Below the pieces are notes generated by a model, which did no database searches, was not told the DNA's origin, and was given only the letters and a program-made list of their open reading frames with translations. 64,000 nt of DNA from Sphingobacteriaceae bacterium (GTDB taxonomy: Bacteria > Bacteroidota > Bacteroidia > Sphingobacteriales > Sphingobacteriaceae): positions 1 to 64,000 of the forward strand of contig JAQSWM010000001.1 of the NCBI GenBank assembly GCA_029266635.1. Direction: 5' to 3'. Positions 1 through 64,000 of this stretch are shown here, in pieces. The number at the start of each line of letters is the position of its first letter. Positions within the stretch are counted from its first letter, which is position 1. Made by a program: the position numbers and the translations under genes.

Positions 1-83
1 TTATTTTTTTCAAGCTCCTTCTCTCCTCCCCCTCACCTTTCAACTCCCGGGCAAATCGCTCGCCCTTCCTCCCAAACGGGACG

Positions 84-114
84 CAAAAGTAAGAAGAAAA
101 GCCACGCTATACAA
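84..114 (-). promoter_or_regulatory. Bacteroidota-type promoter reading left out of the window
   Basis: On the minus strand TACTTTTG (84-91) matches the Bacteroidota -7 consensus TAnnTTTG and lies 20 bases downstream of TTG (112-114), the -33 element. It points left, so it should drive a gene that begins at or beyond the left edge of the window. The rest of 1-201 is pyrimidine-rich and shows no gene. The call rests on the consensus match and spacing only. Confidence 0.55.
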
Positions 115-201
115 GCCCACCTAACTTTTGTTTTAGAGTTCTGGAATAAGTTGCTGTGTTACAGCTCGAAAAAAGTTACAGATTTTTTGAAGATGCCCAA
201 T

Positions 202-561
202 TTAGTAATTGCCGATCGATAACATCACCAATGTACAGGCATCTAATGTTTCAATTCCCTGCTCATTGGCCATAGATTCCAGCTCCGGATTTTCCGTTCC
301 GGGGTTGAAAATAATTCGCTTCGGATGCGTTTTTAAGATGTAATCATACAAGGGCGGTTGATTTTGCGGACCGACGTATAATGTTATAGTATCAATATCT
401 GAATGAATGGTCTCGGGCTTTTCGATTGGAACTCCGGCTACCTCGCCAGATTTCAATCCAACATTAACAATGGGGTGGCCATACTTGCTGAGTTTGTTAG
501 CAGCGAGGTAAGCATAGCGGGATGGATTATTTGTAGCTCCTAATATTAATGTCTTCTTCAT
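202..561 (-). CDS. CoA-binding (YccU-like) protein
   Basis: A 119-residue protein made of one Rossmann-type CoA-binding domain. It opens with MKKTLILGATNNPSRYAYLA, the usual start of the family, and contains the later segment RIIFNPGTENPELE. The reading frame is open ten codons further upstream, but the ATG at 561 matches the family start and leaves a 34 bp gap to the FAD dehydrogenase upstream, with which it probably forms an operon. Members bind CoA or a related nucleotide; the cellular role is not established. No signal peptide or membrane segment is visible. Confidence 0.85.
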   Translation of the reverse strand: MKKTLILGATNNPSRYAYLAANKLSKYGHPIVNVGLKSGEVAGVPIEKPETIHSDIDTITLYVGPQNQPPLYDYILKTHPKRIIFNPGTENPELESMANEQGIETLDACTLVMLSIGNY

Positions 562-595
562 ACATATATATATACAAGGCGAAAACGCCAATTGT

Positions 596-2146
596 TTAGT
601 CGTGCATGCGTTGTACAGCTTCGACGCAATTCATTCCATCTATGGCTGCGGAAACAATGCCTCCCGCATACCCAGCGCCTTCGCCACATGGGAATAACCC
701 TTTAATCTGAGGATGTTGGAATGTTTCCTTATCCCTGGGTATCCGCACCGGCGATGACGTACGCGACTCCACTCCTACTAAAATAGCTTCGTTCGTGAAA
801 TATCCTTTCATCTTCTTTCCAAACTCGGGCAACGCTCGGCGTAGGCTGCTATGAACAAAATCAGGGAGCACTTGCGTCAGGTCAGCACTTGCGGTCCCCG
901 GCAGGTAAGAGTTCGCGGGTAAATCTGCTGAAATTCTTCCTTCTACAAAATCAGCCATCCGCTGAGCTGGGGCCACGAGATTGCCACCACCTACCTCCCA
1001 AGCCCGTCGCTCAACTTCTGCCTGAAACTTCAAAAGCCTGAACGGATCAGAATCATCGCCAGGAACATCTTCCAAATTCACTTGCACAACAGTACCCGAA
1101 TTAGCAAAAGGGTTGTTCCGCTTCGACGGCGACCATCCATTCACAACCACTTCCTCAAAATCTGTTGCACAAGGAGCTATAATTCCCCCGGGACACATGC
1201 AGAAAGAAAACACACCCCGCTTGTCCACCTGCTCGACAAGGCTGTAGTAAGATGGTGGTAAATACTCGCTTCTAACATCACAGTGATATTGAGCCTTATC
1301 GATTATTTCCTGGGGATGCTCGATGCGCACGCCCAAAGCAAATGGCTTGGCCCCAAGCGTTACGCCTGCATCATGTAGTATATAATATATGTCTCGTGCG
1401 GAATGGCCTGTCGCGAGAATGACTGCATCGGCAGAGATAACGTCTCCATTGCTTGTCTTTATTCCTTTGACCGAGCCTGAAGAAATCAATAATTCTGACA
1501 ACTTGCAGTCAAAGTAGATCTCGCCGCCGGCATTTAATATGCTTTCGCGGATGGATGTTATGATTTGAGGAAGCTTGTTTGTGCCGATGTGCGGCCGGGC
1601 ATCAACAAGTATGTCACCGGTTGCGCCGTGCGCCACGAAGGTTTGCAATACCTTATTCACATCGCCACGTTTGTTTGAGCGGGTATAAAGCTTTCCGTCT
1701 GAATAAGTTCCTGCCCCACCCTCACCAAAACAATAGTTTGATTCGGGATTGATAACTCCTTCCTTATTGATGGCTGCTAAGTCGCGGCGGCGTTGCTTCA
1801 CATCCTTACCGCGTTCGATAATTACAGGCTTAAGTCCGAGTTCGACACATCGCAGAGCAGCAAACAATCCGGCTGGACCGGCTCCAATTATTAAAACCGG
1901 CTTTTTGTCACTGACATTTGGATAGTTGACATTGAGTATTTCAATTGGTTGATCTTCATCAACCCACACCTTTACTTTAATGCGATATACTACTTTTTTG
2001 CCCCGTGCATCAATGGATCGTTTATGGGTTTTAACCGATTTGATACGCTCCAGCTTAATTTTAAGCTCGCGGGATGCTGCTCTTTTTACAACATCCTCGT
2101 TGAAAACTTCTTCCGGGAGAAGAACCAGTTCTATTTCAGAAACCAT
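596..2146 (-). CDS. FAD-dependent dehydrogenase (COG2509 type)
   Basis: A 516-residue cytoplasmic flavoprotein. Residues 1-70 are a basic N-terminal domain rich in charged residues; the dinucleotide-binding motif VLIIGAGPAGLFAA follows at about residue 84, then the ERGKDVKQRRRD segment and YCFGEGGAGTYSDGKLYTRS, which are typical of the COG2509 family. The C-terminus carries the second FAD contact, GLFPCGEGAGYAGGIVSAA. The length is normal. Substrate is unknown for the family. Its start codon lies 91 bp from the phage attachment site, so the prophage replaced the far upstream region of this gene but left the reading frame whole. It is likely co-transcribed with the CoA-binding gene downstream. 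Confidence 0.85.
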   Translation of the reverse strand: MVSEIELVLLPEEVFNEDVVKRAASRELKIKLERIKSVKTHKRSIDARGKKVVYRIKVKVWVDEDQPIEILNVNYPNVSDKKPVLIIGAGPAGLFAALRCVELGLKPVIIERGKDVKQRRRDLAAINKEGVINPESNYCFGEGGAGTYSDGKLYTRSNKRGDVNKVLQTFVAHGATGDILVDARPHIGTNKLPQIITSIRESILNAGGEIYFDCKLSELLISSGSVKGIKTSNGDVISADAVILATGHSARDIYYILHDAGVTLGAKPFALGVRIEHPQEIIDKAQYHCDVRSEYLPPSYYSLVEQVDKRGVFSFCMCPGGIIAPCATDFEEVVVNGWSPSKRNNPFANSGTVVQVNLEDVPGDDSDPFRLLKFQAEVERRAWEVGGGNLVAPAQRMADFVEGRISADLPANSYLPGTASADLTQVLPDFVHSSLRRALPEFGKKMKGYFTNEAILVGVESRTSSPVRIPRDKETFQHPQIKGLFPCGEGAGYAGGIVSAAIDGMNCVEAVQRMHD

Positions 2147-2237
2147 ATTATTGTCGGGTATTTATCCTAACTGTATATTTGAAAAACCTAATCTGAATGG
2201 CTCTGAAAAGCATATTTCGATTAAGAGGAAAAACCGA

Positions 2238-2256
2238 GTACCAAAACCCGTACCAA
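2238..2256 (+). other. attL attachment site
   Basis: The sequence gtaccaaaacccgtaccaa recurs at 41088-41106 with a single change (a to t at the seventh base). The right-hand 12 bases aacccgtaccaa are identical and probably contain the crossover. The site lies 21 bp before the integrase start and 91 bp from the FAD dehydrogenase start, in an intergenic region, not in a tRNA gene. GTACCA itself occurs twice within the site. Confidence 0.75.
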
Positions 2257-2276
2257 GCAGAAGACGATTTACCGAC

Positions 2277-3473
2277 ATGCGAAATCCTTATAAAACACCC
2301 TCAGTAGTGAGGTCAAAAAACGGCGATTGGTTCGTAAAATACTTTTATGAACTTCCAGATCAGCCCGGCAAATTTAAGGAGTTTCGGGTAAGGGATGGCA
2401 TTAATTACATCCACGATATTTCAGATAAAGAAAAGGCTTTAAAAAATCTGTTAGAAGATGTAACTAAAGCATTGAAGGCAGGCTATAACCCATTTGAGCA
2501 AAAGCAGGAAGCAACCGTAAAGGTTCAAAAAAAGGAAGCCGCTATTGCGGAACGCCTTGCCGCCCCTGCTCATTGGACTTTGTCACAGGCAATAGATAAA
2601 TTCCACGCTTACTGCGAATGGAAAGGTTTATCTGATAAAACGATTATCGGCTATAAGTCATTCACGAATAATTTAATAGAGTGGCTGGATTTGACAGGGA
2701 AAAACCAAATTGAAGCAAGCCAATTCTCTGAAGCAGACCTGATCAGATTTTTGGATGTTTACTTTGAGCAGGAAGACTGGGAGCCTCGCACCTACAACAA
2801 CCACCTGCATTTCTTTAAAGGATTCTTCGCCAGGGTAGCCAAGCTGGAAAAGAAAGAAACAAAAGCTAAGTATGTAATTGACTTATCGGACGTTGAGTTT
2901 AAAGTGGATAAGGCAGAGCGAAATAAATACTACTCCGCTACCGTGGGGAACAAAGTAAAAAAGGAACTGGAAAAGAATGAAACCCTGAACTACTTTGTCA
3001 AATGGATTTTTTACAGTTGTATGCGCCCAAAGGAAATACGGCAGATGCAAATTAAAAATATAGATATTGAAGCAAGGCAAATAAAAGTCCCGGGACCAAC
3101 AGGCAAAACGGGCGACAGGCTTGTTCCAATATCTGATGAGCTTCTTGCTATCATTAACGAGCTGAAGCTGGCAGAGTTCCCCTTAAATTACTATGCCTTT
3201 GGCAAGGGTGGCAAGCCCAATCCTGAAATGTTTCCAATTGACTTCTTCGGGCTGCAATACTTAAAGATTAAGGTTAAATTAGGCTTAGATAAAAATTACA
3301 CGATGTATAGCTGGAAACATACCCGTGTGGTAAATTTGATTTATGCAGGATTTAAGGACAATCAGATTATGACGTTAACGGGGCATCGCAATGCAGCAAG
3401 TTTTGAGAAATACAAAAGGGATTTGGTTTTAGACCCCGGCAATGTTATGTCTGGTAAAACAATAGAATTTTGA
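2277..3473 (+). CDS. int: Phage tyrosine recombinase (integrase)
   Basis: A 398-residue integrase that should carry out insertion and excision at the flanking 19 bp repeats. An N-terminal arm-binding region is followed by a core-binding domain (about 185-290) and a C-terminal catalytic domain. Visible catalytic residues are Arg250 (in CMRPKEI), Lys347 in the WKHT segment where many relatives have Arg, His370 (in TGHRN) and the nucleophile Tyr379 (in EKYKRD). The frame is open 99 codons further upstream, but that stretch runs antisense through the attachment site and the FAD gene, so the ATG at 2277 (MRNPYKTP) was chosen. It is the only large plus-strand gene at this end. Confidence 0.93.
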   Translation: MRNPYKTPSVVRSKNGDWFVKYFYELPDQPGKFKEFRVRDGINYIHDISDKEKALKNLLEDVTKALKAGYNPFEQKQEATVKVQKKEAAIAERLAAPAHWTLSQAIDKFHAYCEWKGLSDKTIIGYKSFTNNLIEWLDLTGKNQIEASQFSEADLIRFLDVYFEQEDWEPRTYNNHLHFFKGFFARVAKLEKKETKAKYVIDLSDVEFKVDKAERNKYYSATVGNKVKKELEKNETLNYFVKWIFYSCMRPKEIRQMQIKNIDIEARQIKVPGPTGKTGDRLVPISDELLAIINELKLAEFPLNYYAFGKGGKPNPEMFPIDFFGLQYLKIKVKLGLDKNYTMYSWKHTRVVNLIYAGFKDNQIMTLTGHRNAASFEKYKRDLVLDPGNVMSGKTIEF

Positions 3474-3589
3474 GCCTCCCCTACAACCATAACCGTGAGC
3501 CGAATATACTGGAAAAAATCTTTGCTTGGGTTATTGTCGCCGGAGCTGTATTCAGTTTGGCTAAATGGCTTTGGGAACTTATACGATAA
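3470..3589 (+). CDS. Possible 39-residue membrane peptide after the integrase
   Basis: A short frame starting with TTG that overlaps the integrase stop codon and encodes one hydrophobic helix (IFAWVIVAGAVFSLAKWLW) after a polar N-terminus. The start is non-standard and no clear ribosome-binding site is seen, so support is only the overlap and the helix-like composition. No function can be assigned. Confidence 0.3.
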   Translation: MSLPYNHNREPNILEKIFAWVIVAGAVFSLAKWLWELIR

Positions 3590-3625
3590 GAGCGTACAAC
3601 TGAAAGCGTTACAATTTGAAACGGG

Positions 3626-3826
3626 TTACGGATTTAACGCCCTGTATTCCTGAAGGTCGGTATCGTTTTTCACCAACACGGTAAATAGCACCTGTATAAT
3701 CTTTGCCAGTTTGGTATGAGGGAAGGCTTTGATGTACCACCTTGCAATGCCCGGCAATAAGGGTTTGATTAACTCCCATGCTTGTTTGGCGTTGCTTTCT
3801 GTGATGGCTTTTTCTTCTGCTCTCAT
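3626..3826 (-). CDS. Small hypothetical phage protein
   Basis: A 66-residue protein with no recognised family. It is last in the leftward late transcript, downstream of the holin candidates. The N-terminal third is charged and helical; a more hydrophobic middle (LAKIIQVLFTVLV) could be membrane-associated. An alternative longer minus frame over the same bases looks less protein-like. Confidence 0.45.
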   Translation of the reverse strand: MRAEEKAITESNAKQAWELIKPLLPGIARWYIKAFPHTKLAKIIQVLFTVLVKNDTDLQEYRALNP

Positions 3827-4033
3827 GGCTCGGTTTTTGTTTGACTGTAATTCGGAATAGTGTTAATAAACTGCTCTTATATCTGCTTAAAAGCTGTTTT
3901 TTATTTGACTGGAAAAATATGTTCACAATCATTAATAATCATTTACTGACATTGGAAGATGATTTTGAGCTTCCGTTGTACTTGGTATTAGATCCGAGCT
4001 GGTTTCTGATGCAGGCGGCTTAGGCTTTAATTG

Positions 4034-4047
4034 TACCGAAATCGGTA
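4034..4047. repeat. Short palindrome TACCGA-AA-TCGGTA
   Basis: A perfect 6 bp inverted repeat with a 2 bp centre, 17 bp past the stop of the 87-residue phage protein. There is no T-run on either side, so it is not a standard terminator; it could be a small protein-binding site or an RNA 3' hairpin. Confidence 0.3.
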
Positions 4048-4063
4048 TAATTAGAATTGCGGC

Positions 4064-4327
4064 TTAACCTTTCCTTTGCAACGCCCAAAGAGCTTTATTA
4101 AGCTCGTCAATGGATTTAGATAGCCTGTCAATCTCGGGAGCCGTTACTTCCTTAACAATCTCTTTGATTAGCGATTCCTGTTGCTTCATCTTGAACTCAA
4201 ACCAGCGGTCAACTATTTTATTAATTCCAAGTATGGTTGCTGCCGCACCCGATACCCATGCTATTACCCATTTTGCCAGGTCAATTAAAGCGGCTTGGTC
4301 TTTTTCCATTTTCTGAACGTACATCAT
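4064..4327 (-). CDS. Small phage membrane-associated protein, holin-region
   Basis: An 87-residue protein with one hydrophobic stretch (WVIAWVSGAAATILGINKIV) followed by a charged, coiled-coil-like tail (EIDRLSKSIDELNKALWALQ). This architecture and its place just after the amidase and the 92-residue membrane protein suggest a role in lysis, either as a holin partner or as an XhlA-like protein. Start could be 4327, 4324 or 4309. The role is inferred from position and topology only. Confidence 0.6.
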   Translation of the reverse strand: MMYVQKMEKDQAALIDLAKWVIAWVSGAAATILGINKIVDRWFEFKMKQQESLIKEIVKEVTAPEIDRLSKSIDELNKALWALQRKG

Positions 4328-4373
4328 AATAGGTATTGTTTGTTGTTACACATGCAATAACCTTGCTAACTAT

Positions 4374-4652
4374 TTAATTATCTACTTGTTCTAAGTTTAA
4401 TCCGAACAGCTTTGAAATCGCATGGGCAAAGATTATTACCTCTGCGGAATATTTATTGATTACTTCCGTCCATTGGATGGGGAAATCGCTGAATGTTAGG
4501 GTTATGATGTTTAACACGCCCACGGTGTAAAGGACAATCCTAAAAGCATTTTTAGCCCAATGTGGTGTTGGTTTAGTGATCTGACCTAATCCGAATTTTG
4601 CGGTAGTGTCCTCGACAGCTACAGTCTTGTTTTCAATAATTACTTTTTTCAT
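4374..4652 (-). CDS. Putative holin-like phage membrane protein
   Basis: A 92-residue protein with two hydrophobic segments (FRIVLYTVGVLNIITLTF and, more weakly, AEVIIFAHAISKLFGL) and a polar N-terminus. Its start overlaps the stop of the amidase gene by 4 bp, so the two are translationally coupled. Small size, membrane segments and adjacency to the endolysin make it the best holin candidate in the prophage. No family name is recognised. Confidence 0.6.
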   Translation of the reverse strand: MKKVIIENKTVAVEDTTAKFGLGQITKPTPHWAKNAFRIVLYTVGVLNIITLTFSDFPIQWTEVINKYSAEVIIFAHAISKLFGLNLEQVDN

Positions 4653-5317
4653 TTCAAATTCTTTAGCATTTCTATTAATTCCGGCTGTGGGTGGAGATCT
4701 TGCTTGTCGCTTGCCGGCCTGTAATTCGTGTGAGTAAATATTCCGTTTTCACCTCCGATGGCTCGTTTGCTTACTGAGAAGTCCCCGATCTTATACTCTT
4801 TGGATATACCGTACTTATCGCATAGGTAAAGCAGTAGTTCTTTTGTGGCCGCAAGAATAGCCGGCGAATACTTCTGATAAGCGTGGTAGCCTCTAAAGCC
4901 GTTCGGGTAAAACTCAATATCACAATCCTTGATAACTGCACCGGCATAGCTTACCCATCTGCCTTTAGCATCTTTGGTCAAGCCCCCCCAATTGCATATC
5001 TCAATGCCAATAGAAGCCTTATGTAAGAGATCACACCGTTTGCCATAATCCGCAAATCCTAAAGCCTTAATAGCACTTGCGGACACGCCCAAATGAGCCG
5101 CGTAATACTTTGAACTGAAAGCCTGGTAAATATCTCCATCGCCGTCTATTACAAAGGCTGTAGCAATTCTGTCTTTATCGCTTTTCCAATAATTGATAAC
5201 GCCCTCGGCCGATGGACCAGAAGCCGTGTGATGCAGCACAATTTGATTCTTCGGAAATTCAGCCTTGTGGTACTGATCTTCCGGCAACTGCATTTGAATT
5301 ATTTTACTTATATCCAT
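4649..5317 (-). CDS. N-acetylmuramoyl-L-alanine amidase (endolysin)
   Basis: A 222-residue amidase_2/PGRP-fold enzyme that should cleave the bond between N-acetylmuramic acid and L-alanine in peptidoglycan during lysis. The segment IVLHHTASG supplies the first zinc histidine; AFVIDGDGDIYQAF and IGIEICNWGG are core strands of the fold, and a later TNYRPASDKQDLHP segment holds further likely ligand residues. There is no signal peptide, so release through a holin is expected. It is flanked by a 25-residue membrane peptide upstream and the holin candidate downstream, both overlapping it. Confidence 0.85.
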   Translation of the reverse strand: MDISKIIQMQLPEDQYHKAEFPKNQIVLHHTASGPSAEGVINYWKSDKDRIATAFVIDGDGDIYQAFSSKYYAAHLGVSASAIKALGFADYGKRCDLLHKASIGIEICNWGGLTKDAKGRWVSYAGAVIKDCDIEFYPNGFRGYHAYQKYSPAILAATKELLLYLCDKYGISKEYKIGDFSVSKRAIGGENGIFTHTNYRPASDKQDLHPQPELIEMLKNLK

Positions 5318-5385
5318 CCTAATTTAATTATCACCCACGTCCCCAAAAGGGCTATGGCTATTATCTTTAATTGGGTGCGGTTCAT
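5308..5385 (-). CDS. 25-residue single-helix membrane peptide before the amidase
   Basis: A very short gene whose product is MNRTQLKI followed by a hydrophobic helix ending in KLGWI. Its ATG overlaps the stop codon of the upstream secreted-protein gene (ATGA), a strong ribosome-binding site (GGAGGAAAGAGG) precedes it, and its end overlaps the amidase start by 10 bp. Double coupling plus a clean helix argue that it is real. A lysis accessory role (small holin or holin regulator) is an inference from position. Confidence 0.65.
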   Translation of the reverse strand: MNRTQLKIIAIALLGTWVIIKLGWI

Positions 5386-5660
5386 TCCTCTTTCCTCCAG
5401 ATCACTGTGCGGATTTCCGATATAAACTCGATCACCTGTTTGCCGCACCTTTGGCATTTGTAGGTATATCCATTGCCGCCTGGTTCCACTAAAATCTTTT
5501 CATTTTGGGTGTTAATCACAAACTCTTTGCACTTGGTGCTGTCAACCATCTTTGGAGCGACCGCTACGTGTGCAGAAGCGTTACAGATAACTGTATCGGC
5601 TAAGTTTTGGCACATTGACGATAGCGGGAACAGGAATAATATTATGATCAGGTTTTTCAT
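5382..5660 (-). CDS. Small secreted phage protein with CxxC pair
   Basis: A 92-residue protein with a clear Sec signal peptide (MKNLIIILFLFPLSSMCQ). The mature part has several cysteines, including a CQRC pair near the C-terminus that could bind metal or form a disulfide. It lies between tail fibre genes and the lysis genes; a spanin-like role is possible but nothing in the sequence proves it. The start overlaps the upstream stop by 4 bp. Confidence 0.65.
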   Translation of the reverse strand: MKNLIIILFLFPLSSMCQNLADTVICNASAHVAVAPKMVDSTKCKEFVINTQNEKILVEPGGNGYTYKCQRCGKQVIEFISEIRTVIWRKEE

Positions 5661-6526
5661 CGTGCGTTGTGGAATTGTGTGATATCTGCTAATTGTGCAG
5701 CTTCTTCGCCTGTAGTCAATCCGGCTCCGACAGTTGCAAACTCGCAGCCACTATCTGAATAAGCTACGGTGCCGCCGCCGGCAGGGTAGTGCATGGCCAT
5801 AATGTAAATGCTTACCGTGGGTGGCGTACTGGTGCCCGTGCTTACCGTATTGCTCCCTAAAAGGGTTCCGTCTTTCAACATCCGGTGCGTGGTTGCATTT
5901 GTTCTATTTGAAAGAAAATAACCGATGCCGCTGGCAACCGTTCCAATAATGTAAGAGCCTGTTTCATCGTATTGACCTGAGAAATATGTCCCGCTCGATC
6001 GCCGTGTCACCATGGCAAGCTCTTGCACGCCGCCACCATTATAAGCGCCTATTTCTGTGCTGTTGGATTTGGTAGAATTAGAGAAGCCGTAATACGAGAT
6101 GTGGGTGCTGTTAAACGTCAGGTTAACTGTAGGCACAATGTGTGTATCCGCAAACGCGGTGCTTCCGTCGCCTTTCATTCCCTGAGAGTTGTGGGTTATG
6201 GTTCCCGAGAACGTCAACCGATAAGCAGCATCTAAGTCTCGGGGATCTTTCAGGTTGTATTTATGAGTAGATGCTGAGCCCCCAATAATGGGATATATTG
6301 CCACGCACTTGCTCCACCATCCATGGGCTTTTGCAGCTACAACAAGGTTATTAATGGCTGTTTTTTGCCCGGCATCGGTTATTCCTGCGGCGGTAATAAA
6401 AGCCTTCGCATCTGCGTCTACAGAGGCTTTATTCTGCGAATGAAAGAATGCTTGTTGCCCATAGCTTGGCTGTAAAAAACCGAGCGAAAGGGATAGAAGT
6501 AAGAGTTTAAAAAATATCTGCTTCAT
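5657..6526 (-). CDS. Phage tail fibre/adhesin-like protein with a Sec signal peptide
   Basis: A 289-residue protein opening with a typical signal peptide (MKQIFFKLLLLSLSLGFLQP, then SYGQ). The body is rich in Gly, Ser and Thr with beta-strand-like periodicity and resembles LamG/concanavalin-like fibre segments seen in Bacteroidota phages (DAAYRLTFSGTITHNSQG region). It overlaps the next fibre gene by one base and sits between structural and lysis genes. Host-receptor binding is the likely role; the export signal is unusual for a virion component. Confidence 0.6.
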   Translation of the reverse strand: MKQIFFKLLLLSLSLGFLQPSYGQQAFFHSQNKASVDADAKAFITAAGITDAGQKTAINNLVVAAKAHGWWSKCVAIYPIIGGSASTHKYNLKDPRDLDAAYRLTFSGTITHNSQGMKGDGSTAFADTHIVPTVNLTFNSTHISYYGFSNSTKSNSTEIGAYNGGGVQELAMVTRRSSGTYFSGQYDETGSYIIGTVASGIGYFLSNRTNATTHRMLKDGTLLGSNTVSTGTSTPPTVSIYIMAMHYPAGGGTVAYSDSGCEFATVGAGLTTGEEAAQLADITQFHNAR

Positions 6527-7704
6527 TAGTTATAGTTTAAGCCGATGTTCACGTAATAATTCGTACCGTCATAGAAAAATGAAAGTATATCCTTCGCCCC
6601 CGCTGTGGTGGTTAACGTGACCGATCCTGCACCACCTCCGATAACCTTGCTACCCGCTGGCAATGTGATTGTCCTACTTCCCGTTCCGTCCTGAGTAATG
6701 GTTAGCTGATAATAAGAGTTAGCTACCGGGTTTGTGATTGCAAGTGTTCTGTTCCCGCCGAGCGTTACAGTTGCAATACCACCCGAACTAATATCCCATG
6801 TAATTGTAGAACCATCTGTAAGAGCTTGGCTAACGGGTTTGTCTGCTTTCAAAGCCAACGCATCATAAACAGCATCCTGGCTTGGTGCGCTTGTGGTTAC
6901 GCCGTTGGTGATGGTTTGGGCGACTTTAGCATCTGCGTACGAAGGTGTGGCAGCATACGTGCTAACATTTCCCGCGTTCAATACCCGATACCCATTTACA
7001 TTTAACTCCGCATTGGCAAGCTCGTAGTAAGTGCCGTTATAGTATAGATACCGTGTTTCGGAATTGTCGCCCAAATAGATCATGCCCGTAGTGTTACCGC
7101 GAGTAACAGTTATGTCGCGTGTTGACATATTAGCCTGAGTGAGCAGTATACCTGTTCCAGACGGCACTAATCGGATATTCTGATCTGTTCCTGAAGCACC
7201 TATGTAAAGTCCACCCCCTGCGCTGTTGGCCGTTATGAAGCCAGTCTGTGCGCCATTGCCTCCCCAAATCAGTAGATCGCCCTTTGCAGTTACATTGCCG
7301 CTAAATGATGCCGTAGTCCCGGCTATAGCTCCCGTAAAGTTTGCGCCGGATAAAAGAGCGTAGGCATTTAGCCTCGTTTGTAGCCCCGTTAGCGATACTG
7401 AATTGGCAACCGTCCGCAAAATCGAGGTGTCGGCAGATAATGTCCTATTGGCTGCGAGAGAGCCACCGCCAGTTAAACCGTTCCCTGCGCTAATAGTAGT
7501 AGATTGATCAGCTTTCCCATTTATCCTCACATTATGCGCTGCAAGGCTGTCTAAAAATGGCTTTTTCTTCACCAACGTATCTACTCCATTTGAACCGCTA
7601 TATCGGATAACCCCCGTTGCTGTGGTCTTTTGGATTGTTCCCGTTGTTTGCGCCTGTACGGCTGCTGAAAGGATTAAAAGAATGGGTATTAAGAACTTTT
7701 TCAT
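6526..7704 (-). CDS. Phage tail fibre protein with a Sec signal peptide
   Basis: A 392-residue protein with a strong N-terminal signal peptide (MKKFLIPILLILSAAVQAQ). The rest is classic fibre sequence: repeated Gly/Thr/Ser-rich beta segments such as ISAGNGLTGGGSLAANRTLS and a C-terminal region ITQDGTGSRTITLPAGSKV found in many tail fibre tips. It overlaps its neighbours by 1-4 bp. Receptor recognition is the probable job. The signal peptide suggests either export to the host surface or capture of a host secreted gene by the phage. Confidence 0.7.
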   Translation of the reverse strand: MKKFLIPILLILSAAVQAQTTGTIQKTTATGVIRYSGSNGVDTLVKKKPFLDSLAAHNVRINGKADQSTTISAGNGLTGGGSLAANRTLSADTSILRTVANSVSLTGLQTRLNAYALLSGANFTGAIAGTTASFSGNVTAKGDLLIWGGNGAQTGFITANSAGGGLYIGASGTDQNIRLVPSGTGILLTQANMSTRDITVTRGNTTGMIYLGDNSETRYLYYNGTYYELANAELNVNGYRVLNAGNVSTYAATPSYADAKVAQTITNGVTTSAPSQDAVYDALALKADKPVSQALTDGSTITWDISSGGIATVTLGGNRTLAITNPVANSYYQLTITQDGTGSRTITLPAGSKVIGGGAGSVTLTTTAGAKDILSFFYDGTNYYVNIGLNYN

Positions 7705-8228
7705 GCGTTATAATATATGTCAAGTGTGAAATCTTCGTCAGGGAAACCCTTCAGGCGTTTTTGCCCTGAAACTTCATAAAGAACCGGAGTGAATAAATAC
7801 CTATCCCCCGTTGTCGGTGTTAGCCACATGGTGAAAGTTGACGGCTCCGGCAAGGCAATAGCGATGTAGCGGTCATCAAAAGGATCTGAGGGGTTGGCGA
7901 TATCGGTTTGGTCGTACTGTAAGGGTGCTACACCCCCTAATGAGATTGTAAACAGTTCGCCCCACGCCCCCGATACTTTATACCACACGCCAAAAGATGT
8001 TCCTGCAACGTGTTTATAATAGGTGTCTCCATCATTGCCAACTGCATTATCAGGATTAGCCGAACCTGTATATAATTGTTGCTTGACAACATTCTGATTA
8101 ACTAAATCAATTAGCTGCTGAATGGAAAATTTCTTTGCGATGGGAAAGCCGGTACGATCCATCGGCAATACATCGTTTAGAAGCAACGAATCCAAAAGAG
8201 CCAACTCTCTTATCCTATAATCTGCCAT
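7701..8228 (-). CDS. Structural protein, fibre-proximal
   Basis: A 175-residue protein without signal peptide. The middle YTGSANPDNAVGNDGDTYYK followed by VWYKVSGAWGEL is a short module common in phage tail fibre and baseplate proteins. It overlaps the connector gene upstream by 14 bp and the fibre gene downstream by 4 bp. Probably a fibre attachment or collar protein; exact place in the virion unknown. Confidence 0.6.
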   Translation of the reverse strand: MADYRIRELALLDSLLLNDVLPMDRTGFPIAKKFSIQQLIDLVNQNVVKQQLYTGSANPDNAVGNDGDTYYKHVAGTSFGVWYKVSGAWGELFTISLGGVAPLQYDQTDIANPSDPFDDRYIAIALPEPSTFTMWLTPTTGDRYLFTPVLYEVSGQKRLKGFPDEDFTLDIYYNA

Positions 8229-8745
8229 ATCCTACTGCTGTCATTCGTGGTTTAAAGCCTGATTTCTGTTCAATACATCCATTATTCCAATACTCAAAGT
8301 CACTTGAATAGAAGTCGAGGTATGTTTTAGCCATATTCCAGTAAGCAATGGCGGTGTTTTCGTACTGATTCGCTCTGAAAATCTTCTCTTTTAGCTCAAC
8401 AGGATCGCTGAAATCATTGCGTTTATTCATTATCCCGTTCGGAGTGATGTGCATATCTAACTCCTTTACCAATCTTGCACCTGCGAAGTACACCAAAACA
8501 GGCTTTAGCCCTTCATAGGTGTAGTTTATGCCGTCATTATCATAGGTTTTCCCGGCTAAAAAATCAACATAAGGCGCATCCTGGTATTTATTCAGGAAGT
8601 CGTAATACAACTTATCGCCCATCAAGCCCCGCAAATCAAAATCCTGAGCATGTAAAATGTGCTGTTCAAGCTTGGTTGCTGAATCTAAATTGGCTGGCAA
8701 CGGTATGCGGCCGGCAAAGTCTGCTTTAGATATTAGTAGGGGCAT
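8215..8745 (-). CDS. Head-tail connector-like protein
   Basis: A 176-residue, mostly helical protein that follows the portal gene directly, overlapping it by 20 bp. Segments such as LEQHILHAQDFDLRGLMGDK and GLKPVLVYFAGARLVKEL resemble the DUF6712/gp6-type adaptor proteins found beside portals in Bacteroidota phages. An adaptor between portal and tail is the likely role, inferred from resemblance and position. Confidence 0.6.
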   Translation of the reverse strand: MPLLISKADFAGRIPLPANLDSATKLEQHILHAQDFDLRGLMGDKLYYDFLNKYQDAPYVDFLAGKTYDNDGINYTYEGLKPVLVYFAGARLVKELDMHITPNGIMNKRNDFSDPVELKEKIFRANQYENTAIAYWNMAKTYLDFYSSDFEYWNNGCIEQKSGFKPRMTAVGYGRL

Positions 8746-9883
8746 TTTGCGTATTTCCGTTTAAGAATGCTGTCATATCATCCAATGGAATGATTGTATA
8801 GTCATCAGTTTTATTGATAGGTTCTTTGAACCGCGTAAAAATCTCTTTGAAAACCTCCTCGAATACGTCACGTACAGGCTGCGTAATGTTGTTGTACATG
8901 GTATAAGCGGAAGTTATGTTGTCCTTGTTAAAGGATATGGTGCGGGTGTCCGAATGCAGCGCACCGTCTTGCTCAAATGAGCGGTATATCTTTTGCCTCA
9001 CCTTCGTATCGGTGTACTCAAACAGCTTATCATTTAAAGCTGAAGTGAAAGGCATTAATTGCGGGATATCGTTTCCTTCAGGGTCGGTGCTTTCAACAAC
9101 GGCAACCGGGTTGCCTTCGCTACCGATAAATTTTTGAATCTCTGCGGTATGTTCTTCACGCTCCCGCTCATCCTCAAACTTTCCCTTTTCAACCCAAATG
9201 GTTTTAAGTTGGAAGTTGTTCTTCAAATTGTTGGTGGTGGTTTTGTCGCTTTCTATCTCGGCAATAACGCTTTCAACTACCGGATCAATAGATGACAGTG
9301 GATAGCTCTCGAAGTCATCAGAGTGCCAATAAACCTGACCTTTATAGTTATCCCAACCACCTGCGGCGTTTACCTGTTCTTCGATTACGGCAGGATCTGG
9401 ATTATAGCGATCAATAGCCTCAATATCTTCCGGGGTTATCTTTTTCCGTTTAACGGAATCCACAACAAACCAAAGAGGGCTTACGCAGATCTTGCCGGGA
9501 TTCATTTCTTCGTCACCAACACGGCAATACTCAAAGGGAACGTAGTTAACGCTCTCCACTTGATATAAAGCATTCCAGTTTACATGGATAGCAAAGCCCC
9601 TGAACATTGATTTATCAGCAGATAAACGCCTCAACAGCTTATCGCAAGTAAGGCGTTTATCATTGATGTAGGCTTTATAAAAATCAACGTCTTTAAAGCC
9701 CCTGCCGATAGTAAATGATGAAAGCTTGTTGATAGCTGACTTAGCCGTGCTACACGCATTTACGAGCGTAACCATGCGCTGAGGATAGCCATTGTCAACA
9801 TCATAGGCAACTATGCCCAGGTTCTTAACATCGGCTTTTAATATCCTCGATGGGTATTGCGGTAAATTCGTGATTTTAGACAT
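8726..9883 (-). CDS. Phage portal protein
   Basis: A 385-residue portal: the dodecameric ring through which DNA enters the capsid. The N-terminal half has the usual portal start (residues 30-75, AINKLSSFTIGRGF), a clip-like middle and a C-terminal helical region containing DTRTISFNKDNITSAYTMYN, where portals contact scaffold or DNA. It is immediately downstream of the 166-residue protein (shared base at 9883) and upstream of the connector gene. Note that in transcription order it follows the capsid gene, whereas most siphoviruses place it first. Confidence 0.75.
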   Translation of the reverse strand: MSKITNLPQYPSRILKADVKNLGIVAYDVDNGYPQRMVTLVNACSTAKSAINKLSSFTIGRGFKDVDFYKAYINDKRLTCDKLLRRLSADKSMFRGFAIHVNWNALYQVESVNYVPFEYCRVGDEEMNPGKICVSPLWFVVDSVKRKKITPEDIEAIDRYNPDPAVIEEQVNAAGGWDNYKGQVYWHSDDFESYPLSSIDPVVESVIAEIESDKTTTNNLKNNFQLKTIWVEKGKFEDEREREEHTAEIQKFIGSEGNPVAVVESTDPEGNDIPQLMPFTSALNDKLFEYTDTKVRQKIYRSFEQDGALHSDTRTISFNKDNITSAYTMYNNITQPVRDVFEEVFKEIFTRFKEPINKTDDYTIIPLDDMTAFLNGNTQNAPTNI

Positions 9884-10383
9884 TACTCAGCTTCTATTGC
9901 TTTAGTGAGTTCAGCCTTTGTTAATTTGTCATCAGCTTCTTCGCCAAACTTTTCTTGATACTTTGCCTGAAGCTCTGCTTTGTTAAGCTTTGACAGGTCG
10001 TTTTCATCGTGCGCTTTGCCGATAGTGCCTACTGATTCGAAATACTTTTCCAGCTTTGGGTTTTTAGCCAAAATCTTAGCTGCTATTTCATCAGTAAGGT
10101 TTGCGTTTGAATAGTGCTGCCCGTTGTTTTCAGGGTCAATCAATACGCCTTTTTTGAGTTTGAATTTTTGTTCGCTCATGTCGATTAAATTTTGATATGT
10201 AATACTTGTTAGTTTATGGAAAGCCTTGATATGGCAGTTTGAACAGCTTGCGGTAACAGCCTCTCCCAATACTCTTTTGCTTAATCTGTATAATAAATGA
10301 AGGGCTTCTTTTTCCCTTTGGTTGATCTTTACAATGAGGCTTGGAAGTTGCTGTAACTCTTGCCAGGTTTGTTCTACGTCCAT
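9883..10383 (-). CDS. Phage protein with HeH/LEM-like C-terminus
   Basis: A 166-residue protein. The first 65 residues contain a cysteine pair (SCSNC); the C-terminal 40 residues (KLNKAELQAKYQEKFGEEAD then KLTKAELTKAIEAE) look like a HeH/SAP-type helix-extended loop-helix seen in phage head-joining and Rho-like N-termini. An internal Met (MSEQKFKLKKG) could be the start of a shorter product. It follows a terminator immediately, the ATG being three bases past the T-run. Confidence 0.6.
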   Translation of the reverse strand: MDVEQTWQELQQLPSLIVKINQREKEALHLLYRLSKRVLGEAVTASCSNCHIKAFHKLTSITYQNLIDMSEQKFKLKKGVLIDPENNGQHYSNANLTDEIAAKILAKNPKLEKYFESVGTIGKAHDENDLSKLNKAELQAKYQEKFGEEADDKLTKAELTKAIEAE

Positions 10384-10385
10384 AC

Positions 10386-10412
10386 AAAAAAGGCGGCGTT
10401 TGTTGCGCCGCC
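10386..10412 (-). terminator. Intrinsic terminator after the capsid genes
   Basis: On the minus strand a 7 bp GC stem (GGCGGCG / CGCCGCC) with a 7-base loop is followed by TTTTTT. The plus-strand side also has a T-run, so it may act in both directions. It should limit read-through from capsid genes into portal and fibre genes, lowering their dose. Confidence 0.75.
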
Positions 10413-10436
10413 CTATTTTTTAGTAAAATGTGAATG

Positions 10437-11030
10437 TTAAGCTGCTACCACCCAAAGAGCTTCAACGGCTGCTATTGTAGCGGCGTAGTCGTACACATTT
10501 GTCACCTCAACGGCGAACGTCTTTGGCAAATGCGGCTCCGGGTATTCTTCCTCATTCGCAAGAGTGAAGTTGAACACGCCATCGTTGGCGGCTGTATCCC
10601 TTACGGCTCCGGCTGCAATGCTCAAGCCCTGATCCCATCCGTAAATCTCGATACGGGCATCGCCTGTCTTCTGTAGGTTCTCTACAATGGCGATCACTTT
10701 ACCACCTAACAAAGCCTCAGCCTGTATTTTAGTGGCAATATCCCATGTCATGATAGCGGTAGCAATCTCATGCTTCCAGTAAGTACCGTATGGACGGTTA
10801 ACGCTGGTTGCACGGGGCTTGTGAGTGTTTTTGTACACCTCGAACTTATAGCCCTTCTTGCCTGTTTTCAGAACAATTTCAGAAACAACCTGCGGGTTTG
10901 TAGCATCATACACCACGCTATCAATGTCTTCCTGATTGATTAGGGTAATAATGGTGCTAACACCCGCTACAGGCTTATTGTCGCAATCGTTCAGCAGGTC
11001 GCCGCTTATTTTATCGCATAAAGTTGGCAT
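10437..11030 (-). CDS. Phage structural protein after capsid
   Basis: A 197-residue protein starting MPTLCDKISGDLL; the frame extends 18 codons upstream into the capsid gene end but the ATG at 11030 gives a 22 bp gap with the AGAAAGGAG ribosome-binding site. No family is recognised with certainty. It lies between the major capsid gene and the terminator, so it is likely made in large amounts, consistent with a capsid decoration or tail tube-like protein. Confidence 0.6.
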   Translation of the reverse strand: MPTLCDKISGDLLNDCDNKPVAGVSTIITLINQEDIDSVVYDATNPQVVSEIVLKTGKKGYKFEVYKNTHKPRATSVNRPYGTYWKHEIATAIMTWDIATKIQAEALLGGKVIAIVENLQKTGDARIEIYGWDQGLSIAAGAVRDTAANDGVFNFTLANEEEYPEPHLPKTFAVEVTNVYDYAATIAAVEALWVVAA

Positions 11031-11052
11031 AATGATTTTTCTCCTTTCTTGA

Positions 11053-12126
11053 TTAGTAAGCTGCCTGAACCAGGTAATCTTCAATAACCTTCACATCCAT
11101 TTTGTAAAGACCTTTGATGTTTGAAGTCTCCGACATTTTATCGTAGAATACATCGAAATCTTTAGGGCCAACGGCGGTATCGAAACCGATTGGAAGGTTT
11201 GCTTTGGTTGACATGATTGCACGGTGTGGCAGATAATACTTAGTCCCGTTGTCAAAGTCAGACTGGATAACATCATCCCACTGGTCCATTACATACACAG
11301 GAACGCCCATGATCGTAAGTGAATCAATGCCGCTTTCTAAGCGAGTGTAAGCAAGTTCGATGTTTGTAACTGACACACGCTCCCGGATGTACTGATCAGT
11401 TAAGCTACGAGTTGCCCAGATAGCTTTATCAGCACTTGCACGTAAACGCCTGTCTGCATTCATTACAAGGTTCTGAAGGATTCCTGTAGCTACTTTGTTA
11501 GTAGTGTCATCATCATCAAAAGCCTGCGCTGCGTAGCTTACGCCTGCATTGTTTGCGATTGTGGTTTTACGTGAAGCATCACCTGCAACGATTGCGAAGA
11601 TTTGCTTCCAGAAACCGTCAAGCATTGTGTAGTCCAAAGGCTCAACACCTGCGGTTAAGTTACCGCCATCGGCAACATTATCGGCTGCTGTGTCTGCAAA
11701 CCAAGCAATACGAAGCGCATCTTTTACGCCTGCATCGCCAACTTCATCAACTAACCATTGTGAGAAAATCTCAGTAGTTGTCAAATCTGGTTTGTCTTTA
11801 CCTACATTCAGGTAGTACACCATGAATGTCTGTTCAAACTGATCCCAGCACTCCGACAACCAAATTTTAAGGTTAACCGGGTCCCAGAACTTTTCTGAAA
11901 GCGGGATGTTTTTGTCGAGCTTGCCGTTTCCACAACCCAGGTCTTTTCTGGTGATTTTGGAAAGGTGCCCTAAAATGGCAATCTGTTGTTTTGCAACAAT
12001 GCCAGAGCGTACATCGTGGAGTTGTTCCATAGTTGGATACTCTACCATTTGCTCAATAACGGCTTCCGCAAATGCCCGGATTTCGGTGCCGTTAAACGTT
12101 AAATCTGATGGGTCAATTACAGCCAT
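11053..12126 (-). CDS. Major capsid protein
   Basis: A 357-residue protein that follows the protease/scaffold gene with a one-base overlap. Its position, length and content (helical N-terminal arm, long E-loop-like acidic region, C-terminal YLPHRAIMSTKANLPIGFD segment with capsid-like proline/aromatic spacing) fit a HK97-fold major capsid protein. The following gene and terminator suggest high expression. The call is based on context plus general resemblance. Confidence 0.7.
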   Translation of the reverse strand: MAVIDPSDLTFNGTEIRAFAEAVIEQMVEYPTMEQLHDVRSGIVAKQQIAILGHLSKITRKDLGCGNGKLDKNIPLSEKFWDPVNLKIWLSECWDQFEQTFMVYYLNVGKDKPDLTTTEIFSQWLVDEVGDAGVKDALRIAWFADTAADNVADGGNLTAGVEPLDYTMLDGFWKQIFAIVAGDASRKTTIANNAGVSYAAQAFDDDDTTNKVATGILQNLVMNADRRLRASADKAIWATRSLTDQYIRERVSVTNIELAYTRLESGIDSLTIMGVPVYVMDQWDDVIQSDFDNGTKYYLPHRAIMSTKANLPIGFDTAVGPKDFDVFYDKMSETSNIKGLYKMDVKVIEDYLVQAAY

Positions 12127-13298
12127 TATTTCTTGTTTTTAGTGGGTTTTACAAATTTTGATTCAGGTTTATTTTCTTCTGGTTTGGTGAAATTCTGAGT
12201 GCGGTCTTTGGGAACGAACTTTGATTTCAGGTCTTTGATCTGCTTGATTGCTTCGTTTGAGGCGTTCAATGCTGTAGTAGCTTCGTTAAGTTGATTTTCT
12301 TTCTCAGCTAATTGGCTTTCAAGTTCTGCGATACGGGCGTTCAATGCTTCGTTATCGGTGTTTTCATCTTCAATCACAGCTTCTGCAATAGCTGTTACAA
12401 GCCCTGCGGCAACTGTAACTGTCCTGCCGTCTGCCAATACGTGATCGCCGTCTGCTGCTGGTTCGGTCATTGCCTCATCGTTAAAGACTGCGGTGCCTTC
12501 AGCTAAGTCGCCTGTGTAGTACAAGCTTGTGCCGTCCTCTTTCTCAGAGGACGCGTTTTCAATTGTTACTTCTTCTTCCTTTTCCTCGTTTTTGAAAAGG
12601 TTAGAGAATAAGTTTTTAATGTCTTTCAACAGGCTGGTATTCTCTTTCAGCGATGTTTGAAGTTCTTTGCTCATATCTGTGATTTTTAGTGCTTTATTAG
12701 CATATGCCCTTGTTTTGGCATCTGCGTTTTGAAAAAGGTGTTTGAATAGGTTTTCTGCTATTGTGGTTTCAGTAATGGTTTTATCCATCCTGTCTGCGAA
12801 GCCGAATGATATTGCTTCAGTAGGTGTCATGTAGGTTTCAGCATTTATCATGTCATTGATAATCGCTGTGTCTAAGCCGGTCTTTGCTACATAAATAGAA
12901 GCAAGTACAGCCTGGATCTGATCTAAGGTTAGAGCCTCCCGTTTTAAGTCCTCAGCATCCATTGAGCCGTAAAACCACGGGTCTATGCTCGGCTTGTGGA
13001 TCATTAGCATAGCAGCTTCACAAATGATAATCTCCTGTCCTGCCATAGCGATAATGCTGGCAATGCTTGCTGCTATCCCTTCAATCCGTACTGTTACTTT
13101 CTTAGGGTGGTTTTTCAGGGCGTTATAAATCGCCCATCCATCGAATACGAACCCACCGCCTGAATGAATCCTAACTAAAAGCTCATCTTCTTTAGCAGCT
13201 TCTATTTTGGCGATAACGTTATTGGCAGACAATTCGCCAACTCCAATGAAGGAGCTATCCCAAAAATCGCAAGAATCGTAAAGAAGGATTTCAGTCAT
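12126..13298 (-). CDS. ClpP-type prohead protease fused to scaffold domain
   Basis: A 390-residue protein. Residues 1-190 are a ClpP/S49-fold protease: the oxyanion segment HSGGGFVFDG (45-54), nucleophile Ser78 in GIAASIAS and His101 in LMIHKPS. Residues about 235-300 form an acidic insert (TSLYYTGDLAEGTAVFNDEA), and 305-375 a coiled coil (ELESQLAEKENQLNEATTAL) that is the likely scaffold. It should guide capsid assembly and then remove itself. The gene follows an unusual 10 bp inverted repeat 10 bp before its ATG. Confidence 0.85.
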   Translation of the reverse strand: MTEILLYDSCDFWDSSFIGVGELSANNVIAKIEAAKEDELLVRIHSGGGFVFDGWAIYNALKNHPKKVTVRIEGIAASIASIIAMAGQEIIICEAAMLMIHKPSIDPWFYGSMDAEDLKREALTLDQIQAVLASIYVAKTGLDTAIINDMINAETYMTPTEAISFGFADRMDKTITETTIAENLFKHLFQNADAKTRAYANKALKITDMSKELQTSLKENTSLLKDIKNLFSNLFKNEEKEEEVTIENASSEKEDGTSLYYTGDLAEGTAVFNDEAMTEPAADGDHVLADGRTVTVAAGLVTAIAEAVIEDENTDNEALNARIAELESQLAEKENQLNEATTALNASNEAIKQIKDLKSKFVPKDRTQNFTKPEENKPESKFVKPTKNKK

Positions 13299-13307
13299 GT
13301 TTATTAC

Positions 13308-13329
13308 AAATATTTCATTTGAAATATTT
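13308..13329. repeat. 10 bp inverted repeat in protease leader
   Basis: AAATATTTCA and TGAAATATTT form a perfect inverted repeat around TT. The central 17 bases TATTTCATTTGAAATAT recur exactly at 21222-21238, also 10 bp upstream of a minus-strand start codon. It also lies upstream of the plus-strand gene at 13376. Either an operator or a leader hairpin. Confidence 0.55.
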
Positions 13330-13375
13330 TTTTATAAATGTCGCAGGGAAATCAGTAATTTTGTTGTAGGTAATA

Positions 13376-13612
13376 ATGCAACAGAAAACAGCTCACACCA
13401 TTTTAACTGAGTTAGAATCTAATGGAGATTTGAAGGTCTTGGTGGCGAATGGGTTTTGCTTCCCTTCTGTGATCAGGAACCTGGAACTTTACCGCTATGT
13501 GGATGCCCGGATTAAAACAGGAACACCAAAGATGAAGGCTGTTTTAGATGCTGAAGTGGAATTTAAGATGTGTGAACGGGCGGTTTATAATGTGCTTAAT
13601 AGTTTTAAATAA
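13376..13612 (+). CDS. Small plus-strand phage protein against the late operon
   Basis: A 78-residue protein on the opposite strand to the surrounding late genes. The -7-like element TAATTTTG lies at 13356-13363, 12 bases before the ATG; no matching -33 element was seen. The sequence is helical with a possible DNA-binding helix pair but no named family. It and the next gene form an inserted two-gene island between the tape measure and protease genes, as is typical of morons, genes added late to a phage genome. Confidence 0.55.
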   Translation: MQQKTAHTILTELESNGDLKVLVANGFCFPSVIRNLELYRYVDARIKTGTPKMKAVLDAEVEFKMCERAVYNVLNSFK

Positions 13613-13617
13613 CTGCT

Positions 13618-13791
13618 ATGAATGGTGAACAATTGGGAAAAGAACTCCCTCCCGGTGTCGAATTGTTATTTGACCACATGGAGAGGCGATATTATATACA
13701 CGTTCAGGAAAGCAATTTTTTTGCCCGGGTTAACCCTAAGCGGCATAAAAAATATGGACACCTGTTTTATAAGATAAGTGGGGTTAAATAG
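13618..13791 (+). CDS. 57-residue plus-strand phage protein
   Basis: A short gene five bases after the 78-residue gene and in the same direction, so probably co-transcribed. The product is basic in its second half (RVNPKRHKKYGH) and has no recognised family. Its end overlaps the end of the convergent tape measure gene by 8 bp. Confidence 0.5.
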   Translation: MNGEQLGKELPPGVELLFDHMERRYYIHVQESNFFARVNPKRHKKYGHLFYKISGVK

Positions 13792-16372
13792 TCGCATTAT
13801 TCACCACAGCATTGCTTCTTTGCTGTGCGCTTGTAACATCCCTCACATCAGTAATGATATTCACAGCCGATAAACCCGCTATCATAGCGTTAGTCATATC
13901 GAATTGAGCGGAAATACTATCGCTAATACCGCCAACGTAACTACCTGAAGCAATACCACCTGAAGCCATTGCAAAGCCGGGAGCCAAAGCCCTCCCACCG
14001 TGAGCCACGTTGATAGCTGATAAGGTGGCAAGTGCAAACGGATTCCGCACCGCTTCTGCAACGATTACAGCCTCTCCGCTTCTTAGCCGTGCGTTTGTAT
14101 TGTCCGTACGTGAATAGCCCGGCAAAACGCTTCCTTTGCCGTCACTTTCAAAAACACCACCCTCGGCAAATCCTTTAGGCATAGATGTTAAGGATTTAGC
14201 GGCTGCGATACCTGCTGCGAGTGCTGATAACGTTGCGAAGATTGCCCCAATGTTTAGCGGGAATACAAGCTTACCCTGCGAAACAATAGACTTGACTTGT
14301 TCCTGAATAATTAAAACGTTATTCCTTAACTGCTGTGCGGCATCGAGCTTGGCAGATACTTCGGCGGCGATCTTAGCGGCTAAAGTATTCTTTCCAACAA
14401 CTCCCTGAAATAGCGTGCTGAATTGTTGAATACGGGCAACCTTATTGTTAAAGACCGCTTCATCTAACTTATCCTGATCGAATTGATTTTTTGCATAAAC
14501 TTCTAAAAGAGCCTCGGCATTGCCTTGCGCTGCTTCCAGATCCATTTCAAATTTCGCATCTAAAAACTGTTGCCGTGCTTCTAATTCCTGTTCCGGCGTT
14601 TGGGCGGTGTCGATAGCTAATTGCGCCCGTGCCGCTTCATCTTTTAAGAATTGTTCAAGGTCTTTATCCCTAAGCTCCTTATTGAGCTTGGCGGTTTCTT
14701 CTCGCTGCGATTTTTGAAGCTCTTGCCTCTGTGCGAACTGCTGCCTTAATACTTCGTCTTGTTTGAGGTCGCCTAAAGCTAACGCCGCAATGGTCTGATC
14801 AATCTGTTTATCAAGATTGGCAAGTTCTCTTTTATGGTTTACCTCTAAAGTTTGCTGTTTTCTTAATCCTTCATCCTGAATGTTAGCAATCTCTAAATCA
14901 ATAGTCTTGTTGGTTTCGGAAATGATAAGCTCGTTGTATTCGATAATCTTTTGCAAGTCCTCAACTTCAAACTGCCGGCGCACGGCCTGCAGCCGGGCAA
15001 CCCGCTCCCGTTCCAATGTTTCGGTAGTCCTGCCAAACTGCTTGTACTTAACTACCTTCTCATCAATATCGTGGTTAATATCATTGATCTCTTTTTGACG
15101 AACGCCAACGATTAGGTTTGCAATATTGGTTTCGCTGTCGAGCCGTGCCTGATCTGCTGCCTGCAGCTTTTGGTTTGATTCCTCGCGTTTCTTGGTGGCC
15201 GCTTCGTTTAGCTTTTCCTGACGTGCATTAAGCTTTTCGGCTTTGGCGGCATCGGTTTGCCTTGATTGGTCAATTTTAGCGTAAAGGTCGTTTAGCTTGT
15301 TATAATCTTCATCCCGAGCCTGCCCGTTCTTTTCTTTCATCTTGATTAAAGACTGTTGCGCCTTAATCTCATTGCCGATTGATTGTTGGGTAAGCTGGTC
15401 AGCTTTCTTATAGAATGATTCAGCCTGTTTCAAGCTATCGGCATCGCCTTTGGCACGTAATACGGCTGCATCAGCACGTAATTTAGACGCTTGTTTGTTC
15501 AATTCTCGCCCGGCATCTTCTGCGTTCTGCTCTAACGTCTTGATATTAACTCCCTGATTGAAGCCTTCCTTAACAGTTTCCCCGAATTTCTTAACGTTAT
15601 CCAAGATATTCCCGCTCAAAAGTGACTTGAAATCCTTCAAAGCTTGCATCGGATTGGTGAAAATGTTCACCAGGAACTCACCAACCTTAGTAAGTGGTGT
15701 GATAAATGCCTGAAAAGCACCTTTTAATCCGGCAATTCCACGCTCTAACTGCTCCGCTCCCTTCTCTGTTGAGGCAAAATAAGCTACTAAACTGGCAATT
15801 AACGGGATTATTAAGCCTATCCCGGTAGCTGCTAATGCAAATTTGAAGCCTTGAAGCCCTGTAATAGCAGGTTTGATCACTCCTGAAAGTGAACCCAAGC
15901 CGTCTGTGTATTGGCTTAACCCCGGAACAGCCCCAACAATCTCTTGTCCTGCGCTTTTAAAGGTATCCCGGTAGTTACCAACGTTCCTGCGGTTGTCGCC
16001 TACTGCCTTTTCGTTAACCTTCAGCTCATCAGATATTGCCCGGATTTGGGTTTGAAAGGCTTTGCCTTGTAAAGTATTATCCCGTTCCTCTTTTGAGAGT
16101 GAGTTATACTGCTGAGTAACTAAAGCAAGTTGCGCCCGAAGCTGGTTGTTTGAACCTATCTCGGATTGTGATAGCTGCAAATAGCTTTTCTGTTCGGCTT
16201 GTAATGTCCGTAACATTTGGGCGTTCTGAACATACGAGGCAGAATTTTCATCGCCCGAAGCTTTCAAAGCCTTCTGCTCATCCTTAATCGCTTTGATGCT
16301 ATTGGCTAATTCCTTAGCCTTTTTTGCTGCATCTTCTGCGTTGATGTTTACATCTATTATTACGCTCGCCAT
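13784..16372 (-). CDS. Tail tape measure protein
   Basis: An 862-residue protein that sets tail length and is ejected with DNA. Residues 1-130 and 280-640 are long heptad coiled-coil stretches rich in Gln, Lys, Glu and Ala; a hydrophobic segment at about 178-200 (FALAATGIGLIIPLIASLVA) and a second at about 710-735 (IGAIFATLSALAAGIAAA) are the membrane-active parts usual for the class. The C-terminus is Gly/Ala-rich (GFAEGGVFESDGKGS), as in many tape measures. It shares one base with the gene before it. Confidence 0.85.
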   Translation of the reverse strand: MASVIIDVNINAEDAAKKAKELANSIKAIKDEQKALKASGDENSASYVQNAQMLRTLQAEQKSYLQLSQSEIGSNNQLRAQLALVTQQYNSLSKEERDNTLQGKAFQTQIRAISDELKVNEKAVGDNRRNVGNYRDTFKSAGQEIVGAVPGLSQYTDGLGSLSGVIKPAITGLQGFKFALAATGIGLIIPLIASLVAYFASTEKGAEQLERGIAGLKGAFQAFITPLTKVGEFLVNIFTNPMQALKDFKSLLSGNILDNVKKFGETVKEGFNQGVNIKTLEQNAEDAGRELNKQASKLRADAAVLRAKGDADSLKQAESFYKKADQLTQQSIGNEIKAQQSLIKMKEKNGQARDEDYNKLNDLYAKIDQSRQTDAAKAEKLNARQEKLNEAATKKREESNQKLQAADQARLDSETNIANLIVGVRQKEINDINHDIDEKVVKYKQFGRTTETLERERVARLQAVRRQFEVEDLQKIIEYNELIISETNKTIDLEIANIQDEGLRKQQTLEVNHKRELANLDKQIDQTIAALALGDLKQDEVLRQQFAQRQELQKSQREETAKLNKELRDKDLEQFLKDEAARAQLAIDTAQTPEQELEARQQFLDAKFEMDLEAAQGNAEALLEVYAKNQFDQDKLDEAVFNNKVARIQQFSTLFQGVVGKNTLAAKIAAEVSAKLDAAQQLRNNVLIIQEQVKSIVSQGKLVFPLNIGAIFATLSALAAGIAAAKSLTSMPKGFAEGGVFESDGKGSVLPGYSRTDNTNARLRSGEAVIVAEAVRNPFALATLSAINVAHGGRALAPGFAMASGGIASGSYVGGISDSISAQFDMTNAMIAGLSAVNIITDVRDVTSAQQRSNAVVNNATI

Positions 16373-18291
16373 TATTGTAGTTTTACTAAGCTGATTTTAC
16401 ATTCTTCGCCGGCGATATAATCAAACACGCCGTTATTATAGTAGTATGCCCCGGTGTTTTTATCGAAGATTGGCAGGGTAAAGTCCAACGTTTGAAGGTC
16501 GGTCGGTTTTAATAAGATGTTCCGGTTCATTACGAACGGGCGGTAAAGCATCCTTAGAATCTCCGGGTAATGCTCATCAAACAACTCTTGATAGGAAAGA
16601 CCGCTTTTGCCTGTGGCTGTGAAGTACGGCAAAGAGATAGTGTTTGCGCTTTGTGTGTTCGCTCCATCGGTAAAAATTATCGTAGTGTTTACCTTTTCAT
16701 CTACTAAAATCCGAGGTTCCGTTTTGGTCTTGAACTCTAAAGAGGTGAGCGCATCTTCAATCTTCTTAATTTGAGCAACGGAAACGCCGCTCATCTTCAT
16801 GACGGAAACAGAAGCCGCGAACTTTGAGGTGAATAAATCAACATCGGTTTTTAAGGTTTGATTGTCAAAAACCATAACCCCCCGACCCGTGGCATCTGGA
16901 ACCGCGTTATCCTTTTTATAGTTGCCGTAATTGTTTATACCGTACGATCCGAAAGAGTAATCAATATCAGGCGGCGAATCGGTAAACTTTTCAGTCCAAT
17001 CTAAAGCCTGGTATTTATTATAATAAACTTCTTCCATGTTCACTAACCGGATGTGCTTTCGGTAGTTGTCCGGCACCACGATAAGACCGAAATTTTGGAG
17101 GAAATCCTTAAAGAAATCCTTTTGGCTGATGTCTGGTAGTGTTGCCTCGAGCTGAACAGGTTGACCGAATATCACTTCAGTAGGCTGATAAGTGATTGAC
17201 ACCTGTGCGCCGGGATAAAGGTGTCCGACTATTCGCTGAGTGTCGGGATCGTTATGCCATGCAATGCGGATTTTATCGCCAGCTTCTAAATCTACATCGG
17301 CTTCTAAAACCTGATCGGCATACACAATATCGGTAAATTCCTGCCCGGCTATGTGCTGGTTTTCAGCAACGGTTGACCATGTAGAGCCGTTCCATTTTTC
17401 AATGCGTACAACGATGTAAGGAGTGCTGCCACCCTTGTACTGATCTCTCACCATAATCGTATATGGAGCCATCCGAACCTTTGCTTTCATGGTAGCCGGT
17501 GCGGTGTATTCTGTGCCGCTCCAATGATTGCCGGGGTCGGTTGTGAAGTCATCAGGGAAACTTGCCACGCCATCCCTGACATCATTGCTAAATTCCTGGT
17601 CAACTAAAGTTTTTGCTGAAGCGGAAAAAGTATTGGCAGCATTTATAAAACTTTGCCCGTGTTCAAACTTATCGTTAGAAAAAGGGATAGTTGATTTGGT
17701 ATATCGTATGTCGGTCGGTTCGCCTTGTACGGAATAACCAGCTTCAGCGATTATCTTTTGAATGATGGTCTTTCTGAAGGTTGCCGGGCGTAGCTGCTTG
17801 ACGTTTACCGACCGTTCCGTTTCGCTTATAGAGCCGTAATCAATAACACTCCATGTATAGCCATCGGTGTTGGCTTGAGACGCTACAATAGTCGCCAAAT
17901 CCCATGTATGTTCATAAGCAGATAAATCTAAATCCCGGATAGACTTGCCTTCGAGTAAATCAAAGAAGCCAATTAATCCCGAAAGAGCCTGAACACTGAT
18001 GAAGTCTTTGCAGCTTGTGATCAAAGCTATCCCATTTGTCAAAATCTCTATCCCATCCTGAACGATCTTGCAAGTGTTCTTTCGGTACGGCTGAAGTCCA
18101 ATGATTGAACCCGTGTCTGGAAAGCCGCAAGCACGACGGTTATTCTGCGTTAACGGAAGCTTGAAATTATTAGTCGTGAAAGCCTGCCTATCTTTTAGCT
18201 CGGCAAGGTTGTTGACCTCGTAAGACAGGGCAATAGGATTATCCTTTTCGGATAAGTCGCAAAGAATTCCGTTGATGTAAAGTTCTTTCAC
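16372..18291 (-). CDS. Tail/baseplate protein
   Basis: A 639-residue protein that starts with GTG (GTGA overlaps the stop of a 23-residue peptide gene). Beta-rich throughout with no signal peptide. The N-terminal pattern LSYEVNNLAELKDRQAFTTN is shared by large tail proteins next to tape measures in Bacteroidota prophages. Probably a distal tail or baseplate protein; exact equivalent not recognised. Confidence 0.6.
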   Translation of the reverse strand: MKELYINGILCDLSEKDNPIALSYEVNNLAELKDRQAFTTNNFKLPLTQNNRRACGFPDTGSIIGLQPYRKNTCKIVQDGIEILTNGIALITSCKDFISVQALSGLIGFFDLLEGKSIRDLDLSAYEHTWDLATIVASQANTDGYTWSVIDYGSISETERSVNVKQLRPATFRKTIIQKIIAEAGYSVQGEPTDIRYTKSTIPFSNDKFEHGQSFINAANTFSASAKTLVDQEFSNDVRDGVASFPDDFTTDPGNHWSGTEYTAPATMKAKVRMAPYTIMVRDQYKGGSTPYIVVRIEKWNGSTWSTVAENQHIAGQEFTDIVYADQVLEADVDLEAGDKIRIAWHNDPDTQRIVGHLYPGAQVSITYQPTEVIFGQPVQLEATLPDISQKDFFKDFLQNFGLIVVPDNYRKHIRLVNMEEVYYNKYQALDWTEKFTDSPPDIDYSFGSYGINNYGNYKKDNAVPDATGRGVMVFDNQTLKTDVDLFTSKFAASVSVMKMSGVSVAQIKKIEDALTSLEFKTKTEPRILVDEKVNTTIIFTDGANTQSANTISLPYFTATGKSGLSYQELFDEHYPEILRMLYRPFVMNRNILLKPTDLQTLDFTLPIFDKNTGAYYYNNGVFDYIAGEECKISLVKLQ

Positions 18292-18359
18292 TTCGCTTTA
18301 TATTGTGAGGCGATAAACCAAAGGCTGATGATGATTAACAGGATGCCAACGATTATCAT
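18288..18359 (-). CDS. 23-residue membrane micropeptide in the tail operon
   Basis: Encodes a single hydrophobic helix (MIIVGILLIIISLWFIA) and a short basic tail (QYKAK). The ATG overlaps the stop of the 114-residue gene (ATGA) and its own stop overlaps the GTG start of the 639-residue gene (GTGA), so it is coupled on both sides. A GGAGG sequence lies about 15 bases upstream. The coupling makes it very likely translated; function unknown. Confidence 0.6.
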   Translation of the reverse strand: MIIVGILLIIISLWFIASQYKAK

Positions 18360-18700
18360 TTCAATTTGATAAAAGCCTCCAAAACCTTATCGAAGTTTGC
18401 CTGAGTACTTTTAAGATGCTCCTTTGTAGCAACCAACTGACCCTCATTATTGTCCTGAACCTTTGTTCTTATACCCAATGATGCTGCCTGGTCTGAAATC
18501 AACTGAATAAATGTTTCCCCTACCCTCAATGGCATCTCTAAAAATGGTTTGTACTCTCCGGCGATGCCTTCAGTCATTTCGGTTACAATTACATCGTTCC
18601 CATCATAATGGTAATTGCTTCGATACCGCCCTGAATTGTCAATCATGTAGATTTGGATTCGATCTCTAAATCTATCTCGTTCAATAAATAACTCTATCAT
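18356..18700 (-). CDS. Small tail-region protein
   Basis: A 114-residue protein starting MIELFIERDRFRDR with alternating charged beta strands followed by a C-terminal helix (STQANFDKVLEAFIKLK). It overlaps both neighbours by 4 bp. No family recognised. Its place between two large tail proteins suggests a small tail or baseplate component or chaperone. Confidence 0.6.
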   Translation of the reverse strand: MIELFIERDRFRDRIQIYMIDNSGRYRSNYHYDGNDVIVTEMTEGIAGEYKPFLEMPLRVGETFIQLISDQAASLGIRTKVQDNNEGQLVATKEHLKSTQANFDKVLEAFIKLK

Positions 18701-20757
18701 TGCCTTTGAATATTAATATCTGGTAATTGAATGGTGAACTTTACATCGAACAGGTTGCCCCGTGTGTTGTATAGCTGAAAAGAGCCTGTATTTAGCTCAA
18801 CTGTCTGCCATTTAATCGGCGAAACCTTGCTTAACATTTGAACTTTAATCGAAGTAGCAAGGGATTCTAAGCCTTTAGCCTGGTCAACATCCAATCCAAT
18901 AGCTCCGAACTGAACTGATTTGTTAGCCGACTTCTTGATAATGTCCGTAATCGTGTCATCATTCGCCCAGTCAAAGACATTGCGGTTCACTTTGGTATCG
19001 TTGGAGGTGCTTAATGAATAGTCTTGACGATAGCCAAATCGCCAATAATTCCAGCCTCCGAGCTTGTTCATCCATTTTAAATAGATATACGGGTCATTAT
19101 CGCATGGTGTATTCACTTTGACAATAACAGGCTGTGTGATAAAGAAAGGTGCTTCATCTGTTCCTCTGTATAACTGAAGTTGGATATACTCAACATTAGC
19201 AGCCGGTGTCCCGGGCATCATTAGCCTATTGATCCCCAACGCTTCGATAATGTCTGCCTGATCAACAGGTGGCAACGCTCCATTCTGAATGATGAACTGC
19301 GATGCTGCAGCCGCCGTTAAAAACCCGGCATCGCCGTTTAAGAGGAACGAGTTAACCACACCCCCGCCAATAAGATTCTTGTTCACATCTAAAGAACTTG
19401 CACGGACTTTAATCGGTGTGCCTACAATGCTCTCCGAAAAGATGAAAGAAATATCCCACGGCAAGCCAACCCAATGTGAAGGCTCTGCAAAATCAGTTAA
19501 GAACTTCGCTTTTAAATCCTCGTTCGGTTCATTGTAGAAAGGCACATATTCAGCCATATTGCCGCCGTATGTATCGCCCAACTGTTTAGCGGAGTAGGTG
19601 ACGTAAAGCGGATACGGCGCATCGTACCACGGGTTATTTGAGCCGTCCCAAACTTCTTTAAACCGAATGGTAAAACTCGCGGACAGGTTGCCGTCCTTCC
19701 AGTTTAGCGCATCGTATTTAAATTCATCCTTTGCGCTTACGATTGATTGCAGGTAGGCTTGAAGGTCAGCCCGGACGAATCCCGAAAGGTTTGGCGACCA
19801 GGTGCCGGTAACTGTCTTTAGTGTGTATGGTGTTGCCCCTGTTTTTATCTCGATCTCAATTTTATAGTTTGGCTTGGATTGCTCAATAAAAACCACGCCC
19901 GTATCGGAACCGAAGTAAGATGATAAGAACCGGAGAACTGATCTGCCTCCGTCAACAGCTACCGAAAATGCAGGCTGGTTAATATCGTACTTCGCACCTT
20001 TGACAACTACCGAAGTAGCTAACGCTAAAGCCTCTTGCCCGGCATCGTATAGCCCGTTAATCTTAATGTCAATATAACCGCCCCCGGCATCGGCTACGCT
20101 GAATATGGCATTGTCATTTCGTTGGAAGTTGATAACGATGGGATTGAAAGCCGCATTCCATTTGCTTAGGTTATTAGTGGATACCTGAACAACTGGAAGA
20201 CCTGCGGTAAATCCTCCCGAAATTGGATTGTTGAACGCCTCAATGGTGAAAGCATACTGGATTAAACAGCCGTTATCATCGTGAGCGTACACTACATAGT
20301 TGCCGGGCTGAAGTCCTGAAAACACGCCGGATACTTGCCAGTCGCTTCCATTCAAAGAATATTCCAACCCGGTAAATGAGGTTGAAGCGACAGCCGTAAC
20401 GCTGCCATCGTTGCCGCCTTGTTCGGTTTCGTTAGATGCCGTAACTGAGGTGAACGCTAAATCACAAGAAGGAGGTGCCGGGTCTACTGGCGTAGTGGAA
20501 GCGATATATGCAAAAGGGGTATTAAGGCTCGCTAAAATTTCATAAGATACACTTCCGTCATCGCTTAAGAAATTACCAATAAGTTCATCAGTGTCCCTGC
20601 CCCTTTCAAAGTTGGTAACGGTGCTTTTTTCGCCATCAAGACCTAAATAATCAACTGATATGGTGCCGGGGAAAGCATTATCAAAGTTTATCCGATAATC
20701 TTCAATGTCTGCTGTTTCTGACGGAAAATCAAACCCGTCTATTACGCTTACGCTCAT
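18697..20757 (-). CDS. Large tail protein with SprB-like repeat domain
   Basis: A 686-residue beta-rich protein. Residues about 100-170 contain NDGSVTAVASTSFTGLEYSL and LQPGNYVVYAHDDNGC, which match the pattern of the SprB/gliding-adhesin repeats found in Bacteroidota surface proteins. The rest has no named domain. It lies in the tail module, so a minor tail or adsorption role is likely; the borrowed-looking repeat points to recombination with a host surface-protein gene. Confidence 0.6.
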   Translation of the reverse strand: MSVSVIDGFDFPSETADIEDYRINFDNAFPGTISVDYLGLDGEKSTVTNFERGRDTDELIGNFLSDDGSVSYEILASLNTPFAYIASTTPVDPAPPSCDLAFTSVTASNETEQGGNDGSVTAVASTSFTGLEYSLNGSDWQVSGVFSGLQPGNYVVYAHDDNGCLIQYAFTIEAFNNPISGGFTAGLPVVQVSTNNLSKWNAAFNPIVINFQRNDNAIFSVADAGGGYIDIKINGLYDAGQEALALATSVVVKGAKYDINQPAFSVAVDGGRSVLRFLSSYFGSDTGVVFIEQSKPNYKIEIEIKTGATPYTLKTVTGTWSPNLSGFVRADLQAYLQSIVSAKDEFKYDALNWKDGNLSASFTIRFKEVWDGSNNPWYDAPYPLYVTYSAKQLGDTYGGNMAEYVPFYNEPNEDLKAKFLTDFAEPSHWVGLPWDISFIFSESIVGTPIKVRASSLDVNKNLIGGGVVNSFLLNGDAGFLTAAAASQFIIQNGALPPVDQADIIEALGINRLMMPGTPAANVEYIQLQLYRGTDEAPFFITQPVIVKVNTPCDNDPYIYLKWMNKLGGWNYWRFGYRQDYSLSTSNDTKVNRNVFDWANDDTITDIIKKSANKSVQFGAIGLDVDQAKGLESLATSIKVQMLSKVSPIKWQTVELNTGSFQLYNTRGNLFDVKFTIQLPDINIQRQ

Positions 20758-21212
20758 GCCGCTTGTAATAAGTTTTCAATATCTGATTTTATCTGAGCCA
20801 TATACACGGCTGTTAGCTTATCTGTGAACTGCTTTAACCTTGCCTCGGTTAATGTTTCCTTTAAAACATCCCTGCCTTGCCTGTGTAGCTTTGTACCGTG
20901 TTGAGCGATACGTTTGGCAACTATCCAAGCCATTGACCGGGGCAAGCCCCTTGCGGCACACCATTCAATGATTGCGTAAAGTGGTGGCATCTTGCCGGGC
21001 CCACGCCCACGGAAAACAAACTCAATAGAATCCGAGCCGATTAACTGCCCGGTTGTTGGTCCGATATTCGTCACTTGCAAAGACCGTTTGCTCTTGCCCG
21101 TGGCGTTCCTGTCTTCGGTATCCATGTAAGCGATTAGCTCATCACGGATAGCAAGCAGGAACTCTTCAATAAGCTCCTCCCCTAAAACAAGTATTTCGCC
21201 AACGCTTAACAT
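20754..21212 (-). CDS. Head-tail joining/gp10-like protein
   Basis: A 152-residue protein starting MLSVGEILVLGEELIEEF; the frame is open a further 33 codons but that part overlaps the previous gene and the ATG at 21212 follows a hairpin leader. The segment GRGPGKMPPLYAIIEWC is typical of HK97 gp10-like joining or tail completion proteins. It shares 4 bp with the next gene. Confidence 0.6.
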   Translation of the reverse strand: MLSVGEILVLGEELIEEFLLAIRDELIAYMDTEDRNATGKSKRSLQVTNIGPTTGQLIGSDSIEFVFRGRGPGKMPPLYAIIEWCAARGLPRSMAWIVAKRIAQHGTKLHRQGRDVLKETLTEARLKQFTDKLTAVYMAQIKSDIENLLQAA

Positions 21213-21221
21213 TATTACTTT

Positions 21222-21238
21222 TATTTCATTTGAAATAT
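21222..21238. repeat. Second copy of the protease-leader palindrome
   Basis: TATTTCATTTGAAATAT, identical to 13311-13327, placed 10 bp before the minus-strand start at 21212. Read on the minus strand both leaders continue with three divergent bases and then GTAATAA before or at the start codon, so similarity goes beyond the palindrome. Confidence 0.55.
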
Positions 21239-21705
21239 TACTGAACACAAAAAACACGAGGCTGCGTATCGGTAAGAGAAATGTTAATCTCAATCCCAAC
21301 CACGTTAACATCGTAAGTATCTATAACTGTCACTCCCGGCACGCTTTCGCTTATGTCATTAAAAGCGTTTTCCTTGTTCAATAAGAAAATAAATTGAGCC
21401 GCCAATGAGCGCATGGCTTCTATCTTGCTTTCCCGCTCCGATGCTTGTTCGCCCATCACCTCCTGATCAATGAACTGTAGAAATAAATTATACCTGTCAT
21501 AAATCTGCCCCATGCTTGAAACCTTGAAGCCCATTTGATCGGGTTCCAAAAGAACAACAGCCGGATAGCTTTCATTATCACCGTTGATATTCTCATCCGA
21601 CTTGCGGCCGTAACGAAAATAGATGGGCTGCTCTGTGGTATCTTCCAAAAGAACACCTGAACGCATTGTAGCAACGATGGCGGATATTTGTGTTTTAAGA
21701 TTCAT
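21238..21705 (-). CDS. Tail completion-like phage protein
   Basis: A 155-residue protein with a helical start and a beta-rich core (YPAVVLLEPDQMGFKV, YNLFLQFIDQE). Size and neighbours fit a tail terminator or completion protein. It overlaps the upstream gene by 11 bp. No firm family match is claimed. Confidence 0.55.
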   Translation of the reverse strand: MNLKTQISAIVATMRSGVLLEDTTEQPIYFRYGRKSDENINGDNESYPAVVLLEPDQMGFKVSSMGQIYDRYNLFLQFIDQEVMGEQASERESKIEAMRSLAAQFIFLLNKENAFNDISESVPGVTVIDTYDVNVVGIEINISLTDTQPRVFCVQ

Positions 21706-22111
21706 TGATTGTAAGTTCTTCGCCCGTTAGAGCAAAATATAAGTTCTGTAGTTGGTGAACGAATTTGAAAGCAGCTATATGAATATAACCGCCATTCAGG
21801 TCGCTATTTCCCCAAATAAGACCTTCCGATTCATTTTGCCAGTTTTTAATAACAACACCTCCGCCGACAGGGCTTTTGTAGATCACCTGACCACCATTGA
21901 CAGTTATTTGAGATACCTCAAACCCAAACCTCAAAAGCCATTCTTCGGTAAGTGGTATGGGTTCAACGGCTTCAGGCACGTAATCATTCTCCCCAAAAGA
22001 ATAATGATCTAAGTAAATCGAGGTTTCATCATATCCAAGGACCTTAGCCTCACAGCCTTTTTGCTCTTCCGTGGTGACGTAATTGCCAATTCTTAATTCC
22101 GATGGTTTCAT
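21695..22111 (-). CDS. Conserved Bacteroidota phage protein of unknown function
   Basis: A 138-residue protein beginning MKPSELRIGNYVT and ending with VHQLQNLYFALTGEEL, a pair of signatures that I recognise as common in Bacteroidota prophages without an assigned function. The N-terminal half looks like a small beta barrel. It starts with a 4 bp overlap with the frameshift pair upstream. Confidence 0.6.
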   Translation of the reverse strand: MKPSELRIGNYVTTEEQKGCEAKVLGYDETSIYLDHYSFGENDYVPEAVEPIPLTEEWLLRFGFEVSQITVNGGQVIYKSPVGGGVVIKNWQNESEGLIWGNSDLNGGYIHIAAFKFVHQLQNLYFALTGEELTINES

Positions 22112-22916
22112 TCTTTATTAGCTCTTTTTATTTCTGCCAGCTTCTTTTCAAAAGCCCTGGCATCTTTGTTCATTAACATTTTAGTCAAAAACTCCGAATA
22201 CTTCAGAGCCTTTACATCGTTCCATCTGGTCACATCCCGACCGCTCAATGTCTCGAGTATATTTAAATCCCCGTACTTCGAGAAAACTTCAATGCCAGCC
22301 GCTTCTTCATCAGGGTCAGCTTCGTAAGCCAATAGCTTTTGTTGCTTAGAAATAATTGCGTCTGTTTCAGCAAAAAAAAATTGCCGAGTTGGATGCACGT
22401 AGTCATGGGCAGCTTCTCAACTATGCTTATCAGTTCATCCGCTTTGTCTTCATTGTACTTTGACCGGGTTACTTCGCTGTAAAGATAGTGAGCAATGATC
22501 TCAGGGATCTTATCCGTAAAATCATATTCTCCTTCCTTTGTCGTGCTTATAACCGCCTGCATTGCTTCTTTGCATCGCACCGTTCCCCAATATGGCAGGC
22601 GTTGCAATAGTCCCGGATTCAACGGGATAACAAGCCCCATCACGTCAATATCTTTTGGAACCCTTACCCGTTCATCTGAAGCCATCCATTCGTAAACCTC
22701 TTTGATAAGCTCCGAGATTAGCGTTAAGGCGTTCCCGACTTCTCTATCGGTACGCGGCTTTGAGGTTAACTGAGGCTCTCTATCAAGCCCCCAACGAAGA
22801 ACCGCTAAAGGATTTGACTGATCTAAACGCCGCAAATCTATCAGGTGCTTAATTGTCAGCTCCCCGAAAGTTGGGATAACATAAAACTCTTTGCAAATCT
22901 CTATAGATAAGGGCAT
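22108..22916 (-). CDS. Tail chaperone -1 frameshift fusion (G-GT type)
   Basis: If the ribosome slips back one base on the run of nine T (reading T-TTT-TTT), the first about 180 residues are joined to the -1 frame, giving FFFAETDAIISKQQKLLAYE and an acidic, helical C-terminus that stops at 22108. The joined protein is about 268 residues. The -1 frame alone is open from 22398, so a separate 96-residue protein is also possible. Lambda-like phages use such a slip to make G and GT; the alternative is a homopolymer error or a real single gene. Confidence 0.55.
22263..22916 (-). CDS. Tail assembly chaperone-like protein, unshifted product
   Basis: The zero-frame product, about 217 residues from the ATG at 22916 (a TTG three codons upstream also lies in frame but overlaps a promoter -7 element). 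The helical body from PTFGELTIKHLIDLRRLDQ resembles G-type tail assembly chaperones. After the T9 run (22372-22380) the zero frame continues only 38 codons with low-complexity basic sequence, whereas the -1 frame continues with a convincing acidic helical domain. Confidence 0.6.
   Translation of the reverse strand: MPLSIEICKEFYVIPTFGELTIKHLIDLRRLDQSNPLAVLRWGLDREPQLTSKPRTDREVGNALTLISELIKEVYEWMASDERVRVPKDIDVMGLVIPLNPGLLQRLPYWGTVRCKEAMQAVISTTKEGEYDFTDKIPEIIAHYLYSEVTRSKYNEDKADELISIVEKLPMTTCIQLGNFFLLKQTQLFLSNKSYWLTKLTLMKKRLALKFSRSTGI
22372..22380 (-). promoter_or_regulatory. Slippery run of nine T for -1 frameshifting
   Basis: On the coding strand AAT TTT TTT TTG contains nine consecutive T. T-TTT-TTT in the zero frame is a perfect X-XXY-YYZ heptamer, and the -1 frame is open across it. 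No strong downstream stem was worked out. Confidence 0.5.
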
Positions 22917-22922
22917 GATGAA

Positions 22923-22930
22923 CAAATATA
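22923..22930 (-). promoter_or_regulatory. -7 element directly before the chaperone start
   Basis: TATATTTG on the minus strand matches TAnnTTTG and ends seven bases before the ATG at 22916, so transcripts would have almost no leader. A good -33 element at the right spacing was not found. Confidence 0.35.
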
Positions 22931-22970
22931 AATTAAAATCCTAACTTTAATTATTGATAACAAACTAATT

Positions 22971-23174
22971 ATGATAAAATTCAACGGTGGCAACTTCAAA
23001 AACATGCTTGAAAAGAAAGCATCTTAAAAAGCAGAAGATCTAATGAAAGCCCGTATTCGGTCAGCCTTCCCTGACATTAAAGACTTTTCAGTAAAATTTG
23101 ATATGAAAAACGAAAAGTTTACAATTCTTGGATTGACAGACGACCAGGTTCGTTTTGTGTTAGAATCCACTTAA
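22971..23174 (+). pseudogene. Small plus-strand phage gene with in-frame stop
   Basis: A 67-codon frame on the plus strand begins MIKFNGGNFKNMLEKKAS, meets TAA at 23025-23027, and continues in the same frame as KAEDLMKARIRSAFPDIKDF to a stop at 23172-23174. The second half alone can start at 23043 (43 residues). One GAA-to-TAA change would explain it. The end overlaps the convergent terminase end by 4 bp. Function unknown. Confidence 0.5.
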
Positions 23175-24613
23175 AATATCGTTTTAGGACGTTTTAAAGT
23201 GTAGCGGCTTGAATATTTATTAAACTCATCTTTCAGAACCGTGGTAATGAAGTATCGCTTGCAATCGCTGAAGTGTCCGTATTTCTCATAGCTTGCCCCC
23301 GTTTCTTTGTCCGTAACTCTTTTTTTAAGGATTGTTCCATCAGAAGCCTCCTTTGCCATAGAGTAATCTTCAATTGATTTACGACAATCGGTGTCAATCT
23401 CAATAGTCCATCCATCGTAACCGTTCTCGTAGATCTCATTTATGAAGTCGCCTGAGATTGAAACGCCCGGTGCCGACTTTTGTACCTTATTGGAAATCCT
23501 GAAACCTTCAGAAGTTATCTGAGCGATATACTTATCAAAAAAGCTTCTGCCGTCATCATCGACTGTGCTTTTAGCATTGGCAGATGGATCGCCATAAATA
23601 TGCAAGGTGTCAGCATAGAACATATCGCTTAGCCATTTGGCTGTTAGCTTTGCTGATTTACTCGCTGTGTTGTTCGGGCTTGTGCAGGGTATATCCTTTA
23701 TCTGCCTTAGCTTTTTCTCATTGAGCAAGACCTGCCATACCTGAACAGAGATGTACGGATTAACGTTATTGTCTAATACAACGTGATAGGCTGTCTCTGC
23801 TGGCTTCAAATCTTTGACGTGGATGGTTTCATCAAAACATTTCCAAAAGCTCCCACCTGTTCGCCTGTAGCCCCAAAGTCCGAGCGTATAAGTTTGATAC
23901 CAATACGCATTGTTCTTGCTTTTCTTGTAGCCTTCATAGATGGCTTTCCGTTGGGATGAACAATATGGGTTATTCCGATAAGTGGTATGGGTTGCTCTGA
24001 TATTGAATTTCGCTGGTTCATCATCCGGGATCTCAATTGTCTTACACCATGTCCAGCTAAGTTCTTCGGTGTGTTGGAAATACTCTTGCCAAAGCCAAAA
24101 ATCAGTGTAGTTGCCTTCACATTCAGGATTGAATGTAAAGTATGTTTTAACATTGCCCTCATTATACCTGAGAGACGTTAAAACAATCGTGAAATCTTCG
24201 TTATCAATTTGGTTGCCCTCTTCAATCCAACAATGAGAGGGGTTGTTAAATGATTTAATCCTGCCTACGTCATCAAGTCCTCTTCCATAAAAAGCATTGC
24301 CATTAGCCTTGCACCTTATCTCCATCCTGGTTTCATTGAATGAAAATAGCTCAGTAAGCCCCCAAGCCTCTATAACTGATTTGATCAGGCTGTATTGGGA
24401 ATCCCTGACGGTATTAAGAACCTTGCGGATGATTAGGCATTGAAAATAGTCTGATGATAGGCAAGTTTCTACAAGCTGCTGTGCGGTATGTCTTGATTTA
24501 CCACTATCCCGGCCACCGTAAAGAAACTCTATGTCTATATTGCTATCGCCAAGAAGATGCCTGTAGCATGGGAGATAAACACTTTCGTCTATTTCAATTT
24601 CAATTGTTGGCAT
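23171..24613 (-). CDS. terL: Terminase large subunit (PBSX type)
   Basis: A 480-residue DNA-packaging motor. The N-terminal ATPase has Walker A GGRDSGKS (33-40) and Walker B HCWIEEGNQI (about 125-134); FTFNPECEGNYTDFW is a family signature following the coupling motif. The C-terminal nuclease half contains acidic residues in HVVLDNNVNPYIS and TLHIYGDPSANAKS. The ATG at 24613 was chosen; six more codons are open upstream. It overlaps the small subunit gene by 14 bp. It should bind the portal, cut concatemers and drive DNA into the head. Confidence 0.88.
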   Translation of the reverse strand: MPTIEIEIDESVYLPCYRHLLGDSNIDIEFLYGGRDSGKSRHTAQQLVETCLSSDYFQCLIIRKVLNTVRDSQYSLIKSVIEAWGLTELFSFNETRMEIRCKANGNAFYGRGLDDVGRIKSFNNPSHCWIEEGNQIDNEDFTIVLTSLRYNEGNVKTYFTFNPECEGNYTDFWLWQEYFQHTEELSWTWCKTIEIPDDEPAKFNIRATHTTYRNNPYCSSQRKAIYEGYKKSKNNAYWYQTYTLGLWGYRRTGGSFWKCFDETIHVKDLKPAETAYHVVLDNNVNPYISVQVWQVLLNEKKLRQIKDIPCTSPNNTASKSAKLTAKWLSDMFYADTLHIYGDPSANAKSTVDDDGRSFFDKYIAQITSEGFRISNKVQKSAPGVSISGDFINEIYENGYDGWTIEIDTDCRKSIEDYSMAKEASDGTILKKRVTDKETGASYEKYGHFSDCKRYFITTVLKDEFNKYSSRYTLKRPKTIF

Positions 24614-24857
24614 CCCGTTTAGATGTAACAACTATCTTAAGTGTAGATTCACCTTCGACCTCCGTAGGAATAAGCCTTGCCGCCAGCTTATAGAACTCGG
24701 TTAGGTTTTCTTTTCCCCAAGCCTTAAGATTCGCTTTTGGATCAGATTGGAACTCAGTAAACACATCGGCAAAGACTTCTTTAACAAGCTTTGTGCTTTT
24801 GTTGACAGCTCCCTTCGGCTTGCCGGGGTTCCCTTTCTTAAATTTAGTATCAGCCAC
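24600..24857 (-). CDS. Terminase small subunit-like protein
   Basis: An 85-residue basic protein starting MADTKFKKGNPGKPKGAVNK, a pattern typical of DUF5681-like small terminase subunits, followed by helices that may form the DNA-binding and oligomer domains. It is directly upstream of terL with a 14 bp overlap. Function is inferred from position and N-terminal pattern. Confidence 0.65.
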   Translation of the reverse strand: MADTKFKKGNPGKPKGAVNKSTKLVKEVFADVFTEFQSDPKANLKAWGKENLTEFYKLAARLIPTEVEGESTLKIVVTSKRDANN

Positions 24858-24893
24858 CGTATTTTCCCGTAATTATCGGTTAACAAATATACC

Positions 24894-24901
24894 AATTATT
24901 A
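24894..24901 (-). promoter_or_regulatory. Candidate promoter of terminase/structural operon
   Basis: TATATTTG on the minus strand matches the -7 consensus 37 bases before the small terminase start. The -33 region is AT-rich without a clear TTG at the right spacing. A direct repeat CAATTATT-A-CAATTATT lies just upstream and may be a regulator site. The rest of 24902-25011 holds no gene; partly complementary C-rich and G-rich tracts could form a hairpin ending the upstream transcript. Confidence 0.4.
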
Positions 24902-25011
24902 CAATTATTGTATATGAAATAATTTATTGCCAGAAATGCAACTGGTTCCCCCGCCCCATTGCATAATCCGTAATGGTTAGGTTACTTTCCCGGTGGATTG
25001 GGCAGGGGTGG

Positions 25012-25329
25012 TTACAGAGCCATTGGCTCATCGCTAATTGGCTTACTGCCGTTCCTGCCTTGTTTGAACTTCTTTAGGGCATTCTTTGCGTTCAAAGCTG
25101 AAATATAGCTGAACCCTGGCTTTATGATTATTTCCTTCTTGACATCACCGAAAAGATGATAAGTTGCGTTATTGAATTTAGCCCGATCAACTTCAAGCGT
25201 TTCATTGTTGATCTGCCAAATGGAGTGTCCTTCAAAGGGGATAATCTTGCCTATTAGCTCATGTTTGACTTCTTTTTTCTTCTTAACGGATAGTTCAATA
25301 TCCTGTTTGGCGATTGGTTCAATTCTCAT
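25012..25329 (-). CDS. Hypothetical phage protein
   Basis: A 105-residue basic protein with strands around EVDRAKFNNATYHLFG and a Lys-rich start (LSVKKKKEVKHELIGK). No family recognised. Last gene before the terminase block; three-base gap from the gene upstream. Confidence 0.6.
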   Translation of the reverse strand: MRIEPIAKQDIELSVKKKKEVKHELIGKIIPFEGHSIWQINNETLEVDRAKFNNATYHLFGDVKKEIIIKPGFSYISALNAKNALKKFKQGRNGSKPISDEPMAL

Positions 25330-25332
25330 CTT

Positions 25333-25761
25333 TCATTTCTTAATCATCACTACTGTTTCCTCCCAAGTATAGCCAGCGAAGGATATGAGGGAGCGGGCGG
25401 AATCGGTAGCCGATGTCAAAACATAGCTGCCTATTTCATCTTCAAATGAGTAATCACGGTAAGTGTCAAACTCGCTATCCACCACCTTCCCCCATTCATC
25501 TTCTGATATTTCAGGGCATATGCCTAAGAGGGTGTATGAGCCGGGCGGGAGTTTAATAGCATTATCAATCCAATCCTTTTCAGGTTTATGTTTTATCAAG
25601 TAATCCTGTATTTTGTAGGGATTATCCAAATCAGGTGTTTTTATACCATTGGCGATATTGCGGGTTTTGAACAATAAATAACCCATGTTTATAATCGGAC
25701 GGATTGTTCCCTTCGGCACTCTCTCCAAGCATAGCTCGGCTGTTCCTGTGTTGATGGTCAT
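25333..25761 (-). CDS. Hypothetical phage protein
   Basis: A 142-residue protein with mixed alpha/beta composition; the segment LPPGSYTLLGICPEISEDEW is found in small phage proteins that I cannot assign to a function. It overlaps the zinc-ribbon gene upstream by 4 bp. Confidence 0.6.
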   Translation of the reverse strand: MTINTGTAELCLERVPKGTIRPIINMGYLLFKTRNIANGIKTPDLDNPYKIQDYLIKHKPEKDWIDNAIKLPPGSYTLLGICPEISEDEWGKVVDSEFDTYRDYSFEDEIGSYVLTSATDSARSLISFAGYTWEETVVMIKK

Positions 25762-25910
25762 GGCTTGCTAACTTTTATTTTATCGCCAGGTCTTTTTACG
25801 CCATCCATCGTTTCAGCGCAATCATTGCAGGTATCGCCGTGTGAATAAAATAAGCTACCGCATACGTGGCATTGTTTTACCTTAGTATTCTTCTTGGTTG
25901 GTATTTTCAT
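25758..25910 (-). CDS. 50-residue zinc-ribbon protein
   Basis: Starts MKIPTKKNTKVKQ and contains two cysteine knuckles, CHVCG and CNDC, separated by 11 residues, so it probably binds one zinc. The frame is open further upstream but the ATG at 25910 begins the basic segment typical of such proteins. A nucleic-acid-binding role is possible. Confidence 0.55.
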   Translation of the reverse strand: MKIPTKKNTKVKQCHVCGSLFYSHGDTCNDCAETMDGVKRPGDKIKVSKP

Positions 25911-25941
25911 TTTCTTCCTCTTTAACGCCCATGCTGGGCGG

Positions 25942-26109
25942 TTAGTCGTATGGATTATAGGATGACATAATAACCTCCTCTCTGTCTCGCTGCATCTTGT
26001 CATAAGCTATTTTCTCCTTAAGCTTGCGCTGGTCATCCAGGGCTTTATTTACCTTGCGTTTGTTAGCACGGCTAAATGGTGGATTGATATTCTTGGTATG
26101 TCTGCTCAT
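25942..26109 (-). CDS. 55-residue basic phage protein
   Basis: Product starts MSRHTKNINPPFSRANKRKV and continues as a charged helix. Ribosome-binding sequence GAAAGA precedes the ATG. No family recognised; it lies between two unknown phage genes with short gaps. Confidence 0.5.
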   Translation of the reverse strand: MSRHTKNINPPFSRANKRKVNKALDDQRKLKEKIAYDKMQRDREEVIMSSYNPYD

Positions 26110-26160
26110 TCTTTCTCTTTTTAATCGGTCAATTAGCCGATATTGTGATTTATAGGGGGA

Positions 26161-26427
26161 TTAGCCGATAATTATCTGAAATGCGTCTTGGGCTTGTTTA
26201 AAGTAGTTCTTATCGTAAATTACTCTTTTGCTCTGCGATTGTTCCAATATCTCCTTAGCTTCAGAGCGTAAAAGGTTAGCAGTAACATCTTCGCCTTGCC
26301 TAAACTTTTTTGCGGCTGCATCCAATAGTTTTTCAGCAGCCTCCTTTAATCCGGAAATTTTACCTAACTCGTAATTTGCTTGGATTATCAATTCAAGGTT
26401 TCGTTCTATCAGCTCCTTACTCTCCAT
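26161..26427 (-). CDS. Hypothetical helical phage protein
   Basis: An 88-residue, almost wholly helical protein (KEAAEKLLDAAAKKFRQGED) that overlaps the end of the 386-residue gene by 11 bp. No function can be assigned. Confidence 0.6.
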   Translation of the reverse strand: MESKELIERNLELIIQANYELGKISGLKEAAEKLLDAAAKKFRQGEDVTANLLRSEAKEILEQSQSKRVIYDKNYFKQAQDAFQIIIG

Positions 26428-27577
26428 GCTTTCCTCCTTTCAGGGCTTCGTGGGCTATTCTCCATATACCTTCATGTGATGGGTTTTGATTATCGCAAAC
26501 GGATTCTATATGCTTCAACGCCTCCGCCATCCTTTCCCTGATTGGGTCGGGCTGGGATTTGTATTCTTGTAACCTTAAATCCGAATATTCAATACAGGCG
26601 GCTATGTAACCATCGTAAAGAGTATCGGCTTGAAAAGCGGTCATGTTTAGCCGATTGATAAGAAACTCTTTTGCCTGCTCCACCTCTCCGGCTTCTGCCT
26701 TATCGTATTCACTATATTTCCAACCCTGATTGCAAGCGGTGCAATGGCAATAGCCTATACCTGTATCAACCAATGGTTCATGGTTGCAGGCTTCTGCCTT
26801 TGGTGGCTCAACTTGGGTTGGCTCCGATTTCACAGCATCCGGCGTGGGGTGGAGTACTTTGTTTATGATTCCTTCATTAGCCAGTAATTTTGCTTTTTCA
26901 AAACCTAATGCAATTCGGTTAGACTGATATTCAGCCGTCCATAAAGCGTCAAGCTCAAACAGTTTTTCTAACTGAGGATCGCCCTCAATCCTGTGACCAG
27001 CAAAATACTTTGCAAGCAATTGGTGCGCATCCCCCGTTGGCTCCTTCCCTGTATTTGATTGCTGCACAAACTCACAATCTGAACCAATTACATGATGCCC
27101 ATACCATGTATCGCACCAAATGCCTTGTTGCCCGTCACCGCTAACTGCGTACTTCCGAACCTCGTGAATATCACCTGTTGATTTATCTTTGACGTATAGT
27201 TTCATACTATTGTGGTTAGTGATTTCTGCTTCCGGCTGCTCCTTCAATACGATGGCGATGCGGGTTTTGCATCCAAATGGGCTGTATTCATCAAGTTCAA
27301 ACCATGCTCCCGGATGATTCTCAAACTGCTTAGCTATCCGCACCTCTTTTCCTAAAATACATTCAGTACCTTCTGGAAGGTTAGTATCGTCGGGGAGGGT
27401 AACATCGTTGGCGTACTCTTCGAAGTTCTGCCAGTGTTCATTAGTAACTCTATTAGCACCTGCTGTGTGAAAGTCTAAGAATTGCTTGTACGGGTTCACC
27501 TCCCTCCACTTCCGCTCTCCAGCAATAGTGGTTAGTTTTATGATGGTTCCTGGAGCGAAACCTGCTTGATTACTCAT
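26417..27577 (-). CDS. Hypothetical 386-residue phage protein
   Basis: No recognised family. The N-terminal half is beta-rich and Trp-rich; residues about 265-300 contain paired Cys/His (CNHEP then YCHCTACNQGW) that could bind zinc, and the C-terminal 90 residues are helical. The ATG at 27577 overlaps the stop of the 56-residue gene upstream (ATGAGTAA). It occupies the accessory block between the recombination genes and terminase. Confidence 0.6.
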   Translation of the reverse strand: MSNQAGFAPGTIIKLTTIAGERKWREVNPYKQFLDFHTAGANRVTNEHWQNFEEYANDVTLPDDTNLPEGTECILGKEVRIAKQFENHPGAWFELDEYSPFGCKTRIAIVLKEQPEAEITNHNSMKLYVKDKSTGDIHEVRKYAVSGDGQQGIWCDTWYGHHVIGSDCEFVQQSNTGKEPTGDAHQLLAKYFAGHRIEGDPQLEKLFELDALWTAEYQSNRIALGFEKAKLLANEGIINKVLHPTPDAVKSEPTQVEPPKAEACNHEPLVDTGIGYCHCTACNQGWKYSEYDKAEAGEVEQAKEFLINRLNMTAFQADTLYDGYIAACIEYSDLRLQEYKSQPDPIRERMAEALKHIESVCDNQNPSHEGIWRIAHEALKGGKHGE

Positions 27578-27740
27578 CGACGTCTTCATCCGAAAGAAGA
27601 GATATGCAGGTTAGCGATTGAAAGTTGATGCTTACGTCTGTCTTCGAAACATCTGCTACAGGACGATACCATGTGCCTAACCTTATTTCCATATCTTCAG
27701 GAAATGATATAAGGGCTTTTTGTAATTCTGCGTTTGTCAT
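27570..27740 (-). CDS. 56-residue hypothetical phage protein
   Basis: Starts MTNAELQKALISFPEDMEIR and ends in an acidic tail. The opening resembles short phage proteins of the same form (helix followed by a PxDMEI/PVxxV strand) that lack an assigned role. Its end overlaps the start of the 386-residue gene by 8 bp. Confidence 0.55.
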   Translation of the reverse strand: MTNAELQKALISFPEDMEIRLGTWYRPVADVSKTDVSINFQSLTCISLLSDEDVDE

Positions 27741-27777
27741 TTGTTTTCTCTTTACTGTTGTGGTTTAATGTCTTGGG

Positions 27778-28107
27778 CTAATCGTAAATACTTGGAATGA
27801 CTGTTATAAATCCTTCACCTTTGGGCTTGTGACCATCGGCATACGAAATGTGTGCACGAACTTCTTCTGCCCCATATTCATACACGGTCTTATAACCAAA
27901 GAATGTGCAAACCCGTTCAGCCTGAGCTTTATAGTCTTTCTTCCATTCAGGCTTGAAAAAACCAGCCTTGCATAAAGCTTTGAAGTCGAAAAACTCTTTC
28001 ATAAACCTTTCCAAAACGGCTTCATCGCTTGTATCTCGGTTTCTTATATTTTTCTCTTCAATCTGCTCTCGGTTCTTTGGCTCCATAGCCGCTTGTTCTG
28101 ATTTCAT
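27778..28107 (-). CDS. Hypothetical phage protein
   Basis: A 109-residue protein with a charged N-terminus and a cluster of aromatic residues in the middle (FFDFKALCKAGFFKPEWKKD). ATGA overlap with the gene upstream supports the start at 28107. No family recognised. Confidence 0.6.
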   Translation of the reverse strand: MKSEQAAMEPKNREQIEEKNIRNRDTSDEAVLERFMKEFFDFKALCKAGFFKPEWKKDYKAQAERVCTFFGYKTVYEYGAEEVRAHISYADGHKPKGEGFITVIPSIYD

Positions 28108-28334
28108 AACAGTTTGCTTAGATCGGTGTCAATAATGGATTGCTGAATCATGCCGTGGATAGTAAAACTTCCATCTGCTTCTTCGGCTGCTACTATCAAG
28201 GCTTGTTTGGCGAATAATTCACAGACCTCATCAAAGTAAGATGCCTGACCGAACTCGTTTAAGTGTTCCCATTTAAGATTATGATGTTTTTTAGCCACCT
28301 TATCCTTGCATTGCTGTAGCGTTAGTGCGTTCAT
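28104..28334 (-). CDS. Hypothetical phage protein
   Basis: A 76-residue helical protein (MNALTLQQCKDKVAKKHHNL). Six-base gap from the gene upstream, 4 bp overlap with the one downstream. No function assigned. Confidence 0.6.
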   Translation of the reverse strand: MNALTLQQCKDKVAKKHHNLKWEHLNEFGQASYFDEVCELFAKQALIVAAEEADGSFTIHGMIQQSIIDTDLSKLL

Positions 28335-28340
28335 GGTTTA

Positions 28341-28547
28341 TTATTTTATATGGTCGATAGCCGCTTTAACGGCAGTCCAGAACTGTTTATAACCTGCATA
28401 CTGATGGGGTGAATAGAAAAGGATGCTGTCTATTGCCAGCATTTCATCGCAGAGCATATGAGCGCACTCTTTGCAAACTCTTTCCGACAGGCCGGTAATT
28501 GACTTAAACTTCTCTATCAGCTCTCTTGCTTTCTCTGATGGGGTCAT
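28341..28547 (-). CDS. Hypothetical phage protein
   Basis: A 68-residue protein with three cysteines in its first half (VCKECAHMLC), which might bind metal. It overlaps the end of the 114-residue conserved protein gene by 44 bp, unusually long for this operon but both frames look protein-like. Confidence 0.55.
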   Translation of the reverse strand: MTPSEKARELIEKFKSITGLSERVCKECAHMLCDEMLAIDSILFYSPHQYAGYKQFWTAVKAAIDHIK

Positions 28548-28848
28548 GGTTAATCTTATCGTAAGTCAGTTCAAAAATATCAGGCTTGCAAGGGTAGAAC
28601 TCGCCCTTAACCCCCTTGATGATAAAGTCCCCAATGTCTGCTACTTGCATTTCTCCGTGGCTTTCAAGTGTTTTAAAGAACATGCCCTGCTTTCTAACTA
28701 TATCCACATAGTCATCCCACTTATTGTGTTCAATTTGGGTGGATAGTTTTGGCTGATCCTCTCCGTGGATAAATTTGTAAACTTCAAAGATGTTATCGGA
28801 TTGCAGTTGCATTGCTTCAATCTCTACTGGTTTTTTTCTGTACTTCAT
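28504..28848 (-). CDS. Widely conserved phage protein (MKYRKKPVEIEA family)
   Basis: A 114-residue protein with the hallmark start MKYRKKPVEIEAMQL and the segment GDFIIKGVKGEFYPCKPDIF. This family is very common in phages of many hosts; its function is not known to me. The fold looks like a small beta protein. Confidence 0.75.
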   Translation of the reverse strand: MKYRKKPVEIEAMQLQSDNIFEVYKFIHGEDQPKLSTQIEHNKWDDYVDIVRKQGMFFKTLESHGEMQVADIGDFIIKGVKGEFYPCKPDIFELTYDKINHDPIRESKRADREV

Positions 28849-28886
28849 TTTTCTTCTTTTCTTTTACCCTCCGCTAAAAGGAGGAG

Positions 28887-29075
28887 TTAACGCCTTTCCT
28901 TTTGCTCTCTTGCTTGTATTTCTTTAATCGCAAGCCAAAGGTTTTCTAAAGCCTCTGTGCCAAGTGGGTATAAATTACCCTGCCCCTTTTTCAAGCCTTC
29001 AAGGTAAATCGCAAGTTTACAGAGAAGATCTGAATTAGCTTTTGGCTGTTCTGCTTGCTTTGGTATTTGGTCCAT
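28887..29075 (-). CDS. Hypothetical phage protein
   Basis: A 62-residue helical protein, start MDQIPKQAEQPKAN, one-base overlap with the gene upstream and ribosome-binding site within its end. No family recognised. Confidence 0.55.
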   Translation of the reverse strand: MDQIPKQAEQPKANSDLLCKLAIYLEGLKKGQGNLYPLGTEALENLWLAIKEIQAREQKERR

Positions 29076-29323
29076 TATGCTGAATATTTTAAGTTAAAAT
29101 CTCTTTGATGCAAAGCAATGTAAGTGCGCTCTGCTATTGCGCCGATAATCTCTTTGCTTAATCCGCTCATCTTTTCGTAGAATGATTGAAACGCTTTGTT
29201 GTAAGCTGGCAACAGGCTACCGTCATTAATCATTGAGATTGTTTTGTCGGCTCCGTTTGTCATCATTGACCATTCTACGGCTAAGTCTAAAGTTGATTTT
29301 TCGGAGGTGGTTAAGTTTTTCAT
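29075..29323 (-). CDS. First gene of the accessory transcript, hypothetical
   Basis: An 82-residue protein starting MKNLTTSEKSTLDLAVEWSM at 29323; eighteen more codons are open upstream but run through the promoter. No family recognised. As the first gene after a well-formed promoter with two operator-like repeats, it begins the middle transcript that continues toward the terminase genes. Confidence 0.6.
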   Translation of the reverse strand: MKNLTTSEKSTLDLAVEWSMMTNGADKTISMINDGSLLPAYNKAFQSFYEKMSGLSKEIIGAIAERTYIALHQRDFNLKYSA

Positions 29324-29334
29324 TGTGCTATCTG

Positions 29335-29377
29335 ATTTGATATTCAAAGATACAATATTTGATATTAATAATACCAA
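29335..29377 (-). promoter_or_regulatory. Promoter with two direct-repeat operators
   Basis: On the minus strand TATCTTTG (29345-29352) matches the -7 consensus, with TTG at 29375-29377, 22 bases upstream. The 10 bp sequence ATTTGATATT occurs at 29335-29344 and 29357-29366, exactly 22 bp apart and flanking the -7 element. Spacing of two helical turns fits a dimeric or tetrameric repressor on one DNA face; the ribbon-helix-helix gene next door is the obvious candidate. Confidence 0.6.
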
Positions 29378-29423
29378 TAAATATTAATTATTATTTTTTA
29401 TCTTATTTATTTACCTTTGCCCT

Positions 29424-29594
29424 ATGCCTGATAAACCGAATAGAGGTCGTCCTATTAAAGCATCCAAAACCAAACAGATGAATGTTCGGGTTGAGATTGC
29501 CAAACTGGAAAGCGATAAGATGAAAGAGCGAACTAAATACATGTCGTTTAGTCAATACGTGAATAGCCTTATTGATAAAGATTTCGAAGGCTAA
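29424..29594 (+). CDS. Ribbon-helix-helix (Arc-type) regulator
   Basis: A 56-residue protein transcribed away from the accessory operon. A basic N-terminal arm (MPDKPNRGRPIKASKTKQ) precedes the beta strand MNVRVEI and two helices ending SFSQYVNSLIDKDF, the standard ribbon-helix-helix layout. TACCTTTG (29412-29419) is a -7 match ending four bases before the ATG, so the message may lack a leader. It probably binds the direct repeats at 29335-29366 and controls the divergent promoter. Confidence 0.7.
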   Translation: MPDKPNRGRPIKASKTKQMNVRVEIAKLESDKMKERTKYMSFSQYVNSLIDKDFEG

Positions 29595-29622
29595 CCCCTC
29601 CCACTATACGCCAGCATCCCGG

Positions 29623-30063
29623 CTACTCGCTTAAATCAGATTTAGCTAAGTGGTAAAGGTGTATCGCATCAGCCTCGTTATCGTTACTCCCCGTGTAACC
29701 GTATTTAAGCCCCGCTGCTTCAATCATTTTATCTTTGTTAGCATTGCCCTTGCCTGTGGCATATTTCTTTATCTCAGCGGCTGAATATGCCCTGTAATTG
29801 ATTCCCTGCTCTTCGCAGAATGTTTCGATTATGGCAACCATCTTTGAGGCGTGTATGATTGAGTTCTTATGGAACCCAGCAACACGCTCGTAAACGATTA
29901 CTGAAATATCTTCCAGTTTGCACACTTCGGCAAGCTTTGCCCTGAAGCGGAGCATCTTCATTCCACTGCTTTCGTCTTTACGGGTTGTGAAATCCCAACA
30001 GCCGTATGCGTTTTGGGTACACCATCCGCAGTTTGAGGCTTGATCAATTGATAATATTTTCAT
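29623..30063 (-). CDS. RuvC-like Holliday junction resolvase
   Basis: A 146-residue RNase H-fold nuclease. Catalytic acids are visible: Asp7 (MKILSIDQAS), Glu59 (IVYERVAGF) and the acidic cluster SNDNEADAIHLYH near residues 128-137. This matches compact phage RuvC/RusA-replacement enzymes that resolve branched DNA before packaging. Ten-base gap from the gene upstream. Confidence 0.8.
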   Translation of the reverse strand: MKILSIDQASNCGWCTQNAYGCWDFTTRKDESSGMKMLRFRAKLAEVCKLEDISVIVYERVAGFHKNSIIHASKMVAIIETFCEEQGINYRAYSAAEIKKYATGKGNANKDKMIEAAGLKYGYTGSNDNEADAIHLYHLAKSDLSE

Positions 30064-30073
30064 ATTTCCTTCT

Positions 30074-31000
30074 TCAATTTACTGTTTTTATAGCTGATTT
30101 GCAAGGGGTTAGCTCACTAAAGTTTGCCCGATAATTCAAATATTCGCTAATATCCATTCGCTTAATTCCAACTTTTGAAATTGCTTCGTTCATTAACCTA
30201 TCAGCTTGTTCGGGACGATTCTTCTGATTAAGCAAATAGTCTTCTTCAATCCGGGCTAATATCGCCTCTCGTTCTTTTTCGGTTAGTTCAACAGATATTG
30301 AAATTGTCCTTTTCCCACCTTCAGATCCTTGTTTCTCCCATATCTCGTCAAAGTCATACATCCAATCCTGAATTTGTTTTTGCTGTTCAGTTTGGGTTAA
30401 GATTTTTGGAGCGGTTAAATCGGTTTTCTTGTTCTTTAGGTCGTTTAGAAGCTCTTTCATTTTTTCTGGCATTTCCACCGGCTCAGAAATCTGATCAAGC
30501 TCCATATCAATCAATCGTTTTTCCTTTGCCCGTGCTGCTTCAAACTCTGCATTACGTTCTTCGATGTACTTTTCAAACCAATCGAAAATCACGTTCCCAT
30601 CAATTCGGTCATAAACTTGCCCGTAGTATCCGAGCTTTGCCCGTTTGAAGCACAGCACGAAATCATCAATCTTGTACTGCCCGTAAGCTTCAATCATCAG
30701 TTCCACCGTGCTTGCTACCTGTGCGCCGTTCATCATCTTGCCGATGTTGAAGAAGCTTATTAGGTCGGTTATAACTTTAACCAATAGGGCTTTTGCAACC
30801 GTTTCTCCCCTAACAGTCTGCATTTTCCCGTCAACCTTGCGTTCGATACTCGTGCTGCAAACTCGCAATATCGAAGGGCTTTGACTGATGACAATGTCGG
30901 CAACCGTTTTAGGCTTGATAGCCTGCAAGTATTCGGTCGGCTGCTGCATCAAGGTCATCAACTGATTGCTGCCTTTCTTCTCGATTTGTTGATTTTCCAT
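30074..31000 (-). CDS. Conserved phage replication-region protein
   Basis: A 308-residue protein with a helical N-terminal half and long charged helices toward the end (ARAKEKRLIDMELDQISEPV). It resembles a family of Bacteroidota phage proteins found beside DnaD-like replication genes (DUF6633 type, from memory). It starts 91 bp inside the end of the upstream gene; a later in-frame Met would shorten the overlap. A role in DNA replication is inferred from context. Confidence 0.6.
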   Translation of the reverse strand: MENQQIEKKGSNQLMTLMQQPTEYLQAIKPKTVADIVISQSPSILRVCSTSIERKVDGKMQTVRGETVAKALLVKVITDLISFFNIGKMMNGAQVASTVELMIEAYGQYKIDDFVLCFKRAKLGYYGQVYDRIDGNVIFDWFEKYIEERNAEFEAARAKEKRLIDMELDQISEPVEMPEKMKELLNDLKNKKTDLTAPKILTQTEQQKQIQDWMYDFDEIWEKQGSEGGKRTISISVELTEKEREAILARIEEDYLLNQKNRPEQADRLMNEAISKVGIKRMDISEYLNYRANFSELTPCKSAIKTVN

Positions 31001-31763
31001 TTTGTTTCTGATGTTCAATTAATTTTTGGCTCCAGTTCTCTCTATCCCATCCATCGCTGATGAAGGTTTCCAGGCTTTGCGTAGCTGCTCCGCTCATTTT
31101 TTTGTACGGCCAGTAAGATTTGTATTGCTCTGTGAAGTACTCCAACCGCCCCGAAGCTTTTAGAACTCGAAGGAACTCCGCAATTTTTATGAGCTTGTTG
31201 AAATTTTTTGTTTCTGTGAAGTTGAAATCGTGCAAAATTTTTAAAGACAAATCAGAAATATTTTTTTCTTCTAAGTCATCCTCAAAAAAAGCAAGCCCTT
31301 TCTCTTGTTCTATTGTTATTGGTTCTATTGTTATATTGTTATATTGTTTATTTATACTATCAATGCTTTGTACCGTGCTTTCACTTTGGTTTGTAGTGTG
31401 CTTTGTACCGTGCTTTATCAGTGCTTTGTCAAGTGATTTATCACGTGGTTTGTCATTTTTTGACAGTGCAACTATGTTTGAGCTGTACTGATTTTGGCTC
31501 TTTTGTACCATGATAATAAAGCCCCATTCGATAAGATCCGTAAGCGTGTTTATGTAGGTGTTATAGGAGCTGATGCCAATGGCAGACTTAGCCATTTCAG
31601 TAGGCAACCCGAAGCTTTTAACCCATCCCATACGGTTCCAATGTTCAATGCAGAAGAAGTATAGAGCGGTGTGATTTGGCTTCACTCTGCCTTGATTTTC
31701 AAATGCAAAGTCAAACCATGCCCGGCTTAGATCGTAGCCTGTTATATTATCAGTTTTAGCCAT
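30909..31763 (-). CDS. DnaD/replication-initiation-like protein
   Basis: A 284-residue protein starting MAKTDNITGYDLSRAW. Residues 10-100 look like a winged helix with the phage-replication pattern HTALYFFCIEHWNRMGW; a low-complexity linker (Asn, Ser, Thr) and a C-terminal domain with the segment YWPYKKMSGAATQSLETF follow. This layout fits phage helicase loaders or initiators. The ATG overlaps the stop of the 48-residue gene upstream. Confidence 0.65.
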   Translation of the reverse strand: MAKTDNITGYDLSRAWFDFAFENQGRVKPNHTALYFFCIEHWNRMGWVKSFGLPTEMAKSAIGISSYNTYINTLTDLIEWGFIIMVQKSQNQYSSNIVALSKNDKPRDKSLDKALIKHGTKHTTNQSESTVQSIDSINKQYNNITIEPITIEQEKGLAFFEDDLEEKNISDLSLKILHDFNFTETKNFNKLIKIAEFLRVLKASGRLEYFTEQYKSYWPYKKMSGAATQSLETFISDGWDRENWSQKLIEHQKQNGKSTNREERQQSVDDLDAAADRILAGYQA

Positions 31764-31902
31764 TTTTCTTTTTATATACCGGGTATAAATACCCATCGTA
31801 AACTGTTAAAAACTCATCTTTCAGGTAAGGATATTTGGCAATTAATACCAGGTTCCTTTGCCTGATGTATTCCGCTATCTTAGGCGGGTGCTGGTATTTC
31901 AA
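31756..31902 (-). CDS. 48-residue phage protein with TTG start
   Basis: Starts four bases after the upstream stop at a TTG with AAGG before it, and overlaps the start of the initiator-like gene. The product begins MKYQHPPKIAEYIRQRNLVL and is rich in Tyr. No family recognised. The non-standard start lowers confidence. Confidence 0.45.
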   Translation of the reverse strand: MKYQHPPKIAEYIRQRNLVLIAKYPYLKDEFLTVYDGYLYPVYKKKNG

Positions 31903-31905
31903 ACC

Positions 31906-32299
31906 TTAAGCAGCATCTTTATATCTGAGATGCTTATTTCTTCTCCTATACCTGGCTTCGTTCTTCTGATCGATTGTAGAAATCTGCCTAAACCTGCCCC
32001 GACATGCATCTGCGGATCTTCCAAGTCTTTTTCCTAATTGACTATTCATGTACCATCCATAATTACCCATCAAGTAAGCCGTGTCTGCTTCTGACCAATG
32101 GGATTGAGGAATTCTCTTTGGCTTTGGAATAATAACTTTAACCGGATTCTTTTCATAAGCCTTATCTTCATATAGCCATTCGCCGCTTCCTATAGCTTCC
32201 AAATCATTAATCCTGCTCTGCGCTATATCGGCTACTGAAGTGCCGGGATACAGGTTTATTAAGTTATTCCAATGCTGTTATTTCCTCAGTGATGCTCAT
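31906..32299 (-). CDS. Myb/SANT-like protein, frame break near start
   Basis: The 98-residue downstream frame (31906-32202, first usable start TTG) contains a SANT-like helix-turn-helix, HWSEADTAYLMGNYGWYMNS then LGKRLGRSADACRGRFRQI. Convincing coding sequence continues upstream in the same frame (HWNNLINLYPGTSVADIAQS) to about 32277 without a start codon. The ATG at 32299 overlaps the previous stop (ATGA) but in another frame, and reads only MSITEEITALE before a stop. A single-base indel between about 32266 and 32280, or a +1 shift, would join them. Confidence 0.5.
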
Positions 32300-32457
32300 A
32301 TCAATTCCTCCACCTTTACCGAAAACCGTTTACCGTCTTTCCCTTCCACGATAACCGCCCGGTGATAGGTTTCAATTACTGTTACCTTATCGCCTTTCTT
32401 GCCGTATAGCAATCCCTTTTTCATGGTGCTGTATTTATCGGTGAGAAGGGTTTTCAT
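32296..32457 (-). CDS. 53-residue phage protein (SH3-like)
   Basis: Starts MKTLLTDKYSTMKKGLLYGK and continues with GDKVTVIETYHRAVIVEGKD, the strand pattern of a small SH3-like barrel. ATGA overlap with the upstream methyltransferase. No function assigned. Confidence 0.55.
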   Translation of the reverse strand: MKTLLTDKYSTMKKGLLYGKKGDKVTVIETYHRAVIVEGKDGKRFSVKVEELI

Positions 32458-33125
32458 GCTGCTACCTCTTTTAAATTGCCCCACTGAGAAGCCATAGCTT
32501 TTGCGATACCAGGAAAAGTTTTTGATCTAAGTTTCTTTATTTCATCGGTTCCATAAGCCATCTTTTTACCGTCTGCTCCTACTGGATCGCACATCCATTT
32601 AGGCATTTTCTTGCCAGTGGGCGTTATATAGAACTCCCCCTTGCCTACGTGGGTAACGTCGGTATCAAATAGGTTTGGAGCTGAATTATGGTAAAGCGCC
32701 GGCAGATTCTTAAGCCACAAGCATGTTGTTTTCTGCGCTTCATCCCCAAAGAAATAAGGCTGTATAATCTGATCGGGTTTTCTGTAAAACGTGCTCATAA
32801 TCCCCATCGGGTTTTCAATAGCTATCCTTTCAATTGGAGCATTTACCATCGCCATAAAAAAATCAATACCTTCCTGTTGCCTACCGTCTTTTCGCTTCTG
32901 CTCGAAGTGTTTCGCCCCGCTTACTGCTAAGTGGGTACACGGCGGGAAAGCAATCATCATATCCCAATACCCCCCCCCAATTACTTTAATCACATCGTCT
33001 TGTATATGCCATTCAGGATGACCGCCTGAGCATTCCTGTATATCACAGCTAAATGCCTCATGCCCCAACTTGCGGAACTCGATGCAAACCGCCTGGCTTT
33101 CCTCGCATGCAACTAAAACTTTCAT
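32454..33125 (-). CDS. DNA cytosine methyltransferase-like phage protein
   Basis: A 223-residue protein opening MKVLVACEESQAVCIEFRKL, a start shared by a family of phage proteins related to C5-cytosine methyltransferases. The segment IAFPPCTHLAVSGAKHF holds the catalytic Pro-Cys pair, and ENPMGIMS follows as in the family. It is shorter than full methyltransferases and lacks an obvious target-recognition domain, so it may be a compact enzyme or a divergent relative. It probably modifies phage or host DNA against restriction. Confidence 0.7.
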   Translation of the reverse strand: MKVLVACEESQAVCIEFRKLGHEAFSCDIQECSGGHPEWHIQDDVIKVIGGGYWDMMIAFPPCTHLAVSGAKHFEQKRKDGRQQEGIDFFMAMVNAPIERIAIENPMGIMSTFYRKPDQIIQPYFFGDEAQKTTCLWLKNLPALYHNSAPNLFDTDVTHVGKGEFYITPTGKKMPKWMCDPVGADGKKMAYGTDEIKKLRSKTFPGIAKAMASQWGNLKEVAA

Positions 33126-33421
33126 GCTGATTTTTGCAGCCAGTATTCTTTAAACTTTATCCCATTCCTTACAATCTCACGGTCCAGTATTGTCATTCCG
33201 TACTTCCTGCGAAGCTTAGAGATATAAGCCCTGCCGTCTAAAGTCCTTACTAAGACATAGATTTTTTGATTGGTCAGTATTTCGCCGTTCTCTAACAGCT
33301 TTTTGATCTTGGGTAAATAGTTTTGATTGCTCATTTTATTGGTTTTAAACCTGCCATTATCCTTCCTCGGCTGTTCCGTATATGGCTGATAGCCGGGGAT
33401 GTCAAGATGGGTTTGTATCAT
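33122..33421 (-). CDS. Small winged-helix-like phage protein
   Basis: A 99-residue protein. From about residue 30 (MSNQNYLPKIKKLLENGEIL) it looks like a helix-turn-helix found in phage proteins that read start-of-gene context as LTNQKIYVLVRTLDGRAYIS. It is flanked by two methyltransferases, overlapping both by 4 bp. Confidence 0.5.
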   Translation of the reverse strand: MIQTHLDIPGYQPYTEQPRKDNGRFKTNKMSNQNYLPKIKKLLENGEILTNQKIYVLVRTLDGRAYISKLRRKYGMTILDREIVRNGIKFKEYWLQKSA

Positions 33422-34803
33422 GCTGATTTCCTTAAATTTTCTGGCAACTCAAATCCTTTCGCTTTTGCAACTGCCTGGTTAAATAATGCCCATGTGCTTT
33501 CATCTTTGAACTTGCAATGAGCGGTTCCTTTTTTAAAGCCCTTGATCTCGAAGAAGCCCCAATCGTACCATACATTCGGCTCCATGTTCACCTTTCTTGA
33601 AAAGTGGTAAAGTGGATCAATCTGTTCCCGGCTGGCGGTTACGTATGCCAATGCTTTACATAAGTCTTCTAAAAGAGTGTCATTGCTATGGCTGCCCCAA
33701 ACAGCTTCAATTTGATTAGCACTATAGCTTGGCTTAAAAACACAGTTCAGTATGAACTTTTTATTTATCATGTAATGGCTGTTGGTTTTCCAACCTTCCA
33801 CGTTGTACCTGTTTTCGCTGTAGTGGTAAGTAAGTTTCTCGAAAACCTCCAACAGTACCTTATCCATCCGCTGGCCGTGCGTGCCGATTACCAATTCAAA
33901 CATTTTATAGATGTTTTTCATAGTGAACGGTACTTTCTCTTGCTGCTCAACAAACTTGTTTATGTCAGAAATAAGGCTTTTGGTCATGAACTTTTCCATG
34001 TTCATTTTACCGAAGATCCATTTCCAGGCTTTTTTCTGTAGGTCTTTTTGGAAGGATGCTTTTGTGGTTTCAGATTCGCCCTGCTTGCAAGTAAAAGTTA
34101 ATGAGCCGCCACCAATTTCCCCGATAAGGGTGTTCATCTTTATGCCGTTACTGATAACTTCATCGTACAACTTGCAGGCGTTCACGTAGCGTTGCACCAC
34201 CTCCCGAACGGCGTTGTAGCCCATAATCCCGTTCGATTGATATTCGGGTTCGTCTTCCTCGCTTTCAAAGTAGTCGCCAAAGTCATTATCTGTCTTTGGC
34301 TTGTATAGATGGACTAATCCAATCTCAATACTCGTTTTACGTTCAGCTTCAGAAAACACATCGCCAAGGTTTTCAGATTTGCCGTAATCTCTTATCAGTG
34401 ATAGAAGCTGCTTGCGGTAACTGGAATAATCGTTTGCCAGTGTTTGGTAATTGCAAAGCGCAACAATGTGGCAACCAGACGGCGCAATGCTCCACGCATG
34501 CAGGATGTGCTTTTCATCTGCACTGAAAGGCGGGTTCATGTATATAGCGTGTATGTGGCTAATCTCATGCGCCTGTAGTTGTAGAAAGTCTGCTTTTAAG
34601 AATTTAGATTTAGAAGCTACAATCTTCGCTAAGTCATGATTAAGCTCACAGGTTAGCACGTTGGCTCCGGCTCCTATACAGTAATCAACTATATCGCCTT
34701 TACCCGCTGAAGGCTCCAAAATGGTTTTGCCATTTAGGTTCTCTCCGGCAAGCATGTAGGAAATGATTGCTTTCGGTGTTGGGTAAAAATCTTTATTGAA
34801 CAT
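33418..34803 (-). CDS. DNA adenine methyltransferase with DUF4942
   Basis: A 461-residue protein. The N-terminal 180 residues are an amino-methyltransferase: ILEPSAGKGDIVDYCIGAG is the S-adenosylmethionine site (about 29-47) and AIYMNPPFSADE carries the NPPF catalytic motif of N6-adenine enzymes. The remaining 270 residues match the DUF4942 region that accompanies such domains in mobile elements. It overlaps the HNH-like gene by 11 bp. Protection from host restriction or regulation of phage DNA is likely. Confidence 0.8.
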   Translation of the reverse strand: MFNKDFYPTPKAIISYMLAGENLNGKTILEPSAGKGDIVDYCIGAGANVLTCELNHDLAKIVASKSKFLKADFLQLQAHEISHIHAIYMNPPFSADEKHILHAWSIAPSGCHIVALCNYQTLANDYSSYRKQLLSLIRDYGKSENLGDVFSEAERKTSIEIGLVHLYKPKTDNDFGDYFESEEDEPEYQSNGIMGYNAVREVVQRYVNACKLYDEVISNGIKMNTLIGEIGGGSLTFTCKQGESETTKASFQKDLQKKAWKWIFGKMNMEKFMTKSLISDINKFVEQQEKVPFTMKNIYKMFELVIGTHGQRMDKVLLEVFEKLTYHYSENRYNVEGWKTNSHYMINKKFILNCVFKPSYSANQIEAVWGSHSNDTLLEDLCKALAYVTASREQIDPLYHFSRKVNMEPNVWYDWGFFEIKGFKKGTAHCKFKDESTWALFNQAVAKAKGFELPENLRKSA

Positions 34804-35062
34804 CTAACCTTGATTTGCTTAATCCTAATTCTTTAGCCCGTAAGGGGTTTAATTCAACTTCTGAATGATGTTGCCAGCAGAGAGCTTTAAAGTATCTCAC
34901 ATCCGTTAAGAGGTTGCCCACTCTGCCAGCCGAATGATGCAGGGTAACTTCATTGCTGTAGCAGCCGGGATACTCACAATGGCGGTCTTTTAAATACTCA
35001 GCTTTTAGCTTTGCGTATTCCCTTTCTTGCTTGGCTCTTTTCTTACTGCGTTTAGCTATCAT
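34793..35062 (-). CDS. HNH/zinc-finger-like phage protein
   Basis: An 89-residue protein with CEYPGC, LHHSAGR and CWQHHSEVE in order, the cysteine/histidine spacing of small HNH nucleases or zinc proteins found among phage recombination genes. The N-terminus is strongly basic (MIAKRSKKRAKQEREYAKLK). Either a nicking enzyme or a structural zinc protein; the metal-binding residues are clear. Confidence 0.65.
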   Translation of the reverse strand: MIAKRSKKRAKQEREYAKLKAEYLKDRHCEYPGCYSNEVTLHHSAGRVGNLLTDVRYFKALCWQHHSEVELNPLRAKELGLSKSRLDVQ

Positions 35063-35472
35063 AAAAACTCAGCTACATTATCCAGTATATCTTGCCTGTC
35101 GAAGTGAAAGCACCTCACTATGGCATCAATAACCGCGTTGTAATACTTTCCAAATTCAAGGTCATCCATGGCGGCAAATGATATGCTCTTAGCTTCCTTT
35201 ACTACTTCGCCGTGGATGTTTACCCGTTCTTCGTAATAGCCTGCTTCAATGGTTAAATCCTTTCTCAGGTAGTCCATATTGGTGTACTGTTCCTGGTTTT
35301 CAAAAACCATGTTGAACAGGGCAAATGCTTTGCGATGGAACTGAATATTTCGAGGCTTTGTCACCTTTGCCATAAAGGGCTCACCAGCTTTAAATCGTTT
35401 CAGGTTTTCTTTGTCCTGATCATAAGCCGGGAGGATGTTTCCCGAAAGGGTTTTGCAAAGCATGATATCCAT
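35059..35472 (-). CDS. DUF1367-like phage protein
   Basis: A 137-residue protein starting MDIMLCKTLSGNILPAYDQD at an ATG that overlaps the stop of the exonuclease gene (TAATG). The segment RNIQFHRKAFALFNMVFENQ is the hallmark of DUF1367, a phage family near recombination genes without a known activity. Confidence 0.65.
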   Translation of the reverse strand: MDIMLCKTLSGNILPAYDQDKENLKRFKAGEPFMAKVTKPRNIQFHRKAFALFNMVFENQEQYTNMDYLRKDLTIEAGYYEERVNIHGEVVKEAKSISFAAMDDLEFGKYYNAVIDAIVRCFHFDRQDILDNVAEFL

Positions 35473-36092
35473 TAGAAAATCAGTTTGTTGTAAGCCTCGG
35501 TTACTTTTTCCCAAAAGGCAGGAACTTTCTCACTCGCCTCTTTTAGTTGTGCCTCGTATTGTTCCCGGCAAGCCTTATAGTAATAGATCGGCTTTACATC
35601 GCACCTGTCGTCATAGCTTATGAAAATCACATCGCTAATGGTATCGCCGTTAAAAAAGGCTGATAATATCTGACTGTCATACTTCGCCGGCACACCACCT
35701 TCTATGCAATACTGAGCGTGTGTTTTAGTGGAAGGGCATTTGATCTCATATGAGATATTATAAATGCCATTCGTTTTGGAAAGCCCATCCGGAGAATAGC
35801 CCGAATAGTCAAGCTTTTGATGCCCGACAAATCCAACCTCTTCAATTTTGGTTTTGCTCAGGTCCTGATAGGCTCTCCGTGCAAAAGGCTCCATGTCTAT
35901 CCCTCGCTGCATTTCTGAGCTTACATAGCTATCTTCTAAAACAGGGTTAACCATTTCGGCAACTATCTCATAAATCAAAACGGGATCTGCTTTCTTGGAA
36001 AGCACAGACTTTAACCGTGTGCCTGTGATCTTGCCGAGCCGAAGCCGAAGCCACTCGTCAGAGCCTTGCTCAATGTCACGGTAGATTTTCAC
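35472..36092 (-). CDS. YqaJ-type phage exonuclease
   Basis: A 206-residue lambda-exonuclease-fold nuclease. The start DIEQGSDEWLRLRLGKITGT is the classic YqaJ opening; YSPDGLSKTNG supplies the metal-binding Asp and YEIKCPSTKTHAQYC the Glu-x-Lys motif. It resects DNA ends for single-strand annealing recombination, with a partner that may be the 182-residue protein encoded immediately upstream. Overlaps that gene by 4 bp. Confidence 0.88.
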   Translation of the reverse strand: MKIYRDIEQGSDEWLRLRLGKITGTRLKSVLSKKADPVLIYEIVAEMVNPVLEDSYVSSEMQRGIDMEPFARRAYQDLSKTKIEEVGFVGHQKLDYSGYSPDGLSKTNGIYNISYEIKCPSTKTHAQYCIEGGVPAKYDSQILSAFFNGDTISDVIFISYDDRCDVKPIYYYKACREQYEAQLKEASEKVPAFWEKVTEAYNKLIF

Positions 36093-36637
36093 GCTGGTTG
36101 GCTGTTTAAAAATTCAACACGTTCCTGCATTTCTTTTGTGAACCGTGCTTTTAAATCATCCTTCAGCTCCCGAACTTCTTTATCTGCCTGAATAGGTTTT
36201 GAGAATGCCAGGTATTCCCGTTGCAGATCTTCTAAGGATGTACAGGCGTTCAAAATCTTTAAAGCACCTGTGTTATCAACTTTCTGTAATTGTGGCTTAT
36301 TTGGACGGAAACGGAGCGCATCCATTGTTTCGCTGCCCATTCGTACATTCTCTTTGATGTAGATTTGAACCGGGATGTTTACCCAATCTTCAAGGTGTTT
36401 TGAACCGCCTACAAATGATTGTAGTATCTTGCCGTTCTCAACATTTATGATCATCGGCTTTATGTTCTCTCTGAAGGTTGCAATTCTGAACATTCCTTTT
36501 GCGCCGCGTACCTTAGCTTCTTTCCATTCTACTTTTTCGATTGTAGCGATGATTTCAGAAGGCGTCATTTCATCGAGGTCAACCGCTCCTAAGAATTCGG
36601 TTTTATCGTATTTTCTCCAGTGTGTTTTAGTTGCCAT
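36089..36637 (-). CDS. Conserved phage protein paired with exonuclease
   Basis: A 182-residue protein. MIINVENGKILQSFVGGSKH followed by LEDWVNIPVQIYIKENVR and ALRFRP is a pattern I recognise in many phage proteins encoded beside recombination exonucleases. The C-terminal 50 residues form a charged helix. Single-strand DNA binding or annealing support is plausible from context, not demonstrated. Confidence 0.65.
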   Translation of the reverse strand: MATKTHWRKYDKTEFLGAVDLDEMTPSEIIATIEKVEWKEAKVRGAKGMFRIATFRENIKPMIINVENGKILQSFVGGSKHLEDWVNIPVQIYIKENVRMGSETMDALRFRPNKPQLQKVDNTGALKILNACTSLEDLQREYLAFSKPIQADKEVRELKDDLKARFTKEMQERVEFLNSQPA

Positions 36638-36649
36638 TTTGCTATTTGA

Positions 36650-36769
36650 TTAATTGTATTGTGCGTAGATGTAGAGTACTGAAAGGATGAATATGAATAG
36701 TGCTATTGCTATGTCACGCCACCGTGGTCTTTCCGGCTGCTGTTCTGGTTCGATGTGGTTATATACCAT
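36650..36769 (-). CDS. 39-residue membrane peptide
   Basis: A short polar N-terminus (MVYNHIEPEQQPERPRWRD) leads into one hydrophobic helix (IAIALFIFILSVLYIYA). Its ATG overlaps the stop of the 41-residue gene upstream (TAATG), so the two are coupled. Function unknown; early expression suggests host takeover or exclusion. Confidence 0.55.
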   Translation of the reverse strand: MVYNHIEPEQQPERPRWRDIAIALFIFILSVLYIYAQYN

Positions 36770-36894
36770 TATAGTGCGTAGTGTATGAATGTGAAGAGTG
36801 CCGTTAATCCTACTCCGATATGAATAAGCAGCCAGTTTATCTGCTCCGCTTCCCTTGCCCGTGTATCTCGGTGCTTGTAGGGTTTGCTATCCAT
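36769..36894 (-). CDS. 41-residue membrane peptide
   Basis: Charged N-terminus (MDSKPYKHRDTRAREAEQIN) followed by a membrane helix (WLLIHIGVGLTALFTFIHYA). Same layout as the 39-residue peptide it overlaps, suggesting a two-subunit membrane element. Not recognised. Confidence 0.55.
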   Translation of the reverse strand: MDSKPYKHRDTRAREAEQINWLLIHIGVGLTALFTFIHYAL

Positions 36895-36908
36895 GTCGTG
36901 GTGCGGTT

Positions 36909-37085
36909 TCATGGCATAGCTAATTTTTGAGCCTGTTCGATTAGTTGCTTTTTGCTCTCTAAGTAGTTGATGATGCCTTGCTTCATTACTTTTGCCAAGC
37001 AGTCAACTTTTGGCTTTTCCATTCCGAAAGGATGATGCTTTACCTCTCCATCGGGGTAGGCGGTGCGGGTTACGTTAAGCAGCAT
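36909..37085 (-). CDS. Small early phage protein
   Basis: A 58-residue protein starting MLLNVTRTAYPDGEVKHHPF (start uncertain; 37103 and 37124 are also open). Basic with a C-terminal helix ending KKQLIEQAQKLAMP. It overlaps the upstream gene by 11 bp. No family recognised. Confidence 0.5.
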   Translation of the reverse strand: MLLNVTRTAYPDGEVKHHPFGMEKPKVDCLAKVMKQGIINYLESKKQLIEQAQKLAMP

Positions 37086-37260
37086 CTGATACCTCGCTTT
37101 CATAGTTCTGAGTGAATGCTTCAAAGGCAGCAGACCGTGCCTTGTTAATCGCCATCAGGAAGTTTAACCTGTTCATAGGGTTATCATCCACGGCGTTGAA
37201 CTGCTCTACTTGAATGTCAAGCAATTCGCAGAAAAGAATGTATTCCGATATATTTCTCAT
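37075..37260 (-). CDS. Small early phage protein
   Basis: A 61-residue helical acidic protein starting MRNISEYILFCELLDIQVEQ. 4 bp overlap with the gene upstream. No family recognised. Confidence 0.55.
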   Translation of the reverse strand: MRNISEYILFCELLDIQVEQFNAVDDNPMNRLNFLMAINKARSAAFEAFTQNYESEVSDAA

Positions 37261-37598
37261 GCTGCTTTAGTTTTATTAAGGTTTACAATTTTGGTTTCTT
37301 TGATCTCAAGCTCTTCCAGTTCAGAATCGCTTAATGAATCGATGTAGGCTTCTATCTGATCTTGCCAACCGAACATGTCAACCAGGATGACCGCTAAATC
37401 TTTGTCGCTCAATTCCTGCGAATAGTCAACTTCGGTTTGAGCAATCAGCTCGCTACGGTCCATCGTGTCGGCGATAAACTCAATGATGTTATCCTCATCA
37501 ATATCCACCTGATGGGTTTTGCCAGCATCTTCGAAAGTCACAGTTGCCCATTTGTAGCTGTGCTTTGCTTTTAGTTCTTGATTGATTATATTTGCCAT
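37257..37598 (-). CDS. Acidic early phage protein
   Basis: A 113-residue, strongly acidic protein (DIDEDNIIEFIADTMDRSEL; DSLSDSELEELEIKETK). Such early acidic proteins are sometimes DNA mimics or inhibitors, but no motif identifies one here. It follows a hairpin in the 50 bp leader. Confidence 0.55.
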   Translation of the reverse strand: MANIINQELKAKHSYKWATVTFEDAGKTHQVDIDEDNIIEFIADTMDRSELIAQTEVDYSQELSDKDLAVILVDMFGWQDQIEAYIDSLSDSELEELEIKETKIVNLNKTKAA

Positions 37599-37614
37599 TG
37601 CTATTTGATTTAAG

Positions 37615-37643
37615 GCTCCCTGCTACATACAGGGGGCTTTTTT
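37615..37643 (+). terminator. Hairpin with T-run facing against the early operon
   Basis: GCTCCCTG / CAGGGGGC form an 8 bp stem (one G-T pair) with a 7-base loop, followed on the plus strand by TTTTTT. As a terminator it works only rightward, against the surrounding leftward genes; in the leftward message it is a leader hairpin 17 bases before the 113-residue gene. Confidence 0.5.
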
Positions 37644-37648
37644 ATTTT

Positions 37649-37828
37649 TCAGGGCATCCAGCCCGGTTCGTGTTGTTGAATTGCTTCTATCCTGTCTTTT
37701 AGTTCAGCACAAGCTTTTAAATAGTCCTTATGCTGCTGCCTGCGCATCCATTGCTTGTAAGAAGGTTCAGCCGATTTCTTTGGCTGCTTCCTTACGGGCT
37801 GATCTGATATGTAGGCGATGGATAGCAT
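37649..37828 (-). CDS. 59-residue basic early phage protein
   Basis: Starts MLSIAYISDQPVRKQPKKSA; the rest is a charged helix. The ATG overlaps the previous stop (TAATG). No family recognised. Confidence 0.5.
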   Translation of the reverse strand: MLSIAYISDQPVRKQPKKSAEPSYKQWMRRQQHKDYLKACAELKDRIEAIQQHEPGWMP

Positions 37829-38049
37829 TAGGCTATGCGTTTGATGTTCAAATACTTCTTGTCCTCTGCCTGCTCTAATTTGAATTTCAGATCAGGGTAC
37901 ATCATCTTAATCCGTCCGCTTATTACTGAGCTTACTGTTTGAAGCTTGTTGTAATGCGTGGTGATCTGACCGCCTACAGGTATTGCGATTATGGTAGCCG
38001 TCCATGATGGGCGTTTTTCCTGCGGTGCTACATCTACTATTTTGCTCAT
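37828..38049 (-). CDS. Small early phage protein
   Basis: A 73-residue protein starting MSKIVDVAPQEKRPSWTATI at an ATG overlapping the regulator stop (ATGA). The segment TVSSVISGRIKMMYPDLKFK resembles small phage proteins that pair with recombination genes. Function unknown. Confidence 0.55.
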   Translation of the reverse strand: MSKIVDVAPQEKRPSWTATIIAIPVGGQITTHYNKLQTVSSVISGRIKMMYPDLKFKLEQAEDKKYLNIKRIA

Positions 38050-38525
38050 ATTCCGTTTCTTGAAGTCCAAAGGGCACACTCTGCCCTGTTTGTTAATCCT
38101 AATTTTGCTCTGATGCTTTGACCGTGACCTATTACCGTGCTTTCTGCGAGGCAAAGGGTGTCGGCAATGTTCTTATCAGGCATTGGGTAAAGCGATAAAA
38201 CCCGCACCTCTGAGGCTGTTATTACCTGCCCGTTTTCCAATGGGATGAGGTTTCCCAAATGCTCGGGGATGCTCATTGTACCATCTTCTGAAATGTCAGG
38301 CGTAAAGTCTAAGCGGTTATAATGGTCAAGGATGAAGTGTTGCATTTCTGCCACGCTTGCATTAAAGCCCATTGTTTTGCGGATGATCTCAAAGACGAAC
38401 TGAGGCAACTCTTGAAAATTCCAGATTTGCTCATCGTGGATTGCCATTACTTTATTGTCGCCAACGGCATAGAACTCAACCTCTTTCGAGTTCATTCCAG
38501 GGAGCATGTTTTTGTGGGCGTTCAT
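38046..38525 (-). CDS. Early regulator with LuxR-type helix-turn-helix
   Basis: A 159-residue protein. The C-terminal 60 residues are a LuxR/GerE DNA-binding domain: ITASEVRVLSLYPMPDKNIA then STVIGHGQSIRAKLGLTN. The N-terminal 95 residues have no named sensor domain. It is the first gene of the leftward transcript and lies directly across the switch region from the repressor, so it probably acts as a Cro-like or activator protein for the lytic programme. Confidence 0.75.
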   Translation of the reverse strand: MNAHKNMLPGMNSKEVEFYAVGDNKVMAIHDEQIWNFQELPQFVFEIIRKTMGFNASVAEMQHFILDHYNRLDFTPDISEDGTMSIPEHLGNLIPLENGQVITASEVRVLSLYPMPDKNIADTLCLAESTVIGHGQSIRAKLGLTNRAECALWTSRNGI

Positions 38526-38544
38526 TTTTGGCAGTTTCTTAGGG

Positions 38545-38576
38545 TTGTGGTTTATTTTTTTATTGTTCTATCTTTG
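38545..38576 (+). promoter_or_regulatory. Repressor promoter
   Basis: TTG (38545-38547), 21 bases, then TATCTTTG (38569-38576) on the plus strand. The transcript would start near 38582 and run about 105 bases, across the operator, before the repressor start at 38688. Confidence 0.6.
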
Positions 38577-38590
38577 GTTTCTGTACAGAA

Positions 38591-38621
38591 CAAATGTAAT
38601 AGAGAATTTATCTATTTGCAA
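38591..38621 (-). promoter_or_regulatory. Early lytic promoter
   Basis: On the minus strand TTG (38619-38621), 20 bases, then TACATTTG (38591-38598), both exact matches. The predicted start, near 38585, faces the repressor promoter start near 38582; a CTGTACAG palindrome (38581-38588) covers both starts. Confidence 0.65.
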
Positions 38622-38634
38622 TAGACAAATAGAT
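38610..38634. promoter_or_regulatory. Probable repressor operator
   Basis: ATCTATTTG (38610-38618) and CAAATAGAT (38626-38634) form a perfect 9 bp inverted repeat with a 7-base centre. The early promoter -33 element lies in the centre, so a bound dimer would block lytic transcription. Confidence 0.65.
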
Positions 38635-38687
38635 TTATTTTCTACTTCACACGTAAGTTATTGAATATCAGTTAGATTATTTTTCTA

Positions 38688-39443
38688 ATGACATTAAAGG
38701 ATAGATTAAAGGCGATTGCCGAACATTATGAGTTAGATGTTCGTGGGTTTGAAAAATCCGCCGATCTGTCAAATGGGTACGTCAATAATGCTGGTAACAC
38801 CCTGAGACCCGCATCACTTGATAAGATTTTAGAGAAATACCCGGAGATAAATAAAGTTTGGCTCATAACAGGAGAAGGAAAAATGTTGGCAAATCCTCGC
38901 TTAGAAGCGGATGTTATCTCATTAGCTACAGACCCTATGGATGATAACCGAGGGAAAAAGTTTGTTGAAAACGCCGATGGGTCTCTTTCAATGAATGTCC
39001 CAATAGTTCCAGTTAAAGCTCAAGCGGGCTATTTGTTGGGATTTCAAGACCCTGAATGGTTTGATGATATGGAAATCATAGGAGTGACCGTAGATAAACG
39101 ACATCTTGGACATTATATGGCTTTCGAGGTGAAGGGCGATAGTATGACATCTTACGACCCCGAAACGGCAGAAAGGAGTGTTTATGAGGGGCGAATTGTC
39201 GTCGGAAGAGATTTACAACGCCATCACTGGCGTTCTAAGTTGCACATCGGCAGTGAATTTCCGTGGGTTATCGTACACAAGAAAGAGGGAATTTTGATAA
39301 AAGATATAATTGCCCACGATGTGGAAAACGGCATCATTACAATTCATTCCCTTAATCCTAAATATGAAGACGAAAAACTTTATCTGGACGAAGTGGAACA
39401 GATTTTCGATGTGGTGCAGATAGTTAAAAAACGAAAAAGATAA
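38688..39443 (+). CDS. Prophage repressor, S24/LexA-like
   Basis: A 251-residue CI/LexA-type repressor. The N-terminal 65 residues are a helix-turn-helix domain (LSNGYVNNAGNTLRPASLDK). The C-terminal S24 domain shows the cleavage site Ala113-Gly114 (VKAQAGYL), nucleophile Ser152 (KGDSM) and Lys198/199 (IVHKKEG), so self-cleavage after DNA damage is expected. It is on the plus strand, opposite the early operon, and should hold the lysogenic state by binding the inverted repeat at 38610-38634. Confidence 0.88.
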   Translation: MTLKDRLKAIAEHYELDVRGFEKSADLSNGYVNNAGNTLRPASLDKILEKYPEINKVWLITGEGKMLANPRLEADVISLATDPMDDNRGKKFVENADGSLSMNVPIVPVKAQAGYLLGFQDPEWFDDMEIIGVTVDKRHLGHYMAFEVKGDSMTSYDPETAERSVYEGRIVVGRDLQRHHWRSKLHIGSEFPWVIVHKKEGILIKDIIAHDVENGIITIHSLNPKYEDEKLYLDEVEQIFDVVQIVKKRKR

Positions 39444-39453
39444 ACCCACCAAT

Positions 39454-39651
39454 ATGAAAAAACTAATCCTACTCCTATTTCTTGCCACGCTTTCCATTAC
39501 TTGCAAAAAGGATGGAACAGTTGACGATCAACGTTGCGATGTTCACAATGGGCATCAGCTATTCTTAGGGCCGCAAGGTGGCTGCTATTATGTTAATTCA
39601 AGCGGCAACAAGACGTATGTAGATAGGTCGGAGTGTATTAATTGCAGGTAA
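39454..39651 (+). CDS. Small prophage lipoprotein
   Basis: A 65-residue precursor with signal peptide and lipobox (MKKLILLLFLATLSITCKKD; acylated Cys17). The short mature part has four further cysteines, likely two disulfides, and Tyr/Asn/Gly-rich loops. It follows the repressor by 10 bp and should be expressed in the lysogen; a surface role such as receptor masking is inferred. Confidence 0.65.
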   Translation: MKKLILLLFLATLSITCKKDGTVDDQRCDVHNGHQLFLGPQGGCYYVNSSGNKTYVDRSECINCR

Positions 39652-39652
39652 G

Positions 39653-40120
39653 ATGGGGAACTTTCTAACAAGCACCTTAAAGTATGCCGCCAAGCGGGAG
39701 GTATACAACCAAACAAGTAAATTTATCAGGTCAAAGAATCCAGCAGAAGAAAAGCTGACAAGAGTTTTTAAGGTGCTGCTGCTGATCTTCTGCGGAATGG
39801 GTGCGCTCATTAATTTATCCTCACAAAAAAACTTCGGGCTTGCTTTCTGTATTTTTTTAATCCCATTTGCTTCGCTAAAAGTCCTTTCTATTCTGAACAA
39901 GCTGCTTTTTGTTCGGTCAACGCCCGTTTACGATGAAGTGCCGGTTTATAAGACCGATAGGCGATACAAGACAGGGGCAAAAATCAGCCACTACAAATTG
40001 AAGCGGGTTTCTAAAGACCCGTTTACCGCCCAGGAGCTATCAGACCACCTAAGAAAATACACTTTGCGGCTAATTGCATGGTCGTCACTAATCGGAATTT
40101 TAATCTACTCATCATACTAA
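39653..40120 (+). CDS. Prophage membrane protein
   Basis: A 155-residue protein with two close hydrophobic segments (FKVLLLIFCGMGALINL; GLAFCIFLIPFASLKVL) and a third near the C-terminus (LRLIAWSSLIGILIY). The polar part between carries basic residues. One base from the lipoprotein gene. No family recognised. Confidence 0.6.
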   Translation: MGNFLTSTLKYAAKREVYNQTSKFIRSKNPAEEKLTRVFKVLLLIFCGMGALINLSSQKNFGLAFCIFLIPFASLKVLSILNKLLFVRSTPVYDEVPVYKTDRRYKTGAKISHYKLKRVSKDPFTAQELSDHLRKYTLRLIAWSSLIGILIYSSY

Positions 40121-40122
40121 CT

Positions 40123-40545
40123 ATGAAAAACACCTTATTAATTCTCTTTTTGGCGGCTGCTATGGTTGGGTGCAAGAAAGACGAAAGCAAAACCTCGGAG
40201 CCAACAATCAACGGCAAATGGAAACTCACATTTAGAAAAGACGTGGGCAATGCTACCAACAACGACATGGCAGCATACGAGTTCAACGATACCTATACTA
40301 TATCCGATAACTCATTTTCTTTCGACTTCGGCAACGATGCCGCCCAAACCGATAAGGGCGTAAAGACTTATTCATCTACTTATAGTAATGGTCAGATTAC
40401 GCTTCAGGGATCAACGTACTGGCAATACTTTAAAGTAATATCGGTATCTGCAACTGAATTGAAGCTTCAGCCGTGGTATAAAGGAACGAACGGACAGGTT
40501 TCAAACCTATCTGTTGAATATGAATTACTGCAAAGGGTCAACTAA
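40123..40545 (+). CDS. Prophage lipocalin-like lipoprotein
   Basis: A 140-residue lipoprotein precursor starting MKNTLLILFLAAAMVGCKKD (lipobox MVGC). The mature part begins SEPTINGKWKLTF and has alternating beta strands, like the small lipocalin-like (NGKWKL) lipoproteins of Bacteroidota. The frame is open fifteen codons upstream but the signal peptide fixes the start at 40123. The stop overlaps the next ATG (TAATG). Confidence 0.65.
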   Translation: MKNTLLILFLAAAMVGCKKDESKTSEPTINGKWKLTFRKDVGNATNNDMAAYEFNDTYTISDNSFSFDFGNDAAQTDKGVKTYSSTYSNGQITLQGSTYWQYFKVISVSATELKLQPWYKGTNGQVSNLSVEYELLQRVN

Positions 40546-40910
40546 TGCAATCCCACCCCGTAACCTTTGATCTTGCCCGTGCGCTTCGGTTTAAGGCCGT
40601 CCGAAAGCATTTAAAAATGTCGCAAGCTGAACTGGCAAAGGTGCTGAAGGTGAGCCAAACGCTAATCAGCTTCATTGAGAAAGGGCAGGCAGATATAACC
40701 TCAGAGATATACGAGATACTATTCAATAAGTTCAATATCTCAATAGCCTACCTGAATGCCAACAACGGCAGCATTGAGCGCAAAAACGAACCGGGGCAAA
40801 AGCAATTGCTAAACGTGATCAAAACGCTTCATGCCGATGTGGAACTGCTAAAGTCCGAAATGGAAATGCTAAAAATGGAACGGAACAATAGGCTAAAGCT
40901 CGTAAAATGA
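40545..40910 (+). CDS. XRE-family regulator
   Basis: A 121-residue protein with an XRE helix-turn-helix (KMSQAELAKVLKVSQTLISF at about 26-45) and a C-terminal coiled coil (LHADVELLKSEMEMLKMERN) for dimerisation. It closes the cassette behind the repressor and overlaps the last small gene (ATGA). It may control the cassette itself. Confidence 0.75.
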   Translation: MQSHPVTFDLARALRFKAVRKHLKMSQAELAKVLKVSQTLISFIEKGQADITSEIYEILFNKFNISIAYLNANNGSIERKNEPGQKQLLNVIKTLHADVELLKSEMEMLKMERNNRLKLVK

Positions 40911-41077
40911 AAATCCTAATCTTTCATCCACGCAGGCACAGAAGGCTTAGAGTTAAACGCTTTGAAACTTGCGACCGCTATGTACATGAATACTGCTTAG
41001 GATCGAAGCGAAAACATGGCAGTTACGCCTTACGGCTAACGGCTAAGTGGAAGTTCTTTATTGGAGAGTTGAACTGA
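40907..41077 (+). CDS. 56-residue basic protein at the prophage end
   Basis: The ATG overlaps the XRE gene stop (ATGA); the product is very basic (MKILIFHPRRHRRLRVKRFE) and ends 10 bp before attR. The tail ALRLTAKWKFFIGELN faintly recalls RelE-fold toxins, and an XRE gene lies next door, but the protein is too short to call one. Confidence 0.5.
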   Translation: MKILIFHPRRHRRLRVKRFETCDRYVHEYCLGSKRKHGSYALRLTAKWKFFIGELN

Positions 41078-41087
41078 CAACAAGGCA

Positions 41088-41106
41088 GTACCATAACCCG
41101 TACCAA
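41088..41106 (+). other. attR attachment site
   Basis: gtaccataacccgtaccaa, matching attL at 18 of 19 positions in the same orientation. It lies 150 bp before lemA in intergenic DNA. The single mismatch lies left of the identical 12-base block, so crossover probably occurred within that block. Confidence 0.75.
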
Positions 41107-41256
41107 CAATAACACATTTCCCGAGTAAAAACCCCCTTTAAAACGCATGAAACCGTGCTTCCCGTCCTCCTGGTCGAATATTTATCCCGAATGGTAACAA
41201 AGGTATGAGTTTTGCTATCAAAGGTGTAAATTCAACAAATCGAACTTTAAAGCATT

Positions 41257-41835
41257 ATGAGAAAATTAGTTTATGGCATTATAGGCATGTTTGCTGTACT
41301 GTCACTTAGTTCCTGCGGCTATAATACCATGGTAAAATTAGACGAGCAGGTACAATCACAATGGGCGCAGGTACAGAACGTGTATCAGCGACGTGCCGAC
41401 CTGATCCCAAATTTAGTAGCCACAGTGAAAGGAGCTGCCAATTTTGAGAAAGAAACCTTAACTGCCGTTATCGAGGCTCGTGCGAAAGCTACCCAAGTAA
41501 CAGTCGACCCCACCAAACTCACACCAGAATCAATTGAGAAGTTCCAGGCTGCACAAGGGCAATTGTCCCAAGCACTTGGCCGGCTTTTGGTTGTTACCGA
41601 AAACTATCCCGATCTGAAAGCAAACGCCAACTTCCAGGAGCTGCAGGCACAGATTGAAGGAACAGAAAACCGGATCACAGTTGAGCGCCAAAAGTTTAAC
41701 GATGTGACGCAGGAATACAATTCTAAAATAAGAAGCTTCCCTAATAACATCACAGCAGGCATGTTCGGCTTCACCAAGAAAGGTTATTTCCAGGCAGACG
41801 CAGCCTCACAAAAGGCTCCTACTGTTCAGTTTTAA
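41257..41835 (+). CDS. lemA: LemA family lipoprotein
   Basis: A 192-residue protein. The N-terminus is a lipoprotein signal (MRKLVYGIIGMFAVLSLSSC; lipobox LSSC). The body is the LemA four-helix domain with its signatures VQNVYQRRADLIPNLVATVK and ENRITVERQKFNDVTQEYNS. LemA proteins sit in membranes and occur with TPM-domain proteins, as here; their activity is not settled. A hairpin separates it from the next gene. Confidence 0.9.
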   Translation: MRKLVYGIIGMFAVLSLSSCGYNTMVKLDEQVQSQWAQVQNVYQRRADLIPNLVATVKGAANFEKETLTAVIEARAKATQVTVDPTKLTPESIEKFQAAQGQLSQALGRLLVVTENYPDLKANANFQELQAQIEGTENRITVERQKFNDVTQEYNSKIRSFPNNITAGMFGFTKKGYFQADAASQKAPTVQF

Positions 41836-41847
41836 AAAGACAAACAG

Positions 41848-41875
41848 AAGTGCGCCCTCAAACTGAGGCGCACTT
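41848..41875 (+). terminator. Strong hairpin between lemA and the TPM genes
   Basis: AAGTGCGCC-(C)-TCA pairs with TGAGGCGCACTT around a 3-base loop with one bulged C: a 12 bp stem. No T-run follows, so it may stabilise the lemA message or act as a weak or factor-dependent terminator. Confidence 0.45.
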
Positions 41876-41889
41876 ACTCAATTAAGCAA

Positions 41890-42324
41890 ATGGCATTATT
41901 TACTGAAGACGAGCAATTGCAAATACGCAAAGCTATTGAAGCAGCCGAAGGCTCAACTTCCGGCGAGATCAGGATTTGCGTGGAAAAAACCTGCTCTGAA
42001 GATGTGCTGGACCGGGCAGCAAATTACTTTGCCAAGCTCGATATGAACAAAACAGCTCTTCGCAATGGCGTGCTCATTTATTTGGCAACAAACGATCGGA
42101 AGTTTGCGGTCATTGGTGATGCCGGTATAAACCGCCTGGTACCTGCTGATTTTTGGGAGAGCACAAAAGAAGCCATGCTTTCGCACTTCAAAAGCGGGAA
42201 CCTTGTTGAGGGGATAATCACCGGCATCAGCCGTACAGGCGAACAGCTCAAAGCTTACTTTCCTTACCAGGACAGCGATAAGAACGAGCTATCAGATGAC
42301 ATTTCTTTTATGGAAGGCAATTAA
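41890..42324 (+). CDS. TPM-domain protein
   Basis: A 144-residue protein consisting of one TPM (TLP18.3/Psb32/MOLO-1) domain without signal peptide. GEIRICVEKTCSEDVLDRAA, then NGVLIYLATNDRKFAVIGD (the core strand of the fold) are clear. Its stop overlaps the start of the next TPM gene by one base. Such proteins usually act with LemA at the membrane. Confidence 0.85.
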   Translation: MALFTEDEQLQIRKAIEAAEGSTSGEIRICVEKTCSEDVLDRAANYFAKLDMNKTALRNGVLIYLATNDRKFAVIGDAGINRLVPADFWESTKEAMLSHFKSGNLVEGIITGISRTGEQLKAYFPYQDSDKNELSDDISFMEGN

Positions 42325-43151
42325 TGGCAACGTTCAGAAATTTACAAACATTGATCAAGTTCTTACAGGTATCTGCTCTTTTAGCCTTACTCTTTACCTT
42401 ATCGGCAAACGCTCAAAACTTCCCCGAGAAACCCAATAAGCTGGTAAATGATTATACCGGTACGCTTTCCGCAGATGAGGTAAATCGCCTGGAGCAAAAG
42501 CTTGTTGCCTTTAACGATTCAACTTCCACTCAAATCGCGGTAGTGCTTATCAAATCTTTGAACGGATACGATATAGCCGACTACGCTGTTCGCCTGGCTG
42601 AAAAGTGGGGCGTTGGCGGAAGCAAAAACAACAACGGCATCATGGTGCTTGCTGCGCTTAATGACCGAAAGCTCACCATCCAGACCGGCTACGGAGTTGA
42701 AGGCGCACTGCCTGATGCTATAACTGCCCGCATCCGTACCAACGAGATCAATCCGTATTTCAAAGAAGGGCGCTACTATGAGGGCCTGGACCGTGGAACA
42801 GACGCAATTATATCCTACACTAAAGGCGAGTACAAGAATGATGAGCCTAAAAAGACATCCAAGAAATCTAATTCGCCAATCGGGATAATCATTTTTATCA
42901 TCATCATGATCCTGATTTTCCGCTCACGCGGTGGAGGTGGCGGCAGAGGCGGCAGCCAGATTATTGGCAGGCGTGGTGGCGCAAGCCCATTCTGGTGGAT
43001 GCTGGCAGGTTCAGCCATGGGCAGAAGCAGCGGCGGAGGCTGGGGCGGATTCTCTGGCGGAAGCGGAGGCTTTGGTGGTGGCGGAGGAGGTGGCTTCGGC
43101 GGTTTTGGAGGAGGAAGCTTCGGCGGCGGCGGCTCGAGCGGAAGCTGGTAG
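42324..43151 (+). CDS. YgcG-like TPM-domain membrane protein
   Basis: A 275-residue protein: signal peptide or anchor (LLALLFTLSANAQ, ending about residue 30), a TPM domain (about 35-160; NDYTGTLSADEVNRLEQKLV and NNNGIMVLAALNDRKLTIQT), one membrane helix (PIGIIIFIIIMILIF, about 190-204), and a Gly/Ser-rich tail with aromatic spacing that is typical of YgcG proteins. The glycine-rich DNA gives long false reading frames on other strands. Forms an operon with lemA and the first TPM gene. Confidence 0.88.
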   Translation: MATFRNLQTLIKFLQVSALLALLFTLSANAQNFPEKPNKLVNDYTGTLSADEVNRLEQKLVAFNDSTSTQIAVVLIKSLNGYDIADYAVRLAEKWGVGGSKNNNGIMVLAALNDRKLTIQTGYGVEGALPDAITARIRTNEINPYFKEGRYYEGLDRGTDAIISYTKGEYKNDEPKKTSKKSNSPIGIIIFIIIMILIFRSRGGGGGRGGSQIIGRRGGASPFWWMLAGSAMGRSSGGGWGGFSGGSGGFGGGGGGGFGGFGGGSFGGGGSSGSW

Positions 43152-43182
43152 CCTAACATTCCTCTCAACATTTAGATATACA

Positions 43183-43593
43183 ATGCTTAGAAAAGATTTG
43201 ATAACAAGCGAGATGCAGAAGCTTGCACAAGTGCTTGCCAGGATTATAGGTTTAAAGAAAGATGGAGAGATTGAAGAAGCACACAAAGCCATCGCAAATA
43301 CATTGAGCGAGGGCTTCAGCCTCGACGAAAGCTTTTTGAATACAAGCACGCCAGCTGAATTTCAAGTGTTTCTTAATCAACAGCGATATTCCGAGGAAAA
43401 ACTCAATGTTCTTACCCAGCTCCTTTTTGAAAGCGCCCACCCTTTTGAGGATCTTCTTGAAATACACAATCGCCTGCGCCTTGTGCTGGTGGTGTTTAAT
43501 CAGCTCGAAAAAGAATATCACACCCAATCTTTAGACAACATCGCCAAAAGGCAGATGATCGATAAGTTTTTAAACACAGATCAGTATGAGTGA
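43183..43593 (+). CDS. Small helical protein of unknown function
   Basis: A 136-residue, all-helical cytoplasmic protein. MLRKDLITSEMQKLAQVLAR and GEIEEAHKAIANTLSEGF suggest a helical-repeat fold as in DUF6483-like proteins. The ATG at 43183 was chosen; further upstream the same frame runs through the Gly-rich tail of the TPM gene. Overlaps the Nudix gene by 8 bp. Confidence 0.7.
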   Translation: MLRKDLITSEMQKLAQVLARIIGLKKDGEIEEAHKAIANTLSEGFSLDESFLNTSTPAEFQVFLNQQRYSEEKLNVLTQLLFESAHPFEDLLEIHNRLRLVLVVFNQLEKEYHTQSLDNIAKRQMIDKFLNTDQYE

Positions 43594-44134
43594 CCTGAAG
43601 TGGGAGAAACTTTCATCAACCTACGTGGTGAAGGAAAGGTGGGCAACTCTGCGAGTGGATGAATGTAAGATGCCCAACGGCACGATTATCCCTGATTATT
43701 ATGTGCTTGAATATCCTGATTGGGTGAATGCGTTGGCATTAACGGAAGACAACCAAGTAGTGATTATTAGACAGTACCGGCACGCGGTTGAGGAGGTAAT
43801 TACCGAACTTCCGGGCGGCTGTATTGATCCCGGCGAAAGCCCCGAGCAAGCTATCGCACGCGAACTGCTCGAAGAAACGGGATATGCTTTCAACTCTATT
43901 GAACCTCTCGCAACTCTTTATGCCAATCCTTCAACCGGTAACAACAAAACGTTCAGCTATTTAGCTAAACGTGGCAGGAAAGTGCAGGAGCAACACCTTG
44001 ACGGACGAGAGGAAATCGAAATTGAGTTGGTTAGTATTGACAAGCTTAAACAGATGCTGCTGGATAATCAATTCGGACAGGCGCTGCATGCCAGCGCAAT
44101 CTTCTATGCGCTACAGAAACTTGGGGAACTGTAG
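43586..44134 (+). CDS. Nudix hydrolase, ADP-ribose pyrophosphatase-like
   Basis: A 182-residue enzyme with a complete Nudix box: GCIDPGESPEQAIARELLEE followed by TGY. The flanking strands WVNALALTEDNQVVIIRQYR and ATLYANPSTGNNKTFSYLA are typical of ADP-ribose/NDP-sugar pyrophosphatases. It would hydrolyse nucleoside diphosphate derivatives. Convergent with the lipoprotein gene downstream, 15 bp apart. Confidence 0.85.
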   Translation: MSDLKWEKLSSTYVVKERWATLRVDECKMPNGTIIPDYYVLEYPDWVNALALTEDNQVVIIRQYRHAVEEVITELPGGCIDPGESPEQAIARELLEETGYAFNSIEPLATLYANPSTGNNKTFSYLAKRGRKVQEQHLDGREEIEIELVSIDKLKQMLLDNQFGQALHASAIFYALQKLGEL

Positions 44135-44149
44135 AAACCAAATTCCACG

Positions 44150-44530
44150 CTAGTGCTTTTCGGTAGAATCTTTATGTAGCTTATCTTTCACCTTATCAGC
44201 TGCATTCTCAAGCCCATCACCAATTTTCCCAAATCCATCTTTCACCTTCTGATCGGTGCTGTCTAGCCACACTCCCATAGAATCTGCTCTGGCTTTTGCA
44301 GACGTGATAATGGTATAAACCGTATCCATTCTGAAAACAATTGTCCGGCTGGAATCAGGGTAATCCCAAATTTCAGTTTGATTGACAACGTTCCTTTTGG
44401 CAGGCTCGCCTACTGCCGCAACTACTTCGTCTTTAGTCATTCCATTCCCTACACTGCCAAGTTTCTTCGGGCTTTGGCTGCATCCCGCCAGGTATATAGC
44501 TGTTAAAGTGAGCAAAATAGGCGCTTTCAT
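44150..44530 (-). CDS. BamE/SmpA-like lipoprotein
   Basis: A 126-residue lipoprotein precursor starting MKAPILLTLTAIYLAGCSQS (lipobox LAGC). Residues 30-75 (VGNGMTKDEVVAAVGEPAKR then EIWDYPDSSRTIVFR) match the SmpA/OmlA (BamE) repeat, in which a G-M-T-xx-E-V turn precedes a strand ending in the WxY motif. The C-terminal part is a charged helix. Outer-membrane attachment is expected; partner in the BAM complex is not shown. Confidence 0.7.
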   Translation of the reverse strand: MKAPILLTLTAIYLAGCSQSPKKLGSVGNGMTKDEVVAAVGEPAKRNVVNQTEIWDYPDSSRTIVFRMDTVYTIITSAKARADSMGVWLDSTDQKVKDGFGKIGDGLENAADKVKDKLHKDSTEKH

Positions 44531-44674
44531 GAACAAAAGTTTACATCAAAACACTTAAATCAAACAGATGTTTGTTATTGCGTTTAACCTTCGGGCATAC
44601 TAATTTGTAAAACATCTCCCGTGCTCCACTGTTCATAGCAAGAAGCAAAGCAACACTAATTTATACGCTTATAA

Positions 44675-45622
44675 ATGGAAGAAGAAAAAAGTATCTGGCA
44701 GCGGCTGGGCATACAAGATTGGTTTCTTACTGATGAAAATACAGGTGCCAGTAACCTGCCACGCAATCTTACGCCCGACGATGTTTATAAATATATTATT
44801 GAGAAGTTCAGTGAATCCATCCCACAACTATCCTTTGCCGGCCGGGTGGTTTTTTACCACGAATTCATCATCTGTTTCAACCCTGAAGACTTCAAGGGCT
44901 TCATGAATAACAAACAGGGAATTTTCGGGCTCATTGTTCATGAATGCGTCAAAGAGTTTTATAACATCTTAAAAGAATTTCGGGCACAGGGAAAAACTGT
45001 GGAACCATCGGGTTCAAAATGGGTTTTCAGGTTTGTTTCATCGCCTGAGTATGCCAGGGGCGATATTGGCTTCATAGGCAAGCTGCTACCAGGCGGCACT
45101 CAGAAAGAAGAAAATCTGCGCATCACGTTCATCCCCCGCCAGACCGGCGTGGCTCAAACTTTTGATGTTAATCAGGATATCCTCAAAGGCTTCACGTTTT
45201 ACAGCGAAGGCTATTACGAGGTGCCTTATGTTGATGAACTTGAACACGATGGAAAGAAAGTCCCATCCGCGAAAGCTTTCTACGCCAAATTCGATACCAT
45301 CCTCCCGGAAAAGGAATTTACCGGGAAGAAGATGGAGTATTTTATGAAGGATGAGGAGATTACCGTGTCCGGAAAAGACGAGAGCCAGGAAGGTTCCAAC
45401 ATTTTTCGCATCCCATCCGATTGGGTTAGCACACCCCACTTGCAAATACGGCTGGACAAAGGTGCGAACAAGTTCTATGTTGCTTCTTTCGGCGAAAGAA
45501 CCCTTTTAAACGAAAAGGAAATACCAAAGAGCGAGATCAGTTCTCCGGAATGGGTAGAACTTCCCATGAATTCCAAAATGATGTTGAACGGAATTGTCGG
45601 TGTAAACATTTTCAAATCTTAA
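44675..45622 (+). CDS. FHA-like protein, FhaA-type architecture
   Basis: A 315-residue protein opening the kinase operon. Residues about 30-115 (FYHEFIICFNPEDFKGFMNN ... CVKEFYNILKEFRAQGKTVE) resemble the DUF3662 domain of actinobacterial FhaA; the C-terminal 90 residues (PHLQIRLDKGANKFYVASFG then LNEKEIPKSE) look like a divergent FHA domain, though the canonical GR and SxxH residues are not obvious. It would be a phosphothreonine reader or scaffold for the SEDS-PBP fusion. Resemblance is by eye; homology is inference. Confidence 0.55.
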   Translation: MEEEKSIWQRLGIQDWFLTDENTGASNLPRNLTPDDVYKYIIEKFSESIPQLSFAGRVVFYHEFIICFNPEDFKGFMNNKQGIFGLIVHECVKEFYNILKEFRAQGKTVEPSGSKWVFRFVSSPEYARGDIGFIGKLLPGGTQKEENLRITFIPRQTGVAQTFDVNQDILKGFTFYSEGYYEVPYVDELEHDGKKVPSAKAFYAKFDTILPEKEFTGKKMEYFMKDEEITVSGKDESQEGSNIFRIPSDWVSTPHLQIRLDKGANKFYVASFGERTLLNEKEIPKSEISSPEWVELPMNSKMMLNGIVGVNIFKS

Positions 45623-45623
45623 C

Positions 45624-45719
45624 ATGTCGCACATATTATCACTGGCACTCCTTGTAATATGCGCTCTCCTTTTGGCGGCGCATTTTATGGATATAAAAAC
45701 GCGAAAACGCAATGGCTGA
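45624..45719 (+). CDS. 31-residue membrane peptide in the kinase operon
   Basis: Product: MSHILSLALLVICALLLAAH followed by a basic tail (FMDIKTRKRNG). It starts one base after the upstream stop and its end overlaps the PP2C start by 8 bp, so it is coupled on both sides. A single membrane helix with a cytoplasmic positive end is expected. Function unknown; possibly an assembly or regulatory subunit of the operon products. Confidence 0.65.
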   Translation: MSHILSLALLVICALLLAAHFMDIKTRKRNG

Positions 45720-47184
45720 GAATTTTTTTGGGTTAACCGATACCGGGAAGGTACGCGGGAATAATGAAGATGCTTTTATAGCGCAGCATGCCTGGGGCGA
45801 TAAATTCATCATTGCTTGTGTAATTGATGGCGTGGGCGGATACTCGGGCGGTGAGGTAGCTGCTGATATTGCTCGCGAAGCTATCCTTGAGCACACCTCC
45901 AAGTCAACTACCGACATTATCTCAATGATGAAGAGGGCTTTTCAGGATGCAAATGAAAAAATACATTCCGAAAGGCTACGGGTAAAAGAACATGACAGCA
46001 TGGCCTGTGTGCTTACGCTTGCCGCCATTGATATCGAGAACAATGTTTTCTATTATGCTCACATCGGCGACACAAGGCTCTACCTCTTCCGCGACAATTC
46101 TCTTGTAAAGATCACTAAGGATCATTCTTTCGTGGGTTTTATGGAAGAATCCGGCCGTATTTCGGAAGACTCGGCCATGCGCCATCCTAAGCGCAACGAG
46201 ATAAACAAAGCTCTGGGTTTTGGCGGCGATCTGGATGAGGATGACTATATAGAAACCGGGCAGTCGCCATTTTTGCCTGGTGATATGCTTCTGCTTTGCA
46301 GCGATGGCCTTACAGACATGGTGAACAAAGAAACCATGACCAATGTGTTGACGAAAAAATCGCAGTTGGAAGAAAAAGCCACTGAGTTAATTTCCGAAGC
46401 CAATGCCAAAGGTGGGAAAGACAATATCACAGTTGTACTGGTTCACAATACCAAATCTCCTGCTAAGCACGAGGCAACCATGCCAACTCCGGTAAAAAAA
46501 AAAGCCGCACATAGTCCGGTAAAAACAGTTCACACCGAGCCTGACACCGTAATTGTAGATCACGAGCGTCCAAGAAGAAGAAGCGGGGTATTGACAACCA
46601 TTCTGTCACTGCTATGCCTTGGGCTGCTGGCAACCACGCTTTACCTGTTGTGGCTCAGGGGAAAAGACGTGAATAAAACTAAGGAAACAGTTGCTGCAGC
46701 AAATCCTACCATTGATAAGCCAAGAAGTCCAGGCGAATTGAAACTACAGAATGCAATTGACACCTTCATTGGCGATACGCTCTACCTTTCCGATTCTGTC
46801 TTTACGGAACCGATCCTGATAAGCGATACCATCCAGATTGTAAAAGATACCATCTACATCAAGACGAGGGGCAATATTGTGCTGCAACGGGATTCGGCTT
46901 ACAAAGGACCTGCTTTCAAACTTACATCAGAATGTAAATCAGTGATGATAGACAGCCTTGAGCTCAGGGACTTCGATTTAGGGATATCCACGGCAAATAC
47001 CGCTTTGCAGCTAAACAACGTACGGTTTACCAACTGTCGCGTGCCGGTACAAGCCACATTCAATTTCCCGGCAAATAAGTTTATCAGCGGGCGCATTATG
47101 GATAATGCATTTGCCACAGACTCGCTTCCGCGAACTGCAGCTGCGCCTGCCAGACCAACCAGATTTTATAAAAATAGACGATAA
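45712..47184 (+). CDS. PP2C Ser/Thr phosphatase with membrane anchor (PstP-like)
   Basis: A 490-residue protein. Residues 1-250 are a PP2C phosphatase with the full motif set: RGNNED (about 13-18), VIDGVGGYSGGEVA, GDTRLYLFRD, LLCSDGLTDMV and GGKDNITVVLV, the Asp residues of which bind two metals. A basic linker leads to one membrane helix (about 293-315, VLTTILSLLCLGLLATTLYL) and a 170-residue outer domain of beta-helix type. Same layout as mycobacterial PstP. It should reverse phosphorylation by the kinase three genes downstream. Confidence 0.88.
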   Translation: MAENFFGLTDTGKVRGNNEDAFIAQHAWGDKFIIACVIDGVGGYSGGEVAADIAREAILEHTSKSTTDIISMMKRAFQDANEKIHSERLRVKEHDSMACVLTLAAIDIENNVFYYAHIGDTRLYLFRDNSLVKITKDHSFVGFMEESGRISEDSAMRHPKRNEINKALGFGGDLDEDDYIETGQSPFLPGDMLLLCSDGLTDMVNKETMTNVLTKKSQLEEKATELISEANAKGGKDNITVVLVHNTKSPAKHEATMPTPVKKKAAHSPVKTVHTEPDTVIVDHERPRRRSGVLTTILSLLCLGLLATTLYLLWLRGKDVNKTKETVAAANPTIDKPRSPGELKLQNAIDTFIGDTLYLSDSVFTEPILISDTIQIVKDTIYIKTRGNIVLQRDSAYKGPAFKLTSECKSVMIDSLELRDFDLGISTANTALQLNNVRFTNCRVPVQATFNFPANKFISGRIMDNAFATDSLPRTAAAPARPTRFYKNRR

Positions 47185-47189
47185 TCCGC

Positions 47190-50100
47190 ATGGACCAACC
47201 TGCTCCTAAAAAGATTGCTAGGAATATAGAACGCATTTTTTTACTACTTAACACCATTGTGCTGAGCCTGTTATTTTTCAGCCTCTACACAGTCCTGCAA
47301 CGCGATTTCACCGATGTGAGACAACGCATTTCGGGTGGGACGATGGTGAACCTCAACGATAAAAGCGCTGGGGAAAGCTTTGGCAATTTGCTCCGAAAAG
47401 GCTACTATTTTGAAGATCCGAGAGATATTGCCTTGATGCAAAATGTTGTTTCATCCGGGCTGAACTCGGCAGAAGGAAAGATTGACAACACGGGCGAGAT
47501 AAACAAGCGAACCTATTTTGTACTTGCCGACGAGGCTTATGCCAAAGGAGGAGAATCTTTCAAGAAACGGGTTATATCCTCCCGCTCTATGCTTGGCTTT
47601 ACAGGCAATGACTCCGTAAGATTTGTCCAGGAAATCAAGAACCCTCCTTCTGTGCCCTCTTCTACCAATGTTGGAATGGGAAAGTACAGCATCAAGGGAA
47701 ACATTATAACCAAAGAAGATAAGCCTGTTTCTGGTGTGCTGGTACGTTTGCAGATGATCCTGCCTCAAGACAGCGCCTACAGCGAAACCGTTACCGAGGT
47801 AGCGAAAAATGCAATTGAAAACGGTCCGGGATTTCAAAGAATTTACCTACTTGATACTCTAGGGCACAGGCAACTACAGTCTCTTTCTGCTTACGCCCGT
47901 ACCGACGCTCAAGGCAACTACTCCTTTGATAAACTTCCGGATGATAAGGCATTCGAGATCATCCCGCTTCAGCCCGGCTTTCAATTTGGCACTTCGCAAG
48001 GTGTTCAGGAACTCGACGATGACGAATCATTCACCTTTGTACAATCGCCTCACACCATCCGGCTCTTATCTACCCGTGATTTTAATATCCTGAAGAAAGA
48101 AAGATCACTGATTGTACGGACTCCTGCCGAATTTAACAAGTGGTTCTGGATCATCGCGATTAGCTTTTTAGCCGGTTTCTGGTTGGTACACCTGGTGTTA
48201 ACAGCACGCTTCAAACTTGCAGATCAACTTATCTTGCCCATCATCATGTTGCTTACAGGATTGTCGTTCATCACTCTGCTAAGCCTTCAGGATCCATTAC
48301 GCGACCGCTTTCTGGCGAGAGATACACTTATCTACTTTGCAATCGGCATTGTTGGCATCATCGCGTTCTTGTTCATAAGCCTGCGGCGATTTACCGCAGA
48401 TTCAGGCTTGTACCGGCTGCTGGTGTTCCGAAACAACAGAAAAGCAGCTAACGGCTGGCCCTGGGCTGTGATCGCTCTCGGCTTGCTAGCTTTGACTATC
48501 GTATTTGGAACTGGTCCCGAGGGAAGCGGTGTGAAGGTGAATCTATTCGGATTTCAGCCGAGTGAGATTGTCAAGTTCAGTATCATTCTGTTTCTTGGAG
48601 GCTTTTTTGCAGCTAACGAGCGGTTCATCAGCGAATACACCAGTTACCGCAAACGCTGGTCCTTCTTTTCCTTCGCACTCATCGCCATTGGCATTGCAAT
48701 ATTGCTTTTCCTTGTGCTGGGCGATTTAGGACCCGCAATGGTTGTTTGTTTTACATTCATCATCCTGTTTTCATTCTCTCGCGGCGATTTTATGTTCATG
48801 ATTGGTTCAATTGTAATTTATGTCGTCGCTACATGGATTTTGAAGGATGCGTGGCTATCAACCGGCGTTACAGTTGTAATTGTGGCACTGCTGATGATCT
48901 TTGGCCGAAAAAAATTAAGCGAATCAGCGATCATGGCTTTGGTGGTGATCGCCGGGTTTTTGTTGATTGACCAGATTCCATATTTGGATAAGGTTTTCCC
49001 TGGTCCGGTTCAGCGTCTGGTTGATAGAAAAGCTATCTGGCAGGATGCCTGGAACAACGAAGTATATGGTGGCGACCAGGTGGCGAACGGTATCTGGGCG
49101 ATGTCGAGCGGCGGCGTTACCGGCCAGGGTGTCGGCGAAGGTTTTGCCAAAACTATCCCGGAAGCACACACAGACATGATCCTCCCTTCAATTGGAGAGG
49201 AATTCGGCTGGACCGGAATCGTTTGTATTTTCATTCTTTTCCTCTTGTACCTGCATCGAGCCATCATCATCGGCAGGCAAACGGGAACGCCATTCCTGTT
49301 CTACCTGTGCACGGGCATCGGGATAAGTACGTTCGTTCAGTTCCTGTTGATTTCCGGTGGCTCTACCGGCGCTCTCCCACTTTCGGGCGTGTCACTACCA
49401 TTTGAAAGTTATGGTGGTTCATCCATGGTGGTGAACTTCCTGGCTTCGGGATTCCTGCTATCGGCTTCACTCGTTCAGGGTACGGCGATACAGATGCAAT
49501 ATGTGACCAAAACTCAGGATAGAAACCTGGTTCCAGCACTTGTAGCGGCGTTTATTGGGCTGGTGCTGTTGACTGTGAATGTTTCGAAATACCTGTTCAA
49601 CAACAAGAAGTGGGTAGTTCAACCGGCCTTGGTAGCCGACCGTGGCGGAGCAAGGATGTTCAGTTACAACCCGCGGATTGCAATCTTGATGAACCGCTTG
49701 CAGGCTGGTACAATCTACGATCGTGAAGGCCGGATATTGGCAACGAGCAAACCAGAACTCATCAGGAAACAAGGCAATTTGCTGCGTTCTGCAGGTCAGT
49801 ATTACAACCTAGATTCTGCCATGCACAAACGTTTGGACAGATACTATCCGTTTGCAGAACAAATGTTCTTCTGGGTGGGCGATGCGAATACCGGCGTGTT
49901 TAACGGTAGCCCGAACGGCTACTTTGCCGAGTACGAACATGCCGCAGACCTGCGAGGCTTCCACACCGAAACAGAGGGCTTTAATGTAACGGCGACCCGC
50001 TACCGAGAAGACCGATTCCTGCCAAGAGGCGTACGGGAAATGTCAGTTGCTAAACGCGATTACAGCGAACTCGCCCCTCTCCTGCTCGCGGGTATCAACA

Positions 50101-51398
50101 GTAAAGCTGTGGAAGAATTCAAAAAGCGGAACCGCGATATCCAATTGACTATGGATGCCGGACTGCAAACGACGCTTCAGAAGTCAATTGCTCTTGACGA
50201 CTCGCTAAAAGACAATCGCGTTTCGGTAGTGGTTATGGAAGCAACCACCGGCGATGTGCTTGCTTCCGCAATGTATCCTTTGCCGCAAATCAACAACTGG
50301 GATCAGTTGACGATGAGCCAGGCTGAGCAAAATAAGCTTGATTACTGGATTACAAACAGCGATTTAGGTTTTACTTATGCAACACAGCCGGGTTCGACAG
50401 CTAAGGTAGCCACCGCTCTGGCGGCCTTCAATAAGTTGGGCGTTGCTGCCGATCAGATAAAATATCCGGTTTACGCTCGTGAGAGAATTCGTACCAAGGG
50501 CATAGAACCAGATGAAACAGGGATGATCAGTATGGAGCGAGCCATTGAGAAATCAAACAACGTTTATTTCATCAAACTGGCCAATGAGCGTCATTTACAG
50601 GAAGACATGGTTACCATTTACATGAAGTGCGGCATGTTCCTTAGGGGCGTTGGCGGATATTATTTCAGCAAGCCTCCTGTAAATACTGATCAGGAAAATA
50701 AATGGCGTGACCTGTGGCGCAAAACCGAGTTCAGTACCAAACCCGCTTATGATCCGAATAACATTCGCAGGACACGGGCAAAGGGCATTTCGGGTATGTC
50801 GTGGGGACAGGGCGAACTTATTGCCACGCCAGCGGCAATTGCCCGGATGGCTGGCAGCATAGCTAACCATGGAACATTAGTGCCTAACCGCTACGTTCTT
50901 CGAATTGCTGACTCGCAAATTCCCGTTAGCAGCGGTGTGAAGTTAGCTGAAGATCCTAAATATGCAGATTACATACGTGGGTATATGATCAAGCAGAGTG
51001 CACCCAAAGTACCGATATTGAACCTCTCCGTTGCGGGAAAATCAGGTACGCCGGAGAGAATCTGGAAGCGTGAGCGCATCAACGACGGCTGGTATGTATT
51101 CTTTGCTCCAAAGGCCAAAGGCGACGGGTATATTGTGGTTTGTATCCGTGTAGAATCAACAAAAGGCTCAAGCGATGCGGTAAGGTTAGCAGGTCAACAC
51201 GTGGTGCCGCTTTTATTGAAGAAAGGCTATGTTAAGAATATAGTAGATCCGGCGAAGCCAGCGACGGGAGCTTTGGTAACAGACAATCTGCAGCTACAGC
51301 CGACTACGCAGCAACCCGTCACAGAACCTACCCAACAGCCATCCGCCAAGCCTACTGCTCAACCAGCAGATACATCGGCTTCAAGCAGCCCGCAATAA
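47190..51398 (+). CDS. SEDS glycosyltransferase-class B PBP fusion
   Basis: A 1402-residue membrane protein. Residues 1-40 hold a first membrane helix; 160-275 an outer carboxypeptidase-regulatory-like beta domain (GNIITKEDKPVSGVLVRLQM ... ARTDAQGNYSFDKLP); 325-800 a SEDS domain with QPSE (456-459), PEAHTD with catalytic-type Asp662, and PLSGVSLPFESYGGSSM; 850-1350 a class B PBP with GTIYDREGRILA, S1069-T-A-K1072, S1122-N-N and K1284-S-G-T. The C-terminus is Pro/Gln/Thr-rich. It should polymerise and cross-link glycan strands in one chain. Rod or division systems normally use two proteins. Confidence 0.9.
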   Translation: MDQPAPKKIARNIERIFLLLNTIVLSLLFFSLYTVLQRDFTDVRQRISGGTMVNLNDKSAGESFGNLLRKGYYFEDPRDIALMQNVVSSGLNSAEGKIDNTGEINKRTYFVLADEAYAKGGESFKKRVISSRSMLGFTGNDSVRFVQEIKNPPSVPSSTNVGMGKYSIKGNIITKEDKPVSGVLVRLQMILPQDSAYSETVTEVAKNAIENGPGFQRIYLLDTLGHRQLQSLSAYARTDAQGNYSFDKLPDDKAFEIIPLQPGFQFGTSQGVQELDDDESFTFVQSPHTIRLLSTRDFNILKKERSLIVRTPAEFNKWFWIIAISFLAGFWLVHLVLTARFKLADQLILPIIMLLTGLSFITLLSLQDPLRDRFLARDTLIYFAIGIVGIIAFLFISLRRFTADSGLYRLLVFRNNRKAANGWPWAVIALGLLALTIVFGTGPEGSGVKVNLFGFQPSEIVKFSIILFLGGFFAANERFISEYTSYRKRWSFFSFALIAIGIAILLFLVLGDLGPAMVVCFTFIILFSFSRGDFMFMIGSIVIYVVATWILKDAWLSTGVTVVIVALLMIFGRKKLSESAIMALVVIAGFLLIDQIPYLDKVFPGPVQRLVDRKAIWQDAWNNEVYGGDQVANGIWAMSSGGVTGQGVGEGFAKTIPEAHTDMILPSIGEEFGWTGIVCIFILFLLYLHRAIIIGRQTGTPFLFYLCTGIGISTFVQFLLISGGSTGALPLSGVSLPFESYGGSSMVVNFLASGFLLSASLVQGTAIQMQYVTKTQDRNLVPALVAAFIGLVLLTVNVSKYLFNNKKWVVQPALVADRGGARMFSYNPRIAILMNRLQAGTIYDREGRILATSKPELIRKQGNLLRSAGQYYNLDSAMHKRLDRYYPFAEQMFFWVGDANTGVFNGSPNGYFAEYEHAADLRGFHTETEGFNVTATRYREDRFLPRGVREMSVAKRDYSELAPLLLAGINSKAVEEFKKRNRDIQLTMDAGLQTTLQKSIALDDSLKDNRVSVVVMEATTGDVLASAMYPLPQINNWDQLTMSQAEQNKLDYWITNSDLGFTYATQPGSTAKVATALAAFNKLGVAADQIKYPVYARERIRTKGIEPDETGMISMERAIEKSNNVYFIKLANERHLQEDMVTIYMKCGMFLRGVGGYYFSKPPVNTDQENKWRDLWRKTEFSTKPAYDPNNIRRTRAKGISGMSWGQGELIATPAAIARMAGSIANHGTLVPNRYVLRIADSQIPVSSGVKLAEDPKYADYIRGYMIKQSAPKVPILNLSVAGKSGTPERIWKRERINDGWYVFFAPKAKGDGYIVVCIRVESTKGSSDAVRLAGQHVVPLLLKKGYVKNIVDPAKPATGALVTDNLQLQPTTQQPVTEPTQQPSAKPTAQPADTSASSSPQ

Positions 51399-51453
51399 AT
51401 TTGGAATGTTTATTGAATAAGAATAACTGAGTACCCCAATTAATTACAACAAC

Positions 51454-52242
51454 ATGTTCGATATATTTAAAAGCGACACAGAAAGTCGCCCTCAAGATGT
51501 TAAAGGACTGCGGGAAGCGGTTCTTCGTTTCATAAAAGATGAATTACAAAGAGTAGAAGGCGGCGAAGGCAGCCATATAAAAGGCTTACATATTTTCCTG
51601 ATGTGTTCGGAAGAACAGACGCATGTCTATGAGTCGGCGGTGTATGCAGAGGAACCTCAGAAGTTTCGTGAAGAAATTCAAAAAATAGCTGACGATTTTG
51701 CCATCAGCCTTCCTGAAAACTGGATGATTGAAACCACGTTTACAGATGCGCTGCCAACCGAGGCAATTAAGAGTAAAGAAATTGATGCTGCCTTGTTTAT
51801 CAAGACAACCAAACACGCACTGCAGAAATCCGGAGATGCTTACATCAGGGTTTTAAGCGGCGAGGCAGAAAAGACAGAATACCACATCACTTCAGACAGC
51901 GGAAAAATAAGGATTGGCCGTGAGAAAAAAGCGCAAGATTCAAATGGCTTTTTCAGGATGAACACTATTGCATTCCCCGGCGACAGCCAAAACGAGTGCA
52001 ACAAATACATCAGCAGGCAACATGCGCATATTGAGTGGAACAATGACGCCGGAGTTTTCATCCTGTATGCAGATGAGGGCGGAGTCCCACCGCATAACAA
52101 AATCAAGATACAGTCATCAATTGATGAAGAGCAAATCAAACTGAATTCTACAGAAATCGGGCATACGCTGCAAGAAGGCGATCAGATCATTCTTGGAGAA
52201 TCGGCCGTTTTAGAGTTCAGTTTTAGATCGGAGGAGGAATAA
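51454..52242 (+). CDS. FHA-domain protein
   Basis: A 262-residue cytoplasmic protein. The C-terminal FHA domain is clear: KIRIGREKKAQ (Gly-Arg), NKYISRQHAHIEWNN (Ser-x-x-His) and the later strands to VLEFSFRSEEE. The N-terminal 120 residues (LREAVLRFIKDELQRVEGGE) resemble the FhaA N-terminal domain. It should bind phosphothreonine on the kinase or on the SEDS-PBP fusion. Its stop overlaps the kinase ATG (TAATG). Confidence 0.8.
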   Translation: MFDIFKSDTESRPQDVKGLREAVLRFIKDELQRVEGGEGSHIKGLHIFLMCSEEQTHVYESAVYAEEPQKFREEIQKIADDFAISLPENWMIETTFTDALPTEAIKSKEIDAALFIKTTKHALQKSGDAYIRVLSGEAEKTEYHITSDSGKIRIGREKKAQDSNGFFRMNTIAFPGDSQNECNKYISRQHAHIEWNNDAGVFILYADEGGVPPHNKIKIQSSIDEEQIKLNSTEIGHTLQEGDQIILGESAVLEFSFRSEEE

Positions 52243-53696
52243 TGCCAAGGGTATTCACCATAACAGAAGGGCTAGAGAACATGGGCGCAATGCGCACCGG
52301 CGGGCAGGGCTCTGTTTATAAGGGGAAGCGGATTGGCGAGATAGTTACGGCTGTTAAGATCCTGCCCACCCCTATTTACGCCGAGAACAATGAAGATCAG
52401 AACTTCAGGAATTTTCAAAGCGAAGTTGCCAAGCTAAAGAAAGTAAATGAAGAGCCCAGTCCACATGTGGTGACTATCTTAAGCTCGGGCATTACAGACA
52501 GCGGATCCCTGCCATTCATCGAAATGGAATATATTGAAGGCCCCGACTTGGAGGAGCTCCTGAAACCACCACACGATCCTATTTTCACCATCAAAGAAGC
52601 CATCAAACTAGCCGATCAGTTAGCATGCGCCCTTGCACATTGCCACAGAGTTGAAGTAAGGCATGGCGATATTAAGAGCAACAATGTTAAGCTGAACGTA
52701 CATTCCGGCAATTACATGCTGCTTGATTTTGGGCTTTCTGTGATGTCTGATGAACAGCGACGCACCAGCCTGCGCCATGCCGGCGCCATTGAATTCATGG
52801 CCCCGGAACAGAACGATGGGAAAATGCTGTATCAAACGGACATTTACAGTTATGGAATCATTCTGTTCGAATTACTTGCGGGCACCGTCCCATTTCCTTT
52901 AACAGATAATAGTGAGATATCCCGGAATGAAGTGATGATCTCTCATATGGACGCCCAGCTTCCGGATCTGCTAAAACTCCGGTTGAAGAATATGCCCGAG
53001 CAATGGCCGCAGGAACAACGCATTTCCGAAATGCAGGTGCCTCAATGGCTGCTCAACATTGTTTATAAGTGTTTAGAAAAGGATCCGGAGAAAAGATTTG
53101 TTAATGGCACTGAGCTTCATGAAGCCATTGCCAACAGGACCGTGGCGGCACATCAGGCGAGCAGCGTGAACGCGGTAATTATTGAAAGTGAAAATGAGCG
53201 CCTGCAAACAATTCTGAACGCTAAAGACGAGCACTTAACAAAGCTCAAAGAAACGCTTGCAAAAAAAGAGGCTGAACTGCTATCGTTTAAAAATCAGGCA
53301 GACTTCGCCAGGAAAGCCGTGCCAGTAGCAAGGCCTGTGTTCCTGGTTCTGCTACTGCTGATGCTTTCACTGGTAGTATTTGCCGGCTTTACGCTCCTGC
53401 GGGATAAACGTTCCGGCCATCAAACTTCTGCGCTGCTTGATACCACGATGGATTCAACTGCAATTGCTGATTCAATAGCTAAAGCAGATTCGTTGGCAAA
53501 AGTAGATTCTGCGATGAGGGCTGATTCGATAAGGAAGGCTGAAGCGCTGGCAAGAGCAAGCGAGCCGAAAACGCCGATTAGAGAGATTTCCGCTCAGTCC
53601 GAACCTGCCAATGAAGACCACGGTAAAGGAAACGGGAAAGCCAAAGGCAAAGGCAAAAAGAATAAGCTGTTTGAAGTGCGGTTTGTTAAACCCTAG
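52242..53696 (+). CDS. Transmembrane Ser/Thr protein kinase (PknB-like)
   Basis: A 484-residue Hanks-type kinase. Glycine loop MRTGGQGSVYKG (17-28), ATP Lys39 (TAVKIL), catalytic loop H141-G-D143-IKSNN (Gly instead of the usual Arg, so a non-RD kinase), DFG 162-164, and MAPEQ. A coiled coil (about 320-355) precedes one membrane helix (about 366-386) and an outer tail with repeated A-D-S/A-K units and a Lys/Gly-rich end. No PASTA domains are seen. It should phosphorylate its operon partners; PP2C reverses it. Confidence 0.9.
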   Translation: MPRVFTITEGLENMGAMRTGGQGSVYKGKRIGEIVTAVKILPTPIYAENNEDQNFRNFQSEVAKLKKVNEEPSPHVVTILSSGITDSGSLPFIEMEYIEGPDLEELLKPPHDPIFTIKEAIKLADQLACALAHCHRVEVRHGDIKSNNVKLNVHSGNYMLLDFGLSVMSDEQRRTSLRHAGAIEFMAPEQNDGKMLYQTDIYSYGIILFELLAGTVPFPLTDNSEISRNEVMISHMDAQLPDLLKLRLKNMPEQWPQEQRISEMQVPQWLLNIVYKCLEKDPEKRFVNGTELHEAIANRTVAAHQASSVNAVIIESENERLQTILNAKDEHLTKLKETLAKKEAELLSFKNQADFARKAVPVARPVFLVLLLLMLSLVVFAGFTLLRDKRSGHQTSALLDTTMDSTAIADSIAKADSLAKVDSAMRADSIRKAEALARASEPKTPIREISAQSEPANEDHGKGNGKAKGKGKKNKLFEVRFVKP

Positions 53697-53698
53697 CT

Positions 53699-54064
53699 TC
53701 AACGCAACTGCCACAAATCAATCAGCTTCGGCAGGAAAATAAATAGTCCGATGGCGACAGAAAGCATAGCGGTAACTAAAACCGATGCAGCTGCAACATC
53801 TTTCACAATACCCGCTTTCACGTTATACTCCGGCGAGACCAGATCAACAAAAGCCTCCAAGGCTGTATTCAAAAGTTCAAAGATCAGCACCAGCCCGATG
53901 CAAAGGCATATCGACATCCACTCAGATTTACTGATATCGAAGTAAAGGCCGAGGCAAATCGCAGCCAAAGCACTGACGAGGTGGATCTGGAAATTGACCT
54001 GAGTTCGTACTGCGTAACCCAGGCCATTGAAGGCGTATACAAAACCTTTCAGAACTTTGCGCAT
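53699..54064 (-). CDS. dgkA: Undecaprenol/diacylglycerol kinase
   Basis: A 121-residue integral membrane kinase with three helices. The family motif FELLNTALEAFVDLVSPEYN and the following VKDVAAASVLVTAM are complete, with the Glu and Asp residues that bind Mg-ATP. In Bacteroidota and Gram-positives such enzymes phosphorylate undecaprenol or diacylglycerol; the exact substrate cannot be told. Convergent with the kinase gene, two bases apart. Confidence 0.88.
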   Translation of the reverse strand: MRKVLKGFVYAFNGLGYAVRTQVNFQIHLVSALAAICLGLYFDISKSEWMSICLCIGLVLIFELLNTALEAFVDLVSPEYNVKAGIVKDVAAASVLVTAMLSVAIGLFIFLPKLIDLWQLR

Positions 54065-54202
54065 GTCGTAAGCAAATCAAGCTATTACGGGAAGTTTCAC
54101 TGCTAATCTAGGACATTATCCTGTTTTCAAGTTTACTGATAACTGAGTATCTTGGCAAACAAACAGACTTATATCTGGAGCTGAAACTTCCTAAAATGGT
54201 GT

Positions 54203-54232
54203 AAAAACAGAAAAGCCTCAATTAAGAGGCTT
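54203..54232 (-). terminator. Terminator of tRNA-Leu
   Basis: On the minus strand AAGCCTC (6-base loop) GAGGCTT is followed by TTCTGTTTTT. It lies ten bases past the tRNA 3' end and ends that transcript. Confidence 0.75.
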
Positions 54233-54241
54233 GTTCAGGTG

Positions 54242-54321
54242 TACCCAGCGCCGGAATCGAACCGGCACGGTTTCCCATCGGTGTTTGAGACCGACGCGTC
54301 TACCAGTTCCGCCAGCTGGGC
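54242..54321 (-). tRNA. tRNA-Leu(CAA)
   Basis: A complete cloverleaf reads on the minus strand: acceptor GCCCAGC / GCTGGGT, D-arm with ACTGGTAGACGC, anticodon stem TCGGT / ACCGA around CTCAAAC giving anticodon CAA, a variable arm, and T-arm GCCGG-TTCGAAT-CCGGC. The CCA end is not encoded. It has its own promoter inside the 3' end of hscB. Confidence 0.92.
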
Positions 54322-54327
54322 ATATTG

Positions 54328-54858
54328 TTAACGGGTTGCAAACTTATTTAAACTATCCCGTATACGCAACAAATATTTTTGACGATACCACAGGTCTTTG
54401 ATTTTCAGAAGAATCGAATTTCTTTCTTCCTGTTCAGCTTTATCGAAAGCTTGAGAAAGGCTTTTTAACTCCTTCGAAAGCGTCTTTTCTATCTCATCAA
54501 CTTCTAAACTGATCTTTTGAATTCCAGCCTCAACGGCATCAAACTCAAGTTCCATCAGCGCCTCATTCACATCCATCATTTCCATCAGAAACGATTGAGG
54601 CAACTTATACTTTTCGTCTTCTGTGATAAGGCCATTTAGCTCAAGCATATACTTGAGCCGCCTTCCATCATCAGACAATACCTGGTAAGCTTTGTTGTTG
54701 ATAGTAGATAATTCGAGTATCTGCTGTTGCTTATCAGCAGACTCATTGATGTAGAAGTCGGGATGATATTGCTTACTCAACTCATAAAACTTTCGTTTTA
54801 CAGCAAGCTCGTCCACGTTAAAAGCTTCGGGAATGTTATAAAATTCAAAGTAATTCAT
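54328..54858 (-). CDS. hscB: HscB Fe-S cluster co-chaperone
   Basis: A 176-residue J-domain protein with HPD at 32-34 (SKQYHPDFY) and the short C-terminal helical domain that binds IscU. It works with the HscA chaperone in iron-sulfur cluster transfer. Length is normal. The gene carries the tRNA promoter in its last 40 bases. Confidence 0.88.
   Translation of the reverse strand: MNYFEFYNIPEAFNVDELAVKRKFYELSKQYHPDFYINESADKQQQILELSTINNKAYQVLSDDGRRLKYMLELNGLITEDEKYKLPQSFLMEMMDVNEALMELEFDAVEAGIQKISLEVDEIEKTLSKELKSLSQAFDKAEQEERNSILLKIKDLWYRQKYLLRIRDSLNKFATR
54339..54369 (-). promoter_or_regulatory. tRNA-Leu promoter inside hscB
   Basis: TTG (54367-54369), 20 bases, TAAGTTTG (54339-54346) on the minus strand: an exact -33/-7 pair 17 bases before the tRNA 5' end and within the last codons of hscB. 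Confidence 0.65.
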
Positions 54859-54913
54859 TGATGTTTCGAGCTGTGAGTACCGGATCTCAATAACTAAACC
54901 CGCAACTCACAAA

Positions 54914-56239
54914 TTACTTGCCTACAACAGCTTTCAGAATATCATTTCCAAGCACAAATACCATCAAGGCAACCAGAATGCAAAAGCCCACGATCTGAGC
55001 CCGCTCCATGAATTTGTCGCCAAGTGGCTTGCCTTTGATCATCTCTATCAATAGAAACATTGCGTGTCCGCCATCAAGCGCCGGTATTGGAAGGATGTTC
55101 ATCAATGCCAGAGCCATGGAAAGAAGTCCGACCAAGCTCCAGAACCTCACCCAGTCTATCTTGCCGCCGAACATCTTTGCGATCCCTACAGGTCCTGTAA
55201 ACGCTTTATTTGCCTTTACCTGACCGGTGACAACTTTTCCTAAGCCTTTCGCATTATCTGTAAAAGAACCCCATGCCTTGGTTGCACCAACCGGCAGCGA
55301 TTCGAAGAGACCGTATTCAACAGTTTGCTCTTTAATCTCATCGAAATTCGGATAAAATCCGATCTGACCTTTAAGACTGACGTTAGCGTTAATAGTAGTC
55401 GATTGGCCATTGCGCAATACGCCCAATGCTACTGCCTCATTCTTATGATTTTGTAGTGAGTCTCTCAATTGATCATAAAATTCAATGGGCTGTTGGTTGA
55501 GAGAAACGATTCGATCACCCGGCTTGATACCCGCTTTTCGAGCGTTGCCGTCCAAAGTCAGTGAGTCTACTGTTGATGTATAGCGAGGCGTTACAAACTC
55601 AGCAATACCGTAATCTGAAACAAGTTCGAGAACATCGCCGGGAACCTTCACATTTAAGTTTTCGCCTCCTCGGTTCACACCTAATACTGAATTTCCTAAC
55701 AGAACCTTCGAACTTGCAACCTCTTCAAAACGCACCACAGGCTTACCGTTCACGGAAGTGATCTTATCACCGGCTTTCAAGCCAATCTCTTTACCGATAA
55801 GCCCCGGCGCAATACCATTCTTCAGATTTGATATTGGCAAATACGTCTCACCGAACTTTAAAGTGAGCATCCAGAATATGAAAATCCCTAAAATGATGTT
55901 TACAGTTACGCCGCCCAACATCACAATCAACCTCTGCCATGCAGGTTTTGAGCGGAATTCCCAAGGTTGAGCCGGGCCTGCAAGTTGATCAGTATCCATA
56001 GACTCATCTATCATCCCGGAGATCTTCACATATCCGCCTAGAGGCAACCAACCAATGCCGTATTCACAGCCCTTGTAATTGAAGCTGAATAACTTGAAAC
56101 CCCAGGCATCAAAGAACAAGTAGAACTTTTCTACTTTGATACCGAAGGCTCGGGCGGCAAAAAAGTGCCCCGCCTCGTGTAGAATAATTAATATAGATAG
56201 CCCCAGTATCAGCTGGCCCGCCATGGTCAATCCATCCAT
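54914..56239 (-). CDS. rseP: RseP site-2 zinc metalloprotease
   Basis: A 441-residue intramembrane protease. HEAGH (21-25, HExxH) in the first helix and PALDGGH near the C-terminus hold the zinc; two PDZ domains lie between (GLKAGDKITSVNGKPVVRFE, and GIKPGDRIVSLNQQPIEFYD). The outer membrane-proximal part is usual for RseP. It cleaves membrane-bound anti-sigma factors or signal peptides. Upstream is dxr, as in many bacteria, with a 28 bp gap. Confidence 0.92.
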   Translation of the reverse strand: MDGLTMAGQLILGLSILIILHEAGHFFAARAFGIKVEKFYLFFDAWGFKLFSFNYKGCEYGIGWLPLGGYVKISGMIDESMDTDQLAGPAQPWEFRSKPAWQRLIVMLGGVTVNIILGIFIFWMLTLKFGETYLPISNLKNGIAPGLIGKEIGLKAGDKITSVNGKPVVRFEEVASSKVLLGNSVLGVNRGGENLNVKVPGDVLELVSDYGIAEFVTPRYTSTVDSLTLDGNARKAGIKPGDRIVSLNQQPIEFYDQLRDSLQNHKNEAVALGVLRNGQSTTINANVSLKGQIGFYPNFDEIKEQTVEYGLFESLPVGATKAWGSFTDNAKGLGKVVTGQVKANKAFTGPVGIAKMFGGKIDWVRFWSLVGLLSMALALMNILPIPALDGGHAMFLLIEMIKGKPLGDKFMERAQIVGFCILVALMVFVLGNDILKAVVGK

Positions 56240-56267
56240 GCTGTTATTTTTTTATTTGATGCTTTGG

Positions 56268-57428
56268 TTAATACTTTGTTACTAATTGCCCTGCTATATT
56301 CCTGGTTTCCATATCTGTCATCAGGTAATCGTCTAAGGTAGGGCTATTGATGTACGACACCCGCGTCATACATTCTTCAATCACACTGCTCATTTCCAAA
56401 AAGCCAATACTGCCTTTCAGAAACTCTGCAACAACCACTTCATTAGCTGCATTTATCACGCAAGGCATATTTCCCGCCTGTGCAAGCGCATCAAAAGCAA
56501 GTGCAAGGTTACGAAAAGTTGCTTTATCGGGCGCCTCAAAAGTGAGCTGTGGATAATTTAAAAAATTGAAACGTTCAAAATGATTTTTCAATCTTAGCGG
56601 GTAATTCAATGCATATTGTATCGGAAGTTTCATATCGGGCAAGCCCATCTGCGCTTTCATAGATCCGTCCTCGAATTGAACGATGGAATGTATAATAGAT
56701 TGTGGATGGATGATCACGTCAATCTGGGAAATATCCAACCCGAACAGCCATTTAGCCTCTATAACTTCCAGTCCTTTGTTCATCAGGGTAGCAGAATCAA
56801 TAGTAATTTTCGCTCCCATCGACCAATTGGGGTGTTTTAGTGCCTCAGCTTTAGTTACCGATGATAGATATTCTGTTTTCTTCCCGCGAAACGGGCCACC
56901 TGATGCTGTTAAGTATATTTTCTCAACCGCATTGCCCTCTTCTCCCTGCAGGCACTGGAAAATCGCTGAATGTTCAGAATCTACTGGCAGGATATTCACA
57001 TTGTGCTGTCTGGCAAGTTTGGTCACCAGTTCGCCCGCAACCACCAAAGTTTCTTTGTTGGCTAACGCGATGTCTTTACCTGCCTGGATGGCAGCGAGCG
57101 TGGGCCTCAGCCCCGAAAACCCAACCAAAGCGGTTAGTACTACGTCAATCTTGTCGCCGCACACAACTTCGCTCAAGGCAGCCTCGCCGCTGAGCACATT
57201 TATGCCGGTGTGCGCCAAAGCTGTTTTAACCCATTGATACTTTCTCTCATCCCCAATTACAACCTGTTGAGGCTTAAACGTGAGTGCCTGTTCAACAAGC
57301 AAGTCTGCGTTTGATTGAGCTGTGAGAACAGAAACACTGAACCTATCGGGATTCTTCCCGATAACTTCCAGCGCCTGCGTGCCGATACTTCCCGTTGACC
57401 CGAGAATGGCTATATTTTTAACTTGCAC
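56268..57428 (-). CDS. dxr: 1-deoxy-D-xylulose-5-phosphate reductoisomerase
   Basis: A 386-residue enzyme of the non-mevalonate isoprenoid pathway that converts DXP to MEP using NADPH. The NADPH-binding GSTGSIG (10-16) is followed by VLTALVGFSGLRPTLAAIQA, the catalytic region LPVDSEHSAIFQCL, and ITIDSATLMNKGLEVIEA. Complete and of normal length. Its start overlaps the GH3 stop by one base. Confidence 0.95.
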   Translation of the reverse strand: MQVKNIAILGSTGSIGTQALEVIGKNPDRFSVSVLTAQSNADLLVEQALTFKPQQVVIGDERKYQWVKTALAHTGINVLSGEAALSEVVCGDKIDVVLTALVGFSGLRPTLAAIQAGKDIALANKETLVVAGELVTKLARQHNVNILPVDSEHSAIFQCLQGEEGNAVEKIYLTASGGPFRGKKTEYLSSVTKAEALKHPNWSMGAKITIDSATLMNKGLEVIEAKWLFGLDISQIDVIIHPQSIIHSIVQFEDGSMKAQMGLPDMKLPIQYALNYPLRLKNHFERFNFLNYPQLTFEAPDKATFRNLALAFDALAQAGNMPCVINAANEVVVAEFLKGSIGFLEMSSVIEECMTRVSYINSPTLDDYLMTDMETRNIAGQLVTKY

Positions 57429-58930
57429 TAATCTGTGATATAATTTGTTAGCTGGTCAGCAATCGCCCTATCGTTGGTTAAACGAGGCACTTTGTTTTGA
57501 CCGCCGAGTTTCCCTTGCGCTTTCATATAATTTCTAAATGATCCCGGCTTTAATATTCGTAAAATAAGTGGCTGAAGGATTTTGCCTTTAATTAAATCTT
57601 CGTAATAAACGTTTCTCTTCTGAAGCGCATCGTCAACCTTTAATCTGAAAGCGTCAGCATCCTCAGGCTCTTTCCCGAACTCCACAAACCATTCATGATA
57701 TGGCAACTGCCCTGCCGGCGGATTCACCTGTGGCGCAACCGTAAATTCAACGATTTCAAAACCCTCATCCTTTGCAACAGAAAGAATCGCCTGCTCCACT
57801 TCCTCCCCTATCACGTGTTCGCCAAAAGCAGAAATATAGTGCTTTATACGCCCGCTTACAACAATTTTATATGGATTTTTAGAAACGAACTTAACTGTAT
57901 CGCCAATGCTGTAGCCCCACAAACCGGCATTGGTGTTTAATATCAGGGCGTAATTCTTTCCGATTTCTACATCCTTGAGCCAAATGCGTGTGGGATTTTC
58001 ATCAAAGTATTCTTCGGAAGGAATGAACTCGAAAAACATTCCTGCGTCCGCCAGTAGCAGTAAGCCTTTTTCTGTTTGTGAATCCTGGTAAGCTATAAAA
58101 CCCTCAGATGCCGGGTATGTTTCGATGGCATCTATCCGTTTGCCAATGCTCTCCTCCAACTTGGCACGATACGGTTCAAAGTTCACTCCTCCGTAAACGA
58201 AAAGGCTGAAGTTTTTGAAAATATCCTTGATCTTCTTCCCACCTGCCTTTTCAGAAAGCCGATCGAAATACATCTGCACCCAGGGCGGTATTCCCGATAT
58301 GAGGCGCATATCCTCGTTGATAGTTTCGTCGACAATGGCATTCACCTTCTGCTCCCAATCTTCTATGCAATTCGTCTCATACGAGGGCATCCGATTCTTC
58401 TGGAGATACTGTGGAACATGATGGGCAACAATCCCTGAAAGTCGACCTGTGGCGATGGCCTCCTTCTCCTCAAGCACAGGGCTTCCCTGCAAAAAGATCA
58501 TTTTGCCATTTACGAAATCAGCTTTGCCTGTTTCGTGAATGTAGGTAAGCAGTGCATTGCGAGCGGCTTTGATGTGCTCGGGCATCGACTCCTTTGAGAT
58601 TGGAATATATTTTACACCGGAGGTTGTGCCAGAGGTCTTGGCAAAATATGCGGGCTTGCCGGGCCAAAGCACATTCACCTCGCCATGCACCACCCGCTCT
58701 ACGTACGGCCTCAGTTCCTCATAATCCCGGATAGGTACAGCACGCTTAAAATCTTCGTAATTTTTTATGCCCGCAAACGCGTGATCTTCACCAAACGCAG
58801 TGTCCTTCGCATCGCTGATAAGCTTTTGCAAAACCCTTTGCTGGCTCTCTATGGCATTATTCTTCCATTTGTTGATCTGCCGCACTACAAGTGCTGCAAA
58901 CGGTTTACTCAATGCCGACTTAATGCCCAT
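57428..58930 (-). CDS. GH3 auxin-responsive-type acyl-acid amido synthetase
   Basis: A 500-residue member of the GH3 family. The ATP/AMP site is visible as FAKTSGTTSGVKYIPISKES (about residue 100), with YPASEGFIAYQ and IGDTVKFVSKNPYKIVVSGR later. Plant GH3 proteins conjugate acids to amino acids; bacterial relatives are of unknown substrate. The ATG at 58930 was chosen over one three codons earlier. One-base overlap with dxr suggests an operon. Confidence 0.85.
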   Translation of the reverse strand: MGIKSALSKPFAALVVRQINKWKNNAIESQQRVLQKLISDAKDTAFGEDHAFAGIKNYEDFKRAVPIRDYEELRPYVERVVHGEVNVLWPGKPAYFAKTSGTTSGVKYIPISKESMPEHIKAARNALLTYIHETGKADFVNGKMIFLQGSPVLEEKEAIATGRLSGIVAHHVPQYLQKNRMPSYETNCIEDWEQKVNAIVDETINEDMRLISGIPPWVQMYFDRLSEKAGGKKIKDIFKNFSLFVYGGVNFEPYRAKLEESIGKRIDAIETYPASEGFIAYQDSQTEKGLLLLADAGMFFEFIPSEEYFDENPTRIWLKDVEIGKNYALILNTNAGLWGYSIGDTVKFVSKNPYKIVVSGRIKHYISAFGEHVIGEEVEQAILSVAKDEGFEIVEFTVAPQVNPPAGQLPYHEWFVEFGKEPEDADAFRLKVDDALQKRNVYYEDLIKGKILQPLILRILKPGSFRNYMKAQGKLGGQNKVPRLTNDRAIADQLTNYITD

Positions 58931-58963
58931 CACGTGCAAATTTAAGATAAACCTGTGGCTAAC

Positions 58964-59965
58964 TTAAAGTATGTTGTCCATAAGGTCGGGATCAGAGTCA
59001 CCTTCATAATCCTGAATCATCTGTCGATAAACTACCGCTGTAACCACACTGGAAAGTGGAATAATGATAAATGAATAAAAGATGCTTACTCCCAGAGAAA
59101 GGAAATAGTAGCCAAATGCCTGCAGGTAAGTACCCAGAAACACTGAAACCACAATGAGCCCGAGCAAGAGCAACAGGCGTACAAAGTTGCCGCGGGTGAC
59201 GGCCATGCTAAAGCGGATGGACTTGAACGGAGGTAAGTTGAGGTCGAGGATGAAGTACGGGAAAAAGGATATTCTGATAAGCACGCACAAAGCAAGCAAA
59301 GCGCCCAGCGAAACCGCGACGCTAACAACTTTATCCATATTTACGCCTCCCCAGGCAAGTGGAAAAAGCAAAACTCCAATGCCGATGAACGTCAAAAACG
59401 TAACAATGAAGGCATAAACAGATGCTATCAGGAAATTTACCAATTGCGTTTTGCTCGGCCAAAACTGGTTTATGGTCGAGAAAAATGGTTTGATCTGATT
59501 CCACAGGCGCATGATTATAAAAACAAGTCCTATGACCACAGTTGCAATCTGCAAAATAAGGCCGTTGATATTGAACACCTCGGCAATGATAGACATGCCA
59601 AACAAAAACGCGAGTGGCACCAAGACAATGATGAGTATCTTGGAAAGGTTTTCTCTTAAAAATGTGATGAATTTATGGCTGAAAGTTTCCTCATCTGCTG
59701 CATCTGTGCTGATGGCGTTTAGGATATAGTTGAACAGGGTTAACTGCAAGCCGAAGTAGATTACCAGGAATGCAATAATTGCAATGATATTCACAGCATT
59801 CAGGCCTTTGCTCACGAAAGAAGAAAGGAAGCCCGACATCCAGAGCACGGCAAACATCAGTAAACAGAGCCCCGCTATGTTCTTGTAATTTTTGTAAAGT
59901 ATGGTCCAGGATTTATTTACAACATCATTAACCGCAAACGTACTATCCTTTAAAAAATCTATCAT
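58964..59965 (-). CDS. Multi-pass membrane protein
   Basis: A 333-residue protein with about seven hydrophobic segments (for example NIAGLCLLMFAVLWMSGFLS and IIAIIAFLVIYFGLQLTLF). The charged N-terminus (FLKDSTFAVNDVVNKSWTIL) is like those of membrane domains joined to glycerophosphodiesterases. No catalytic motif. It overlaps the glycosyltransferase upstream by 4 bp; a role in envelope transport is possible. Confidence 0.7.
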   Translation of the reverse strand: MIDFLKDSTFAVNDVVNKSWTILYKNYKNIAGLCLLMFAVLWMSGFLSSFVSKGLNAVNIIAIIAFLVIYFGLQLTLFNYILNAISTDAADEETFSHKFITFLRENLSKILIIVLVPLAFLFGMSIIAEVFNINGLILQIATVVIGLVFIIMRLWNQIKPFFSTINQFWPSKTQLVNFLIASVYAFIVTFLTFIGIGVLLFPLAWGGVNMDKVVSVAVSLGALLALCVLIRISFFPYFILDLNLPPFKSIRFSMAVTRGNFVRLLLLLGLIVVSVFLGTYLQAFGYYFLSLGVSIFYSFIIIPLSSVVTAVVYRQMIQDYEGDSDPDLMDNIL

Positions 59966-60930
59966 GTATTATCAAAAATTACTCTTTTCCAAAAATCCTG
60001 TATGAACCCCAGACCGTATGCGACCAATTGCACCAAAGCAGCAATAATGCTCAAAAATGCAACATTTAAAGCCTTGTACACTATCAGCGAATGGAAAAAT
60101 ATCAACAGCAGATAAATTGCTAACAAATAATTTAAAGGTCCTGTTTGCTTGATACTTACAAGGTTGGAAATAATGAGGAAAAACAAAAAGAGTGTAAAGA
60201 GCGCCGGGAAAAAATGCACCGCCTTGAGTTCTGACGGGAAGTGCTTGTAAATATTGATGCGGGCACGGCCGAAAAAGTGCAATTGCTTATAGAATTGCAG
60301 CAGGCTGGTGCGGCGCTTGTGATAAACTATGGCTTCCGGAATAAGTGCCGACTTAAAACCATTTTCCTGTATCCTGATGCTGTATTCAATGTCCTCTCCC
60401 AGCCTGGTGAGCAGAAACCCGCCTGTGGCTTCCCACACCTTTCGGGATATGCCCATATTGAAACTTCGCGGATGGAATTTCCCAATATGCTTTTTGTTCC
60501 CGCGAATACCGCCCGTTGTAAACGGCGAAGTCATGGAATAGCTGATGGCTTTTTGCACAGGCGTAAAGGATGGGTGCGATGCATCGGGACCACCATAGGC
60601 GTCTAACTGATGCTTCTGAATTTGATCATTTACAATCTGAAGATAATCCTTTGGAATCAGGCAATCAGAATCGAACATGATGAAAAAATCGCCTTTAGCA
60701 CGTGCGAAGCCAAAGTTTCGGGCAAAGCCCTGACCGGCGTTTTCCTTCACATAATAGCTCAGATCGAGTAAATCTGCGTACTTCTCAATAACCTTTTTAG
60801 CATTGCGCTTTGAGCCATCTTCAATGACCAGCACCTCGAACTTTTTATAAGTTTGGTGCGTAAGAGATTGCAACAGCTCATCAATCTCGTTTGGACGATT
60901 GAATAGAGGGATGATAATTGAGAAGAGCAT
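59962..60930 (-). CDS. Family 2 glycosyltransferase with membrane tail
   Basis: A 322-residue enzyme. The N-terminal GT-A domain begins LFSIIIPLFNRPNEIDELLQ and has the DSD-type metal site FIMFDSDCLIPKDY (about residue 87-100); GEDIEYSIRIQENGF is the acceptor-side ED-Y motif. Residues 235-320 are hydrophobic helices. It probably transfers a sugar to a lipid or cell-surface glycan. Confidence 0.85.
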   Translation of the reverse strand: MLFSIIIPLFNRPNEIDELLQSLTHQTYKKFEVLVIEDGSKRNAKKVIEKYADLLDLSYYVKENAGQGFARNFGFARAKGDFFIMFDSDCLIPKDYLQIVNDQIQKHQLDAYGGPDASHPSFTPVQKAISYSMTSPFTTGGIRGNKKHIGKFHPRSFNMGISRKVWEATGGFLLTRLGEDIEYSIRIQENGFKSALIPEAIVYHKRRTSLLQFYKQLHFFGRARINIYKHFPSELKAVHFFPALFTLFLFFLIISNLVSIKQTGPLNYLLAIYLLLIFFHSLIVYKALNVAFLSIIAALVQLVAYGLGFIQDFWKRVIFDNT

Positions 60931-61880
60931 TATATCCTTTTCTCGATGTGGTAGGAATTCCTTTCGGAGGAGTTCCGGGAAACAAGTTCAGCCACAAAAC
61001 CGGTTAAAAATAGTTGAAAGCCGACAATAATGGCGACCAACGCGATGTAAAACAGCGGTTGGTCTGTTACATTCCTGAATTTTGTGTTATTGGCGATATC
61101 GACAAGCTTTTGTGCGATGAGCCAGATGGTACTAATTGTCCCGAAAAGGAAGCTGAGCACGCCCATGGTTCCAAAGAAGTGCATCGGGCGTTTGCCAAAC
61201 TTACCGACGAAAAATATCGACAGGAGATCTAAAAAACCATTCACAAATCGGCTTAGCCCGAACTTGGTTTTGCCGTATTTCCTTGCCCGATGCTCTACCA
61301 CCTGCTCCCCTATCTTCTTAAACCCTGCCCATTTCGCTATCACAGGAATATAACGGTGCATTTCGCCATAGACCTCAATGGTTTTGATGACATCCTTTCT
61401 GTACGCCTTCAACCCGCAATTGAAATCATGCAGATTGTGTATGCCCGACATGCTACGGGTGGCCGAATTGAAAAGTTTGGTGGGAAGGGTTTTGCTTAGT
61501 GGATCGTGGCGCTTCTGCTTCCAGCCTGAGATTAGGTCGTAGTGTTCCTGGGTAATGCGCCGGTAAAGCTCGGGAATTTCGTCGGGGCTGTCCTGGAGGT
61601 CGGCGTCCATGGTAATTACTACATCGCCCTGAGCTGCTTCAAAACCAATATTTAAAGCAGCAGACTTTCCATAATTGCGCCTGAACTTAATTCCTTTGAT
61701 ATTCGGATCACCTTCTTTCAGGCTTTCAATTACCTGCCAGGAGCCATCAGTGCTGCCGTCATCAATTAGGATAATCTCGTACGAAAAGCCATTGCGCTCC
61801 ATCACCTCGCGAATCCATTTGCTTAGTTCAGGAAGCGATTCTGCTTCGTCGAGCAAGGGTACTACTACCGAGATATCCAT
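60930..61880 (-). CDS. DPM1/GtrB-like glycosyltransferase
   Basis: A 316-residue enzyme. MDISVVVPLLDEAESLPELS, then VVITMDADLQDSPDEIPEL (metal site DADLQD) and HDFNCGLKAYRKDVIKTIEV are typical of polyprenyl-phosphate glycosyltransferases. Two membrane helices follow at about 225-255 and 265-295. It likely makes a lipid-linked sugar used by another transferase. Shares one base with the downstream glycosyltransferase gene. Confidence 0.88.
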   Translation of the reverse strand: MDISVVVPLLDEAESLPELSKWIREVMERNGFSYEIILIDDGSTDGSWQVIESLKEGDPNIKGIKFRRNYGKSAALNIGFEAAQGDVVITMDADLQDSPDEIPELYRRITQEHYDLISGWKQKRHDPLSKTLPTKLFNSATRSMSGIHNLHDFNCGLKAYRKDVIKTIEVYGEMHRYIPVIAKWAGFKKIGEQVVEHRARKYGKTKFGLSRFVNGFLDLLSIFFVGKFGKRPMHFFGTMGVLSFLFGTISTIWLIAQKLVDIANNTKFRNVTDQPLFYIALVAIIVGFQLFLTGFVAELVSRNSSERNSYHIEKRI

Positions 61881-61933
61881 TATTTGAGGTTATGCTTTGA
61901 GATAAGCCGGCTGAACTGCCAATCCTGTCTCAT

Positions 61934-61979
61934 AAAAAACGTGCAAATCTTATCATTTTTAACGACAAAACCTGCACGT
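61934..61979 (-). terminator. Probable terminator after DUF4199 gene
   Basis: On the minus strand ACGTGCA and TGCACGT (7 bp, 27-base loop) are followed by TTTTTT. The loop is long, but location between two genes and the T-run support a terminator. Confidence 0.5.
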
Positions 61980-61994
61980 CCTGATTGGGTAATA

Positions 61995-62564
61995 TTAATC
62001 TTCTGTTGTTTCGAAAACCGGGCGTTCTTTTTTGAAGATAGCAGCAAAAATCAAAGCACCTACAAAATACATAATAGCAATTATCCCGAGAGACATCGCA
62101 ATCTGGGCTGGCCCCGGATTAAATTGCTTCGCTAACATTTCTTCATTCTTGCCCAACGCCTCATCTATCTGGTCGTCTGATGCACCCATTTTTTCCATCA
62201 TATCTGCCGTAGACTGCTTGTTCATCTCAACCATTTGAGTGGCAAACTCCGGCTCAATATACTTCCCGAAGATGATCGTAAAGGCGTAAACAATCACTGC
62301 CTGCAACAGAAACATAATAAAGAAAAGACTAAGAGCTTCTCTGAAAGAAAAATAGCCGCCTGCTTTGGTGCGCAAGTCAAGACAGAAATATACCGCCAGG
62401 CCAATCCCGATTAAAAGCTGTAAGATCTTGTACGTCATGGAGCTCATGAACTCCGGCTTAACGTAATAAACAATCAAAAAAATCGCAATGTTGATGGCTG
62501 CCCAAATAAGCCCGTTAATGGCCGCCTGCTTTCTTAAGTCAGGTACTACTGTTACTTCTTCCAT
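61995..62564 (-). CDS. DUF4199 membrane protein
   Basis: A 189-residue integral membrane protein with four hydrophobic segments (AINIAIFLIVYYVKP; ILQLLIGIGLAVYFCLDL; LSLFFIMFLLQAVIVYAF; AMSLGIIAIMYFVGALIF). GGYFSFREALSLFF is a hallmark of DUF4199, a family of Bacteroidota found beside glycosyltransferases and dihydroorotase. The function is unknown. Confidence 0.82.
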   Translation of the reverse strand: MEEVTVVPDLRKQAAINGLIWAAINIAIFLIVYYVKPEFMSSMTYKILQLLIGIGLAVYFCLDLRTKAGGYFSFREALSLFFIMFLLQAVIVYAFTIIFGKYIEPEFATQMVEMNKQSTADMMEKMGASDDQIDEALGKNEEMLAKQFNPGPAQIAMSLGIIAIMYFVGALIFAAIFKKERPVFETTED

Positions 62565-62576
62565 TCTGTGTTTGGT

Positions 62577-63248
62577 TTAAGGTTGGTTATAATTGGTTAA
62601 CAAAGCATATACAGCAGCATCAAACTCTGGCTGCTTGCTGTTACTAATATATGATTCTATTTGCTGTTGAGATGGATTTTGTTCATAAAAGAAGCTCATC
62701 ATAGGATAGAACAGCTCCTTGAGTTCCGATGAATCAGGCAGCTTATTTGCTGCTTTCGCGATTTCTTCTACTGAACTTTCAACTAAAATCTGGTTTGCAA
62801 TCACATCTTCGTATATCCGGTGCTCGTCTTGAAACTCATCCTCGTCTACCAACAAAAATTCCTTCAGGTAATCTTCCAGCTCGGGGTCTATTTCTTCATC
62901 CTCGCACTCTTTCAGGTACAAAAGCAGGTTCAGGAGCTCAGTGCCGCGATCAATGGTTTTTTCCTCAATATCCTCCCACTCCGGCGATTCCAGGTAATCC
63001 TCTTCAAGCTTTTTTACATCCTCCGCAAAGAAGTTGATCATCAGCAGATCAAAAAAAACTTCGCGTAATTCTTCAAGCTTGGGCTCATCGTCAAAAGCGG
63101 CGTCCAAAGCTGAAGTTTTGTCCATGAAGCCTCCTTTGCTTTCAAATGCGGCCAGCACCTTTGTCTCAAAATCGGCGGTATCATGCCGACTAACCCTGCT
63201 GAATTGTTTTAATGCTGCTTTTGCCGCAGCCTTTACTTTGCTGTCCAT
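62577..63248 (-). CDS. Acidic helical protein of unknown function
   Basis: A 223-residue, highly acidic helical protein without signal peptide (ESPEWEDIEEKTIDRGTELL; KECEDEEIDPELEDYLKEFL). Helical pairs suggest a repeat fold. No family recognised. It lies 12 bp before DUF4199 and is likely co-transcribed. Confidence 0.7.
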   Translation of the reverse strand: MDSKVKAAAKAALKQFSRVSRHDTADFETKVLAAFESKGGFMDKTSALDAAFDDEPKLEELREVFFDLLMINFFAEDVKKLEEDYLESPEWEDIEEKTIDRGTELLNLLLYLKECEDEEIDPELEDYLKEFLLVDEDEFQDEHRIYEDVIANQILVESSVEEIAKAANKLPDSSELKELFYPMMSFFYEQNPSQQQIESYISNSKQPEFDAAVYALLTNYNQP

Positions 63249-63266
63249 AGTTGTAGATTTTCTGGT

Positions 63267-63698
63267 TTACAAATGAGCAGGGCCCTGCCTTTCTCTATAT
63301 TCATATTCATTAAGTCCCAAATAACCGCCACTACTAAGTTGAATATAGGCAATGTCACCATTGTCAAAATAGCTCCAAGTTCCAGTCTCAAATGTCCTGT
63401 TCGTGTTGCGAACCTCATACCTGTTATCAGCTTGAAGTTCCAATATGCAATCCGAACAGCTTGGGAAGCGAATAAGTTGGTAAGTTCCTATATGTTCAGT
63501 GTCTGCCTTAGCTTTGAAATTATTGCCGATCTTCCACCAAACACCATAAACCACGATCAACAAAATTAAGAGAAAGCCAAAACCACTTTTTCTATTTCCG
63601 GTGCTAGTAAATACTTTATACAGCAATATTGTACCAGTTAAAACAACTAGTCCATTTAGTATGAAATAAATTAACTCTCCAATACCAGAAGTGTCCAT
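63267..63698 (-). CDS. Small membrane protein of unknown function
   Basis: A 143-residue protein with two N-terminal helices (IGELIYFILNGLVVLTGTIL; GFGFLLILLIVVYGVWWKIG) and an outside beta-rich domain with a CSDC pair (RFPSCSDCILELQADNRYEV then TFETGTWSYFDNGDIAYIQL). The second half resembles small lipocalin-like domains. No name can be given. Two-base gap from dihydroorotase. Confidence 0.7.
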   Translation of the reverse strand: MDTSGIGELIYFILNGLVVLTGTILLYKVFTSTGNRKSGFGFLLILLIVVYGVWWKIGNNFKAKADTEHIGTYQLIRFPSCSDCILELQADNRYEVRNTNRTFETGTWSYFDNGDIAYIQLSSGGYLGLNEYEYRERQGPAHL

Positions 63699-63700
63699 CT

Positions 63701-64000
63701 TTAAAGATTAACCTGCCCGTTGTTGCAAACAACTATCACTCTTCCGGTAAGTTCCTGATTAAAAAACGGTGTGTTTGTAGATTTAGAGCGGTTTGTTTGT
63801 GAGTTTAATTCCCATTCAGCGGTCGGATCAAAAACAACGAAGTTTGCCTCTGCTCCTTCATTTAATTCAGGAACCGGCAGCCCTAAGATCGTTCTCGGAT
63901 TTACAGCAAGCTTTTCAGCGATAGCCTCCGGCGCAAGCCCCGCTTTCAGAAGTAATGGTAACACCGTTTGCAAACCTGTAATGCCGTAAGAGGCAATTTC
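63701..64000 (-). CDS. pyrC: Dihydroorotase, C-terminal part (cut by window edge)
   Basis: The visible 99 residues are the C-terminal end of a dihydroorotase-type amidohydrolase: EIASYGITGLQTVLPLL, LAVNPRTILGLPVPELNEGA then EANFVVFDPTAEWELNSQTN and the closing FFNQELTGRVIVVCNNGQV. Pyrimidine biosynthesis enzyme that closes carbamoyl aspartate to dihydroorotate. The metal-binding residues lie outside the window. The gene heads the following leftward group. Identity rests on this C-terminal pattern and neighbourhood. Confidence 0.8.
   Translation of the reverse strand, partial: EIASYGITGLQTVLPLLLKAGLAPEAIAEKLAVNPRTILGLPVPELNEGAEANFVVFDPTAEWELNSQTNRSKSTNTPFFNQELTGRVIVVCNNGQVNL

Follow-up and report, generated by a model that had tools for sequence, protein, structure and literature searches.

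The closest described relative of the locus reported here is the actinobacterial wall-control locus fhaA-fhaB-pstP-rodA-pbpA-pknA-pknB (PMC6554272, PMC11898655), for which Tsukamurella (L113) and Actinomyces (L138) provided our comparison loci. In vitro, PknA, PknB, and PbpA were shown to be substrates of the phosphatase PstP, and wall and shape both changed when the operon of PstP was knocked down (PMC6554272), while FhaA was reported to function in polar elongation (PMC11898655); the system as a whole serves cell elongation and shape (PMC6554272, PMC8262863). Fusions of a SEDS polymerase and a PBP transpeptidase within a single ORF have also been noted before (PMC10449877, citing the Rhodococcus RHA1 genome paper), and engineered fusions of RodA and PBP2 are active (PMC6207328, PMC10449877), which renders a natural fusion plausible as an enzyme.

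A conserved Bacteroidota variant of this wall-control locus is present in the window, the stretch of 64,000 nucleotides from a Sphingobacteriaceae bacterium that was analysed. No earlier description of it was found in the literature searched, which lacked most subscription journals, and its function is inferred. Six ORFs run head to tail on the + strand from 44675 to 53696, with intergenic spacings of 1, -8, 5, 55, and -1 bases:

44675..45622, + strand: FHA1, an FhaA-like protein of 315 aa, with an N-terminal FhaA_N-related domain and a C-terminal FHA fold
45624..45719, + strand: a 31-aa single-helix membrane micropeptide, MSHILSLALLVICALLLAAHFMDIKTRKRNG
45712..47184, + strand: a PP2C-type Ser/Thr phosphatase of 490 aa (Pfam PP2C 2.5e-14)
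47190..51398, + strand: a SEDS-bPBP fusion of 1402 aa (Pfam FtsW/RodA 2.3e-44, transpeptidase 1.4e-24)
51454..52242, + strand: FHA2, an FHA protein of 262 aa with an intact phosphothreonine pocket (Pfam FHA 1.6e-4)
52242..53696, + strand: a membrane Ser/Thr kinase of 484 aa (Pfam Pkinase 2.8e-36)

Hydrophobicity indicated a single membrane helix apiece in the micropeptide, the PP2C (297-315), and the kinase (368-386). Neither the Bacteroidota promoter motif TTG-N-TAnnTTTG upstream of FHA1 nor, in sigma-70 and terminator scans of the locus, any match above chance level was found. The GC content of the operon (0.47, against 0.44 for the window and 0.46 for the rod and ftsW loci of the same genome) gave no clear sign of a foreign base composition. 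A tRNA-Leu (54241-54321) adjoins the operon in the window; tRNA-linked insertion was considered and set aside, a nearby tRNA being seen in few other loci.

The gene set is real and conserved in Bacteroidota. A scan of GTDB genomes returned at least 74 loci, mostly from Mucilaginibacter, Pedobacter, and Chitinophagaceae, and the order FHA1-PP2C-fusion-FHA2 was kept in every one of the 70 loci holding both FHA1 and PP2C (Sphingobacteriales and Chitinophagales, window included). Kinases of a single family, one to three per locus in nearly all 70, were located on both sides of this core in 37 loci, upstream only in 16, downstream only in 16, and not at all in one, an absence that applies to the examined stretch only. 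Given that the core order is invariant while the outer flanks vary among genera, the linkage of the six-gene set is not a matter of chance. The preliminary description had proposed the six-gene order on one strand with tight spacing and overlaps, and had named the genes; the ORF coordinates bear out the former, and Pfam, NCBIfam, the predicted FHA1 structure, and hydrophobicity the latter, while its own test for refutation, a want of linkage in related genomes, was survived in 70/70 loci.

A referee may well ask whether an ORF of 31 codons is a gene. A small-ORF scan recovered it in 70/70 related loci, with the pattern MSQILS..LL....LL..HF.DIK and a median pairwise dN/dS of 0.22, which establishes the peptide as genuine. 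A similarly tiny membrane ORF follows FHA1, ahead of the next gene, in the distant loci L110, L114, L115, L116, L117, L118, L119, and L120, and the sole exception among distant loci is L121, in which none was seen upstream of the fusion. The HF-D motif is common to the Spirosoma (L110), G249 (L114), and window-family peptides; the other distant ones share position and one hydrophobic helix, without clear sequence similarity. In Actinobacteria the same slot is occupied by fhaB, encoding a membrane helix followed by FHA. No such FhaB-type protein of helix plus FHA stands at the corresponding position here, where the helix peptide alone is found, and homology between the micropeptide and the FhaB helix remains a hypothesis that can be entertained but no more.

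The fusion begins with a membrane helix (18-36) and a periplasmic region (about 40-317) with a weak CarboxypepD_reg match, followed by the SEDS polymerase (about 332-779), a second membrane helix (780-798), and a class B PBP (bPBP) transpeptidase (about 1012-1328). The features expected of a SEDS polymerase, namely an FTSW_RODA_SPOVE domain and its conserved Asp (Asp662, 70/70), are met, as are the class B PBP motifs, with SxxK (1069-1072), SxN, and KTG/KSG kept in about 70 rows. By sequence, then, a SEDS glycan polymerase and a class B transpeptidase are both intact within one chain, their activity being inferred. The same genome encodes FtsW and FtsI of its own, which lie in a wall cluster with about 5 kb between them, and a RodA/PBP2 set next to MreB and MreC, so that the fusion represents a third, accessory SEDS synthase. 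Genome-wide matches (from an assembly 95.8% complete) amount to two for Pkinase, one for FHA over the cut-off, and one for PP2C_2, three of the four lying inside the operon; the second Pkinase match (C1:267270) belongs to the same family as the operon kinases.

In two builds of the SEDS tree, the fusions, the RodA of the actinobacterial pstP locus, and an FHA-linked SEDS of Monoglobus were united (100/99 and 100/100), with all sampled FtsW and classical RodA from several phyla on the opposite side of the branch. Fusion and actinobacterial RodA remained joined without Monoglobus (100/99.8), and derivation of the fusion SEDS from Bacteroidota FtsW or RodA was rejected (AU p 0.0009 and 4.5e-6, respectively). 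A long-branch artefact was likewise discounted, as the grouping survived removal of the longest rows, a tight alignment, and inclusion in the last build of an actinobacterial FtsW control, which fell among FtsW. The bPBP half forms a separate fourth lineage beside FtsI, PBP2 (MrdA), and PbpA whose attachment is unresolved; a joint clade with PbpA was not rejected (p 0.478), and the Monoglobus bPBP groups with PbpA (100/98).

FHA1 is barely visible to Pfam (FHA only, E 0.08), and its assignment rests on a predicted structure that adopts the FHA fold over residues 201-315 (VIA Z 14.2). The residues of its phosphothreonine pocket are lost in 69 rows of the window's lineage and retained in the deep-branching loci. 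Pfam FhaA_N was matched by all five distant FHA1s, exceeding the cut-off of 25 in that of L116 (26.3-26.5 bits); the window FHA1 gave no match to this model. Alignment by hhalign connected the window FHA1 family with the distant FHA1s (96%, E 2.6e-9), its direct comparison with actinobacterial FhaA being weak (probability 2%, E 0.021), so that the link to FhaA rests solely on the deep-branching members. Through these, FHA1 belongs to the FhaA family. FHA2 exceeds the Pfam FHA cut-off, has an FHA fold in its structural model, and retains an invariant pocket (G155-R156 ... S187-R188-x-H190) in 73/73 rows. Both models display an N-terminal helix-strand-helix-helix-strand-strand arrangement, although the Foldseek and VIA comparisons covered the FHA part only, without these N-terminal domains.

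The PP2C consists of a cytoplasmic domain, the membrane helix, and a periplasmic C-terminal domain, and was recognised by NCBIfam as Stp1-like, under the equivalog cut-off. Its metal-binding motifs are conserved in 71 rows, and the operon PP2Cs form one clade (100/99) for which a joint clade with PstP was not rejected (p 0.194). The kinase retains its catalytic K39, D143, N148, and D162, invariant in 121 kinases, with a 'non-RD' HGD catalytic loop in place of HRD. No PASTA domain was matched by Pfam, and the kinase falls outside the PknA/PknB/PrkC clade in the tree, which together rule it out as a PknA/PknB relative; descent of the locus as a whole block is accordingly not shown.

Set side by side, the two loci share the order FhaA, membrane-helix gene, PP2C, SEDS, bPBP, and kinase, as well as an FhaA_N plus FHA protein, a SEDS of one group, and a phosphatase linked to the SEDS-bPBP pair. 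The Bacteroidota unit differs in that SEDS and bPBP are fused behind an additional N-terminal helix and periplasmic region, a second FHA protein lies downstream of the synthase, a micropeptide takes the place of FhaB, and the kinase, with its HGD loop and no PASTA, is of another lineage. It is furthermore accessory beside MreB-RodA, whereas the Corynebacterineae lack the other Rod components (PMC8262863). The clostridial Monoglobus pectinilyticus locus (L144) likewise has an FHA protein directly upstream of SEDS and bPBP, and the 100/100 branch does not divide its SEDS from the fusion; its SEDS and bPBP are, however, separate genes, and no PP2C or kinase is annotated in that stretch. Compared with the SEDS-PBP fusions noted earlier, which similarly place polymerase and transpeptidase in one chain, the present ones differ in phylum, N-terminal periplasmic extension, and linkage. 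With the RodA-PBP2 and FtsW-FtsI complexes the fusion shares its SEDS and bPBP chemistry and active sites, yet it stands outside the FtsW, RodA, FtsI, and MrdA clades.

On this evidence SEDS and FHA1 descend with the actinobacterial locus, bPBP and PP2C are compatible with such descent, and the kinase differs. The preliminary description had called the operon a mirror of the actinobacterial locus, left the choice between convergent assembly and ancient transfer, and suggested separate trees of kinase, PP2C, SEDS, and PBP. The mirror turns out to reflect common descent in part, the SEDS joining actinobacterial RodA and FHA1 being related, while the kinase is not and the bPBP and PP2C trees are unresolved; all trees being unrooted, neither the direction nor the age of any transfer is given.

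More distant loci show variant arrangements. The order is FHA1-PP2C-kinase-kinase-fusion-FHA2 in Spirosoma and G249, kinase-FHA1-PP2C-fusion-FHA2-kinase in G269 (L115), and FHA1-PP2C-fusion-FHA2 in G030 (L118). In G179 (L120), PP2C, SEDS, and bPBP constitute a single chain of 1384 aa flanked by FHA1 and FHA2, an arrangement suggesting joint action of phosphatase and synthase; here and in G030, a kinase grouping with the operon kinases is encoded a few kilobases upstream. G131, G013, and G034 (L116, L117, and L119) carry FHA1-fusion-FHA2 with no PP2C or kinase adjacent, and G131 has, at another place in its genome, a PP2C that belongs to the operon clade. The locus is patchy, being present in 15/101 genomes of the Sphingobacteriaceae-family sample, with a long fusion match in 12 of 296 genomes of a phylum sample (six families, by our own count). 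It is carried on a plasmid in Spirosoma, and the G033 fusion shares 61% identity with the window's and only 33% with the one in G269, a member of the same family as G033, observations that together suggest transfer inside the phylum.

We favour, with a probability of roughly 0.62, the reading that the locus encodes a third peptidoglycan synthase, a dedicated one governed by a Ser/Thr phosphorylation switch of its own, both function and phosphorylation being inferred. The kinase, or the kinase pair of many relatives, would sense the periplasm and phosphorylate threonines on a cytoplasmic partner or on a synthase loop facing the cytoplasm; FHA2 would bind the phosphothreonine sites and dock or release an activator, and PP2C would reset the phosphorylation state. 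FHA1, its own pocket having decayed in the window's lineage, may serve as a scaffold; the micropeptide, which sits where FhaB has its membrane anchor, may be a membrane subunit that tethers the FHA proteins or makes contact with the synthase. The unit would be accessory to the divisome and the Rod system, probably for particular conditions. The preliminary claim of a phospho-controlled wall-synthesis unit separate from the division (ftsW/ftsI) and rod systems is upheld as to separation, both sets being present in the genome, and is supported as to control by the parts, their linkage, and their intact active sites, with phosphorylation itself inferred. Against the switch stand L116, L117, and L119, which lack an adjacent PP2C or kinase. 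Conserved cytoplasmic threonines of the synthase are few, T698 being one candidate, and no phosphosite could be named from them.

A bolder extension, which can only be put forward tentatively, holds that an ancient control module built on an FHA-linked SEDS-bPBP pair is common to Actinobacteria and Bacteroidota, forming a third synthase class alongside those of the divisome and Rod system, with an overlooked but constant tiny-helix subunit, FhaB being helix plus FHA and the micropeptide the helix alone.

Two alternative roles may be contemplated. The first is that of a mobile reserve synthase called upon under wall stress or β-lactam exposure, which would replace inhibited enzymes upon activation by the phospho-switch. 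The patchy presence, the Spirosoma plasmid, the cross-family relation of the G033 fusion, and a bPBP distinct from FtsI and PBP2 all speak in its favour; against it, matches to MecA-type PBP2a were weak and local (MecA was absent from the tree sample), and no resistance-gene context was seen. The second, equally conceivable but unproven, is morphogenetic, the synthase serving a special shape of the wall or site of growth rather than stress, in keeping with the elongation role of the actinobacterial counterpart and with catalytic-residue conservation suggestive of regular use; the absence of the locus from most same-family relatives, however, speaks against a general role in shape. Convergent assembly within Bacteroidota, whereby kinase, phosphatase, FHA, and SEDS-bPBP were joined independently and the likeness is functional only, is unlikely: an unrelated kinase of variable number and position, and the lack of resolved affinity of bPBP and PP2C to PbpA and PstP, would agree with it, but not the 100/100 SEDS affinity with Bacteroidota FtsW/RodA alternatives rejected, the placement of FHA1 in the FhaA family, or the matching gene order, in which a membrane-helix gene fills the slot of fhaB.

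On the favoured reading of a dedicated, switch-controlled synthase, the best known phospho-controlled wall-growth locus, described so far for Actinobacteria, extends to outer-membrane Gram-negatives with a normal MreB. Its distribution suggests that the unit is accessory rather than essential, and single parts could therefore be deleted. The conserved micropeptide hints at an unrecognised subunit, and the natural fusions of SEDS-bPBP and, in one genome, of PP2C-SEDS-bPBP fix the stoichiometry of their components and offer single-chain targets for asking by what route Ser/Thr phosphorylation acts on a SEDS polymerase.

Besides the operon kinase, the genome holding the window (G000) contains a sole further Ser/Thr kinase match, situated about 215 kb from the operon, and a tRNA gene lies about 0.5 kb past the operon end:

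G000:C1:267270-268076 (locus L128), second Ser/Thr kinase match, 566 aa, operon kinase family
Window 54241-54321, strand opposite to the operon, tRNA-Leu (caa)

A tRNA-Leu (caa) is likewise found close to L116, a locus of genome G131. The same genome carries a divergent second SEDS-bPBP fusion; roughly 4 kb upstream of this lies a small frame encoding a kinase. An additional N-terminal domain was observed on FHA2 of the high-GC distant loci, namely L120 of genome G179 and, by similarity in appearance, L118 of genome G030. The features concerned are as follows:

L121 (G131:C121), divergent second SEDS-bPBP fusion
L120:7762-11913, PP2C, SEDS and bPBP in one 1384-aa open frame
L120:11979-13250, FHA2 with N-terminal domain matching Swt1-like HEPN (Pfam E 7e-22)
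L118:11435-12802, FHA2 resembling that of L120

Several plasmid-labelled records, NZ_LN868939, NZ_LT559118 and NZ_CP119142, resemble whole or partial chromosomes, judging from their wall and division genes and sizes of 2-12 Mb. Last, Pedobacter panaciterrae O48 harbours two near-identical copies of the locus (L068 and L070) in opposite orientation on the same contig, the FHA1 frame being shorter in one of them; the pair could represent either a duplication or an assembly artefact.

Follow-up and report, generated by a model that had tools for sequence, protein, structure and literature searches.

The window that we analyzed, a stretch of 64,000 nucleotides from a Sphingobacteriaceae bacterium (contig JAQSWM010000001.1), carries a gene in which a SEDS polymerase and a class B PBP are joined within one protein chain. 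We consider this protein to be, with a probability of about 0.65, an accessory, kinase-controlled, single-chain lipid II polymerase and transpeptidase. The evidence comes from the gene itself, from the regulatory genes that surround it and from the patchy way in which it is distributed among its relatives.

The fusion gene

The original prediction proposed one uninterrupted frame of 1402 residues, and translation bears this out, with an ATG start, 1402 codons and a stop, and no internal stops. All six motifs were found at the residues proposed, namely QPSE from residue 456, PEAHTD from 657 (containing Asp662) and SYGGSS from 740 in the SEDS half, and STAK at 1069, SNN at 1122 and KSGT at 1284 in the PBP half. 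Searching the protein against Pfam gave FTSW_RODA_SPOVE (PF01098, 152.3 bits against a cut-off of 26.4) and Transpeptidase (PF00905, 87.2 bits against a cut-off of 22.1), and no further domain at E <= 0.01. The PF00905 match, with the motifs at 1069, 1122 and 1284, gives the SxxK/SxN/KTG transpeptidase domain by which class B PBPs are recognized. In the same way, alignment of the Asp662 loop with FtsW and RodA chains gives the catalytic Asp expected of SEDS polymerases. The parts of the gene are as follows (residue numbers are those of the fusion).

47190..51398, + strand: SEDS::class B PBP single-chain synthase (open frame, Pfam, motifs, alignment)
47298..48137, + strand: predicted N-terminal extracytoplasmic domain, residues 37-316 (hydropathy, loop charges)
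48207..49499, + strand: SEDS polymerase part, residues 340-770 (PF01098, sequence match to structure chains, hydropathy)
48987..49214, + strand: catalytic loop with PEAHTD and Asp662, residues 600-675 (alignment, predicted outside)
49527..49583, + strand: PBP transmembrane helix, residues 780-798 (hydropathy)
49584..50222, + strand: diverged PBP pedestal, residues 799-1011 (partly within the class B PBP structure match)
50223..51173, + strand: transpeptidase domain with S1069TAK, S1122NN and K1284SGT, residues 1012-1328 (PF00905, structure match)

When the genome contigs were searched, both halves were found in a single frame in all 74 named relatives, which rules out a sequencing error or a lone oddity and supports the idea of a natural, conserved single-chain SEDS and class B PBP enzyme, whose predicted topology also suits that function. 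The motifs were compared over 71 rows, that is, the window and the 70 relatives with an unbroken frame and more than 1750 bits (4 of the 74 were omitted). QPSE and SYGGSS were kept in 71/71 rows and PEAHTD in 70/71, the other being PEPHTD, so that its H, T and D are invariant. On the PBP side SxxK and SNN were present in 71/71 and K[TS]GT in 70/71, the remaining row being without that stretch. KTGT appears in 68 rows versus KSGT in 2, and the window thus has the rarer form.

Domain layout and predicted structure

A total of 15 membrane helices were predicted, placing the N-terminal domain, the SEDS catalytic loop and the PBP all on the outer face. Residues 37-316 would lie between two extra helices and include, at approximately residues 165-290, a beta sandwich similar to CarboxypepD_reg, with strands that are mostly well predicted in the structure model. 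For this family the Pfam match in the window stays below threshold (E 0.00066), but one distant relative exceeds the cut-off with 44.8 bits. The SEDS part matches by sequence the FtsW and RodA structures 25hr, 8bh1 and 8tj3, and its PEAHTD loop aligns with PEAHTD of FtsW and PERHTD of the MrdB (RodA) chains. By hydropathy it has 12 helices at residues 340-770, when the usual SEDS count is about 10. The additional two are probably a hairpin at residues 554-599; profile matches to actinobacterial RodA break there and other matches continue across it.

The fold model, which covers residues 165-1352, is of moderate confidence (pLDDT 70.5, pTM 0.51). Both the catalytic loop and the pedestal have low pLDDT, and the model does not fix how the halves are placed relative to each other, a point that counts against our main reading. 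The N-terminal domain, predicted from the single sequence without an alignment, gave a pLDDT of 42.1. The transpeptidase fold (model residues ~672-1188) matches class B PBP chains with Z of 28-30, the best being Pseudomonas PBP3 and further class B PBPs; one domain filled the 50 structure matches listed, and SEDS chains were absent among them. No PBP_dimer pedestal domain passed the Pfam cut-off, the only trace being a match of E 0.1 across 17 residues. The pedestal joins the halves in RodA-PBP2, and we count its going unrecognized by Pfam against our main reading.

A fixed kinase, phosphatase and FHA module

The fusion is the third of five genes in the order FHA-like protein, PP2C phosphatase, fusion, FHA protein and Ser/Thr kinase. 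Its four neighbors are these.

44675..45622, + strand: FHA1, 315 aa, an unknown N-terminal domain and a degenerate FHA-like end (69/74 loci)
45712..47184, + strand: PP2C-type Ser/Thr phosphatase, extended at the C terminus (Pfam PP2C 54 bits; 71/74 loci)
51454..52242, + strand: FHA2, 262 aa, ending in a canonical FHA domain (Pfam FHA 22.4 bits; 72/74 loci)
52242..53696, + strand: Ser/Thr protein kinase, with what looks by eye like a single membrane helix in the sequence (Pfam Pkinase 125.7 bits; 70/74 loci)

Counts for the five module genes lie between 69 and 74 of the 74 loci, and the genes flanking them do not recur, which rules out a chance fusion without fixed neighbors. Spacing is tight, with 5 nt between phosphatase and fusion, 55 nt between fusion and FHA2 and a 1-nt overlap of FHA2 and kinase. 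Key residues are conserved as well: DFG in the kinase (122/122 rows), DGVGG in the phosphatase (71/71), and GR and SRxH in FHA2 (73/73 rows each). The phosphatase scored 213 bits against NCBIfam Stp1/IreP, slightly below the cut-off of 230. One distant relative has phosphatase and synthase within the same chain (PP2C::SEDS::PBP).

Some features of the module count against our main reading. FHA1 is degenerate, with a Pfam FHA match of just E 0.082, below the cut-off, and mostly NxPH at the site taken as equivalent to the SRxH of FHA2. The kinase has no PASTA domains, Pfam giving only kinase domains at E <= 0.01. Finally, the three-enzyme chain was seen in a single genome.

It could be argued that kinase, phosphatase and FHA proteins act on other targets and are merely co-inherited with the synthase. 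Indeed, the fusion has short predicted cytoplasmic loops. However, these loops hold the invariant Ser577 and Ser579 and the near-invariant Thr698, which together with Thr765 are candidate phosphorylation sites, and the spacing, the conserved gene set and the in-chain PP2C speak in the same direction, so that we regard this alternative as rather improbable. The original prediction had suggested direct kinase control of both activities. The gene context argues for it, with fixed neighbors, conserved key residues and a phosphatase fused in one relative; the control itself we infer.

Under our reading of a kinase-controlled accessory synthase, the SEDS part would polymerize lipid II on the outer face via Asp662 and the tethered PBP would cross-link the new strand via Ser1069, the two halves perhaps making a RodA-PBP2-like contact. 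The N-terminal outer domain probably serves to sense wall or envelope material or to hold on to it. The phosphorylation state, possibly of the synthase itself, would be set by the membrane kinase and the PP2C phosphatase encoded alongside, and the FHA proteins, FHA2 above all, would recognize phosphothreonine and either recruit the synthase or gate it.

An extra synthase with a patchy distribution

Elsewhere in the host genome there are separate RodA/PBP2-type and FtsW/FtsI-type genes, with transpeptidase genes near SEDS genes, and the fusion is therefore an extra synthase. It was present in 126/399 genomes of one family (counted from the match table), 30/244 of another and 15/395 across the phylum, so most relatives live without it. 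The spread is phylum-wide in the Bacteroidota, patchy and in part plasmid-borne, a version of the module being carried by a Spirosoma plasmid. Phage records gave 31 matches, none over more than 80% of the query, and the ten matches listed cover the SEDS stretch only.

This patchy, plasmid-borne spread would also fit an optional function as a reserve synthase called on under wall stress or on exposure to beta-lactams, with a poorly inhibited transpeptidase switched on by the kinase module. By sequence, the transpeptidase half matches PBP2a best within the PDB set, followed by PBP5-type enzymes. Yet these scores are weak, the fold favors the class B PBPs named above, and no resistance genes were seen in the module; we think this role unlikely. 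Elongation and division are generally run by SEDS-class B PBP pairs, and the fusion could be the ordinary synthase of the organism, merely fused, but the separate genes in the host and its absence from most relatives make this very unlikely. Equally doubtful is a precursor that is cleaved into a normal two-protein complex: a cut between helices 14 and 15 would leave two normal-looking proteins, one genome (G572) has the N-terminal domain and the remainder in separate frames and an engineered RodA-PBP2 fusion had minor cleavage (PMC6207328), but a form working only as two proteins could afford to be split, and the shared frame was kept in all 74 loci.

Comparison with known systems

Among the matches listed, no literature on the Bacteroidota fusion family was recognized, in a search whose coverage stops short of bioRxiv and most subscription journals. 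E. coli RodA and PBP2 likewise pair polymerase and transpeptidase; in nature they are two genes, without a kinase module or an N-terminal outer domain. An artificial RodA-PBP2 fusion is active, according to PMC6207328 and PMC10449877. Natural SEDS-PBP fusions have already been published in Rhodococcus (PMC10449877, citing the Rhodococcus sp. RHA1 genome). As in the window, SEDS precedes PBP within one open frame, and the plasmid SEDS::PBP genes of R. fascians and LW-XY12 adjoin PP2C and FHA genes. They are shorter, with ~880-950 aa and without the large N-terminal outer domain of the 1402 aa protein. A tree uniting 13 fusions was rejected (p-AU 0.011; two Bacteroidota rows, Pedobacter and Paradesertivirga, were left out), although long branches make the rejection of a single origin unsure. 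Since the tree does not unite them all, the Rhodococcus and Bacteroidota fusions are probably separate events.

Tsukamurella and Actinomyces have an unfused FHA-PP2C-RodA-PbpA-kinase operon that parallels the module, bringing together FHA, PP2C, SEDS, class B PBP and Ser/Thr kinase genes. Their products are presumably FhaA, PstP and PknA, the records reading FHA, PP2C, kinase and pknB. There, RodA and PbpA are separate genes and the last kinase has PASTA domains, whereas the Bacteroidota module has a single frame and a kinase that lacks them. The FhaA-like protein carries DUF3662 by record annotation; in FHA1 and FHA2 Pfam gave no match to it, and profile comparison points to the region with a probability below 4%. 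In the SEDS tree (five rows, Arthrobacter, Streptomyces, Chitinophagales, Segetibacter and Mucilaginibacter, were left out) the RodA of this operon and the fusions stand apart from canonical FtsW/RodA with 100/100 support. The transpeptidase tree, for which one Klebsiella transpeptidase gave no row, did not group the fusion with actinobacterial PbpA. Homology of the PBP half to PbpA is thus unsupported by that tree, and this too counts against our main reading.

Significance

SEDS-PBP pairs rank among the foremost targets of antibiotics, and the fusion bears on the coupling and switching of polymerase and transpeptidase. The stoichiometry that had to be imposed in engineered fusions is set here by a stable, naturally occurring chain. 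Together with its conserved partners, the kinase, phosphatase and FHA proteins, it makes up a self-contained system for testing phospho-control of both activities directly. More tentatively, and with the odds somewhat against it, the Bacteroidota family may be a wall-synthase module that is both mobile and phospho-switched. It would form a separate SEDS::PBP lineage, accompanied by a kinase, a phosphatase and a phosphothreonine reader of its own and moved by plasmids, with the phosphatase in-chain in one lineage, and with polymerization and cross-linking switched jointly by direct phosphorylation. The actinobacterial plasmid fusions beside PP2C and FHA genes would, if this is true, represent a second, independent route to the phospho-switched design. 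Because fusions recur beside phosphatase and FHA genes, several of them on plasmids, our data suggest that synthases of this kind are portable accessories and not core machinery.

Sequence and topology of the fusion

47190-51398 (+): SEDS::class B PBP fusion, a single chain of 1402 residues

We found this frame to be uninterrupted, without internal stop, as claimed in the original prediction, and all six predicted SEDS and PBP motifs were at the residues expected: QPSE (456), PEAHTD (657, with Asp662), SYGGSS (740), STAK (1069), SNN (1122) and KSGT (1284). A frameshift or sequencing error had been named as what would overturn the prediction; we found that the SEDS and transpeptidase matches share one frame in 74 of 74 relatives. 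Two of these (L071 and L115) have the protein split across two frames at another place in the chain, and some loci are truncated by contig ends. Pfam identified only a SEDS and a transpeptidase domain, and thus no glycosyltransferase-51 domain. Among solved structures, the first half was closest in sequence to FtsW and RodA chains; the best matches of the second half, to PBP2a, PBP5 and PBP2-type chains, were weak.

Hydropathy indicated 15 helices. The protein starts with one helix, about 280 outer residues and a second helix, an arrangement that, to our knowledge, is not part of canonical SEDS proteins. This N-terminal part contains a CarboxypepD_reg-like beta sandwich, a match that is sub-threshold here and exceeds the cut-off in a distant relative; its beta strands were mostly well predicted in the structure model. 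The 12 helices predicted for the SEDS part are probably the usual ten plus a hairpin at 554-599; C-terminal to them are a single PBP helix, a pedestal that has diverged, and the transpeptidase. Assigning alternating sides to the helices places the N-terminal domain, the Asp662 loop and the PBP outside, and in the longer loops assigned inside Lys plus Arg outnumber Asp plus Glu. The model of residues 165-1352 had a pLDDT of 70.5 and a pTM of 0.51, and its final ~500 residues matched class B PBP structures (Z ~30).

Genomic context and distribution

Separate SEDS genes are present on contigs 16 and 1 of this genome, both accompanied within a few kb by a transpeptidase gene, and there are two further transpeptidase-domain genes, so that the fusion is an extra pair. 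In the window it belongs to a module ordered FHA-like gene (FHA1), PP2C phosphatase, fusion, canonical FHA gene (FHA2) and Ser/Thr kinase; successive genes are separated by 89, 5 and 55 nt, and the last two overlap by 1 nt. A short way upstream (41257-43151) a LemA-like gene is followed by two TPM-domain genes, which are not conserved with the module.

Taking one genome per species, we recovered 74 distinct loci with fusions 58-72% identical to that of the window, from Sphingobacteriaceae (Mucilaginibacter, Pedobacter, Paradesertivirga, Daejeonella and others) and Chitinophagaceae/Chitinophagales (Segetibacter, Paraflavisolibacter, Ferruginibacter, Flaviaesturariibacter and others). The fusion was matched in all 74 of these loci, FHA2 in 72, PP2C in 71, the kinase in 70 and FHA1 in 69; a number of the absences come from short loci lying at the end of a contig. 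None of nine other genes that flank the module in the window had a match in the 74 loci, and a second kinase gene was often present. Pedobacter panaciterrae O48 carries two module copies ~100-125 kb apart on a single contig (L075 and L077), the latter with its FHA1 match divided between two frames. A 137-kb plasmid of Spirosoma oryzicola (NZ_CP089545.1) carries the module, arranged as FHA, PP2C, kinase, kinase, fusion, FHA; the annotation there gives the fusion no other description than FtsW/RodA/SpoVE family protein.

In whole-genome searches, 126 of the 399 genomes from the window's family had the fusion (near-full or large matches with E = 0, including two incomplete cases, G572 and G530), as did 30 of 244 of another family (a few of them partial) and 15 of 395 sampled across the phylum, 5 of them very diverged and labelled as the same phylum but not the same class. 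The fusion is therefore conserved but patchy.

Origin of the fusion

SEDS-PBP fusions as a kind are already known (natural examples are mentioned in PMC10449877); among the matches listed by the literature searches, none was found for the family in Bacteroidota, for the domain added to it or for the module. In Tsukamurella and Actinomyces, genes for FHA, FHA, PP2C, RodA, PbpA, a kinase and a PASTA kinase are consecutive, with RodA and PbpA unfused; the PP2C is annotated in the Actinomyces record, while the gene table of Tsukamurella is incomplete and lacks an entry at that place. An unfused FHA-SEDS-PBP trio was also seen in a clostridial record, Monoglobus pectinilyticus (L145).

In the SEDS tree (26 rows) the 11 Bacteroidota fusions formed one clade (100/100), and the ten canonical FtsW/RodA/SpoVE rows were separated from all others (100/100). 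The actinobacterial and Monoglobus FHA-linked RodA fell between canonical rows and fusions, the Monoglobus SEDS being placed between the kinase-linked RodA of actinobacteria and the fusions. In the transpeptidase tree (25 rows) the 11 fusions again grouped (98/96) and were not joined to PbpA. These trees, both unrooted and containing long branches, fit one old fusion in Bacteroidota, derived, for the SEDS half at least, from a kinase-linked pair.

Proposed control of the synthase

The simplest account is that phosphorylation switches the fusion, which would act as an accessory synthase. Polymerase and transpeptidase share one chain, both predicted to lie outside, and its gene adjoins others predicted to write, erase and read Ser/Thr phosphorylation. 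The catalytic motifs of the fusion are near-invariant (71 rows), and key residues are kept in its neighbors (kinase DFG 122/122 rows, PP2C DGVGG 71/71, FHA2 GR 73/73). Ser577 and Ser579 (both 71/71 rows), Thr698 (Thr in 70 rows, Ser in 1) and Thr765 (Thr in 59 and Ser in 10 of 71) are in predicted inner loops and may be phosphorylation sites. The N-terminal outer domain would be the natural suspect for signal sensing.

In the Rhodococcus plasmids pFiD188 and pLW2 a SEDS::PBP fusion adjoins PP2C and FHA genes, with a DUF4407 protein bearing a kinase domain nearby in pLW2, and in Herbiconiux the fusion is near a PP2C gene; these cases bear on the question of control. Of these plasmid loci (L189, L190 and L191), L189 and L190 have the FHA gene in addition to PP2C, and one of the plasmids was typed as conjugative. 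The R. pseudokoreensis fusion had no annotated PP2C- or FHA-type neighbors in the stretch read. In a separate tree, with long branches, the actinobacterial fusions did not cluster with those of Bacteroidota.

A further case was found in genome G983:

L166, 6762-10913: PP2C::SEDS::transpeptidase chain, 1384 residues

Here one open frame, 1387 codons long and 1384 when counted from the first Met, encodes all three domains. It may reflect a sequence error at the junction, since near relatives have PP2C as a separate gene and this is the one genome of its family examined. As read, the chain bears on control of the synthase, with three wall-control enzymes in one chain.
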